A stretch of 64,000 bases of DNA from Sinohyriopsis cumingii. Taxonomy: Eukaryota; Mollusca; Bivalvia; Unionida; Unionidae. Within the stretch, counting starts at the first letter, position 1. Each line of letters begins with the position of its first letter. The position numbers and the translations under genes were made by a program. The notes under the pieces are model-generated. The model searched no databases. It was not told the DNA's origin and saw only the letters and a program-made list of their open reading frames with translations. The DNA is taken from the NCBI GenBank assembly GCA_028554795.2, contig CM068832.1, positions 84,611,049 through 84,675,048 of the forward strand, given 5' to 3'. This document shows positions 1 through 64,000 of this stretch, piece after piece.

Positions 1-797
1 AGGAAATTGAGATAATAAAACTGGTGTCTGATAGTTTATACAAAATCTAATATGAAAAGTTCAGTGCTTTTTCTGTATTTGAATGGGATTGGGTTTTAAG
101 CTGTAATATATCGTGTGTAGTGACTTGGTGAATAAATATGATGTGTATATACATATGTTTGTCATTTGTTTACATCTTTGCAGATTTCTTAAGAGACTTC
201 TAAATCGCGTTCTCTGATATTGTTTTCACCTAACATCTACTTTTAACCAAATGCATTCTCTCCTAATGCATCAAACATTTCTATTGCTGCAATATTTCTG
301 ACACCTTTGTCTCTGTTACTCTGTTGCATTTCCAAATTTTTCAGGATATTAATTAGTTAACACACAAGCCAGGCGTTTTAATAATAGATGAATTGTCTTA
401 CCTGCTTAGCCATAGCTTCAATGATGGCAGTGGTAGTTACTTTAATTTAAGGATTGCGTGGAAGTATTTTGTTAAATTATTCCCAAGTTTAATAGTGTAA
501 CGTTTTCTTTATTCATTTGTGGTCAACATTTTTATAAAAAGGTTTGTCCCAGTTTAGCACTTGACCAAAAGAAAACTAAGTCAGGATGAATTAATGAAAA
601 CATTCAAACTGCACTCATCCATAATACAGACAGTCGTACCATGAATGTATTGTTTACCCATCCATGGGTACTGACAGGTATCCAATACTGGAGAAGGTTA
701 TTTGGGATTGACCATGACCAAACGTTACAGCACAACATGATGTTTTGATTGATTGGAGGATTTGTATTTTACCGTGCTTTATTTTCATAAGCTTGAA

Positions 798-800
<3 letters not shown>

Positions 801-858
<58 letters not shown>
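801..858. repeat. (TA)n microsatellite
   Basis: An uninterrupted run of about 29 TA dinucleotides. Confidence 0.98.
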
Positions 859-859
<1 letters not shown>

Positions 860-2597
860 TATCTGATTAAGGTTTTTACCCAGGTTTGGAATGAACTTGT
901 ATTAAGTGCATTGTAGGATGTTTCCATTTATGGCAATAATGATAATATTGGAATGTATTCCTTAAATAGGGTAAATTTTATAATTATAATATTAATGGTG
1001 TGTTCTTGACTCCAAATAAAAATTACCCATGGCATTGCCATGGCCATGATGTTAGTAACTTTACTTTATTCCGACCGCTATGTTCCTTGTTTGGTGATTG
1101 AAAATCACACTGATCAATCGTTGCAGCGTTTTTGTATGGCATCAGACCATAATTATTTTATTCCTTTTATTTTTATTTTATGCTACCTTTACCATAACTG
1201 ATGTACATAATGAGGCGACCTTGCATTTGATTGGCAGATCTTTTAACCTATCAAGAGACTTTATTTCTTATCAGTGTTGATAGAATTCCGTTCACACGTT
1301 TAACTTTTGGGTGGAGTGTACATATGAGCATCATCCATACCTATTGCTTATGTCTTTATATCTGAAACAATGTATCACTATGGTAATGGTGGATACACTT
1401 ACTTTATATGAAGGTATGGGAGTTGCCTGGCTTTGTATGCTTACACGTTTTGGGTATAGACTGCTTAGTAAAACGGCCAGCTGTTACGTAGTCCTGTTGA
1501 ATAAAATGATGTACAGTTGGACCTCTTTTTCATTACACGACAATGCTGAATAGAAAATGTTAAGTTTTCTTTCTTAGTCAAACATTTGATAAAATTAGAA
1601 AAGAAAATTGATCAATTTGCCCTGGACAGTTTCCTTGATAGACATAACTTATCATTCATTGATAGTTCTTTGCATATCTTTTATATATTTTCAAATTCTG
1701 CATTTAAAATTATATATAAGATCAGAGATTTAAACGTATGTGAAATATTTTCACATCATATGTTACATTTACTGATATGTTTTCTTTAAAGTCAAGCGTC
1801 TGTCAACAACTGTTAAACTTATAAACACACACACCAGTTTTATCTGGATTTCGCACAAAACATACTGGCATGAACATCATTCAAAAATTTACAAAGGACA
1901 TCAACCCGCTGTTAAGTATACGACCGCCTCAACGGAAAACCCAATCAAACAATTTCAGAAACACCGTGGAACAGGTTCTTATCACAATTAACAGAAAACA
2001 TCCTGGTAGGAAGACCTTCTAAATCGTTAAACTTGTAAGCTGCTACAAATGAGGTCATCTACCACCAAATATGACATCTGTTATTAAACAAATAAATATA
2101 GAAATGACTTCTTATTTTCTGCTGAACAAAATTTGATTACATTCGACAGAAGGCTTCTTGATACGACAACCTTTTCAGTTTGTATGAATGATGTAGAACC
2201 ACCATCAAACATGGTCATGATTGCTGGGATGAAGTTCTCTCAGAATTGTGTAAAATACACCAATTTACCATAAAATGAGTTGTTGCTAAAAAGTGTCTAA
2301 AAATCCCAATTTCAGTAATTCCTTTACTTAGCCTGCTAAACAGACTTTGATTGTTTGATACAAAGCATCCTGACATAGATATTCATATTTGTACACTAGA
2401 TCATCAGCCGTCAATAATTGCCATCATTATTATTAATAGAAAAGAAAACAACTTCTCAAAAACTTTCTTTCATAGCAGCAAAAGAATTTCGCCATATGTG
2501 AAAATAAAACTTGCTGGCACGAAAACCATTTAAATTTGTGAAGATAATGCTGATCTATAGTCAAATATTGTGATCGCTACAACAGTAAAAACAAAAC

Positions 2598-2618
2598 AAA
2601 AAAAAAAAAAAAAAAAAA
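2598..2618. repeat. Poly-A tract
   Basis: About 21 consecutive A residues in AT-rich DNA. It could be the tail of a retrocopy, but no element body is recognisable upstream. Confidence 0.8.
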
Positions 2619-5413
2619 GCCACCACTAAAACTACTTACGCTCCAGAATCTTGGAGTATAATTTTATAAAAATTTACTTAAAACATGTAAACCTTTAAGA
2701 TCTATGCAAATTATGCCAATCAACCATCCAATATTGCTGCTATTACTAAAACTAGAAAATCATATAAAGAGGTGTTCTCCAATAATGCTGTATACGAATT
2801 AGACAAAATTAAACAGGAAACCTTTGGCCACGAAAACCTTTCAAGTTTTCATTAATAATACTGGTCCTTAATAACATATTGCTTCCGTTACTAAAAACAG
2901 AAACAAAACGTTAACAAATCTTCTCTAAAATCACAAACTAATTGGACCAAATCTGACAGAACCCATCTCTGTTGAAATAAAAATGCTCAAAAGGTGTCCC
3001 CTCTAGCTGTATAGGGATTATCACAGTGACGTCATTGGGCACGGTCACATGTACCGTTTCCTGATCTGGTTGGCAGGAAGACCATAGACTTACTCAATAT
3101 TTGATGACTAAATGCGACGTTGTCAAAATAGTTATATTTCTCCTTTTCTAGGTATCATTCAGTCTGACTCGGATTGCGTACACGGATTAAGGTTGATACA
3201 AATGATTCTAAAACTGACGATAATGTTTATTTGGATTTGTTTATGTTCCTCCGTCAGATTCAAGGTTTTATATAATAAACATGAACTGAATACGTTTGAT
3301 TTCTCAATTACTATCATGGCTGCTTAGAATACACGTGCTTTAATGGGGGACTTTGATGCCAGAACTCAAACCATCTGTGATATTTTTAAGAAAACATTAT
3401 TTTTTTTATGATACCATGATAATTCTCGACATTAATACACTGCATATGAAATGAGTAACATTGGATAAAGTTAATACCTTTGTGAAAATACTGATAAGGA
3501 TATGTAGAAAAAAATATACGAGTGCTGGTTTTACATCTTTCCGAGAAGAAGAAAAAACTTATATTCCTTCTAGCGAAATTCATGTTATATACATTTAATT
3601 TATATCGTGTGCTTGACCTTTATCCATGATTGAAGGTTGAGTAATTATGACCAACCTGCTTTTTTTCTTCTTCAAAGATGTTTACTTTTATCTGACTTCA
3701 ACACCTAAGCTCATTTATAAACTATAATTTTTGGAATCAAACTATGACCCACATTCTAGGCACTTTATTGTGTCTTAGCTCAAGTTAAATTAGTATATAT
3801 AGATGTGCAAACGAAATTATTCATTCCTCTTTTAAGATCAATGTATAGAATTTTTTTAATATTGTGTCACGACACAATTTGAGAGGAATCATTTCTTTTT
3901 AATGTCTTTATTGAAATTACAAAGTGCTCATTCACTGTTTGGACTACAAGATTATTTTGGGATTATTCTGAGTTCATTCAAAGGGATTCTGGATTATATC
4001 ATTGTCATATATCATGACTGTTGGTGCATCAGCCTATTCAATACTATTAGCATATAAGTGCATTCAATATTGCAATTCATTTGGAACTCTATACTTTTGG
4101 AATTGTGATAGAACATGTATGATTATTTAGGACTTAATTCACAATGCTCTAAGTTCATCAACGATTTCCTTCTTGTAACTTAGAGAAATACATTTAGTTG
4201 TTAATTTTAATAAACATGTTGGTTTCGCTTCTTTTTTTAACTTAGTGTAAGATCATAAAGTCGTAACAGAAATTGATGACTTGTCAGAGATATGAATTTT
4301 ATATGAAAATATGTCACTAAGTTTGGCCTTTCAAAAGGATTCAGTCACATTAAATTCAGAGCACAAAACATTTCGGCATGTGCAACTTTAGATGGAATTT
4401 ATCAGTATAATGCGATGTCATTTGGTATGAATAATTCTTAGTCAACATCCACCGTTTAATGAACATGATAACATCTGGTCTAAATAATTGTGACGCCACC
4501 AATCGTTTAATCCATTATATATCACTATACCCAGAAATATCATCCGGCAACCATTCGGAAAGCTTTTGATCCACTCGCTGATTCCGTGCTTGTGCGACTT
4601 TTTAGTACTTATTGCGGGACAAGCTCAAATTGATCTTGTAGAAGTTAAGGTCAAGGCTGTCTAACATTTCTCAGCATCCGTTAGTACAAAGCAAATGAGA
4701 TTTTTCAGTGTGGCTGAATATTCTTCGGAAATTTGGTTCCAAAATATTCCATACTTGCTGAATCTCTGACAAATTTGCTGAGTAAGAAATCCAAGTTTCT
4801 TTAGTGGGACGCATGTCAGGAATCTTCCACAAATTGAAAGCCAAACTTAAAAGTGTACGTCTAAGTTCTTTCAGAGCCAGATTTTAGGTACTTATTTAAA
4901 ATGTCTATAGATGCAAGTTATTGGTAGAGTAGAAATATGACGAGGGTTATCTAGTGTGCTGAGTTTCTAAAAAAAAAATCCCACAACAAACGACAGGCAA
5001 ACTAAATAAGCACAAGCTAAATTAGTCCACAATCGAGACTAAATGTTTGGTTTTGATATTGGAATTGCAAAATTGTGAAGTGTTTAATAGTTCTGCACCT
5101 TCTCCTACTGCTGCATTCAGTAATAACTCACTTATTTTAATAAACTAAATGAAAATGACAAATCAAATATGTCTGAGGAAGAGTTTGATTCTGCAATAAT
5201 ACAACGCTGACACTGACAAAGCAGGGGATAAGATAAAATGGATGCAGATGCCTTCTCAGGATTTTTGAAGTACTATAGTTGGTCTAGTTTGTGTGTTTTG
5301 TATAATTACACCGATTACCGTTCAAAAGACAGTTTCCTATGTAAATATAATATCATATGTTTGTTTAACAAAGATGTTAAAGAAAACTGTAAGGTACAAG
5401 TCTTTCTTTTCCT

Positions 5414-5442
5414 GTATGTATGTATGTATGTATGTATGTATG
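5414..5442. repeat. (TATG)n microsatellite
   Basis: About seven tandem TATG units. Overlapping open frames reading MYVCMYVC-type peptides are by-products of this repeat. Confidence 0.95.
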
Positions 5443-8400
5443 TTATTTGAATGTAACTGGCCTGTTCTTTATAACCCTTCGCAATAACTGACTGTTATAT
5501 CCCAAAATTAATCCAGTGTAGGTTATATAATTGATATTTGGATGTAACTTTTACACGAGTGAGGTATAAATCTTGGCATACTTGTATATCATAATTTGAA
5601 GTTATGTGCTGTGTGCCTCACTGGAGCAAAAGGGGTCATCAATGTCAAGGTTCCGCCTGAATAATTTAAGTCTTAACATATCATTCCTTCGGGACCGTCT
5701 ATGCTTTGTTGACGTCCATTTGTATATTTGCGCACAAACGCATGTACCATCCGATCAGTGTGATTATAGTCTTTTCGAAAACGGCCACACTATTACTTGT
5801 GAAAGCAGAATTATGCGCAAATGCATTTCTTTTATTAAAATCACTATAGGACAGCTAATGTATTTTATTTGTATTAATTCTCTCACAGCATGTTTGAGTT
5901 TAAGAAAAAACTTTAAACATGTAATGATGAATACAGTCATTCGTTTCCCTAAAGACTTTTGGTGAATACTATGTTCTTTCTTGAAAGAACGAAAACACAA
6001 GAAACATCTCGCATCAAAACTAGAATAAACAAAAACTATTCCATATCTTTTTCGACCAAAACTAAAACTAATCATATATTCTTTATTTTATCCCTAATTC
6101 AAAGCAAACGAAACACAACAAACAAAACTAATACAAGAAACTAAAATAAATAATAAAGACAAAGAAGGAATCTGCGCAATGTGTAGAATAGATAACAAAT
6201 GATCACTAAATTTTTCACATGCTTTCAACACAAAAAGAAACAAAACACACATTTCGTATATTTTCAACCAAAAACAGTACCAATGACATGCATTCTTTTT
6301 TACCCATAAATCTAAGTAAGCAAAACAAACAAGCAAACAAAAACAGAAGACAAAGAAGCAATGGAAAATATGTAGAATAAATAACGATATCTAATGGTTG
6401 TCTAAACCTTTTCATGAATGTTGTAATGATGTATGTTCACACCCAAGGAAGGCAAACGTTCATGTTAACAATATACTTCAATAAATATGCTTTGAACAAC
6501 GATGAAATTCTAAACAATATGGATACTGAATGGAAAGAAGGGGTCATTTTCCCGAGCAGGAAAACATGAAAGACTATGATAGCTCTTATTACAAGTCATG
6601 GAGTCACATGGCGTCTGTAGCCAAATTCCCGTATTACGTTTTTTTTTATATTCAGTCTGGACAGAAATGTATGCTTAATTGCATATATTATGGTATAGTT
6701 CATGTAACTGTGCAATCATTATAATGTTCCATGGGTCAAATACGCTTAAAACAAATTTTCAAAACGGCAAAATATATTTTTGAAGGATTTCATTAGAATT
6801 CTTTTTATTTTGTTACAATTGCCTTGTATAATCATATTCATTATAACGTTCTTTCGACTGCTTCTGTATCACTTCCATCACTAATTTAACAGTTGTTTAT
6901 AAATGTTTCAAAATATGTGTCCTCTGTACCATTGTTTGCTTGAATATTATTTCAGCCTGGGCAATGACAGGTATAATGTCTCCATTTGTTATGTCGATAA
7001 ATTCATCGGCGGCAGAAGATCAGCATGTACTCATATCGTTGACGTTTATTGCAGTATCTACACAAATGTCATTCAATATGTTCGGTAAGGACCTCGTTTG
7101 TTTTTCATTGTATGGGGCATCTCATTGTCCAACGTCATTGGCTGAATTTAAATATAGCTTGCCCTTTACAATTCTGGGAAACGCTGACCGAGATTATATG
7201 CGCCATTACTTCCGTTTATGGTCGAAAGATCCCTATCCGAACCTCCGAAAATAGTACTTTTCTTTTGGTTTAGACTGGCATCAAACCCATATTTCAGATA
7301 CCGGTATAGTGTCGTTGTATGGTGTTCCTCGTTATTCTGGAATAATAACAAATATAAAGTCGAATTAACGCCAAATAATGGTTTAAGAAAGAGAAGAGTA
7401 TTTAGAAAAATTGCTGGAAGAGGAATGCTCGTAAATTATGATATGCATAGATTATTGCAACTATGAGATGGTATTAGTAGGGTATTAGAAGGTTAGACGT
7501 TTTGCTGTCGCAGATTATTTTTTGTCTTTTTTTTTGTTTGTTGATTTTTCGTTTTCTTTTTTGTTTTGTTTATTTAGGCCACAGTCACTATCTCCATCAC
7601 TTGATTTTTGCGAATTTCGCGGACACACGCGATTGCATGAGCACACACACGGGTTATAAAAGAATAACTTCTAGTCAACAATGAATATACCAAAGAAGAC
7701 ATAGTAGTTGGCATGGGTGATTTCTGCTAAGTATAAGAAATGAGCGGATAGCTTGTGCGGTAAAGTCAGTAACCGTCAAGAACCTCTGTTATGGTACTGC
7801 TCAGTAAAGTATTAAATCAGGATTATATTACTCATTTGCAATGATACCACACCAAGATTCAGAAATAATATTATTGATGGCACTACAGTGTGGCAGAGAA
7901 ATATTTTTTGTACCAACTGTCACAGAATATTTTGATATTAAATAAATATCTTAGTATATAATGGCGAAATTTACACAGGTAGATGCGAATAGTATTTAAA
8001 AGAATTTATGGACATACTTAGTCGTTGTATTATATAACCGTATGATTGGAGAATACAAAAAAAGTTACAACAAAGAATAAATCATTGTTTCGTTTGAATC
8101 CATGATACCGATTTATCAAAGAGGCCGAAATGATGTATACATTTTAGGAACACATATTCTAAACATTTGTGACAAATTAATTAACGTAGGAATCATCTTA
8201 GAACAGCAAATAATGGAACTTGGTAAAACGTTTGAGGAAGAAAAGAAAGGTCATTGTTTGATATTGTGCAAGAAATGGTTAAGGCGCTAATGTGGAGTAC
8301 AGCTAATGATGATGACGACGATGACATAGAAACGCCATGTGAATGTAGCCTGAGTACAGAAAATCAGCTAGGATACATAAATGAGAGAAAATGCTTTTGG

Positions 8401-9714
8401 AATAGAAAAAAACAACATTTGTGAATAGTTATGAAGAGTATAATGAAATAAATAAACGAATGTCACTTTTGTGTGAATTATTTTTTAAAAAAAGATTTCC
8501 GCGCAAAGAAGCAGAACCTACGGAGATATTATATCATAAATGAAGATCCATTAAACATTTACGCGTTAGTTTACCATTTCTTGGTAAACGATCAAGTAAC
8601 CAGAATGGAGTTATTTAGCCAAATACTAAGCAAAGAACATTATATATAAACATCAAAAATATTTCGCGTGGATGTTTCATCGATGGTGAATGACGACCAA
8701 GTTGTGATAGGATACGATTCCTCGTATCAACAATCTGTTTTTAAAAGCATCAAGTCTTTTACGGCAAATGACCGTACAGTCGAATACTACCTACTGCAAG
8801 CAGTTTTAAGACCCTTTATATTCTGTCTAACGCATACGCCAGAAGCACCATCAATCGAAAACGTGTATGATGAAAAATCACGGATGAATTTTACGAGAGA
8901 GTTTTGATTCAAGACGTTCAATGGCATTAAGACGTAATTTGCGCTAAGGCGTGTGCATGGGAAAATATGACCTATGTGGCAAGGCTTGTTATTACGAACC
9001 CTGTAAATCACATTTGCTGGTGTTACATGTTGACACATATGCTAGACTACGTAATAAATGAGGTGTAGGAGTCTCAAATCATGAAATCAACTATGCCGAC
9101 TATGTGGATCTATTCCCTAGAATTATTGTGCACTCCATCAATAAATTGGTTACAACACATTTGGAAGCTTTTGTTGCAAAGGTGTCTGACCGTGTTAACA
9201 CCGTCGAGAAAACCCGTCTAACATCGGAAATCTTGAGGAAATAATTAACATTTCTAATCTTGATGAACATTATCAATGGAACTTTCAGTTACAGAGCGAT
9301 TTTCATATCTATATGTATCTAAAAATGCCAACCGTGCATCAGATGAAACATTCGCGCAACAGCATGGAATATAGATACAAAATATTATGCTAAAATCCGA
9401 CATGCTTGAATTATTGGATTTTTCAAATGAACCTCCCCAATTGTGCATCAGTGTCGCCCTGATCAATTACAACCGCCTGCATATGCAACGGTACAACAAT
9501 TGAAAATATTTGCACGTGAGCGCAATATAAGAATACCAAAAGGTGCAAGAAAATATGAAAAAATGCATTATTAGATACATTTGAGCATAAAAAGCGCCTT
9601 TGTATTGCATCACTTGTTGCTGAGTATGTTCGCCAACAAAGACGGCGTCGTCATATTGCACATAAGACAAGCATGACCTGGTAACTAGACAAGGCGTGTA
9701 TCCCAATCAATTCT

Positions 9715-11060
9715 GATACTCAAATGCCATCTATCGAAGCGTTGTTTCTTTCTGTATTGTCGCCTGAAGATATTTCTGGCAACGACTACGCCACGTAAAT
9801 AAAGTTTGTTCAGCATTTGATTGCAAAAATATGGATGACTGTCACGACATGTATTTGCGCACCGATGTGCTTCTGATTGCTGATGTGATTAAGGCATATT
9901 GAGACATTACTATGCGACTGTTCCGCGCATTATTTTCTCTCACCAGGAATGGCTTGGGATGCACGGCTGTAAAAAGGCAAACTTAAGCTGGAATTGCTTA
10001 CTGATATCAATATGCAGCTGTTTATCGAGTGTTCACTTCATGGTGTAATATCAATGTCAAGTCAAACAACCCAAATATAGACGGGTATGATTCCTCTGTC
10101 CCGAACAGTTACATCGTGTACCTTTACACCTAAAACCTCTATGATTTGGCAATGATACAATCTTTACCTTTTAGTGGGTTTTTGAGGATTGATTCCTACA
10201 TATTGACATACAAAATCAGGTACACGATTACAACAGCAATAGTGACCAGGGATACTTCTTTGAAGTTGATTTAGAATACCCCGAAGAAATTCACCATGCT
10301 CATAGCGATCTTCCGCTGGCGCCAGGAGCGTTGTCAGTACCTCGTGAGTGGTAGTCACCTTATCATCAGTGTACAATTACAAACGCAGCCCGATGCAGAT
10401 TTGATGAATCAACCGTGCCTGTTTCAAATATAAGGATGAAAAAAATAATTATGTGGTACACGTACGAAATCTGCAGTTGTAATTGCGATAGACAATGGGT
10501 ATAAGTAATGTCAATGGAGTGCTTAGATTTCGCCAACAAGCTTGAATGGCCCTACACAGACAAATGAATGCAGATCAAAGAACAAAGGCCACCAGCGACT
10601 TTGAAAATATTCTTTGAGCTCATAAACCATTCCGTATTTGGCAAAACAATGGAAACTTTTCAAAAACGAATTCCAGTCGACCTTGTTGTGATAGTGAACA
10701 AGAAAAGCTTCGAAGGCTCATTTCCAACTAAGCATCTTTGTTGAAGGACATTTGTGCTGTTTATAGTAAAAGCAGAAGCGCTCAAGTCGACTAAACTTAT
10801 GCTGGTTCATCAGTACATGACTTGTCAAAGCTGCTCATGTACGGTGGATTTGCAAGATCAAACTGTGTTAAGATGCTTTATACCGACAATGAATCACTGT
10901 CGATGCATATAACTACCGATGATGTTTATTCATATCGCAACAAAAGCACTCGCTAGAGAAATTTGACAACAGCGATAATCCGAAGGAACACCCATTGTTT
11001 AGTAGCGCCAATATAAAGGTTGCTGGTTTCTTGGTGATTTTATTATTTAGTGCATGTATA
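9715..11060 (+). pseudogene. Degenerate Polinton-type DNA polymerase B
   Basis: Protein-primed family B DNA polymerase remnant. Short pieces match the conserved order of this family across several frames: an Exo III-like CHDMYLRTDVLLIADV segment near 9.84 kb, a DLEYPEEIHHAHSDLPLAP segment near 10.27 kb, an NHSVFGKTMETFQKRI segment near 10.63 kb (the Kx3NxxYG-type region), a YAGSSVHDLSKLLMYG segment near 10.8 kb and a LYTDNES segment near 10.88 kb at the DTDS catalytic position, where the second Asp has become Asn. Numerous stops and shifts make it plainly non-functional. The polymerase is close to the canonical Polinton-1 type and unlike the PolB of elements A and B. Confidence 0.85.
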
Positions 11061-11399
11061 ACTGATAGAAGTTGCGTTACCCATTCGTGTTATCCGCTCT
11101 GCCTTCCGTGATTGCATTAATATTTATTGTGCGTTTTGATGTGCAAATAATCATTCGCCAGGTGTGCGATTAAGTCGGTCCATAATATGTTTGATCCTCC
11201 ATGAACTTGTCAATCACGTACACGATCATTTGGAAGAAATAAGACAAGAGCCTGATGAACCACTGGCGATATAATGCCGACTGCTGTTGGTAAAATTATT
11301 AATGAGGCCGCTCAACAACTGATCGATTAGGATACAAGTCAACAACGAAAAGCATAGTCCGCTACTGCAAATATAGTAAAGGGAATTGGTGTTGGAAGG

Positions 11400-12745
11400 T
11401 AAAGCGATTTAATTATGACAAAGTCGATAATGTATAAATGGTCCAAATGAAAGATGCATCATATCCCGCATCTAATAGTTGTGCCCCTCTGTTTATAGAT
11501 TTAGGTAAAAGAGATTTTCAGTATTATTCATACCCTGCTAGAGGCATTAATAAAAATAAAATAAAAGAGGTGCAAGACACACCGATTTTTTTCCTCAGTA
11601 AAGGCCTTCCTGGAATTAAAAGAAAACTTGTACAAAATGTTCATGCTAACTGAGGTGTTGATGACCAAGTTGAATGTTTCAACAATGATAAGGTGTTATC
11701 CAATAGCATACGTTATATGGTCGAAGGAAAGGAAATATCAATTTCGACAACGACGAACAGCTGGTCCATCAATAATTTTTATCAAAGAGTCATCTAATAA
11801 TGCGGCTCATAAACGGTGCAAATTTCGTCAAATTATACAGGATTCTTTTGAGGATCTACGACCTGCCGGTATGGATGCCAGACCTTATGCCCCTGGTGCC
11901 CCTCTGATCTCTTGTATCAATGCTATTTACATCCTTGGATTTACACAGCGTCGCTCGCAACTCATAAGGGACTCATTCCGGTTTTCAATGCAATGCCTCC
12001 GTTAAATATTTAGGATTTATAGAGATCTTGGCCAGGTTATCTTTGGAATTGAACATAGTTACATTAATTCGGAAGAATAACGCTAACGATGTAGTTTGGT
12101 GTACATTAAGTACTCCTGGTATGTTATGATGTCAATATTAACAATGTAGATGCCTGTACTAATCACTTCACGGATTACCCATCAAGTTCGTTATCTTTTA
12201 TGCAATCAGGAATAGCTTCATTCCTCTCGTTTATCGCGTGTACCACAGATGCGCACTCACCAAGGAATATCCAGGGACAGCTTACATGCCAAATAAGTAT
12301 TCAACATGATCTCGCTGTTCCAAAACATGTATTCGTAGCGCTTCAAGATGTAAATCGACATAATGACCAAACTAATGGCATGATAATATTTGACCACTTT
12401 GGAGCGATTTAAGTTTTTCTGCGGTTAAACTTTCAGGAACCCCCTGAAGAAATTTTACCTATTTATACAGACAACCAGATAGCAAGCACACATCACAATT
12501 CGTGGTCGCATATTGACCGACATTGAAACATATACACTGGTTTACAAATCTCACAACAATAATTTCGTAAATTAAACCCAATTTATTATTTTACATTAGA
12601 AAAGATGGAAATATTCAAGAAAACTGCTGTCGACATCTATTTATATGCACCCGTCGGTGCGCCTCCTGCTGGCGGATACCGATGTTATGCAATGATTCCT
12701 TCTGACAAGACTTCGTTGTTGGACGGCGCTGGTGGTTGAATGAGG
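11400..12745 (+). pseudogene. Degenerate double jelly-roll-type major capsid protein (remnant 1)
   Basis: Frame-hopping translation shows a DFQYYSYPARG segment near 11.51 kb, then a segment near 12.28 kb running from CQISIQHDL to MIIFDHFGAI, then a C-terminal segment near 12.62 kb containing AVDIYLYAP and PPAGGYRCYAMIPSDKT. All three align by eye with the capsid remnant at 45.6-46.98 kb, which reads WQIASQQGVSAPRHICIAFQ, NPMVFDTLGV, VVDIHFRARI and PAGGYN in the same order. Capsid assignment rests on recognition of this Polinton-like family. Several stops and shifts are present. Confidence 0.7.
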
Positions 12746-12984
12746 GGCCTTGATGCGCCTGTTGAAATGTTGTTAGTTTCTGAAATTGAACCTGTTTTTT
12801 TTTTAAATATTAATGTCATATCACAAGTGAAGGTGTACCTTAGTGAAAACCAGTTTGGAAAGAAAACAGCAAAAACTAACATGTGTGGGGTCACATCAAA
12901 ACTTTCTCTAATAAAATTAGAATTGTCCCAAAGTGGTTACCCAAACTAAATACAATTAATGCGGCCGAACGAAATAATACCTCG

Positions 12985-13115
12985 GTGATCATACATTTAT
13001 CTAACTCAAAGGTGATGCAATTGCATGAGACCGGTTAAATATTTCCATTTCTTGCAGTGATTCCAGCGTTAGGGACTCCAGCGGTGTTTGCAAAAACATG
13101 CTGATATTGTCTGCC
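12985..13115 (+). pseudogene. Minor capsid protein fragment (remnant 1)
   Basis: A short stretch reads LHETG, a stop, then IFPFLAVIPALGTPAVFAKT. The equivalent gene in remnant 2 near 47.24 kb reads GGIFPLLEAIPALIAAAAPA. This glycine/alanine-rich hydrophobic block is typical of pVI/pX-like minor capsid proteins of Polinton-like viruses. The position between capsid and protease is the same in both remnants. Confidence 0.55.
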
Positions 13116-13254
13116 AGAGGATAATCAGAAATGGATTTAAAGTTCATTGCGGTCACATACGAATAAAAAACAAACTGAAAAGGTCTTCGATTACCAGAAA
13201 TAAGTCAATAAATACGATCAGGAGAAGGCCTTCAATTACGCAGAATGCCACGCG

Positions 13255-13475
13255 TCTATTAACCAAATGATTTACTTGATTCAGTCAAGAATGTTCGTGG
13301 TGCCCTTATGCGCGATGCACTTGCATGGATGTTGCCACACCCATGAAAACGAAATTGTTAACCTTAATTTAACAAAAGAACATGGCGCTCACCGGGTTGC
13401 ATATGTGGTGACACCATATTTATTATTGAACTTCGACTCGTATGGACTCGAAGTTGTTTATTATTTAATCTGACG
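13255..13475 (+). pseudogene. Adenain-like cysteine protease fragment (remnant 1)
   Basis: Frames around here contain VRGALMRDALAWMLP and then HGAHRVAYVVTPYLLLNFDSYGLE, which match the H-WVAY...YFDSYG signature of adenovirus-type maturation proteases found in Polintons. The same signature follows the minor capsid gene in remnant 2 at 47.5-47.8 kb. It is frameshifted and truncated before the catalytic Cys region. Confidence 0.65.
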
Positions 13476-14281
13476 CCGATATAATCGTCTATCATTATTT
13501 TATTCGACTATGCCAATACAAACTCGGTTGGACGGCCACATAATGTTGTCATCTCGAAGATGAAGCGTTGCGTGCACTTACTTGAGTGTTCACCTGCACC
13601 GCAAACACGTATTGATTTTACATTAAACCACGTTCAATATTATATAACATATTAGCCTTATAATGTGGCCTACTTATTTTAGCTTCTATTTACACTTGTT
13701 TCGATAAACTTAAAAGTCACATTTGAAAGGGCTCGAGTCCGAATCATATTTGTTAATGTTGACCGGGACTAAAGGTGAGTGGGGTCAAATGACGATGTTG
13801 ATAAATGATGAACTGTATCTTGTTTTCATTTTGGTAACATTAGTTCAAATTTGCACAGAGGAAAAAGAATGAGTTTTTGGGTATATATCTTGCAAACATT
13901 AGTCGCCTACCAAATAAAGCGTTGCATTTCGTTTTGGGCTGGTTGCTGGCAATTTGATCCCAATTATGTTTTTTACTTTTATAGAGATGAAAGTTATAAT
14001 TGAGAGATGAATGCTGTACTTTGATTGGTGAATCGTAATAAAAATGGCGCGCGCTCAATACCGTCCAAGACCAAACCGAAAACCAAGAAAAAAATAAGTA
14101 GTGATCCAACGGGTCAAACGAACATGACCTGACCTTGTAGATGTTGATTTTAATGAGACTGCTATTTATCTAAGCGTTAATTCTACGCCTACCTTGTTAT
14201 GTTGCATCACAATATATGCCTATTTTGTTATCATACAGCAGAATATCTGCCCACCATGTTTTCTTGCACTAAATGTCCACA
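13476..14281. other. No gene seen between remnant 1 and DUOXA
   Basis: AT-rich sequence without a coding or RNA signal that I can support. It may contain the 3' UTR or a further 3' exon of DUOXA, because a potential donor lies at 14293/14294. Confidence 0.5.
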
Positions 14282-28991
<14,710 letters not shown>

Positions 28992-29337
28992 GCTGCAATG
29001 AAGAAAACAAATGTATAGCATCTTTATGTTTGTTTTATCTTCAAGGAATTGTCAGAACACTTTCAAATGGCATCTACATTTTGTTCAGGTTTCTGTTTAT
29101 GCATCATGCAAATAAAACAGTCCTTTTCTTGTGTCCGTTTGTCTATGATCCGTCTGTCATTTAGGTTTCTACACCTCTGTCGGACTATGTCGTCTTATTC
29201 GCCTATACGTCTCTTGCTGTGGTTCTTTTTGGGCCATCTGTCTGAATACCCGTTAGTTGTTTAGGTGTCTCTCGTTGTGCATTTTGGTGTTGTTTGCTGT
29301 TTAGGTGTATGTATCTCTGTCCATATAGGTTTGGTTT

Positions 29338-29505
29338 GTTGTTTTGATTTGTTTTACGTCCAAGCCCCACTGTAAGGTTATATAGTGCCATGGTAAATAG
29401 GACAAAGTACCTTGCCCAACAACAAATAACGGTAACTGATCAGGATTGATTCCATTGTAGGAATCGAACCCGCACCCTTCTGGTTAATAATCCACCAAGG
29501 CTATC
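29338..29505 (-). mobile_element. SINE-3, tRNA-derived fragment
   Basis: A third repeat type with a TTGTTTTGATTTGTTTTACG left part and, on the minus strand, a B-box-like GGGTTCGATTCC. I could not verify a second copy in the window, so this rests on the tRNA-like promoter only. Confidence 0.45.
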
Positions 29506-30545
29506 TCTATCCACATGTTTCATTGTCTGTCTCATCAAGTCTATCTTTATCCACATGTTTCAGTCTATCTCATCAAGGCCATCTTTATCCACAAGTTTCA
29601 TTGTCTGTCTCATCAAGGCTATCTTTATCCACATGTTTCATTGTCTGTCTCATCAAGGCTATCTTTATCCACATGTTTCATTGTCTGTCTCATCAAGGCT
29701 ATATTTTAATCCACATGTTTTGTTGTCTGTCTCATCAAGGCTATCTTTATCCACATGTTTCATTGCCTGTCTAATCAAGGCTATCGTTTAATCCACAGTT
29801 TTCATTGTCTCATCAAGGATATCTTTCAATCCACATGTTTCATTGTCTAGCTCATCAAGGATATCATTTACTCCACATGTCTCATTGTCTGTCTCCTCAA
29901 CGCTATCTTTGTATCCACATGTTTTATATGTCTCATAAAGGCTATCTTTATATCCATATGTTTCATTTTCTGTCTCATCAAGACTATCTTTTTATCGACA
30001 TGTTTCATTGTCCGTCCCATCAAAGCTACTCTTATCCGCATGTTTTATCGCCTGTCTCATCAAGGCTATCTTTTAATCCACACGCTTCATTGTCTGTCTC
30101 ATTAAGGCTATCTTTTAATCCACACGTGTCCTTGTCTGTCTCATCAACGCTATGTTTTAATCCACATGTTGCCTTGTCTGTCTCATCAAGACTATCTTTT
30201 TATCGACATGTGTCATTGTCTGTCCCTTCAAATCTATCTTTATCCACATATTTCATTGTCTGTCTCATCAAGGCCATCTTTTAATCCACATGTTTCCTTG
30301 TCTGTCTCGTCAACGCTATATTTTAATCCTCATGTTTCATTGTCTGTCTCATTAAAGCTATCTCTATCAACATGTTTCATTGTCTGTCTCATCAACGCTA
30401 TATTTGGACCCTCATGTTTCATTGTCTGTCTCATTAAAGCTATCTCTATCCACATGTTTCATTGTCTGTCTCATCAACGCTATATTGGATCCTCATGTTT
30501 CATTGTCTGTCTCATCAGGACCGTCTTTATCCCACATGTGTCATT
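29502..30545. repeat. Minisatellite, ~41 bp unit, about 25 copies
   Basis: Tandem units built on CCACATGTTTCATTGTCTGT followed by a CTCATCAAGGCTATCTTTAT-type half. Early units are near identical at about 41 bp; later ones drift with 1-4 bp length changes. Open frames of 60-159 codons exist in all three plus frames because the unit lacks stops. I treat these as artefacts. Confidence 0.95.
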
Positions 30546-30549
30546 GTCT

Positions 30550-30770
30550 CAAAATTTGTTCATTTTCAAAATACGAATAATACGCGATATTGCAAAATGT
30601 CTGCCAGACGATTGTGGTTTGATCATGGGGTAGAGAGCTATTTCCAGTAGGAAAAAACATTCAGTTTACTCTTGTCTTGCCGCTCATCATGACTTAATTT
30701 CAATGACTGTTAAATGTCTGAAAATTAATAATGGGGAAAACCATAGAAATGAATCTTAAAATTCTAATTT
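30550..30770 (+). repeat. Dispersed repeat R1, copy 1
   Basis: About 220 bp that recurs in inverted orientation at 42,200-42,425. Shared words include ATGACTGTTAAATGTCTGAA read with the other strand's complement, and GATATTGCA with CAAAATACGAAT. No coding signal; it is probably an unclassified transposon fragment. Confidence 0.75.
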
Positions 30771-30974
30771 TTACATTTTAGTCACAAGAATAAACAACAT
30801 AAATCTTGCGATCTACACGGATTTATTTATCATCCATGTTAAAGCTAACAAGCAATAAAAAAGCAAGTTATCTGTCGATTGAAATTAATAAATGATTCTA
30901 AACCACTTTTGATTGGTTGAGTGCCAATAATGACAAAATGGTAATGTTATATTTTGCGCCGCGATTTGTGTACG

Positions 30975-31365
30975 TGTGTGTGAGTGATTTGGATTTTAAA
31001 CGAAACTATAAAAATATTTCAGTCATTATCTCTACGATTACTGCAATGTGGCAACTGACAGTAATGTCTAGCATTATTAATTATTAAGTATTACCATGCC
31101 TTTTTAGTCTATGCAAAAGCACCTGTGTCGACTGAATTAGGACTCATGCCGCAAACGTTTGGCATCATGTACCTTCCAGTCACATTATCCTTACACCAGG
31201 CCGACCATTCCTAATTCTAACCTCTTAATGCCGAGCGCCTAGAAATGCAGCTGTTATTACCATTTTTTAAAATAAGTCTTTAATATGACTTGGTCGAGGT
31301 TTGAACCCGCGACATCGTGCATTCGAGGCGGACTCTCTAACCACTTAGTCGACGGGAGCGGTCCT
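30975..31365 (-). mobile_element. SINE-1 copy 3 (diverged, with an insertion)
   Basis: The SINE-1 body and head are present, with about 80 extra AT-rich bases near 31,070-31,140 relative to other copies. The same extra segment (CATACCTTTTTAATCAATTC-like) recurs near 32.9 kb. Confidence 0.75.
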
Positions 31366-32130
31366 AGATGTAAAGAACATACTTGTTCAAGGTCTTAACA
31401 CAATATCATCTGATTATGATGTAACAAGATACAGCTAATATAAAACTTAGTTACTTACTACTCTCTTCAGGTATTAAAAATGTTTTGGGTTCAATGTGTT
31501 GAAAAAATCAGCAGTGTTTTATCAATATTTTGGTTACAGCTACAGTATCAATTCTTGATTTGTATGTTGCTGGTTTTAACTGCACGTTGGACACATTTTT
31601 AGCTATATCGTGCTCTAGCTCTGAAACAGATTCTACCAAGTATGCTTTCGCGTGTGTGTTATGGAAAACGACTCGTACTGGAATCAAAGTATATTGTGTC
31701 ATTTATATAATTTTTGGCAAATTTATGTTGTATTAATCACGCAGTCGTACAAACCCAATGACTGAGAAAAAGAAAATGGAAAAAAAAAAAGAAATAAACA
31801 CGTAAAAAAATCCCAGGTGTCAAAGAGATTAACAGTTATTTCAAATACTATACAGTACATAAGCGTTTTAAACCTGGCGAGTTCAAATGACCTGTAGAAA
31901 GTAGATTCTTTGCGTTTCTAAAAGCATGTTCCAGTATATATGGGATTAAGATGATGATGACAAGGCCGACGTAGCTGTTGAGCAAGCACGATACGATAAT
32001 GACGAGAACGACGACGATAATGTTGTTTTCATTTTTGTATGCATGTTTGATATACTTGTAAAAGTGATATTAAAACCATTAGAAATAACACAAATGAAAT
32101 GGTAGTACCTTTTATGAGAGAGAGAGAAAG
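31366..32130. other. No gene seen
   Basis: Contains one open frame of about 68 codons without recognisable features, and a short GA tract near 32.12 kb. Nothing is supportable. Confidence 0.5.
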
Positions 32131-32136
32131 TGTGTT

Positions 32137-32698
32137 CTGTATTTTGAACGTAGCTTTAACATCTGCATTCTTATCATAACGGTGTCTGCAGTGTGGCAGA
32201 TTATACTGATTGTTGTTGTTTGTAGGGTTTAACGTCATTTTTCAGCACACGACAGGTTATACATGGCGGCCAGTATTAATGGTGGAGGAAGAACCCGGGA
32301 GAACCCCGGAAAGAACCACCGACCCTCGAGAAGCTACTGGCAAGCTTCCTCACATACCCACATTGGCCGAATCCGAGACTAGAACCTACGCAGACAGAGG
32401 TGAGATGGCAGTGATCCGTAACGGAGAGCGCTTTAGACCACTCGGCGCCCCGATTATACTGATGTCTAGGAGCATCGAATCATGCCGCAGACATGTAGCA
32501 TTATGTCCCCATCCAGTAGCATTATCCTGACACCAGTCCGGCCAGTCCCAACACTAACCTCTTAATGCTGAGAGCCAAGCGAGGCAACTGCTAGTACCAG
32601 TTTTAGAAGTCTTTTGTATAACTTCCGGGGTTCGAACCCACGACCTCCCGCATCCGAGGCGGACGCTCTAATCACTTAGGCCACCAGAGTGGTCGGTC
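32137..32698 (-). mobile_element. SINE-1 copy 4, split by SINE-2
   Basis: SINE-1 body at 32137-32210, interrupted by SINE-2 (32211-32452), then body plus tRNA-like head at 32453-32698. The break is marked by the 11 bp duplication ATTATACTGAT at 32200-32210 and 32453-32463. Confidence 0.9.
32211..32452 (-). mobile_element. SINE-2 copy 2, inserted in SINE-1
   Basis: 242 bp with a TGTTGTTGTT tail at the left. The tRNA-like head on the minus strand begins with a CGCCGAGTGGTCTAAAGCGC motif. It is flanked by an exact 11 bp target duplication, which defines its ends and shows LINE-type target-primed insertion. Confidence 0.9.
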
Positions 32699-32708
32699 GT
32701 CGACCAAT

Positions 32709-32709
32709 C

Positions 32710-32757
<48 letters not shown>

Positions 32758-32762
32758 AAGAG
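32709..32762. repeat. (GA)n microsatellite
   Basis: GA repeats with AAAG interruptions, directly beside the SINE-1 head. Confidence 0.93.
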
Positions 32763-33251
32763 ATTCAGGAATAAATAAAACTGCCGCTGAAAATGAAGCA
32801 CTGAGCTACGCAATATCAAATTTTCTTTTAGCTTCTGTGCACGTACTGAAAACAAAATATGGCGTGCTGTCAATGTGAACATATGGATAAATTATTACCA
32901 TACCTTTTTAATCAATTCATAAGTACCTGTGTCGACTGAACTGAGTTTACAAGACCACCAATCTGCCTACTAATTCTCTGCACGTGGAATTAATTTCTCT
33001 ATGTATGCTGTAATTGAGTATTTAATTGGACGTAACATTACTCGTTTATTTTAAATACGACACAGCGTTGTTTACCGTTGCAAATAGATTTGTTGTCAAC
33101 TTTAAAAGATTGGACATACACATAAAAAACTTGATAGGCTCTCAATTAACGCATATTATTTTGATATTTCATATTTAGATCTTTCTATGCATGTCAGTGA
33201 TAGTTTATGTTGTCTTTCTGAACTGTCTACATGTGTGTATGTGTATGTGTG

Positions 33252-33312
33252 TGTGATTTTACTTGGTAACGTAGCTTTATAAAAGTTTCAGTCATAAAGC
33301 TACGAGTATCAG
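33252..33312 (-). mobile_element. SINE-1 copy 5 (3' stub)
   Basis: Only the 3' end of SINE-1 (GTAACGTAGCTTTA and the following CTACGA region on the plus strand) survives. It stops where element A-side sequence begins. Confidence 0.7.
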
Positions 33313-33430
33313 TTTTTATATATGGTTAGATCAAAAAAGATTAAGACATGTGGAATCCACCTAAACTAAACTAATGTGTTTAGATCACAATATATTAAGA
33401 CATATGGAATCCCCCTGAATTAAACTATTA
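33313..33430. repeat. Two ~60 bp direct repeats at the left edge of element A
   Basis: Two imperfect copies of a unit containing TTAAGACAT and TGGAATCC. No TIR of the element A/B family is present here, so the left end of element A is truncated close to this point. Confidence 0.6.
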
Positions 33431-33503
33431 TGATCAGACTACAAACATAAATAAGACCTTCAACAACAACTTAACTTTAAGTCCCAGCATTATTAAAATC
33501 CAT

Positions 33504-33791
33504 TTAAAGTTCTGAATGCACTGAATATTGCTGTAGGTGAATCTCGAAGTAACCATAATTATGAACATGTCGATCATTAGCGACCTCAAAGTGTTGAACA
33601 ATGTCTGACCATTGAAAGAATTTCTGACGAATCAGTTCTTTTATACCATTCAAGTACCAGTGGTTAAAGATCTGGTGACGTATCGGATGCAATTGTTCTT
33701 TACGTTTCACTTGTATTTTGACCAGCTCTCGGTAAATGCGTTCTCTCAACTCCACAGGCAAAGCACGAATGTTCTCTTGTAAAGTATCCAT
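33504..33791 (-). CDS. F-box-like small protein, copy 2 (95 aa)
   Basis: 95 aa. The first 39 residues are identical to the gene just upstream (33804-34259) and contain IRALPVELRERIYRELVK, an LPxEL-type F-box-like motif. From residue 40 the two proteins diverge, and this copy is shorter. F-box proteins recruit substrates to SCF ubiquitin ligases, and large DNA viruses encode such adaptors. That function is inference here: the motif is short and no substrate-binding repeat is visible. It starts 12 nt after the upstream gene's stop. Confidence 0.6.
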   Translation of the reverse strand: MDTLQENIRALPVELRERIYRELVKIQVKRKEQLHPIRHQIFNHWYLNGIKELIRQKFFQWSDIVQHFEVANDRHVHNYGYFEIHLQQYSVHSEL

Positions 33792-33803
33792 GAATAGGTC
33801 ATA

Positions 33804-34259
33804 CTAAATCCTCTTTGGTCTGACACAAGAAATGTACTCTTTGCACAAACATGGTTTCACTTCAGTGTCGAATTTAAATCGTTGAGTCACTAATCTACAC
33901 ATTACAATTCGTTCAGAAGTTTCCTCTTTCACCAAGTTGACATTGTGTTCAAAAAGTTTGTAATTCGTTAACTCTTCCTCTGGAATTCGATGCAGTACGT
34001 TTACAATGTAGTAACTACAATCGTCCATACCAAACCATTCCTTTTTATAACCAGAAGGTCGTTGATCAATGTCTGTCCAATGGAACACTTTCAATTGAAT
34101 CAGTCCTTGTATAGCCTTCAGGTACCAGTGGTTCAAACACCGGTGACGTATCGGATGCAATTGTTCTTTACGTTTCACTTGTATTTTGACCAGCTCTCGG
34201 TAAATGCGTTCTCTCAACTCCACAGGCAAAGCACGAATGTTCTCTTGTAAAGTATCCAT
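33804..34259 (-). CDS. F-box-like small protein, copy 1 (151 aa)
   Basis: 151 aa, same N-terminal LPVELRERIYREL motif as its neighbour, then a Trp/Tyr-rich middle (NHWYLKAIQGLIQLKVFHW) and a C terminus with CLCKEYISC. About 121 nt at the 5' ends of the two genes (plus strand 33673-33793 and 34141-34261) are identical, so the pair arose by recent duplication or is being homogenised. It starts 28 nt after the BIR gene, in a tandem cargo array behind PolB. The role in degradation or host interaction is inferred only. Confidence 0.6.
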   Translation of the reverse strand: MDTLQENIRALPVELRERIYRELVKIQVKRKEQLHPIRHRCLNHWYLKAIQGLIQLKVFHWTDIDQRPSGYKKEWFGMDDCSYYIVNVLHRIPEEELTNYKLFEHNVNLVKEETSERIVMCRLVTQRFKFDTEVKPCLCKEYISCVRPKRI

Positions 34260-34287
34260 GAACAGATGATTATGGTAAAAAGTTACT

Positions 34288-35031
34288 TCAATGTCTCGGT
34301 CCCACTAAAGGTAAGTAATGACAATTCGGTGACCATCGAGCATGTTCTACGTAGGCCGAATCTTGCGGTTCCCAGTGGTGAAGTGACACACCGCAACTGA
34401 AGCACTTGACTTTATCTCCTTCGCCCAAGTAGAAAAATCCGGCTCTGGCTAATTCTTCGGGGGTCGGTCCTCCCAGATACTTTGGCCATTTTCCTTTGAA
34501 CGATTGAAGACGATTTTCAAAGTCGCAGTATTCCGACAAACGTACAGGAAACGAATATTCGTTTTTCACAGGTTCGTTTCGATGAGGGTTGAGTGAAATG
34601 GGCAGGAGTTTGCTCAGGGCTGGATGACATCCGTAGGGAGGTAAACGTGTAGGTCGACATTCCCCTTTAAAACGAAACCCAGTAAAATGTCCAAGAGGAC
34701 GAGCAGCATCGCTTTCGCATCCCACAGGTTTGACACGCACAGCATCACTTTCCATGACAGGGGTAGGGGCACTAAAGTTCCCATGATGCTTTACGGCATC
34801 GCTCAGGTCACAACGTACAGCATCGGTCCCATCGCAAGGCTCACAATCGCACTCGTCTGCAAACTCCGTTACGCAATTACAATGGTAACCACATGGACAA
34901 TCGCAGTTTCCTTCCGGACATTTTCCGTCGCAATGCATGGGTCTTATCCATCCAGTATTAGTCGCACTAGAGAAAGATACAGCTTTTTTACAATCCCCAA
35001 ACTGGAACGATGTCTTTTTCAAAGTATTCAT
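34288..35031 (-). CDS. BIR-domain (IAP-like) protein 1, 247 aa
   Basis: The C terminus carries one BIR zinc domain (about residues 160-245): the WPKYLGGPTPEELARAGFFY core, Cys ligands in KCFSCG, then His and Cys in EHARWSPNC with the expected H-x6-C spacing. The N-terminal half is Cys-rich (CDGKCPEGNCDCPCGYHC) and resembles a metal-binding region. There is no RING finger. BIR proteins bind caspases or IAP antagonists and block apoptosis; baculoviruses and molluscan herpesviruses also encode them. A TATAAAAAG box lies at 35086-35094, 55 nt upstream. The first 11 or so codons and the promoter are conserved in element B, where the BIR domain is gone. Confidence 0.88.
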   Translation of the reverse strand: MNTLKKTSFQFGDCKKAVSFSSATNTGWIRPMHCDGKCPEGNCDCPCGYHCNCVTEFADECDCEPCDGTDAVRCDLSDAVKHHGNFSAPTPVMESDAVRVKPVGCESDAARPLGHFTGFRFKGECRPTRLPPYGCHPALSKLLPISLNPHRNEPVKNEYSFPVRLSEYCDFENRLQSFKGKWPKYLGGPTPEELARAGFFYLGEGDKVKCFSCGVSLHHWEPQDSAYVEHARWSPNCHYLPLVGPRH

Positions 35032-35085
35032 CTTGTTCGCTCGGTCTTGGTAGTCACAATGAACTATCGATCTTGACCATAGCCC

Positions 35086-35094
35086 CTTTTTATA
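35086..35094 (-). promoter_or_regulatory. TATA box for BIR gene 1
   Basis: TATAAAAAG on the minus strand, inside the 3' end of BIR gene 2. Element B has an equivalent TATATAAAAAGG at 62874-62885 in the same relation to its remnant gene. Confidence 0.65.
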
Positions 35095-35548
35095 CTAGTC
35101 TCAATGCAGTCTCCAACTTGTACATCTTTCCTTTTTTACGTTTTTTATGTCCTGTTCTGGAAGGTACCGTCTCTAAGGTACCATCAACATTGTACCGTAG
35201 TGCGATGGGTGGAAAGGCCATAGAAAGGTAAGGGCAGTTCAGAGACCATCGAGTATGCTCCAGAATAGCTGAATCTTTATAGATACATAGATCCATTCGT
35301 AACTTCAGTCCGCAAGCGAAACACTGTACCTCGTATCCCAATCCTGACTCAGGTCCCAAGTAGACAAATCCTGTTCTAGCTAAAACATGCGAAGAAGGTA
35401 ATCCTTCCCTATCCGTAGGCCATTTCTGAAACGTGTCCAATCGACGGGCACAATCACAATAGTCAGGTAAGAAGACTGGAAAATGGTAGGGTTTGAACTT
35501 GGAGTTCTCATCGGGTTTCTCACTCGATTCTTGCTGTGGCGAAGTCAT
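35090..35548 (-). CDS. BIR-domain (IAP-like) protein 2, 152 aa
   Basis: 152 aa, largely one BIR domain: RLDTFQKWPTDREG, ARTGFVYLG, Cys pair in VQCFACG, and EHTRWSLNC (H-x6-C). It is paralogous to protein 1, with shared spacing and a matching FPVFLPDYCD/FPVRLSEYCD lead-in, but has a longer insert between the Cys pair and His. No RING. It starts 23 nt after the PolB stop. It is a likely apoptosis inhibitor or other BIR-type adaptor; specificity cannot be told. Confidence 0.88.
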   Translation of the reverse strand: MTSPQQESSEKPDENSKFKPYHFPVFLPDYCDCARRLDTFQKWPTDREGLPSSHVLARTGFVYLGPESGLGYEVQCFACGLKLRMDLCIYKDSAILEHTRWSLNCPYLSMAFPPIALRYNVDGTLETVPSRTGHKKRKKGKMYKLETALRLV

Positions 35549-35571
35549 CTTTCTGGTGGGTAACTATCCTC

Positions 35572-38500
35572 TTACAACCAATGTTTTATACCAACGTGTC
35601 CATACGGTAAGGTAAAATGATTGGGAAGTCGAACTCGCTTCTGGTACACGATTTGATAGACTTTTTCCAAGGGTCGACTGACGATGTGGTGAGTGGGTAA
35701 ACGTACAATCTTGTTCGGTTGGTAGGTGGTCACTTTAAAGTTTCCATCCTCTCCCGATTGCAAGGCTTCTTTCAATACCCCAAAGTTGACCACTCGACTG
35801 GTACGATAATTCAGAGTCAGTCCTTTCACTTTGCACGTCGTGTGCACTTCTCCTTGTTTGTCACGGTATTCGTAGCCGTAATTTTTGGGACCGCCACTGA
35901 CGAAACTTAGAATCTTGTCGTCGGGATGTTCGTCTGTCCAGGCTCCTAAACGGTCTCCTTCGATGTTAGGGTGATGTTGAATCGGGTGATGGATGTAAAT
36001 GCAACTGTCCGTGTCAAAGTACAGGACGCGTTCTTCTAACAGTTCTAAAGCTTCGTACAATTTTAAGCGAGCATGGGCTGTCACGTAAGCCGCAATGATG
36101 ACATTTCCAAAAGGGTCGTCTTGTACAAAGTCCAGATCTTCTTCGTAATTGACCAAGATTAAATTCTCTCGAACGACGTCCACGTGTTTCATGTATTTGG
36201 TTTTGTCGTGAATCATCTGGAAGTAGCGGGAAGGTTCTGTCAAATATTCCGTCTTGGGTAAACACGGTCGTTGTGCCATTTTGCCCCACAAGCAATTTAA
36301 CATCACTTTGGCAAACGATCGCCTGCCTTCGTTTTTCTCGATGTGGTCTAAAGTGATGCCTTCTTGTTCGTAGTATTTCTCTTTGAATTGTATTTGGTCT
36401 TCGGGAGTGTGACACCAGGAAGGATAGCCGCTGGCTTCTTGTTTCAGTTTCAAAAAGGCATCCACGTAGTCGGCGAAAATGCCTTTCTGCGTGGGGTCAC
36501 CCTTGCGGTATTGTTGTGTCTTGGGAAAGTGGCAAATTTCGTACACTTCTAACAGTTGGTATCCCATGTCCAGAGCTTTGAACAATTCTACGCTGACCCA
36601 AGTTCCCGTCAAGGCCCGTTCTTCCTGGCTGTGCTGACAAGCTTGGTCTTGGTTGCACGTTTCGGCACAAGTACGGCACAAGGGAAACATCAATTTGCCT
36701 TGACAATGGTGAGGTAAGACGGGATGGTATAGGTTCGTGGGAGCCAAAACTTTACACTTGATCAAGCCTTCGTATTGTCGAATGTTTTTCAGGTCGATGT
36801 GTTCCGTTAACAATTGCGGGTGCCCTACAGGAAAGCGACAATATTTGCACACGTAGGGATACAGCGAACACACGTCCAAGTATTTGATTTCTTCTCCTTT
36901 CTCTTCGTCGGCTTGGTACAGCAAACAGGTGGCATTGGTCCTTCCTCCGTACAAACTATCCCTCGGGTTCAGCGGGTCCACGAACTGGTAACTTTCCACG
37001 AGGCGTTTAAACTCGGGATCGGTTTTCAAGCGGTGATCGTATTCGTGTTCCCACATTTCCACCACTTGGTATCCTTCCTGTTCCAACTTTAGGCGTCGCT
37101 GACAAGTGTCCTGGTACAAGTCTTCCATGGTTCGTTGCAAAAACTGATTTTTAGTGCCACGGTCAGGGTAACAGACGGGACATCCGTGAAATAAGCAACC
37201 GTTAAACTCGTACACGATCTTGGGGTTTTCTAAGTCCCAGCCATCGACCGAATACGTTCCGATGGTCTTTTCGCCCCCTCCGTTGCGGGCATGCTGAATC
37301 CACTTGTCTTCCTTGTCGCACAAGTAATGTAACCAACGTAGGGCTTTGACCGAGTATTGACGTTTGACAAAGTGGGTCGTTTGAGGACTGATGACAGCCA
37401 CGGTCTTTTCAGGCATGAATCGTTGTCGATACACTAAGGAACACGCTTTGGCAATGGTGCAAGCTTCTTTCAAAGGATCGACCCCTCCGTGTTCCATGAA
37501 CAGTTCTCGAAATTTTCCACAGCAACGCCGTAAAATGTCCACGTCGGAACGACAATACTTTAGCATTTCTTCCTGAAAGTCGAAAGGGTCCGAGGCGTGA
37601 GCCTGGTACCAAGCGTAGAAAGCTTCTCGTTGTTCGGTACGCATGTTGTCGGGGTCGTAATAGTGAGCTTCAGGTAAATGGGGTAGAACGGCGTGTTGAT
37701 TGGCTTCCGTATTGAAAAAGTGTGGAAAGTACCCTTTAGCCATTTCTGTCATTCCAAACGTTTTAGGCATTCGACTCAAAGGCATGGCCAAGTAACTCAT
37801 CGAATCTTTAAACTGCACTTGTCCCACTTGCATGAAAATGATTTTGGCTCCGTTCAAAGTCACTTTAGGACGCTCGGTGCCTTGTTCCGTATAGTACCTC
37901 AAAAGAAACTGTCCATCGTATCCGGAGAAATTGTGAGCCATCACCGTGGCATGACGATGACAATCTCCGTAACGTTCGATGTCCTCTTGGCTCCATGTCT
38001 TGTCGACGGGGTCTAAGACCCATTGGGCAAAATCGGCTAACGTGTTTGGTCCCCGAAAGATTTTTTCACGCCCTCCGGGAATCTTGCTGCAGTGAGGGCA
38101 ATGACTGAAGATAGGTTCTTGAATGCACTTCTCGCACGCTCGATGAGCCACGCAGAAATTAGGAATGTGAATGCCAGTTTCTTGCATGCATTCGAAATCG
38201 AAAAAGATGAAATTGCCTTTCTTCTTGTGACCGTCCTCTTTCTCAGGTGGGGGTTGGTATTTTTGCACGTAACATTGGTGTTCCAAGTCCACGATGTGGT
38301 GACAAATGTGACATTTTTTCTTTCCTCGACATACGTGTGCCTTGACACTATTGGTACGTATGCCTTGTCCACACGCGGGGCACAATCTTAGCAGTTGACA
38401 AGCGCATTTCTTCTGTGAACCTTGCGTTTTCAGATGTTGTTGGTAACAGGTAGGGCTGACAAACGTGCGCAGACAAGTGGAACAAGGCACTGGTTCTTCG

Positions 38501-39606
38501 CTCAGACAGGGTGAAGAGGCCAAACATCCTGTGCATTTCGATCCACAATGCTTGTGTTGCTCTCGATTGTTATAACCATGGTCACATTTCTCACAGTAAT
38601 AACCGTATTTCAGGAATCCGGTGATACTGGTAATGGTATCGAAATGGTCATCGTGATGATAAAGATGAATGTATTTTCCGTCCTTAAAGTCTTGGCCTCG
38701 AAACAACAGAGGTCCGCGTACTTCTTGAGGGTGCACTTTCAAGGTGTAGCGTGGAGCTAGGGTATCTTGCAATTTTTGCATCTCAGGAATGCCACAGAGT
38801 GTGTCTTTGGACAGTCCGGTTTGTTGTAACAGGAGTTCTGCTTCGTTTCGTTGTTTGGCTAGATGGGAACGTTGAATAGTGTTCCAGGTTCTTTTCCATT
38901 CTACCGTGTCGTTCTTGTCGGCATAGGTTCGTCCCACCACGATGGCACGGGCTAAACACATCTGGTCATGAGAGTTGTTAATTCGGACAAGACTCTTTTT
39001 GGTGTTGCGAAGGTCGTCCACCAATAACATCTTTTTGCGTCCTGTCCCTTGAGGAGGAGAGACGTGGGTCATGTCCAGTGTGGCTTTACCATCGGTGATG
39101 TCAAACTGATCATTAGATTGTTGTACGTGTTGAATCTTGTCCATGACTTTGGAAGCAGTCAATTCTGCAGGGGTGCTAAACTCGATCCAAACAGGGGATT
39201 TCAAACCGTCGTGTTGTATGGAAAGTCTCAAGCGATCGTCTTCTTTGGGTTGACATTGTCGCTTGAGTGCAGTGAGCAAAGAATCCCACACCTCGGTGAT
39301 GAACCCTTCTGCTTTCTTTAACGGCACTTCAGCCTTGAAATCTTTAAACTTCACCGTGTATTTGTAAGCCGTGGTTCTAAATTTTCTAGAGGAGCGCTTT
39401 TCCGTCTCTCGAATGGAATAGTACTTTTCAGGGTTGACTAAGGGTGGTGAACTTGGTTTAGAGGGTTCGGATTCTGGTTCACTCATGTCCTCTTCAAAAT
39501 CACTGGCATGAATTTGTGCCAAGATTTCAGCCCTGGTACGAGGCGATAGATCACGTTTCTGCCTCTTACTTTCTTCTTTCTTCTCGAATGAATGGGATCG
39601 TTTCAT
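35572..39606 (-). CDS. Protein-primed family B DNA polymerase (Polinton PolB), intact, 1344 aa
   Basis: Replicates the element's linear DNA, presumably by protein priming. Motifs in order: Exo I FDFEC (469-473), Exo II HNFSGYD (558-564), Exo III YCRSDVDIL (about 684-692), Pol A DVCSLYP (about 911-917), Pol B KVMLNCLWGKMA (from about 1100) and Pol C YFDTDS (about 1196-1201). The N terminus is long, with a Lys/Arg nuclear-localisation-like start and two or more Cys/His clusters (337-445). An EFNGCLFHGCPVCY segment near 800 matches the extra module of Polinton polymerases. No stop or shift, so it is potentially functional, though the element is truncated. A TATA box lies at 39654-39661; the gene shares a short divergent promoter with the zinc-knuckle gene. 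Confidence 0.97.
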   Translation of the reverse strand: MKRSHSFEKKEESKRQKRDLSPRTRAEILAQIHASDFEEDMSEPESEPSKPSSPPLVNPEKYYSIRETEKRSSRKFRTTAYKYTVKFKDFKAEVPLKKAEGFITEVWDSLLTALKRQCQPKEDDRLRLSIQHDGLKSPVWIEFSTPAELTASKVMDKIQHVQQSNDQFDITDGKATLDMTHVSPPQGTGRKKMLLVDDLRNTKKSLVRINNSHDQMCLARAIVVGRTYADKNDTVEWKRTWNTIQRSHLAKQRNEAELLLQQTGLSKDTLCGIPEMQKLQDTLAPRYTLKVHPQEVRGPLLFRGQDFKDGKYIHLYHHDDHFDTITSITGFLKYGYYCEKCDHGYNNREQHKHCGSKCTGCLASSPCLSEEPVPCSTCLRTFVSPTCYQQHLKTQGSQKKCACQLLRLCPACGQGIRTNSVKAHVCRGKKKCHICHHIVDLEHQCYVQKYQPPPEKEDGHKKKGNFIFFDFECMQETGIHIPNFCVAHRACEKCIQEPIFSHCPHCSKIPGGREKIFRGPNTLADFAQWVLDPVDKTWSQEDIERYGDCHRHATVMAHNFSGYDGQFLLRYYTEQGTERPKVTLNGAKIIFMQVGQVQFKDSMSYLAMPLSRMPKTFGMTEMAKGYFPHFFNTEANQHAVLPHLPEAHYYDPDNMRTEQREAFYAWYQAHASDPFDFQEEMLKYCRSDVDILRRCCGKFRELFMEHGGVDPLKEACTIAKACSLVYRQRFMPEKTVAVISPQTTHFVKRQYSVKALRWLHYLCDKEDKWIQHARNGGGEKTIGTYSVDGWDLENPKIVYEFNGCLFHGCPVCYPDRGTKNQFLQRTMEDLYQDTCQRRLKLEQEGYQVVEMWEHEYDHRLKTDPEFKRLVESYQFVDPLNPRDSLYGGRTNATCLLYQADEEKGEEIKYLDVCSLYPYVCKYCRFPVGHPQLLTEHIDLKNIRQYEGLIKCKVLAPTNLYHPVLPHHCQGKLMFPLCRTCAETCNQDQACQHSQEERALTGTWVSVELFKALDMGYQLLEVYEICHFPKTQQYRKGDPTQKGIFADYVDAFLKLKQEASGYPSWCHTPEDQIQFKEKYYEQEGITLDHIEKNEGRRSFAKVMLNCLWGKMAQRPCLPKTEYLTEPSRYFQMIHDKTKYMKHVDVVRENLILVNYEEDLDFVQDDPFGNVIIAAYVTAHARLKLYEALELLEERVLYFDTDSCIYIHHPIQHHPNIEGDRLGAWTDEHPDDKILSFVSGGPKNYGYEYRDKQGEVHTTCKVKGLTLNYRTSRVVNFGVLKEALQSGEDGNFKVTTYQPNKIVRLPTHHIVSRPLEKVYQIVYQKRVRLPNHFTLPYGHVGIKHWL

Positions 39607-39653
39607 CTTGAAAGCAAAAAGTCAAATGACTCAAGTTCAAACACCATAAACTA

Positions 39654-39661
39654 CTTTATAG
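39654..39661 (-). promoter_or_regulatory. TATA box for PolB
   Basis: CTATAAAG on the minus strand, about 50 nt upstream of the PolB ATG, back to back with the TATA box of the plus-strand gene 15-20 bp away. Confidence 0.65.
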
Positions 39662-39675
39662 TCATAGCAGACCAG

Positions 39676-39687
39676 CGTATATAAAAG
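39676..39687 (+). promoter_or_regulatory. TATA box for zinc-knuckle gene
   Basis: GTATATAAAAGG, about 55 nt upstream of ATG 39741; a near-consensus TATA box. Confidence 0.75.
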
Positions 39688-39740
39688 GGTGTGTGTCTTG
39701 TCCTTTCACTATTCATTTCACTCTCAAGCCGAGCACAACG

Positions 39741-40217
39741 ATGGAAGAGACTGACCAGATGGAACGTTTCGTCAGAGCTTTGCGAGGGGTCATTAGAAAA
39801 TTCTCTTCAGACCAGCCTACGGACTACTCTCCTTCCTTTAGAGATAAAAGTCAAGATACTTGCTATATCTGTCAGAAGAAAGGACATTGGTCTTCAGAGT
39901 GTCCAGACCGTCAAAAAAGAAAAAAAACAGGGGATAAAAAAGACAAAAGTCAAGATACCTGTTATTATTGTAAAGAAAAAGGACATTGGTCTCCAGATTG
40001 CCCAAAAAAGAAACAAGAGGAGTCAGAAGAAAAGAGGAATTCTTCAGAAGAAGAGAGGGATTCTTCAGAGGAAGAGAGGGATTCTTCTGAGGAAGAAAGA
40101 AGACAGGTGAAGAAAAAGAAACAGGAGAAAAAAAGAAGAAGGGAAGAAAGCGAGGAGGAAGAAGAAGAAGAGGAAAAGAGTGTGACGGTGAAGAAATTCA
40201 AAAAACAGAGAGACTAA
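39741..40217 (+). CDS. Double CCHC zinc-knuckle protein, 158 aa
   Basis: The first ATG after the TATA box is 39741. Two CX2CX4HX4C knuckles, CYICQKKGHWSSEC (about residues 41-54) and CYYCKEKGHWSPDC (about 77-90), are followed by a highly charged tail with repeated SSEEERD units and a final KKFKKQRD. Zinc knuckles of this type bind single-stranded nucleic acid. Being divergently paired with PolB, it may be a replication ssDNA/RNA-binding factor; that is inference. AATAAA follows at 40307-40312. No frame damage. It resembles retroviral nucleocapsid modules, which may be convergence or capture. Confidence 0.85.
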   Translation: MEETDQMERFVRALRGVIRKFSSDQPTDYSPSFRDKSQDTCYICQKKGHWSSECPDRQKRKKTGDKKDKSQDTCYYCKEKGHWSPDCPKKKQEESEEKRNSSEEERDSSEEERDSSEEERRQVKKKKQEKKRRREESEEEEEEEEKSVTVKKFKKQRD

Positions 40218-40306
40218 ACAAGGAGAAAAGAAGAAATTAATGAACTTTTCCTTATTAAAGTGTTGTGTTATAAATTGTGAATTGGATTGTAAAAAATGGA
40301 GAAAAG

Positions 40307-40312
40307 AATAAA
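40307..40312 (+). terminator. AATAAA polyadenylation signal (zinc-knuckle gene)
   Basis: AATAAA 90 nt after the stop codon. The gene therefore uses ordinary 3' end formation, unlike its neighbour at 40515-41096. Confidence 0.6.
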
Positions 40313-40447
40313 TGAATGATATAAGGTAAGTGTCTTTGAGTTGTGATTTTAAAATAAGAAGCTACACTCACGCACTCATACACAGACACGTACTATAAGG
40401 GTAACATGGGTGAGTTTTTTTTTTGAGTTATTGGCAAATTGAAATTG

Positions 40448-40491
40448 TATTTCTTTTCGAGATATGTGGGTGGCCCTGAAAAGGGCCTTTT
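40448..40491 (-). terminator. Histone-type 3' stem-loop and downstream element, copy 1
   Basis: The minus strand carries GGCCCTTTTCAGGGCC at 40472-40487: a 6 bp stem with the TTTC loop that defines the metazoan histone mRNA stem-loop. It has an AAA 5' flank and ACCCA 3' flank, and a purine-rich GAAAAGAAAT about 14 nt downstream in the place of the U7-binding histone downstream element. It lies 28 nt after the stop codon of the coiled-coil gene, the normal histone arrangement. Confidence 0.85.
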
Positions 40492-40514
40492 TTCTTCATG
40501 GTGTAGGGGTGAGT

Positions 40515-41096
40515 TTAAGCAATCAATTTTAACTGCCTTAAGCCTTTGCCACGGCCAAGGCCTACTTCTGGACTGCGTAATGTTGATGATGATGATAATG
40601 ATTGGGTTGAAATCACTAAGGGTGGTACGGTAGGCTTAGTCACAGGGTTGACGTGTTTAGCTCGGGAAGGTCGTATTCTCTTCGGTCGTGATAAAGAAGT
40701 CTGATACATTTGTTTCAGACTTCTTAACTCCGCTAAAATGTCCAACAGTACCGTGACCGTTTGATTTTCACCCTCTTGTTTCTTTGCTGCTACTTCTTCT
40801 TGCTGTTGTTTTTTTCTTACCTCTTCTTCTTCTTCTTGTTGCTGTTGCTGTAGGAGAAAAGCCTGTTCCGCTTCCTTTTGTCGTTGTATAAATTTCTCCA
40901 ATTCTTCTTTCTGTCTCTGTCTAAAATTCTCCACTTGCGGTAATGAAGAAAGTAACGAAGGTTCCGGAACAAATTCTTGCGAGGAGAGAAAATCCACAAA
41001 ATCCCAATTCACCTCTTCTGAAAGTAAGTCCGGGTTCCCTTGGGCAGTCTCCCCTGCTGGTGCACCCCACTGGATCGTTTTCTGAGTTTCCGTCAT
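40515..41096 (-). CDS. Gln/Glu-rich coiled-coil protein, 193 aa
   Basis: I do not recognise a family. An acidic N terminus (residues 1-55) is followed by a long Gln/Glu/Lys coiled coil (about 58-110, with EELEKFIQRQKEAEQAFLLQ), a short helical segment (VTVLLDILAELRSLKQMY), a basic patch (RPKRIRPSRAKH) and a Ser-rich tail. The gene is intact. Its mRNA is predicted to end at a histone-type stem-loop 28 nt after the stop. Upstream are a TATA-like TATAGATT near 41,140 and a palindromic TGACGTCA (CRE) at 41159-41166. It could be a regulator or assembly factor. Confidence 0.75.
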   Translation of the reverse strand: MTETQKTIQWGAPAGETAQGNPDLLSEEVNWDFVDFLSSQEFVPEPSLLSSLPQVENFRQRQKEELEKFIQRQKEAEQAFLLQQQQQEEEEEVRKKQQQEEVAAKKQEGENQTVTVLLDILAELRSLKQMYQTSLSRPKRIRPSRAKHVNPVTKPTVPPLVISTQSLSSSSTLRSPEVGLGRGKGLRQLKLIA

Positions 41097-41099
41097 GTT

Positions 41100-41315
41100 G
41101 AATCACTGTCGCATAGATTGACTGCACACAAGCGCTAGCGAATCTATATTGACTACGTGACGTCACAGACTGCTCTCTTCGGATTGGATGCGGGCTGACT
41201 GAATTCTGTAACGCGTGTTCGGATTGGTGAATGAACTCAATCCGTTTCAATCCTTCCTCCGCCTATAAATAAGCGCCGTTCAATGCATTGATTCACCTGT
41301 TCTCGTCGCTTCAAG
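41100..41315. promoter_or_regulatory. Divergent promoter with CRE, two inverted CCAAT boxes and TATA
   Basis: Between two divergent genes. It contains the palindrome TGACGTCA (41159-41166), two TTCGGATTGG repeats with inverted CCAAT boxes (near 41,178 and 41,219) and CTATAAATAAG at 41263-41273, about 50 nt before ATG 41316. CRE, CCAAT and TATA together are typical of cell-cycle and histone promoters, which fits the histone-type 3' ends of both flanking genes. Confidence 0.65.
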
Positions 41316-41549
41316 ATGTGGACTACAGTTGAGTCATCCACCCTTGTGTCTTCCATGATGTTTCGGACAGACTTGCTCATGTATGTCCGATCGAAGTGGA
41401 CCGTTGTCCACAGGACAAACACCAGCCTGTGGATACGTAGGATCTACGTCGAAAGACAAGGATGCCTGAAAAGAGTGCTGATGTACGGACCAACAGTAAG
41501 ACGCAGCCTAAGGACAAGAAGAAGACCAATGCGGTGCCATTTATGTTAA
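41316..41549 (+). CDS. Terminal outward-facing gene, 77 aa basic protein
   Basis: 77 aa, no recognised family. It starts at the first ATG after a good TATA box. The C-terminal half is strongly basic (RRSLRTRRRPMRCHLC). It is followed 25 nt after its stop by a perfect histone-type stem-loop inside the TIR. Short length and lack of homology leave the exact frame uncertain: an internal ATG (MMFRTDLL) is possible. I infer a real transcription unit from promoter and 3' signal more than from the protein itself. Confidence 0.55.
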   Translation: MWTTVESSTLVSSMMFRTDLLMYVRSKWTVVHRTNTSLWIRRIYVERQGCLKRVLMYGPTVRRSLRTRRRPMRCHLC

Positions 41550-41570
41550 TGAATACATTAACATAAAACC

Positions 41571-41615
41571 CAAAGGCCCTTTTCAGGGCCAGCCATATTT
41601 CTCGAAAAGAGATAG
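41571..41615 (+). terminator. Histone-type 3' stem-loop and downstream element, copy 2 (in TIR)
   Basis: GGCCCTTTTCAGGGCC at 41575-41590, preceded by CCCAAA, followed by AGCCA, and GAAAAGAGATAG starting 14 nt downstream. It lies 25 nt after the stop of the terminal plus-strand gene. Confidence 0.88.
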
Positions 41616-41692
41616 TCTTTGAATTGCCTACCCCTTTTTTAAATTTAAATTTAAATTTAAATTTTAAAAAAACTTTTTTTAAAAAAAAAAAT

Positions 41693-41906
41693 CCCATGTT
41701 AAATTTCCCTTGTACGTATAGTATCCCACGATTTATTCCCATGTTAAATTCCCCTTGTACGTATAGTATCCCACGATTTATTCCCATGTTAATTCCCCTT
41801 GTACGTAAAGTGTCCCACGATTTTTCTCCATGTTAAATTTCCATTATACGTAAAGTGTCCCAAGGGTGTTTTTAATGCTAATTCCCATTATACGTAAAGT
41901 GTCCCC
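41693..41906. repeat. Subterminal 45 bp repeats of element A TIR (about 5 copies)
   Basis: Units begin at about 41693, 41738, 41783, 41827 and 41871. Each has CCCATGTTAAATT followed by CCCTTGTACGTATAGT-type sequence (later units TATACGTAAAGTGTCCC). They could be binding sites for integrase, terminal protein or a replication factor. Confidence 0.88.
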
Positions 41907-41916
41907 ATTCACTACT

Positions 41917-42790
41917 GACATTCTTTCAAATGTGAGTGTTGCAAATGTAGGCAACTTTACCTTGGACCCGATATTTTCTCAGAAGTTCATACTAACTGTA
42001 AAGCCGCCTCCTCTTATAAAGAACAACATTTAGGTAAAAACATCAGTAAAAAAAATTAAAGTTATTGTCAAATCCAACAGAAAGTTTTGAAATTTTAATT
42101 CCTCCACTGAGTTCTAAATAGCTGTTGAAAATAGTAATACATTGGAATGACGATTTCAAGTGTGATGCTATTGTTTTTCCATGACATATAGGTACAGTAT
42201 TGTCATTACAAAATTATGATTTATTGCGATGGTTTTCCCATTAATAATTTTCAGACATTTAACAGTCATTGACATCATGACATAATTAAGGGTGAGACAC
42301 GAGTAAACGGATTCGTTTTTCATACTGGAAAAGGCTCTACAGCCCCATGACTAAATCACATATATCTGGCAAACAATATGCAATATCGTGTAACATTCGT
42401 ATTTTGCAAATGATTGATAAGATCTTTATTTAACAGAAATAGTGATCGATATTTATTCGATTTATTTTACACGGGTTGTTAGCCGATAAATGACTGCATG
42501 ATTATTGACATGATTCCAATAATGTTAATAATCGAAATAGTCTGCAATAAAATTTACGACAGTACTTATAGCAGTCGTTTCATGTTATATTTACTGTGTC
42601 AATTCCATCAATTAAGGATGGAAGGCAGAGTTGATTGCGCATGCGTATCCATCCATACAGGTGAAACAGTATTGAACATTTTTCGTATGTAAGTAGAAAG
42701 TGAACCATACAGGCCCCGTCCTAGCATGTGCGGGACGCAAAACAGCAAGCGACCAGCACGGGGTCCCAAGCAAAACACTTGTGAAAGTGT
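41917..42790. other. Flank right of element A; holds repeat R1 copy 2
   Basis: No gene is supported. 42,200-42,425 is an inverted copy of repeat R1. The six bases after the element A end are GACATT; no matching left duplication exists because that end is lost. Confidence 0.5.
42200..42425 (-). repeat. Dispersed repeat R1, copy 2 (inverted)
   Basis: The reverse complement matches 30,550-30,770 over about 220 bp with moderate divergence. Confidence 0.75.
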
Positions 42791-42794
42791 ATGT

Positions 42795-43102
42795 GATTTC
42801 GATTTTTAAAGTAGCTTTAAAAAATTTCAGTCATATCGCTACGATATCTGCAGTGTGGCATTTTATAGTGATGTCCAGTACTCGGGCATCATGCTGCAGA
42901 CATGTAGCATGACGTCCCACCCAGTCACATTATCCTGACAACAGGCCGACAAGTCCTAACACTAACCTGTTAATGCTGAGGACCGAGCGAGGCAGCTGTT
43001 AGTACCATTTTAAAGTCTTTGGGATGACTCGGCCGGGGATCGAACCCACGACCTCCCGCATCCGAGGCGGACGCTCAAACTACTAGGCCACTGGAGCGGT
43101 CA
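42795..43102 (-). mobile_element. SINE-1 copy 6
   Basis: One of the best-preserved SINE-1 copies. The minus-strand head starts at 43,102 with GACCGCTCCAGTGGCCTAGT and has a clear B-box. Body and 3' end are as in copy 1. Confidence 0.88.
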
Positions 43103-43685
43103 AAAAATTACATTGCCTGAAAGCTCGGGGCTCGAGGCGAATGCATTGTTCGCCTTATCTTAGGGCCGGGCTTGGAACCATATTTGTATCATTTGTTTGC
43201 TAGTTCTATGTCTATTTAGTTGCCATAGAAAATATTGCATTCAAAACTGGACAATAAAACTTTTATCAAAGTCTAATTCAAAAATATCTACTTGGTTACC
43301 TTTATTTAAACGTTTAGACAAGTTATCAATGACACAACACACTACTTGTGTTTCGCAACTGTTTAACTTTCAGAAGACATGTTGTTTACCAGATGATTGA
43401 ATAGTTAGCCAAAAGCTTCATGCTGTTAGAACAGACAATATTCCAAGCACTTTAAGAAGAACAATGGTGAGTGACATGAGATGGGCGGTACTTATAGGCC
43501 ATGACCTATTCCAAACAACTGGCATATATTTGCAAGAGACCAGTCCTTTGAGATGTTGCAAGTTTCCACAGATTTTTTATGAGCATTGATCAGCCGTTTC
43601 GTTCGTACTAATGCAATGTTAACTCGTAATAACGCAATACTATCTCGTAATAATGCAATACTATCTCATACAAACGCAATTTGAT
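43103..43685. other. No gene seen
   Basis: AT-rich. It contains three short similar units around 43,617-43,680 (CTCGTAATAACGCAATACTA type), otherwise nothing supportable. Confidence 0.5.
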
Positions 43686-43689
43686 TTTT

Positions 43690-45170
43690 TTACTTGGCGC
43701 TAATGGGCTTCCGTACAAAGGTTACTGAAAGAGTTTCGGAAGTTACTGAAGGTCTTCTTAGGCAAAACAACAGACTGATGAGCAAACTGAAAAGATAGCA
43801 AGAACAACCAAGCAAACAAAAAAGATTTTAAGAGATCTTCCAACTGAAATAGCTCAGCCACACCCTCCTCCTCAACTTGGTGAAGAAGAAATACTTGAAG
43901 GCGCTGTCGGTGAACCAGAACCAAAACCAAAACCCAAACAAGAAAAGGAAGAAAAAAAAAAGAGAATTGTTTGATAAGTTTACCCCAAAAACAATTAATG
44001 CAGTAAAAGGGTTTGTAAAATTAAACGATTTTGCTGCATTGACTGCTGCATTTACTGCTGCGAGTTAGAGTTACAGAGAAAGATATTTAAAATCAGAATA
44101 TGCTACTAAGCCTGTGTCAAGAGAAAACTGGTTCAAATGGCTATTTCTAATACAAGCAAAGAAGGTAAGCAAATCAGGAATGATGATCTTGATTACATGG
44201 CATATTTAGATGAAATAAAAAGTTATTATTCAGGAATAGAGCAATATCTCAAATCTACAAGATTGGCTCAACCTCCTAAACCTAAACCAAAAAAAAACAA
44301 AAACAAACTCAAAACAGCCTAAACCTAAATTTGCGCTTAAAGATAAAATGACGATTAAAGGTTTCAATGCTATCGATAATGCAAAAGCAGAAGAAGTTTA
44401 TGATGTTGCTGCAAAATATGAAAAATTAGATACATATTTAAGAATCGAACCTGTTAAATCTTGGACATTAAGATGATTGGGTTAGCGATGTATATCTCAT
44501 CTTTGCTGAACAAAGTTCTGTCAAAGCTGATGATCCCGATTTTGAAAAATTTAAAGAAGCAAGAAAAAGAGAACAACCTCAAAAACCGCAATCTGCTCCT
44601 CCTCAATCTATGCAACAACAACCCGAGGATGACTTTGAATCTTTTAGTATACACCTGCTGGTTTAGAAAGTATCAGGAGTGAAGATTATTTTGGGTTAGG
44701 ACGTGATGTTACCAAGTATGATGAAAGAGATAAATATTTAAAGCCTCAATATGTTGCATCTACGCCAAGAAGAAATTGGATTAAAGATGTATATTTGGTT
44801 GGATATGGTCGTAAAATGTATGATAAAGATAAGCTTCAAGAATTTATGAAACTTGTGGAAGGAATAAAAATAGATGAAGAATTTACGCCATTACAAAAAG
44901 AACCTACAGCAGAAGAAAATCTCAACAGGACAGAACCTCCTCCAAAACCCGGAAGTGGTTTAAAACTTGTCCTGATAGTGTTCTTGCAAATGTCAAACGA
45001 TTAGAAATTCAGATCGGAGGAAAACGTGAAGCAAATAATTCTCCAGAAATTATTAATGAAATATCTGATATTTTCCGAAGATTATTTACAGGCGGTGTTA
45101 TGGACTGTAATGTTTATCTTTCATTAATCAAATTGTCGATGATTATTACAGTGACTGAAAACAATTAATC
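43690..45170 (+). pseudogene. Three-module repeat protein of remnant 2 (broken)
   Basis: Frame-hopping reading shows a Lys/Pro-rich N-terminal part, then three copies of a ~40-45 residue module linked by PKPKPK-type spacers. The modules are recognisable by YLKSEYATKPVSRENWFKW, YLRIEPVKSWTL and YLKPQYVASTPRRNWIKDVY. The C terminus reads RLEIQIGGKREANNSPEII and LFTGGVMDCNVYLSL, a segment I associate with capsid-linked proteins of Polinton-like viruses in invertebrates. Several shifts are present. Role unknown. Confidence 0.6.
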
Positions 45171-45187
45171 AGCTTGTAATTTAAAAA

Positions 45188-45556
45188 ATGATAATACACA
45201 AAGCTCAACGTGGACCTGTAATAATTAGGGTAATAAATGCACGATTGCCAACGTACATGGCGATTTACAGAGATGGACTTAGTGATGCTGTTCAAGGATT
45301 ATTGAAGAGAATAGCTCCAAAAGCAATACCGATTGCAAAACAATTAGGAATGAAAGTTAGTGAGGTTATTCGCGATAAAGGTATCAGTGTTGTTGGTAAT
45401 GTTGCCGGTAAAGCATTTTCATCGATCAAAGAAAGATTAGCTCAATTAGTATCAAGAAAACCACAGCCATTAAAATTACCCAGTACTGAAATTATGCCTG
45501 CAAATATCAGTAAAATAATAAATCAAGCTGAAAATCAAAAACTAAGAGTTGGCTAA
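45188..45556 (+). CDS. Small basic core/minor capsid-type protein, 122 aa
   Basis: Intact frame between the module protein and the capsid gene. Basic and helical: a RGPVIIRVINARLPTYM beta-like start, then LLKRIAPKAIPIAKQLGMK and KAFSSIKERLAQLVSRK. Comparable small basic proteins sit directly before the capsid gene in Polinton-like elements, so I infer a DNA-condensing or minor capsid role. Intact by length, but in a decayed element, so probably not expressed. Confidence 0.55.
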   Translation: MIIHKAQRGPVIIRVINARLPTYMAIYRDGLSDAVQGLLKRIAPKAIPIAKQLGMKVSEVIRDKGISVVGNVAGKAFSSIKERLAQLVSRKPQPLKLPSTEIMPANISKIINQAENQKLRVG

Positions 45557-45589
45557 TATACCCCAGCCAGAAAAAGAAACAATATGAAG

Positions 45590-46976
45590 GTAAGTTTAAT
45601 AGCAGGAAGTGGTCTTCGTGTTAGACGATAATAATTATAATAAAATTGTTTAAGCGTATATCCGATCTAGTGTTTGATATGGATGCACTAGTGCTTAAAA
45701 ATGAATATATACGCGATTATCAGTATTATTCTTATGACGCAATGTACCAAATCAGCGTGGTCTAATCGAATTACATGTTCAAGATATAAGCAGATATTTT
45801 TTTACCTGCTGAAGCGTTTATCGAAGTAGGTGTACTTTTGAAAACAGATGATACAGTGTACGGACTTTTAGATCGTGCTGGTTTTGTAATAATTTTGTTA
45901 TGGCATTATTTAACAGTGCTATATACATGATTGACGAAAAAAATTGAATCGTATTTCGAAAATGTTGATGTTGCCACAACAATACTTGGTCTTGCAAGAT
46001 ATTCAGATGATTATTCAAGGTCAGCTGGTCCATCAATGATGTTTGCAAAGGATACCACTGATCACCCCGAGAGCAGCAGCGTGAGACTATATGCAGCTGG
46101 AACTGAAATCGCATCAATGAACGAAAATTTCAGCTAAGGATTTGCCGTACGTAGATCAATGTTTAATGGAAAAGAAACATTATCTTGTACAATTAAACTA
46201 TCGCAGATATTTGGATTTTGTAGAAATGTTAGAAAAGTTATGTTTGGAGCTAAAAACGCTGGTACTTGTAATAGAAGCCACTGACACTGAAGCAATCTGG
46301 CGACCCAACGTAGTTGATGCTGGTAAAGTAATAATAACAAAACTGTCACTGTGTATGCCGGTAATGACTCCATCGCTTGCTGAAGAAGAAAAACTACTGT
46401 TTTATGAATTCAGGTGGTAAATCATTGTTATCATGGTTGACAATGACTACAGATAGTGTTCAAAGTAATGCAGCAGGGTTATTCACATGGCAGATAGCAT
46501 CACAACAAGGAGTTTCTGCACCAAGACATATATGTATTGCTTTTCAGGAAAATGCTAGAATAGATTCACAGGAACGAAATCCAATGGTATTTGACACACT
46601 TGGAGTTTTTGAAGTTGTGTTGAGGATAAATAGACATCAAGAACCTTCTGAAGAAGTTTTGTTAAAATTTGATCAAAGTCATGTTGCACGTGCTTACCAT
46701 CGGTTGATGACGTTTATGGGGCGTGATCAAAATGTTGACACTGGTTTACAAATATCTCAGCGGGATTTCACAACATTATATCTATCCTATTACCTTTTGT
46801 TGGAATATTTAGATTTATTCAGGCAATCTGTCGTTGATATTCATTTTCGAGCCCGTATAGCTCGACTGCCTGCTGGTGGTTACAACCAATCGCTGCTATT
46901 CTCTCAGACAAAACAATGCTACTTGAAGGTGTTGGTGGACAAACCAGAGTTATTGATGCTCCAGTAGAAAACATGT
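45590..46976 (+). pseudogene. Major capsid protein of remnant 2 (broken)
   Basis: Readable across frames: DYQYYSYDAMYQ near 45.72 kb, SAGPSMMF near 46.02 kb, then a long open stretch (46377-46967) with WQIASQQGVSAPRHICIAFQ, FDTLGVFEVVLRINRH, DTGLQISQRDF and VVDIHFRARIARLPAGGY. A final shift is needed to reach a C terminus ending VENM at about 46,976. It aligns with 11.4-12.74 kb. Capsid identity is from family recognition. Confidence 0.7.
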
Positions 46977-47001
46977 AATTAAATCGCTCACTTTATTCAT
47001 A

Positions 47002-47485
47002 ATGTCATCACATCATGCTAGTGTCAGTTTGACGGCTGGTCTGATTAAAAAGCTTCAATCAAATAAGAATGAACTGTGGAATCAAAATATCACTAAAAAT
47101 GAACAGATTACAGGTGGCCAAAATAAACTATCATTGTCAGAATGTCAACTCAGGCATTTCAATGATGCCAAACAATCAAGAACAGGCGTTAAACTCAATC
47201 TTTCTGCGAGCGCCATTAAAGACTCGATTAAACAGGTGGTATATTTCCACTTCTTGAAGCTATACCAGCGTTAATAGCTGCTGCAGCCCCAGCTGTTGCA
47301 AAAACACTTGGTGCTGTAGGAACTGCTGCTGGGATGGCATTAAAGAAAGCAGGACAAGGGTTTAAAAAAGGGGAAGTGGTCTAAGATTACCAGGAACTTC
47401 TTAACGATACGGAAAAGGACTGATACTTCCAGGAATACTACGCTGATTCATCCTATGTCAAATTTTGATTTACTTAATCCTGCTA
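47002..47485 (+). pseudogene. Minor capsid protein of remnant 2 (broken)
   Basis: 90 codons are open (SVSLTAGLIKKLQSNKNELW ... LNLSASAIKDSIKQ). After a frameshift near 47.24 kb it reads GGIFPLLEAIPALIAAAAPA, VAKTLGAVGTAAGMALKKAG and a Gly-rich end. The GLIKKLQ start and Gly/Ala-rich hydrophobic block are typical of pVI/pX-like proteins in these viruses. Confidence 0.65.
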
Positions 47486-47504
47486 AAAATTAAATATACA
47501 AAAT

Positions 47505-47825
47505 TTCAGAGGTGTTTTTACTCGTGATCAATTACCAAAACAACTAAGCAATATTGAAACAGACATAATAATAGTTCTGGTCCTGGTACTCATTGGGTGG
47601 CATACGCAATTGATCCAAGTAGAATTATTTATTTTGATTCGTATGGACTGGTTCCACGAAAAGAATTTACAAATTTCGTAAACACAATAAAAACTAACAG
47701 ACAATAACCGATCCGCCAATATGTGGCCGTGAAGTAATTTCTGTATTTGACGCTGTGTCATCATCATCATTACCACCTCATAAAGTCTTGCACGATTATA
47801 CAAGTAGCCGCAAATTGTTTTAAAC
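47505..47825 (+). pseudogene. Adenain-like cysteine protease of remnant 2 (broken)
   Basis: Across frames: FRGVFTRDQLPKQL near 47.51 kb, then the GPGTHWVAYAIDPSR segment with the catalytic His and YFDSYGLVP near 47.63 kb. Later, a CG-containing region near 47.73 kb would be the catalytic Cys area. At least three shifts or stops. Adenovirus-type proteases mature capsid proteins; the same gene follows the minor capsid gene in remnant 1. Confidence 0.75.
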
Positions 47826-47840
47826 AGATCTTAAAGTATA

Positions 47841-48381
47841 ATGGTTGATATTAATGGAAGATCTTCTTCTAAAAATAAAAATAAAAACAAACACACAAAA
47901 GAAAAAATCCCCCAACGGAACAACCTATGAAAATATAAATAAACAAATTAGTGATGAAATATCTGAATAATTACGTCTTGCAAATGTAGATCCAAACGAA
48001 GTTGTTGTATTTCAAGTTAAGCAAAGAAAATTAAAAACAAGCAATCTTTCGTTGCAAGATATTATCGTCAGAATTAATCGAGTAACTGAAAATAGTATAG
48101 CTGTCTTTGATAGTAATGGAAAAGTTAAACCCTGTGTTATTATGTCAATGCTATTAGATAATATTCGTGGTCGAGTACAAAAATCCGGTGATACAATGAC
48201 TGGTTCTCTCAATATGTCTAATAATAAAACTACTAGTCTTGAAGAACTAGAATCAGACAATGACGCTGTAACGAAGAAATACGTCCTTCCAATGATGAAC
48301 TCGTTAGTTTTAGTTAATAATGAAATGACCTCATTTAAATCTGAATATAATAATCATACACAATTGTTTGACTTTTGGTAG
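47841..48381 (+). pseudogene. Fibre-like protein with phage tail-fibre motif
   Basis: After a Lys-rich broken start, 48052-48381 is an open frame. It contains VQKSGDTMTGSLNMSNNKTT followed by SLEELESDNDAVTKKYV. The GDTMTGSLNM...ATKKYV pattern is the classic tail-fibre/collar repeat of phages and of some invertebrate viral fibres, which trimerise for receptor attachment. The start is damaged. Attachment function is inferred from the motif only. Confidence 0.65.
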
Positions 48382-48389
48382 AAACATAA

Positions 48390-48722
48390 ATAGATCCAAT
48401 AATGAGTTTTTTGGAAGTTAACCAGTCATCGACATTAAACTCTCTGACATAAAAGAATATTGACAGTGTAGTATATATAGTAGCGTTTGGACAAGCATTA
48501 TGGTCACCACTAAATAAATCTATCAAACATCGCGCTGAGGTTACCGGTATATACAAACTCTTAGTCCTTAGCGTTACGACATTTACAATATCTACCACAA
48601 TATCACTGTGTTATCCACTCATGACTCCGTCAGGTGGATCTCCTGGATTTTTGTTATTGCTGTTGGAGCAATACGATGAGGAAACATTTCCTGTGGAACC
48701 GAAAGAAAAAAAATCGTCTTGA
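48390..48722 (+). pseudogene. Membrane protein of remnant 2 (5' broken)
   Basis: From about 48,482 a frame is open to TGA at 48,722: AFGQALWSPLNKSIKHRAEV, then a hydrophobic stretch (LLVLSVTTFTISTTISLCYP) and an acidic tail (EQYDEETFPVEPKEKKSS). The upstream half is in other frames. No family assigned. Confidence 0.45.
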
Positions 48723-48825
48723 TTGACCATTGGTGTCTTTAATTAGTCGCCACATACCCACCTAATTAAAATATAATAAACATTCCAATCAACGTTCAAC
48801 GTTTCAGACATAATCAAGTACCTGA

Positions 48826-49176
48826 ATGACAACAAAACTAAAAAATATCGGTGACGAATTTACAGTAAAAGTAAAAACATATCACAGACGTATAGTTGTT
48901 GTTGACATAATTGCGTTTTCGGCGTCTGCTGTTATTGCTGGAACCGGTGTATTATTATCAACAAGAACATCATCGCTAGCAATGGCACCAACAGTTGTAA
49001 CAATTTGTTCTTCAGCTATAACAATAATTGCTGGCCTTCTTAATATTATTGCAAAAATATGTACATGCACAAATGTAAACTCGTTATTATCAACAAGTCT
49101 TAGTGATGGAAAAATATCATACTTCGAATTTGCACAGATGATTGGAATTTACAAAGATGTAATGACTGTGATATAA
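48826..49176 (+). CDS. Two-span membrane protein of remnant 2, 116 aa
   Basis: Intact frame. Two hydrophobic spans (VVDIIAFSASAVIAGTGVLL and VVTICSSAITIIAGLLNIIA) are followed by LSDGKISYFEFAQMI, an ending I recognise from small membrane proteins carried by Polinton-like elements of invertebrates. Possible holin-like or virion membrane role; unproven. Confidence 0.55.
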   Translation: MTTKLKNIGDEFTVKVKTYHRRIVVVDIIAFSASAVIAGTGVLLSTRTSSLAMAPTVVTICSSAITIIAGLLNIIAKICTCTNVNSLLSTSLSDGKISYFEFAQMIGIYKDVMTVI

Positions 49177-50488
49177 TCCACGCCTGATTTAAATAATAAT
49201 AGCGCACTTGAGTTGTGGATTTAATAATTTATTTAATACTCATTTAACTTACAACTTAAAAAATATCTTTCATGGCAGGTGGTCTTCCAAAATATTTGTC
49301 TTTCAGCAGAGGCTTTGTTTTTATTAAATTGAAGATAACACAATTGTCATATGTTTTCAGAATAATTAAAACTATATTCAATAAATTTTCAAATTATTAT
49401 GAAAAATACCAGTGAAGTTTGTTTAATTATTTATTAGGGGTGAAATGATGTGCCTGTGCTGTGTATTTTATGATTCATGATGGTCTGCTATACAATACAT
49501 TATCAATACATACATGAACTGCATGTTCTTTTCATACTTAGAAGGTTTGTCAGTGGTAGGTTGGTGCCATTTTATATGTGTTGACATATTGGTTGTATTT
49601 CCAGTTTGCAGATTACAGACATAGACTGGTCATCCATTTGTAAAAATGAAAACTATTGACAGCACTTATTCCCCTTTGCAAAGTTAACACAAGATGAAAA
49701 ACAATTGGGACCCCTTGTCAATTCAATGCTCATTTTATTTATCCTATCAGCATTTTAAGTAACTGATTACATATATCAGATTAAAAAGAGATATTCCATA
49801 CTTGTTCCATTGTTTAATTTTAGTACTTTACAGATCATTTAATTGTCACATTTGTGAAAAGTATCTCTTCTGGTTTGTATCTACTTGGAGCGAGTTTGGA
49901 TGTCAATACTTCTGGTATGTCATGCAATGAATAAGCTACATTGTTCTGATTGGTGGTTATTGTTTACCCTGTATTGGAATTAAAAAAATAACCACCAATT
50001 AGAATTGAATGTAACATATTTTGCTTAGTGACACTGGAAGTTTCACCTTAAAATTTGATATGAAGCAACAGAAACTTCACATAAAAGAGGTTGTTAAATG
50101 AGCAGAAAAGTACGTCAGTCATACATGGAGAAGAACTTTTGGAATATCTCCTTTATGTAGATGTATGTTATCAATGGCAGAACATACTGACATGATAAAA
50201 TAATTAGCATGGAATCAATGGACAGTTATTCTCTTTTACTGACAAAAAAGAATGCTGCTTCCATGATGGATACCTGAGATGAATTCAAAATTTAAAGAAT
50301 ACGGCAAATTACAAATAATTAATCACGACTGCTGAACATTAAAGTAACTTTTACACGGCCAGAGTCATTTTGCATAACTTCTTCACCTCATGTTTTGATA
50401 TGTATTAGGATGACAAAATTATTGATTCATTAATATAATGATTAAACACTTCACAAATATTATTTATTACTAATACAATGTAAGTCCG

Positions 50489-50545
<57 letters not shown>

Positions 50546-51246
50546 GTTTGTTGATAGTAATACTAGTACAGGGCTTTACAGATTTCTAGACAATACACAG
50601 ACAACTATTAATGTAGTTAGATTGTATTTGACATACACTTTGGATTGTAAATACACTTAATATCTTAGAATGCCTTGGGGATTTTTTGATAGATTTACAG
50701 CATTTTTTATTTGCATACTTTAGTGTTTGAATATTATTCTGTCCATTCATCCATATGCCCACCACCACAATTTCTAAATTGCTGTTTGGAAATGAATCAA
50801 ACATGGTTGCTTGTGTCATGACTGTCTGCAATATTGGGTATAATTTTGTTCCTCCCCCGGTCATCCTTGGGAGGTTGTTAAAGATCAAGGTTTAAAACAG
50901 TATGGTGCCATTTTTTAATAATTTGTACCAATGTTGTACATGCATTTATAGGAGGAAGATTCTTGATGCAGCGAAAACTTTATAAGAGGGTCACTGAGGG
51001 ATAAAGCCTTCTGTAATATATAAGTGGCTGGTATATTGAGATTAATTTTATATGAAATTTATTATATTGGGTCTTGGAAGGACTCTGGATTGCGACTCTT
51101 GGGTCACGATTTAAAGATGGAGTTAGTGTTGTGGGAGATAAAAATTTCATAAAAAGATCAGAGATTGCTCTAAGGGTTTTTTTTTTGTTCTAAAGAAGAC
51201 CTTGATACGCGTTTCTCTTTCTTTCTGTTTTTTTTTCCCCACCTAG
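49177..51246. other. AT-rich intron-like region
   Basis: No coding signal. It contains a short hairpin near 49,958-50,004 (GGTGGTTATT and its complement about 20 bp apart) and a (CT)n tract. It ends in a pyrimidine-rich stretch and AG, the 3' splice site of the following exon, so much of it is probably an intron. Confidence 0.55.
50494..50541. repeat. (CT)n microsatellite
   Basis: About 24 CT units. Confidence 0.97.
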
Positions 51247-51620
51247 GTCAGACAGAGGATAAGTTTGATACAGTTAGAAGACTAGGATGCATTCAAACAA
51301 CACAGGCTGCAGAAGCTAAGAAACTGCATGAGGAGAAAAGGTATATTGTCATCAAAGGAAATCCAGGAAAAGGAAAGGCAATAATAGCCTTTGATATGAT
51401 AGATACTGAAATGTATAGAGATAGGCATGTAGTGGTATAGAGTCCGAGTGATTGGAAGACAGTGGACACAGATTGGGTAGATATTGTTGTGCTGGAGGGC
51501 ATACTAGGAAAATGTGACTTTGACCCTAGCTATCTGCAAGAGTGGATGGTATACCTACCTACCATACAGGAACATGTAGATGCAGGAAAGTTACGGGTCA
51601 TAATTACCACCCGAGTTGAC
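51247..51620 (+). pseudogene. nSTAND3-like P-loop NTPase exon, interrupted by element B
   Basis: Exon-like segment after a strong acceptor (TTTTTTTTCCCCACCTAG). It reads FDTVRRLGCIQTTQAAEAKK, a P-loop at IVIKGNPGKGKA where the usual Ser/Thr after GK is Ala, SPSDWKTVDTDW, IVVLEGILGKCDF (Walker B region) and LRVIITTRVD, the order of nSTAND3 domains found in large molluscan immune-type receptors. TAG at 51438-51440 breaks the frame. The homology stops exactly where element B's terminal AGTAGTG begins. It is a host gene fragment, not part of the element. Confidence 0.75.
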
Positions 51621-51836
51621 AGTAGTGAATGGGGTGAGATTAGCGACAATGGGAATTAGCATTAAAAACACCCCCTGGGTAAGATTAGCGACAATGGAAA
51701 TTTAACACTACTTTAGGGACAAGGGGAATTGAACATGGGATCTTTTTAAAAAAAAAAATTAAAAAAGGGGTAGGCAATCGAAAGGCTATCTCTTTTCGAG
51801 AAATGTGGGTGGCCCTGAAAAGGGCCTTTGGGTTTC
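51621..51836 (+). repeat. Terminal inverted repeat, left end of element B
   Basis: 216 bp, inverted relative to 41567-41916. The tip AGTAGTGAATGGGG is shared. The subterminal repeats are fewer and carry GTAAGATTAGCGAC in place of the other element's ACACTTTACGTAT. The six flanking bases are GTTGAC. Confidence 0.9.
51787..51831 (-). terminator. Histone-type 3' stem-loop and downstream element, copy 3 (in TIR)
   Basis: The minus strand has GGCCCTTTTCAGGGCC at 51811-51826, preceded by CCCAAA and followed by ACCCA. A GAAAAGAGATAG downstream element starts about 12 nt later. This is a textbook match to the metazoan histone signal. It serves the minus-strand gene ending at 51889, 62 nt upstream. 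Confidence 0.9.
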
Positions 51837-51888
51837 TTCTTCTTCTTCTAACTCCTCCACTTCTTCCACCAAGTCCTCACTTTTTCCA

Positions 51889-52467
51889 TTATTCCTTTCT
51901 TCTTCTTTTTCTCCTCTGGCATCCAGTCTGGATGGCCCAAGGCTCTAAACTTTTTTCCTGGACTTTGATCCAATTCTGATTTAGCCTTTCAAAATCAGCC
52001 TGTTTCTTTTTGTTTTCCTGATCTTTTCTTTCTTTATTCCATCTCTCTTTAATCTTCTTTACCTCTACCTCCATCACTTTTCTCATAAACTCCTCTCCTT
52101 TCCTCAGTCTTTCCTGACCTCTCTCCACAAAAGAGCACTCTGTCCCATGTGACATATTTTCAAGAAAGCACCTGACTTTGCTTGCATTGTCAAGTGCTTC
52201 CTTTAGGCTTCCCACTCTGACATAGGTGGGATTTATCATACCTCTCAGTCTCTTTTCCTCCTCTTCTATCATTTCTGCTATCACTTCTTTTGCTACGTTT
52301 AGGCATTTAGCGTAGTCCAGATACTCTGCTATCTTCCATTCTTTTTCTAGTCTCTCCACTACATAGATACCATCCATTATCCAATTGTATATATGTACCA
52401 AATTGTTGAACAACTCACTTGCAACCACCATCTTCGTTTTTATTATTCCGTAGAATGGTTCGAGCAT
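51889..52467 (-). CDS. Accessory helical protein 1, about 180-192 aa
   Basis: No known family. Starts: ATG 52467 (MLEPFYG) or, allowing for a TATA-like CTATAAG at about 52,486, ATG 52431 (MVVASELF). Helical and charged throughout: WIMDGIYVVERLEKEWKIAE, VAKEVIAEMIEEEEKRLRG, then Lys/Glu-rich coiled coil (EVEVKKIKERWNKERKDQEN) and a basic end (RRKRRRKE). Its N terminus resembles the two neighbouring accessory genes. Its promoter carries the shared GGATGTTTTCCTTCAC motif and its mRNA ends at the TIR stem-loop. Confidence 0.7.
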   Translation of the reverse strand: MLEPFYGIIKTKMVVASELFNNLVHIYNWIMDGIYVVERLEKEWKIAEYLDYAKCLNVAKEVIAEMIEEEEKRLRGMINPTYVRVGSLKEALDNASKVRCFLENMSHGTECSFVERGQERLRKGEEFMRKVMEVEVKKIKERWNKERKDQENKKKQADFERLNQNWIKVQEKSLEPWAIQTGCQRRKRRRKE

Positions 52468-52496
52468 CAAACCTTGTGGGTTCTTATAGTTCAAGT

Positions 52497-52592
52497 ACGG
52501 ATGTGAAGGAAAACATCCCCTAAAAACATAAAATTGATCTTACCTAGATCATGACCAAACAACGCGCGGACGTGAAGGAAAACATCCCCCTA
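52497..52592 (-). promoter_or_regulatory. Accessory promoter motif, copies 1 and 2
   Basis: On the minus strand GGATGTTTTCCTTCAC followed by (A/G)TCCG occurs twice (52497-52520 and 52563-52592), separated by an AT-rich spacer with CTAGGTAAGATCA. The nearer copy ends about 10 bp before the TATA-like box of accessory gene 1. Confidence 0.75.
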
Positions 52593-52634
52593 CTCTTCTC
52601 ATTTCATATAATATACTATCCACATAAGTGAAGC

Positions 52635-52960
52635 AACAATAAACAAACCCCAAATCTACTATTTACACACGCAAATCATTAAAAGAAAATCCATAATCTA
52701 CTATCCACACAGCCGTACGTGAGCGGTTACAAAACCCAAACTATACTCTCCACATACGCTAAGAAACAATAAACAAACCCCAAATCTACTATTTACACAC
52801 GCAAATCATTAAAACAAAATCCATAATCTACTATCCACACAATCGTACGTGAGCGGTTACAAAACCCAAACTATACTCTCCACATACGCTAAGAAACAAT
52901 AAACAAACCCATAATCTACTATTCACACAAACTTACGTGAGCGGTTACAAACACATACAC
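52635..52960. repeat. 130 bp tandem repeat, about 2.6 copies
   Basis: Units begin at 52635, 52765 and 52895 (AACAATAAACAAACCC) and contain ACTATCCACAC and CGTACGTGAGCGGTTACAAA. Weaker related sequence recurs at 53.68-53.83 kb. It lies between accessory gene 1's promoter and the stem-loop of accessory gene 2; no coding potential. Confidence 0.9.
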
Positions 52961-53025
52961 TCGCACTATGAAAAATAGAGTCAGTGTTTATATTCACACT
53001 ACTCTACCTACACACATTGGCAAAT

Positions 53026-53076
53026 TGATGGTTATTTCTTTTCTAGAGTATTGGGTAGCCCTGAAAAGGGTTGTTT
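53026..53076 (-). terminator. Histone-type 3' stem-loop and downstream element, copy 4
   Basis: The minus strand has AACCCTTTTCAGGGCT (53057-53072) with one stem mismatch, the TTTC loop, an ACCCA-like 3' flank (ACCCAATA) and GAAAAGAAATAA about 11 nt later. It lies about 170 nt after accessory gene 2. Slightly decayed relative to the perfect copies. Confidence 0.75.
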
Positions 53077-53247
53077 TTTGGAACTTCATGGACACCTGGT
53101 TAATGATGGCACCTTCCAGGCCTGGCGCCACATACGCATCTTGTTCTCCAGTTGCTTTTTACTTTTTTTGGGAGAGAGCAGAGGGAGGATAAATAGCTTC
53201 AGAGTCCCAATTTTCTGTCTCTGGGATTCTCAAATTTCTTCTCTCCT

Positions 53248-53478
53248 TTACTCCTCTTCTTTGTTTCTTCTCTCCTCCTCCTCTTCTTTGTATCTTCTCT
53301 CCGCCTCTTCTTTGTATCTTCTCTCCTCCTCTTCTTTGTTTCTTCCCTCCTCCTCTTTCATCCTTCCCTCTTCCACAATGGCTTCCGCGGCCAGTTCGTT
53401 CAACAGGCGCCTGGCATAATCCAGATGCACATGAAGTTCCAACAGTTTCGCTAGTCTGGTGTTCATTCTGGTGTTCAT
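53248..53478 (-). CDS. Accessory helical protein 2, 76 aa
   Basis: Starts at ATG 53478 or 53466. The N terminus RLAKLLELHVHLDYARRLLN aligns with accessory 3 (KLAKLNEAYVNLHRVRHSLI). The rest is a glutamate/arginine repeat (units like KEEEERRY), probably a single alpha-helix or coiled coil. It has a TATAAA-type box (AGTATAAATTG) about 40 nt upstream, directly after the shared promoter motif. Its C terminus is repeat-driven, so length may be fluid. Confidence 0.65.
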   Translation of the reverse strand: MNTRMNTRLAKLLELHVHLDYARRLLNELAAEAIVEEGRMKEEEGRNKEEEERRYKEEAERRYKEEEEERRNKEEE

Positions 53479-53530
53479 CAATCAACAAGGGTAGCTGGAC
53501 TGCCGAACGAGTTTCAATTTATACTAAAAG

Positions 53531-53557
53531 TGCGGACGTGAAGGAAAACATCCCCCT
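53531..53557 (-). promoter_or_regulatory. Accessory promoter motif, copy 3, with TATA box
   Basis: GGATGTTTTCCTTCACGTCC on the minus strand, followed about 8 bp later by TTAGTATAAATTG, upstream of accessory gene 2. An abbreviated further copy (GCGCGGACC) is at about 53,600. Confidence 0.8.
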
Positions 53558-53895
53558 AAAAACATAAAACTGATCTTACCTAGATCATGACCAAACAACG
53601 CGCGGACCTAAAAGAAACACTCACTCACTTTTTTATACTACCCATTCCTATTCTAAAAATTTTTTTCATTAATCACTTCAATATACTATTCACATACGCA
53701 AAGCAATCCAATCAAACCCCCAAATGTACTCTCCCCACACCTCAAACAGCCCCAAAAAACATGATCTTAATCTACTATCCACACCAACGTACGTGAGATG
53801 TTACAAACACAAACACACAAACACATACACTCGCACTATTAAAAAAAGAGTTAGTGTTTATATTCACCCTACTCTACCTACACACATTGGCAAAT

Positions 53896-53946
53896 TGATG
53901 GTTATTTCTTTTCTAGAGTATTGGGTAGCTCTGAAAAGGGCTGGTT
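53896..53946 (-). terminator. Histone-type 3' stem-loop and downstream element, copy 5
   Basis: The minus strand has AGCCCTTTTCAGAGCT (53927-53942), one stem mismatch, TTTC loop, ACCCA-type flank, and GAAAAGAAATAA about 11 nt later. It lies about 205 nt after accessory gene 3. The block from TTGGCAAATTGATGGTTATT to the stem-loop is duplicated at copy 4. Confidence 0.75.
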
Positions 53947-54146
53947 TTTTTTTTGTTTTTTTTTTTGTTTGCTATGGCAATCTTTTAGTTTCTAAGAATG
54001 CGATGTCCTCTGAGGATAGACTTTCTGGCGATAGGTCTGCTTCTTCGGAAAGAGAAGAAGAACTCTTTGGTGTCGATACGACAATCGACAAAGCCTCTGT
54101 CAGGTTAAGGTTGCTACTGCTGCTGCTGCTGTTGCTGTTGTTGTTG

Positions 54147-54356
54147 CTATTGCTGCTGCTGTCTCTGAAGTCTGTACTTCTCTGTCCATTCTTCTTTCTC
54201 CCTGTTCACTTCTTCTCTGAAGAGCTCTTCTATCAGGTCTTCAGTAACTTTTAACATTCTCACATTCTCTATCTCTTCTGGCTTCGGTATCAGACTGTGT
54301 CTGACCCTATGCAAATTCACGTAGGCTTCGTTTAGCTTAGCTAGTTTGGAGCACAT
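54147..54356 (-). CDS. Accessory helical protein 3, 69 aa before a stop in a Gln tract
   Basis: ATG 54356 is preferred. KLAKLNEAYVNLHRVRHSLI is followed by KPEEIENVRMLKVTEDLIEE and EEVNREKEEWTEKYRLQ, then a polyglutamine run cut by TAG in the CAG repeats; the Gln frame continues past it to another stop. Same family as accessory 1 and 2, same promoter motif, same type of 3' signal. The stop may be a repeat-associated lesion. Confidence 0.65.
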   Translation of the reverse strand: MCSKLAKLNEAYVNLHRVRHSLIPKPEEIENVRMLKVTEDLIEELFREEVNREKEEWTEKYRLQRQQQQ

Positions 54357-54421
54357 CTTCGTAGGAGGATGAGTCGACAATGGATGGTTAGACTGGAAAC
54401 AACCCGGTTCTTAAAGTCAAA

Positions 54422-54450
54422 GCGCGGACGTGAAGGAAAACATCCCTCTA
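54422..54450 (-). promoter_or_regulatory. Accessory promoter motif, copy 4
   Basis: GGATGTTTTCCTTCACGTCC on the minus strand, followed by GCGCTTTGACTTTAAG with a weak TATA-like TTTAAG, about 70 nt before accessory gene 3. Confidence 0.78.
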
Positions 54451-54539
54451 CGGTTTTCGAGCCGCAACGTTCAATGAGTGTCATGAGAGGGATAGTAAGA
54501 AGTCAAAGAGCATAAATCAACATTCTTATAGCCAAACAA

Positions 54540-54700
54540 ACCACAAAGGCATTTTTTTCAAAACACAACATTTTTTATTCAAAATCACTTAATATTAACC
54601 AACAACTCTAACATTTTTTTAACAATAATCCAACAATATAACATCAAACATTTTTTTCAAATCTCAAACATTTTTTTTCAATTTACACTCTACTTTAAAC
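54540..54700. repeat. Imperfect AACATTTTTTTCAA-type repeats
   Basis: About six imperfect short units rich in T-runs in the 3' UTR region of the capsid block; a polyadenylation signal for that block lies inside. Confidence 0.7.
54574..54579 (-). terminator. AATAAA polyadenylation signal for the capsid block
   Basis: AATAAA on the minus strand, about 240 nt after the last gene of the packed block (54817-55299). Confidence 0.55.
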
Positions 54701-54816
54701 AGGGTTGGCAAAGTTGTGAATGAAATTGTGATTTCCACTGTTGCAAGTCATTGAGTCATGGATGGACACTACGTTTCCTAGCTGAAGACAACAAAATAAG
54801 CATACTAGTCACAAAA

Positions 54817-55299
54817 TCAACGATTTACTTTCTCATCGTTTCTAGAAAAATCACGATCAAAATAAGTCACTAAATGTTCTTTTGCTGATAATAAGTGATC
54901 AATTTCGATCTCGACTTTCTCTTTGAATTTGTCAATGAGGGCTTTGATGTAATGGATGTCTCGAGTCGTTAATGGAGGACAGAAATGTTCACGCAAGTCT
55001 TTATACCACCAACGTAACACGTCTTTTTTAAACAGACTCCAAGCTTCGTCCAGATATTCGTTGAATTTTTCTTCTTGACTGATGTTTTGACATCCATAGT
55101 AATCATGCTTCATCCATATCGTAATTGTGTCTGCCAGGTATGTAGCACAGTAGGAGACCAATTGCTGTTCTTGTTCTGGACATCTCGACTTGATCACGAT
55201 GTCCTTTTCGTCTTTGTGTTGGGATTCTCCTTCCACGGTCTCCTCACATTCCATCTTCAAAGCTTCTCCACTAGGTAAAGAGGGAGAACAGTTTTCCAT
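54817..55299 (-). CDS. Unknown protein after MCP, 160 aa
   Basis: Intact. Starts at ATG 55299, six bases after the MCP stop. Acidic N terminus, then a helical body rich in Trp, Tyr, Asp and Lys (LADTITIWMKHDYYGCQ, WSLFKKDVLRWWYKDLREHF, IKALIDKFKEKVEIEIDHLL). No motif I can name. As the last gene of the late block it may be a virion or assembly protein. No catalytic His-Cys pattern that would make it the missing protease. Confidence 0.75.
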   Translation of the reverse strand: MENCSPSLPSGEALKMECEETVEGESQHKDEKDIVIKSRCPEQEQQLVSYCATYLADTITIWMKHDYYGCQNISQEEKFNEYLDEAWSLFKKDVLRWWYKDLREHFCPPLTTRDIHYIKALIDKFKEKVEIEIDHLLSAKEHLVTYFDRDFSRNDEKVNR

Positions 55300-55304
55300 A
55301 GCTT

Positions 55305-56612
55305 CTAATAGTCTAGAATGACTTCTCTCAAACTGTTGATTTCTATCGTATTATCGAATTCTGCATACAGGATGACGTTCACTGTCTCTTTCAGTGGTTC
55401 TGTAAACTGAAGTTCCACACGAATCTGGCCGGATTTTATAGGGTGAAAATATCCCTCGTCGCTGCCTTGGTCTGGAGTGAAATCAAATGCCCACAAAGCA
55501 TAACCTCCTGCATAATCCTCGTACGTAATGCCGTGACTGGTGTTGGTCCCTAACTGTCCGGTGGCTTCGTACAGGGACAAGTACGATCTCAAGTAATTCA
55601 TCTTTGTGGGATCAAAGTCAGGTTCGAAAGGTCGGGTACACAAGGTCTTGCCGTCGCGACTGACTTCGATTTTCTTCACGTTGAAGTGATGAAAGTTGAA
55701 AGGATTTTTAGTGAAGGCTCCGTTGAAGGCTTTATTCTCGACCATACCAAGGATTAAACGCTTGGGTAACTGTCCTTGAAATAGATGATCTTCGATCATG
55801 GATTGATGGTTAGCGGGAATGGTGAACGTTTTCACTTCCACGCGTCGTATGGGATACTTGGCGGTCGTTCTGCTCAACGTTTGACTGATGTCGTTTCCCA
55901 CTTTAGGTAACACTTCCACGCGTCGTACGTAGAGTTTGGCCTCCTCGATTTGGCTTTTGGGATTGCCAGCAGCAGTATCAGCCAACAAATGGAAAGCGGC
56001 ACTGCTACGATTCAGTCTCAAGCGAACATTTACCCCGTTCAGCAAATATTTCTCTTGCAACCACATGTCCAAATGCAAACGATCCATCAGTTCTAAACTC
56101 TTCTTATTTAAGATTTTGCTTCGTCTTTCCACAAAGCCGTCATTGTCTTTATCTATTTCGTCAAACTCCTTCGCTTCGTCAGGTTCCCATAGCACACACG
56201 CATTGAGATGAGTATTCTTGGCATCTATTCCGTACGTCAAGAGATTTTCCAGGTAGGCACGATAAGGGTAAGTATCCATGCTGCTGCTGACCAGTTTGTT
56301 ATTCAAGTACAAGTCCACTGAGCTGAACAAGGAATGCATGAAATTGTTGACGGGAGCCATATTCTCAGTGTCTTCTACTCCACCATCATCCTTATCTAGA
56401 ACTTTGACTTTCAGGTACAAGTAACTGCTATTCAGATCGATGTAATCTTCGGGCTGTCCTTTGATTTCAAACTCGATAGGAGCGGAATCGGTCAATGAGG
56501 AGACGGGGTGAAATTCCACCCATTGGGATTCTTGCATGGTCATCATGGTGGGGGGCATGGCAAACAGATCCAGTTCCGACTTGGAACAGGCGCATGACTC
56601 TCGGTGCATCAT
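55305..56612 (-). CDS. Major capsid protein (F54H12.2-like, double jelly-roll), 435 aa
   Basis: Intact. The first ATG is 56612, giving MMHRESCACSKSELDLFAMP; an upstream TTG-extended frame is not needed. It contains SQWVEFHPVSSLTDSAPIEF, EDYIDLNSSYLYLKVKVL, FMHSLFSSVDLYLNNKLVSS and DTYPYRAYLENLLTYG, the hallmarks of the family widely labelled 'F54H12.2-like' in invertebrate genomes, which I take as the Polinton/adintovirus double jelly-roll capsid protein. It forms the trimeric capsomers of an icosahedral particle. An intact MCP in an otherwise damaged copy suggests recent activity. Confidence 0.93.
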   Translation of the reverse strand: MMHRESCACSKSELDLFAMPPTMMTMQESQWVEFHPVSSLTDSAPIEFEIKGQPEDYIDLNSSYLYLKVKVLDKDDGGVEDTENMAPVNNFMHSLFSSVDLYLNNKLVSSSMDTYPYRAYLENLLTYGIDAKNTHLNACVLWEPDEAKEFDEIDKDNDGFVERRSKILNKKSLELMDRLHLDMWLQEKYLLNGVNVRLRLNRSSAAFHLLADTAAGNPKSQIEEAKLYVRRVEVLPKVGNDISQTLSRTTAKYPIRRVEVKTFTIPANHQSMIEDHLFQGQLPKRLILGMVENKAFNGAFTKNPFNFHHFNVKKIEVSRDGKTLCTRPFEPDFDPTKMNYLRSYLSLYEATGQLGTNTSHGITYEDYAGGYALWAFDFTPDQGSDEGYFHPIKSGQIRVELQFTEPLKETVNVILYAEFDNTIEINSLREVILDY

Positions 56613-56632
56613 TTTTTTGTTGTTGCTGTTTC

Positions 56633-57058
56633 TCAATAATCGAAAACGTCTAAGTCTCGAACGGTTCTTCTTTTCTTGGTCTTTCTAACTTTAGACGTGT
56701 GAAGTCTGGTAAAAGGGTGTTTTCTTCGTCGTCTCTTTCTGCCTTGTCCTTGCTGAATGCCTGACTCGGTAGCGTGCAGGGCATTTATAGGTGTGTCTCG
56801 TTGGCCCAAAAGGTCTTTACCCGTTTGTAGCAAGACATTTTTGCCTGCCCTTATGAAGGCTTCTTTGGGGTTTTGTTTGTCGATGATGAGATTTTGGAGA
56901 AATTCTTTGCCTTGCGTCAGTGCCGCATCTTTCAAGGCGTGCAATCCGCGTGTCACCATCGGTTTCAACACCGGAGCCACCGAACGAAAGGCCGATTTCA
57001 ACATATCTCCTAAACCGTGTCCTCGCTGTCGAGCAACCCCTCGGTACACTGGATACAT
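56633..57058 (-). CDS. Core/minor capsid protein (adenovirus pX/pVI-like), 141 aa
   Basis: Intact. MYPVYRGVARQRGHGLGD at the start is followed by an amphipathic region (MLKSAFRSVAPVLKPMVTRG), a helical middle and a very basic C terminus (GRKRRRRKHPFTRLH, RKTKKRR). The RQRGHGLG-type start followed by a 'F-R-VAP-LKP' helix is typical of small capsid-linked proteins in Polintons and adintoviruses, likely DNA-binding or membrane-active and often protease-processed. It lies between penton (3 nt gap) and MCP (20 nt gap). Confidence 0.82.
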   Translation of the reverse strand: MYPVYRGVARQRGHGLGDMLKSAFRSVAPVLKPMVTRGLHALKDAALTQGKEFLQNLIIDKQNPKEAFIRAGKNVLLQTGKDLLGQRDTPINALHATESGIQQGQGRKRRRRKHPFTRLHTSKVRKTKKRRTVRDLDVFDY

Positions 57059-57061
57059 GAC

Positions 57062-58024
57062 TTACGAATCGTGAGAGAACCGTTTTCGAAAATGGAGTTT
57101 CACCGTGACTTTTCCTTTGGTGACTGGAATATTTTGTCCCAAATCTCCTTTTATAGCAATGTTGACCGTGTCCAAATACGACTTGCTGACAGGCAAATAA
57201 TGAGGATGTACAAATTCGCGGTGGACGTGGTAAGTGTTTCCACCTTCCTCGTCAGTGGCCGTGGCAGAATTTACTTTGAAAGGAATGACACGCAGTAACG
57301 GCACGGAGGTGTGTCCCACCACGTTGTACTCCACCACATCGGAGTACACAAAGATCAAATTCAGTCCCTGGTTCAGTTCTACCGGGAAAAGAAAATACCT
57401 TGCAAAATGCCCGTTGTTGTCAATCTCTGCTTTCTCTATCTTTTTGGTCTTTTCGTCCGTGACCAAATTGAGGTCTCCACCCAAAATGTCATACAATTCA
57501 GGGCAAAATTTAATACGTATACTTTTTTCCTCACTTTCAAATTTGATGAGGAGACGGTGAGACAGTTTGTGGTACTCAATGGTGACACGTTTTCTTAGTC
57601 CGGTCAGAACTTTGTCAAATGTTGCATAGAATTTGTCAGCGATGGCCTCCACCAGATGTTGACCACTAAAATAATGGCCTGAGTTAATTTTAAAGTGATA
57701 AACGTAAAAAGGAGGACAAGTGCCACTGCTGCTGCGGGGTAATGGGTCCTTCGCAAGAAATGATCTATGTTGAGGAGTGTTCGTCATGGTTTGCTGTACT
57801 GTTGGGTCCAGAATTTCGACGTCAAAAGTGTTTTGAGTTTCAGTGATGTTTTTGATTTGTGTTGGGTGAATCATTTCTACCAAAGCCACTTCTCAATGGG
57901 CTTCGTGATCTAAGGGGATGGCCTGAGGTAATTTGGCCGTGTAACAGCACAACGTGTTGTGGGGAAACACCTCCATGGAACTGTCACTGGGTAAGGTTAA
58001 GTAAAATTGGTTTTGGTGACTCAT
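57062..58024 (-). pseudogene. Penton (minor capsid) protein, one nonsense codon
   Basis: Starts at ATG 58024, overlapping the upstream TGA as ATGA. The N terminus QFYLTLPSDSSMEVFPHNTL is the conserved lead of the single jelly-roll penton of Polinton/adintovirus elements. An in-frame TGA at 57893-57895 falls where the family has a Trp; beyond it 275 codons are open, with LIFVYSDVVEYNVVGHTSVP and VTKGKVTVKLHFRKRF near the end. Apart from this one stop the gene is whole (about 320 codons). It normally occupies capsid five-fold vertices. Confidence 0.85.
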
Positions 58025-58431
58025 AATTCCAGAGTTCTGTGGCTGTCCGAGGGGTTACTGGACGTCAGAGGCGTGTCTCCGCTCAAAATGGGGTTCTGGT
58101 TGTGGTTGGAGTGGTGACTGGCACTGGCACTGGACAAAAGGTTCCCGTGATTCCCGTTGGAAGAGAATTTCATGGAGAGATTGGGAAGCAGGTAACCGAT
58201 GCAACTGCTCAATAAAATGGTCCACAATTGTTTGTCTCCTTGTTGCAAACTCAAATTGGCAATGGCTGCCCCGATGACACAATACACCACGAAGATTTGG
58301 CAGAAAAAGACGATTTGCGTTTTAGGCACACGTTCTCCGCACCACACCCACAAGGGTTGTTTTTGTAAATCTTGCAGAGAAGAACTAGGTGAAGGAGTGG
58401 TCGACGTAGCTGCGTCTGTGTGAAAGGGCAT
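58021..58431 (-). CDS. Small membrane protein, 136 aa
   Basis: Intact. ATG 58431 lies five bases beyond the integrase stop. Two hydrophobic spans: VFFCQIFVVYCVIGAAIANL, preceded by CGERVPKTQI, and LWTILLSSCIGYLLPNLSMK. The Ser/Asn-rich C-terminal tail is probably external or disordered. VPKTQIVFFCQ and LLSSCIGYLLPN are motifs I recognise from small membrane proteins next to Polinton MCP genes. Role unknown; possibly virion membrane or lysis. Confidence 0.78.
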   Translation of the reverse strand: MPFHTDAATSTTPSPSSSLQDLQKQPLWVWCGERVPKTQIVFFCQIFVVYCVIGAAIANLSLQQGDKQLWTILLSSCIGYLLPNLSMKFSSNGNHGNLLSSASASHHSNHNQNPILSGDTPLTSSNPSDSHRTLEL

Positions 58432-58436
58432 GATGG

Positions 58437-59547
58437 TCACTTCTTTATATAGTCGATGACTTGCGAAGCGTCGATCCAAGAATCAAAACTGGGTGGATAT
58501 CCTTTCCAACGTACTTGGACTTCTTTGACACGTCGTTTGCCCACTTTACGGGTTCTGCGTTCGAGAATGCTTTCGATGTCGTACACGTCGTCTTCGTTTT
58601 TGGTCACACGTTGTAACTCGGGCAAATAAAACGTTCCTTTGAGCACTTCTCCGTTCATGTCTTCCAATTTATAGACGGCAGGATGACGGCCATGCACTCG
58701 TCCAGTGACACGAAACAATTCGGTTGTCCAGTTAGGTAAGTAACCTTTGTCGAAAGTGCGTTTGGTTTTGCCAATGCGCACCCAATCTCCTACGGCCAAC
58801 TCTCCACTTTTTTTGGGGACAGCCCTCGTCGGGGACGTACCAAACAGGCGCTCAAACACCAACACTTCGTTCTCGGGAGTCACGTCTTGCGGGGCACGTC
58901 CGATGCTTCGATGGTAAGATTGGTTGTACGCTTGCACCAGGTGTGGTAAGATGTCGATGTACTTCAGAGTGTGGTGATGCGTAAAATATTTCCACATGCG
59001 TTCTTTCAAAGTGCGTTGAAAACGTTCCACGATGCTGGCTTTGGTTTCGGGATTCTCGGTGGTAAAAAAAATGAATGTCACGTTTCTTTAATTCTTTTTG
59101 GAAAGCGTGGTTCAGAAATTCGGTGCCTTTGTCCGTTTGCCATCGAAGAGGGTGACGGCCACTTTGTTTCAACACTCGTTGCAGGGCTCGCACTAACTCG
59201 CTGCTCGATTTGGAAGTCAAGGGCACGACCCAGGCAAATTTGGAAAAGACGTCGATGACACAAAACAAATATTTGTAGCCACGATTGTAGCTGGCCAAAT
59301 GAGAGACATCGGCTAAATCGGCTTGCCATTGATGATCGATGCCTTCCACTCGGGTGCGACTTCTGGCAAACTTGCGTCGAATGGGTTTGTGTAAAGTGTA
59401 GGTAGCTTGTTCTTGTAACCATCGTTGCACTTGAGGTAAACGGAGACTTTTCAATCGAGTTTTGGCAGCACGATACAATTTTTGAACTCCTGCGTAACCT
59501 GCAGGATGAGAGGGATCGTAGTAAATGCTGACTAAGACTTTTTCCAA
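58437..59547 (-). pseudogene. Retroviral-type integrase with chromodomain (c-integrase), frameshifted
   Basis: Inserts Polinton DNA with 6 bp target duplications. Order: N-terminal helical region (YDPSHPAGYAGVQKLYRA), DDE core with Asp in QWQADLADV, Asp in WQTDKGTEF and Glu in KASIVERFQRTL, an SH3-like region (VGDWVRIGK), and a C-terminal chromodomain (YDIESILERR ... VRWKGYPPSFDSW). A one-base change in an eight-base homopolymer at about 59,067-59,074 separates the second Asp and the Glu into different frames. The start lacks ATG (TTG at 59547 where a Met would be expected). All three catalytic residues survive. Confidence 0.93.
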
Positions 59548-59565
59548 TTTTTTTTTGTTTGTGTG

Positions 59566-60189
59566 TTAATAAGACACCCACTCTTGGAGGATGCTACTCT
59601 TTTTCTTTTGGGGTACTTTCTTGGATTGCAATGCTTTGCGTGTGCGACCGGCAATAGGTGTTGAAGAGGAGGAAGTCTGAGCGGGGGATATCGGTTCTTG
59701 TTTCACTTCTGTCTTCACTTTCTTGTTCTCTTGTGATGAAGAAGGGGTGGCCATCATCTTTTTAATCCATCCAATTCTGGAGGTAGGTGGTGTTGTTAAC
59801 TTGCGTACTTTTTCTGGTGGAGTTTGAAACCCTTCTTCTTCTTCTCCTTTTTCTGTCTTGGTCACTGGTAGTGGTGGTACTGATACTGGTACTGGTGATG
59901 GTGCTGGACTTTTCATCAAGGTCTTAAAATCTTTCAGAGTGGGTAGAGCTGTTTCGTCTAAAGCTTTCTGGTGAAAGAGTTGCAGTCGTTGCAAGAGTTG
60001 ACCGTACTTTTGCGATTTTTATGTTTTGGACAAATCTTGGCGATCCATTAAGGACTGCAATTCGTGTTGTAACTGGGACATCTCGCTCAAATGGGGATTG
60101 GGAGGTAAATGCGGGGTGCGTTGTTCTTGCCACCGATGGTATTCCATCCATCGTTTGTAAGGCACTAAAGCTAGTTTTCGTCCTTCCAT
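59566..60189 (-). pseudogene. Proline/serine-rich basic protein, one nonsense codon
   Basis: Starts at ATG 60189 (MEGRKLALVPYKRWMEYHRW). After about 55 codons an in-frame TAA at about 60,020 interrupts it; the same frame then runs to 59566. It has a short helical region (QLLQRLQLFHQKALDETALP), Pro/Ser/Lys-rich disorder with SPAPSPVPVSVPPLPV, and the C-terminal EWVSY. The 'KLALVP' start and 'W-(V/L)-(S/T)-Y' end are seen in small Polinton proteins of unknown function. The TATA-like GATAAAAAGG at 60234-60243 may serve it. Confidence 0.65.
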
Positions 60190-60238
60190 GGGGTTGTCAG
60201 GGGTCGATTCTGAGATCTTGGGACTTCCGAGGGCCTTT

Positions 60239-60553
60239 TTATCTTGCTCCCACCAGTCCTCCCAACATGGTTCCCAAGACTCCTTTCAGTAAGGGACCTA
60301 ACAAGAGGGGTAAAATGCCTCCACGTTGGACCAATATCTTCTTCTTTTGACGAATGGGAATTTTCTTTTGAACCATTTGGCGAAGAACGTGACGATGTTT
60401 ACCTAAGCATTGTTTCTGGTGTTTGGACAAAGGGATCGTGCCTTTCAAGACGTTCAAACGGCATTCGCACACGGTATCGATGACCTCTTTGGAGGCCGAT
60501 TGAATGAGTTTTTTTCGTAGGGGTGGAGAAGCTTTGCACAGGACAGATAACAT
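60239..60553 (-). CDS. Small basic protein with hydrophobic Gly/Leu C terminus, 104 aa
   Basis: Intact. The body is helical and basic (ASPPLRKKLIQSASKEVIDT, LNVLKGTIPLSKHQKQCLGK), ending in LVQRGGILPLLLGPLLKG and a Gly/Leu-rich tail. The QRGG-ILP hydrophobic end is a recurrent signature of Polinton/adintovirus pX-like, membrane-active or minor capsid proteins. It starts at ATG 60553. Confidence 0.75.
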   Translation of the reverse strand: MLSVLCKASPPLRKKLIQSASKEVIDTVCECRLNVLKGTIPLSKHQKQCLGKHRHVLRQMVQKKIPIRQKKKILVQRGGILPLLLGPLLKGVLGTMLGGLVGAR

Positions 60554-60677
60554 GTCCCCATGTTTAACTAAACGAGGAGGCAGACCTTTTCTTTTCTTTC
60601 CTTGGGGCTGTTTAGAAGAGGGATGTTTTCTGGAGGGTGATATCTTTGAGTCTTCAGCACCAAAAACACTGATACCC

Positions 60678-61601
60678 CTACTTGGTCACAGACCTTTTGT
60701 ATACTGGAACGCGTCGCCACTGATTGTCTTTACGTCGTATCAGTTTGAGGACAGGCATGACACGTCGTGCAGGGGTACGTAACGGACTAAATCGAGCCAG
60801 TTCTTGCTTGGACAAACCCAGTAAACTTTGTAACATGCCCGATCTTTCTTGGACTTTGATTTTGGGAGAAGGTACTTTGTGAGCAGCAGCCACTGCCACT
60901 AAATTGGAGGGTCCTGCCACTGGGGAAGTTCTTTTTGGGGTCATCAACGGAGATGTTCTTGGTGTGATCAACGTCTCCAAGTACTCTTCAGTTCTTGGTG
61001 TCATCAACGGAGAAGTGGATGAACGTGAGGCTGCCGGAGACGCAGTCACCGCCGTGGCAGGTCGTGGTTTGCGAGTGTAAAGTTGCGTCCTGGCCGAAGA
61101 AGTGCCTCTCTTGCGACTAGTTTTCTTCTGTGGACTTTTCTTTTTCTGGGGGCTTCTTTTCTTTTTCCGGGGTGGTGGTGTCTGGTAAGGGGAGGGTCCC
61201 GCCACTGGAGAAGTTCTCCTTGGGGACCTGGTCTTTTTCTTCGTCTTGGAGCTTCGATTGACTTTTTTCTTGGGGAGAATTTGGGGGCATTAGGATCCCG
61301 TCTTAAGAGAGAGCGAATGATGACCCCTCCTAGAGTACCGCTTCCTCCAGGTTTCAAAATGATTTGTTTTTTGGTTTGAGTGTCGATGCGGGGATCGGCC
61401 AGTTGGACCAAAGCGACTTTGTTTCGATCAAAAAAGAGTTTGGTTTGATGAGGAATCTAAATGATCCCTTGGAGTAATTCACGTGCCGTCACCGTGAACC
61501 ATCGTAAGACTTCTTTGAGACTAGCTTCTAAGACACGAGCTCGTATTTGTGGATTTTTTTCTCGACTGATGCCATACAAGGCACGAATCAAGGGACGTCA
61601 T
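60678..61601 (-). pseudogene. Basic proline-rich protein with conserved N domain, several lesions
   Basis: Behind a TATA box, the region from ATG 61601 reads, in a shifted frame, PLIRALYGISREKNPQIRAR and LKEVLRWFTVTARELLQG, then after TAG (61457-61459) ALVQLADPRIDTQTKKQIIL and GGSGTLGGVIIRSLLRR. A frameshift near 61,265 leads into a long Lys/Arg/Pro/Thr-rich tail (KKKRSPQKKKSPQKKTSRKR, TSPLMTPRT repeats) ending VYKRSVTK. The N-terminal part looks like a conserved adintovirus domain of unknown role; the tail resembles a DNA-binding core protein. At least three lesions. Confidence 0.65.
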
Positions 61602-61637
61602 GTTCAAAATGTGTGAGACAGACGAAAAGGGTCTGAG

Positions 61638-61646
61638 GTTTTTATA
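61638..61646 (-). promoter_or_regulatory. TATA box for the basic protein gene
   Basis: TATAAAAAC on the minus strand, about 40 nt before ATG 61601 and just after the ATPase stop. Confidence 0.6.
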
Positions 61647-61667
61647 GATTTTTTTTGTGGAGTGAAA

Positions 61668-62387
61668 TTAAGTCGAGGACGGAGACGTGTACAGGACAGG
61701 CCCTCCGTCTTGGTCCCAGTGGTGAAACAAGTGGGTACGAAATCGCAAATCCTCGGGGGTCGTAGGTTTCAAATCGACGAGTAAATACCCGTGTGGAGTT
61801 TGATTGGCATCGTCGTACGCCTGAGTCAGCCAAGGCGTTCCTAACTGTTTGGCTAAGACTTGCACTTGCGATTTATCTCGAGGTCTTTTAAACAAGACCA
61901 CGTAATGTGCATTGAGACTGATGGTGCGATGGGCTTTACTTTGTTAAAACAAATTTTGGGTGATGTAAACGACACTGGCATTACGGTGATGCCCTTTGCG
62001 CGTGAACCACATTTTAATTTCTTCTTCGTCTTCTCCGTCAAAAATGACCAAATGGGTTTGACGGGAGTCAGAGACGATGTCGTCGTCTTCTTTAGGAATG
62101 CCTTCCACAAACACGATGGAATCGCCTTGACTTTCTCGCCAGAGGCTGTACGCCGATTGCCACTCTTTGTAACACCACACGATCCGCTGAGGAGGTCGAT
62201 CGACCAAATGATGTTTATGTTCGATCAAACGTTTGACGAATTCGGTTTTGCCTGAACCGCTAGGTCCAGCAATGAGCATGTTAAAGGGATGGCGAAGATA
62301 CAAAGCCTCCCAACTGGCACGATCTAAGTGTTCGTCGATGACTTTGACAGTAGAGGAAGAGGGAGCAGAGACAGCAGAGGTAACCAT
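61668..62387 (-). pseudogene. FtsK/HerA-type DNA packaging ATPase, one nonsense codon
   Basis: Pumps the genome into capsids. Walker A is GPSGSGKT (about residues 42-49), Walker B region is THLVIFDGEDEEE, and the sensor-like RNASVVYITQNLF follows. TAA at 61944-61946 interrupts the frame; the same frame then continues with SKAHRTISLNAHYVVLFKRP and RDKSQVQVLAKQLGTPWL, the conserved C-terminal half. A single stop is the only damage over 239 codons. It starts at ATG 62387 with TATATAAA 50 nt upstream, and is the first gene of the packed leftward block. Confidence 0.92.
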
Positions 62388-62432
62388 AGTGTCTGGAATG
62401 TCACTTGTGACACGAAAACAAACAAGACGGGA

Positions 62433-62442
62433 GTTTATATAC
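62433..62442 (-). promoter_or_regulatory. TATA box heading the ATPase-to-capsid block
   Basis: GTATATAAAC on the minus strand, about 50 nt before the ATPase ATG. Confidence 0.7.
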
Positions 62443-62457
62443 TTTTTTCAGAACACG

Positions 62458-62463
62458 TTTATT
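62458..62463 (-). terminator. AATAAA polyadenylation signal for the PolB/cargo unit
   Basis: AATAAA on the minus strand between the cargo remnant and the ATPase TATA box, marking the boundary of the two transcription units. Confidence 0.55.
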
Positions 62464-62655
62464 GAATGTTTCAAACATGAATACGAAAGACGAAAAAAAT
62501 ACATAAAAGCCAAAGGCTTAAGTACAAGGATAAAAGGCACATGATAACCATTAATGTGGAATAAACACAAGTGTCTGTACAACATGTTTTGGGTAATGTT
62601 CTGACCAGTTCTATAAGGGGGTAAGGTCACACAAGTGTCCTCCCGAAAGGGTCTT

Positions 62656-62820
62656 TCAGGCCTGTCCACGACAGTCCTGTCCTGGGTGACGGGTTCTTCT
62701 GGCACCGTCACTAACACAGGTTGAAAAGTCGCAAGGCTCACAATCGCATTCCACTTCAGAAGCCCCACACTTGAATTGTGCCTGTCTAAACTTGTTTTGT
62801 GTTTCTCTGAAAGTATTCAT
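62656..62820 (-). CDS. Remnant of BIR gene 1 lacking the BIR domain, 54 aa
   Basis: Starts at ATG 62820, preceded by about 50 bp nearly identical to the BIR gene 1 leader of element A. It shares the MNT start and the ECDCEPCD word with that protein, then ends after 54 codons without any BIR zinc ligands. BIR gene 2 is absent as well. It may be an eroded gene or a minimal Cys-rich product; I favour erosion. Confidence 0.55.
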   Translation of the reverse strand: MNTFRETQNKFRQAQFKCGASEVECDCEPCDFSTCVSDGARRTRHPGQDCRGQA

Positions 62821-62852
62821 CTTGTTCGCTCGGTCTTGGTAGTCACAATGAA

Positions 62853-64000
62853 CTATCGATCTTGCCTAGGGTTCCTTTTTATATACAGACCAATACCGAC
62901 GTGTCCATACGGTATGGTGAAATGATTGGGAAGTCGCACTCGCTTCTGGTACACGATTTGATAGACTTTTTCCAAGGGTCGACTGACGATGTGGTGAGTA
63001 GGTAAACGTACAATCTTGTTCGGTTGATAGGTGGTCACTTTAAAGTTTGCATCCTCTCCCGATTGCAAGGCTTCTTTCAATACCCCAAAGTTCACCACAC
63101 GACTGGTACGATAATTCAGAGTCAATCCTTTCACTTTACACGTCGTGCGAAATTCTCCTTGTTTGTCCCGGTATTCGTAGCCGTAATTTTTAGGACCACC
63201 ACTGACGAAACTTAGAATCTTGTCGTCGGGATGTTCGTCTGTCCAGGCTCCTAAACGGTCTCCTTCGATGTCAGGGTGCTGTTGACTCGGGTGATGGATG
63301 TAAATGCAACTGTCCGTGTCAAAGTACAGGACACGTTCCCCTAACAGTTCTAAAGCTTCGTACAATTTTAAGCGAGCATGAGCTGTCACGTAAGCCGCAA
63401 AGATGACATTTCCAAAGGGGTCGTCTTGTACAAACTCCAGATCTTCTTCGTAATTGACCAAGATCAAATCCTCTCGAACGACGTCCACGTGTTTCATGTA
63501 TTTGGTTTTGTCGTGAATCATCTGAAAGTAGCGGGAAGGTTCTGTCAAATATTCCGTCTTGGGTAAACGCGGTCGTTGTGCCATTTTACCCCACAAGCAA
63601 TTTAACATCACTTTGGCAAACGACCGCCTGCCTTCGTTTTTCTCAATGTGGTCTAAAGAGATGCCTTCTTGTTCATAGTATTTCTCTTTGAATGTCTTTT
63701 CGTCTTCGGAAGTGTGACACCAGGAAGGATAGCCGCTGGCCGCTGGCTTCTTGCTTCAGTTTCAAAAAGGCATCCACGTAGTCGGCGAAAATGCCTTTCT
63801 GACTGGGGTCACCCTTGTGGTATTGTTGTGTCTTGGGAAAGTGACAAATTTCGTACACTTCTAACAGTTGGTATCCCATGTCCAGAGCTTTGAACAATTC
63901 TACGCTGACCCAGGTTTCCGTCAAGGCCCGTTCTTCCTGGGTGTGCTGACAAGGTTGGTCTTGGTTGCACGTTTCGGCACAAGTACGGCACAATGGAAAC
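62853..64000 (-). pseudogene. PolB of element B, C-terminal part (continues outside window)
   Basis: Second copy of the polymerase at 35572-39606; by eye about 95% identical. Visible: the Cys-rich MCRTCAETCNQDQPC segment, Pol B MLNCLWGKMAQR, Pol C YFDTDS and KVKGLTLNY. A 7 bp tandem duplication (CCGCTGG, near 63,740) shifts the frame relative to element A. The native stop is lost, so the frame runs on through GLYIKRNPRQDR to 62853. Exonuclease motifs lie outside the window. Confidence 0.93.
62874..62885 (-). promoter_or_regulatory. TATA box of the BIR-remnant gene
   Basis: TATATAAAAAGG on the minus strand, equivalent to 35086-35094 in element A. Confidence 0.6.

Follow-up and report, generated by a model that had tools for sequence, protein, structure and literature searches.

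Why does a 3′-end signal that in animals is normally reserved for histone messages stand behind genes of a mobile element? In the histone pathway the stem-loop is held by SLBP, the U7 snRNP pairs with a downstream element and CPSF73 cuts a few bases past the stem, and a histone-type mRNA persists as long as replication continues. In a first-pass annotation of a 64,000-nt stretch of the Sinohyriopsis cumingii genome (the whole of this stretch is referred to as the window) one such site had been noticed and assigned to a Polinton gene. The analysis of the window, the host genome, public sequence collections and the literature reported here shows that the signal is a family-wide feature of the element and is found at at least three gene positions.

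The tally section of PMC12220804 counts six 'histone 3′UTR stem-loop' Rfam hits in polinton-like viruses and virophages; the section itself leaves out their gene context, any downstream element, their conservation and what they might mean. Within the full-text literature searched, which was mostly non-subscription, this tally was the only prior mention in print that was found, and no description of histone-type 3′ ends of Polintons or adintoviruses was met with. In the available portions of the texts concerned, the term 'stem-loop' is absent from PMC11071296, 'histone' and 'stem-loop' are absent from PMC11071308 and 'histone' is absent from PMC8905726.

Materials and methods

The window comprises positions 84,611,049-84,675,048 of CM068832.1 in assembly GCA_028554795.2. 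The RF00032 covariance model, for which the Rfam gathering score is 34 bits, was run over the whole 64 kb, and a permissive RF00032 scan covered positions 26000-64000. A stem-loop together with its downstream element is called a cassette, and genes are referred to by their first coordinate in Table 1. The RF00032 search of the 2.9-Gb genome scored 75 of 589,472 first-look candidates, an incomplete list that was fetched by the motif itself; the 75 loci were taken with 1.5-2 kb on each side and protein matches were counted at E 1e-3. Conservation was assessed at second stem-loops in the fetched loci that had played no part in the fetching. A motif-blind sample was obtained by a protein search with the product of gene 40515, in which 150 copies of 31,124 first-look candidates were scored, and cassettes were checked in every seventh row from row 2 of these copies (20 of 150). 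For the host signal, one H3 gene and one H2B gene, both named from their translations, were read at their 3′ ends.

Results

Two insertions of one Polinton family

Portions of two insertions, both from a single Polinton (Maverick/adintovirus-like) family, lie in the window (Table 1). With Polintons, Mavericks and adintoviruses this family shares the family B DNA polymerase (PolB) and, probably, the chromodomain integrase piece, the capsid-type gene and the terminal repeats. Element A ends at 41916 and contains a PolB gene, whose product is presumably protein-primed, two BIR genes, a zinc-knuckle gene, gene 40515 and a small rightward gene. Element B starts at 51621 and continues beyond the window with an accessory gene, a capsid-type gene, the integrase piece and a PolB fragment that is 95% identical to the PolB of element A. 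No match to an integrase core was found in the integrase piece tested. The product of gene 55305, which we take to be a capsid protein, had no Pfam, PHROGs or solved-structure match; the organisms named among the 120 homologs listed are the bivalves Mercenaria, Ostrea, Crassostrea and Saccostrea as well as one symbiont MAG, and the family has a like gene neighbourhood in relatives such as L002.

Table 1. Positions of the element genes, terminal repeats and histone-type 3′ signals in the window
Feature	Position	Strand	Evidence
Viral-type family B DNA polymerase (PolB), element A	35572..39606	-	PF03175, E 1e-41
Zinc-knuckle gene, AATAAA at 40307, no stem-loop	39741..40217	+	PF00098; hexamer scan
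Histone-type stem-loop and downstream element, behind gene 40515	40448..40492	-	RF00032, 41.2 bits
Terminal-region gene, 193 aa	40515..41096	-	20 public homologs
Intergenic region between divergent genes 40515 and 41316, 219 nt	41097..41315		Motif scan
Small right-terminal overlapping reading frame(s), ending at the right-terminal stem-loop	41316..41549	+	Frame list; relatives sense-upstream elsewhere
Right terminal repeat, element A	41566..41916	+	Repeat comparison with element B terminus
Histone-type stem-loop and downstream element	41570..41615	+	RF00032, 35.6 bits
Left terminal repeat, element B	51621..51835	-	Repeat comparison with element A terminus
Histone-type 3′ stem-loop and downstream element	51786..51831	-	RF00032, 42.5 bits, E 3.2e-9
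Accessory gene upstream of left-terminal stem-loop, 192-aa ORF	51889..52467	-	P0141, 55% identity over 83%
Decayed stem-loop copy, 5 of 6 pairs, downstream core kept	53032..53077	-	RF00032, 20.7 bits, below cut-off
Decayed stem-loop copy, 5 of 6 pairs, downstream core kept	53902..53947	-	RF00032, 21.4 bits, below cut-off
Major-capsid-like gene, element B	55305..56612	-	1828 homologs among 8000 candidates scored
Integrase C-terminal piece with chromodomain	58437..58997	-	PF00385, E 1.3e-7 in longer frame 58440-59081

Both termini, which belong to two different insertions, share AGTAGTGAATGGGG and a terminal repeat. The best-preserved long part of the repeat is its stem-loop end, with 92.6% identity over 81 nt (the region of the 51786-51831 cassette against 41566-41646), compared to 79% over 91 nt and 80% over 50 nt in other places, with pieces of 31-32 nt at 87-90%. 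A second terminus of element A or B was not found in the window, hence no target-site duplication is readable. The two BIR (inhibitor-of-apoptosis) genes adjoin the PolB of element A at 33504-35548, and a duplicated reading frame start is seen by these genes at 33504-34259.

Histone-type 3′ signals in the window

Five cassettes, three intact and two decayed, were found in the window, all of them inside the two Polinton insertions and each with a purine downstream element; no other Rfam family exceeded its own cut-off in the scan of the whole 64 kb. The site noticed in the first-pass annotation lies in the left terminal repeat of element B, at its inner end, and reads CCAAA-GGCCCT-TTTC-AGGGCC-ACCCA... 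on the minus strand (51831-51786). It had been called a metazoan histone 3′-processing signal, and its score lies well above the gathering score (42.5 against 34 bits). Its attribution to a Polinton gene agrees with the location of all window sites in Polinton insertions, and the distance of 62 nt given between stop and stem was confirmed for the ORF ending at 51889. The downstream element that had been placed 12 nt after the stem is present, but its spacing had to be corrected, with GAAAAGAGATAG starting 13 nt after the stem.

In element A, the cassette at 41570 lies in the right terminal repeat, likewise at its inner end. Two cassettes are thus located at the inner ends of terminal repeats, each behind an outward-reading gene, and a third stands behind gene 40515. 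Allowing for up to three mismatches, the window contains five occurrences of the core CCCTTTTCAGGGCCACC, compared to 0.07 expected, exactly at the five cassette sites, and TCT[AC]GAAAAGA[AG]ATA also has five occurrences, all at the five stem-loops and nowhere else in the window. TCTNGAAAAGA is present in all five copies, the ACCCA flank in four (the 41570 copy has AGCCA) and the complete set of six stem pairs in three. The five cassettes are similar over about 60-80 nt, and outside them ungapped identities are mostly between 0.2 and 0.5, with the exception of the terminal-repeat pair and of the decayed pair, the two copies of which share a 120-nt duplication. Covariation among the five is too slight to count. 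Beyond the downstream element, four of the five cassettes also share the sequence AATT(T)GCC(A/T)A (40431-40440, 41622-41630, 53017-53026 and 53887-53896); the fifth has a near match, and one further copy lies away from the cassettes at 31714.

Genes located upstream of the signals

The signal-bearing genes of the window are accessory genes near the element ends and not the capsid-type or polymerase genes. Behind gene 40515, which had no Pfam or PHROGs family match above the cut-off, the stem starts 27 nt past the stop. The protein has an N-terminal acidic, hydrophobic stretch (NWDFVDFL) and a basic stretch in its C-terminal half. For gene 51889, P0141 was the only public relative found, and a BLASTP comparison with the interior frames gave nothing firm. 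The C-terminal frame of the ORF differs from that of P0141, whose final frame can be read on in the window as far as 51848, which leaves 21 nt to the stem. Relatives of the gene 51889 product and P0141 lie sense-upstream of left-terminal stem-loops elsewhere in the genome.

Genes 40515 and 41316 are divergently oriented, and the region between them, a putative promoter, contains TATAAA at 41264 (+), CCAAT boxes on the minus strand at 41183 and 41223, and TGACGTCA at 41158. We take this back-to-back start to resemble that of H2A-H2B pairs. For genes 40515, 51889 and 41316, the coding strand contains neither AATAAA nor ATTAAA between the stop and the terminus or the next gene, an absence that over such short stretches is only suggestive because about one such hexamer is met with per kb. 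Of the neighbouring genes, at least the zinc-knuckle gene has an ordinary AATAAA signal.

Comparison with the host histone signals and search for U7 snRNA

In the host genome the histone gene repeats are about 8.3 kb apart. At the 3′ ends of the H3 and H2B genes the sequences GGCCCTTTTTAGGGCC and GGCCCTTTTCAGGGCC precede TCTAGAAAAGAGCTAA and TCTAGAAAAGATGTAA, and the stem-loops scored 35.9 and 38.2 bits with RF00032. Both have a GGCCCTTTT[TC]AGGGCC stem with the core TCTAGAAAAGA, as in the element, and both contain TCTNGAAAAGA. The element therefore resembles the host histone signal in its GGCCCU stem, where the Rfam consensus line has GGCUCU, and in the same downstream core. The flanks differ, the 5′ flank being CCAAA or AAAAA in the element and TAAAC and CAAAC in the host, and the 3′ flank being mostly ACCCA in the element and ACACA and ATACA in the host.

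The host U7 snRNA was not found by the RF00066 genome search, the controls of which were silent too. A first U7 pattern gave two matches, the same number as its reversed control; both were rejected as antisense decayed element cassettes, to which they align with scores of 158 and 170 compared to 16 and 20 for shuffles. A second pattern gave 71 matches, fewer than its reversed control (100), and three of these were examined, with no clear U7-like hairpin and 15.6-16.0 bits with RF00066 (cut-off 34). One of the three, the locus L112 (G000:C226:476830-476929), which is possibly a U7 gene or relic and no more than a lead, has 13 nt complementary to the downstream element of the host H2B gene shortly before AATTTGTCTAG; only 7-8 nt are complementary to the element cassettes, and a clear 3′ hairpin was not seen. 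With human U7 in place of the host U7, none of the five cassettes paired significantly better than shuffles.

Genome-wide distribution

All 75 scored genome matches, in 72 clusters on 24 contigs, exceeded the cut-off, whereas the 14 control genomes gave an RF00032 match in one genome only, below the cut-off. Proteins of the window Polintons matched near 73 of the 75 loci, in seven of these only through two short interior frames, and the remaining two loci had no element protein match but contained the element terminal repeat. Within the 1.5-2 kb on each side, none of the 75 loci had a match to H1, H2A, H2B, H3 or H4; the list misses the two host histone stem-loops (38.2 and 35.9 bits), so that it gives no measure of how element and histone signals compare in number.

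By their upstream sequence the loci were assigned to 29 right-terminal, 23 gene-40515 and 12 left-terminal loci, and 11 loci, among them the two without protein match and the seven with short matches only, remained without class. The terminal repeat follows the stem-loop in all 11 of the latter (alignment scores 158-243 compared to 24-38 for shuffles), and, as expected, in 12/12 left-terminal, 28/29 right-terminal and 0/23 gene-40515 loci. AAAAGA is present in 72 of the 75 loci and the full TCTNGAAAAGA in 39. Besides the two decayed copies of the window, which lie in the interior of element B, two decayed cassettes elsewhere in the genome are L088 and L089.

Retention and conservation of the signal among copies

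At the sites that had played no part in the fetching, the gene-40515 stem-loop was alignable in 26 of 29 right-terminal loci, with six pairs in 20 of the 26, five in five and four in one, and the right-terminus stem-loop was alignable in 22 of 23 gene-40515 loci, with six pairs in 20 of the 22. Identity to the window copy reached 0.96 for the stem-loop part and 0.93-0.94 for the downstream block, whereas adjacent coding, untranslated and downstream sequence had 0.70-0.88; the short spacers that separate stem-loop and downstream block vary (0.39 and 0.91).

At the right terminus the mean pairwise difference was 0.011 in the stem-loop and 0.161 in the preceding 20 nt, and it was 0.096 in the downstream block, 0.090 in the next 18 nt and 0.174 in the rest (41633 on). 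Taken together, the stem-loop with its flanks and the downstream block differed by 0.065 compared to 0.159 in the rest (p 0.0053, with columns treated as independent and no tree). For gene 40515 the same contrast, calculated in the same way, was not significant (0.052 compared to 0.082, p 0.096); here the pairwise difference was 0.047 in the stem-loop, 0.058 in the untranslated part and 0.067 at third codon positions, and 0.020 in the downstream block compared to 0.152 beyond it. Constraint is clear for the stem-loop of the terminus and for the downstream block of gene 40515, and it is weaker for each other part.

In the motif-blind sample all 150 scored copies of gene 40515 were free of internal stops, at 98-100% identity. 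A complete stem, the TTTC loop and the downstream core were present in 20/20 of the copies checked, with the stem 29-31 nt past the last codon; these copies are young and comprise 10 distinct sequences, and the result thus speaks for a signal retained in an active family rather than for long-term constraint. The heavy amplification of gene 40515 suggests a burst in the recent past.

Evidence on a longer time scale comes from P0011, a public homolog with 65% identity to gene 40515 that is known as a protein only and extends past the usual stop into a peptide resembling a translated cassette. In a tblastn search of the window with P0011 the three intact cassettes were the top three matches (E 7e-5, 2e-4 and 0.003), followed by E 0.12 and 1.6 at the decayed cassettes. 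Among 141 proteins compared, P0011 alone has such a tail.

Searches in relatives

In the viral contig collection, queries with PolB, gene 40515 and the capsid-type gene gave no relatives. DNA stem patterns matched five stretches there (one and four), with one further pattern giving none, and three of the five stretches reached the RF00032 list at 21.0-24.8 bits, below the cut-off. Only distant polymerase matches were obtained from the phage collection. Five distant Polinton loci, which are capsid relatives on GTDB contigs, had no RF00032 match at E up to 5, and thus either the trait is lineage-specific or the element ends are not covered by these loci.

Discussion

With the presence of the signal, its position and sense orientation behind element genes, its retention across copies and its likeness to two host histone signals established, we consider it most probable (about 0.8), from the DNA sequence, that the element carries a retained mimic of the host histone 3′-end signal, which would give non-polyadenylated mRNAs. 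The element appears to have a modular copy of the histone pre-mRNA 3′-end signal of its host, consisting of the six-pair stem, the UUUC loop, an ACCCA-type flank and the purine downstream element, and located behind gene 40515 as well as, inside the terminal repeats, behind the outermost gene of either end. With the known histone mRNA 3′ end processed by SLBP, U7 snRNP and CPSF73 (RF00032) it has in common the stem, the UUUC loop, the purine downstream element and the short distance from stop to stem, and it differs from it in being attached to non-histone genes of a mobile element.

Host SLBP would bind the stem-loop of the element transcripts, the U7 snRNP would bind their downstream element and CPSF73 would cleave them. 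The mRNAs would then end in the stem-loop without poly(A), and, ending in this manner, would be made and be stable mainly during host DNA replication. The accessory genes might be expressed in replicating cells, possibly in the germ line or the early embryo. A takeover of the histone mRNA 3′-end pathway by the element, as a system for expressing its own genes, in this full form, with the signal carried in the terminal repeats and with the outermost genes as well as the divergent gene with its CCAAT, TATA and CRE motifs yielding non-polyadenylated S-phase mRNAs, is favoured here, with less assurance than the mimicry as such. If it is correct, these genes would be the first known set of non-histone protein-coding genes in animals that end in this way.

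The absence of AATAAA and ATTAAA within the genes' own space bears also on a different role of the stem-loop, one in which it affects the stability or translation of transcripts that carry poly(A) as well. Such a dual arrangement has a parallel in the polyadenylated transcripts that are reported (PMC3661734) for some replication-dependent histone genes, but it would not lead one to expect the U7-type downstream core to be kept together with the stem-loop, and it seems unlikely.

The retention data in turn have to be weighed against a passive origin, in which a host histone 3′ end was captured once by an ancestor and the sequence, now out of use, is carried along as the element and its terminal repeats multiply. 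Because many copies arose recently and are almost identical, they are not independent, and identity alone is weak evidence; the 75 loci were fetched by the motif, the interior copies are decayed and the contrast at gene 40515 is not significant. A mere passenger would nevertheless hardly be expected at three separate gene positions, on both strands and sense-downstream of reading frames, nor behind a homolog of 65% identity (P0011). At sites that played no part in the fetching, the stem-loop of the right terminus has changed much less than the sequence around it, and the flanks of the cassettes have diverged past ungapped alignment while the cassettes have not. We regard passive spread as improbable, slightly more so than the dual arrangement.

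The two window cassettes at the inner ends of terminal repeats would also fit a hairpin acting as DNA, for example in replication or transposition. The cassette of gene 40515, however, lies about 1.4 kb inside the element with no terminal repeat behind it (23/23 loci), a DNA hairpin gives no reason for keeping the downstream element and the 3′ flank, and stem and downstream core are common to two host histone genes; a function of this kind is very improbable. A chance match, for which the stem-only matches in viral contigs might be cited, is refuted by the RF00032 scores (35.6-42.5 bits at three window sites compared to 21.0-24.8 bits for the viral-contig stretches on the list), by the five cores against 0.07 expected and by the genome-wide matches beside element genes.

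If the retained mimic of the histone signal functions as proposed, it would break the rule that this signal is reserved for histone messages and would give a selfish element a simple means of coupling the timing of its gene expression to the replication of host DNA. Poly(A)-selected RNA-seq would not show the element mRNAs, and this may be among the reasons for such transcripts being missed. The element also makes it possible to see, as a natural experiment, which parts of the signal remain under constraint away from histone genes.

Two minor observations concern other mobile DNA. Animal-type Polinton pieces (L002-L006) were seen in MAG records of an Escarpia laminata endosymbiont, a Bathymodiolus symbiont, Breoghania and Rickettsiaceae, and their occurrence in bacterial records is probably due to host contamination. 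Within the window, an LTR-type retrotransposon is located at 18387-24546, with 300-nt end copies that are 100% identical and with reverse transcriptase and integrase domains between them.
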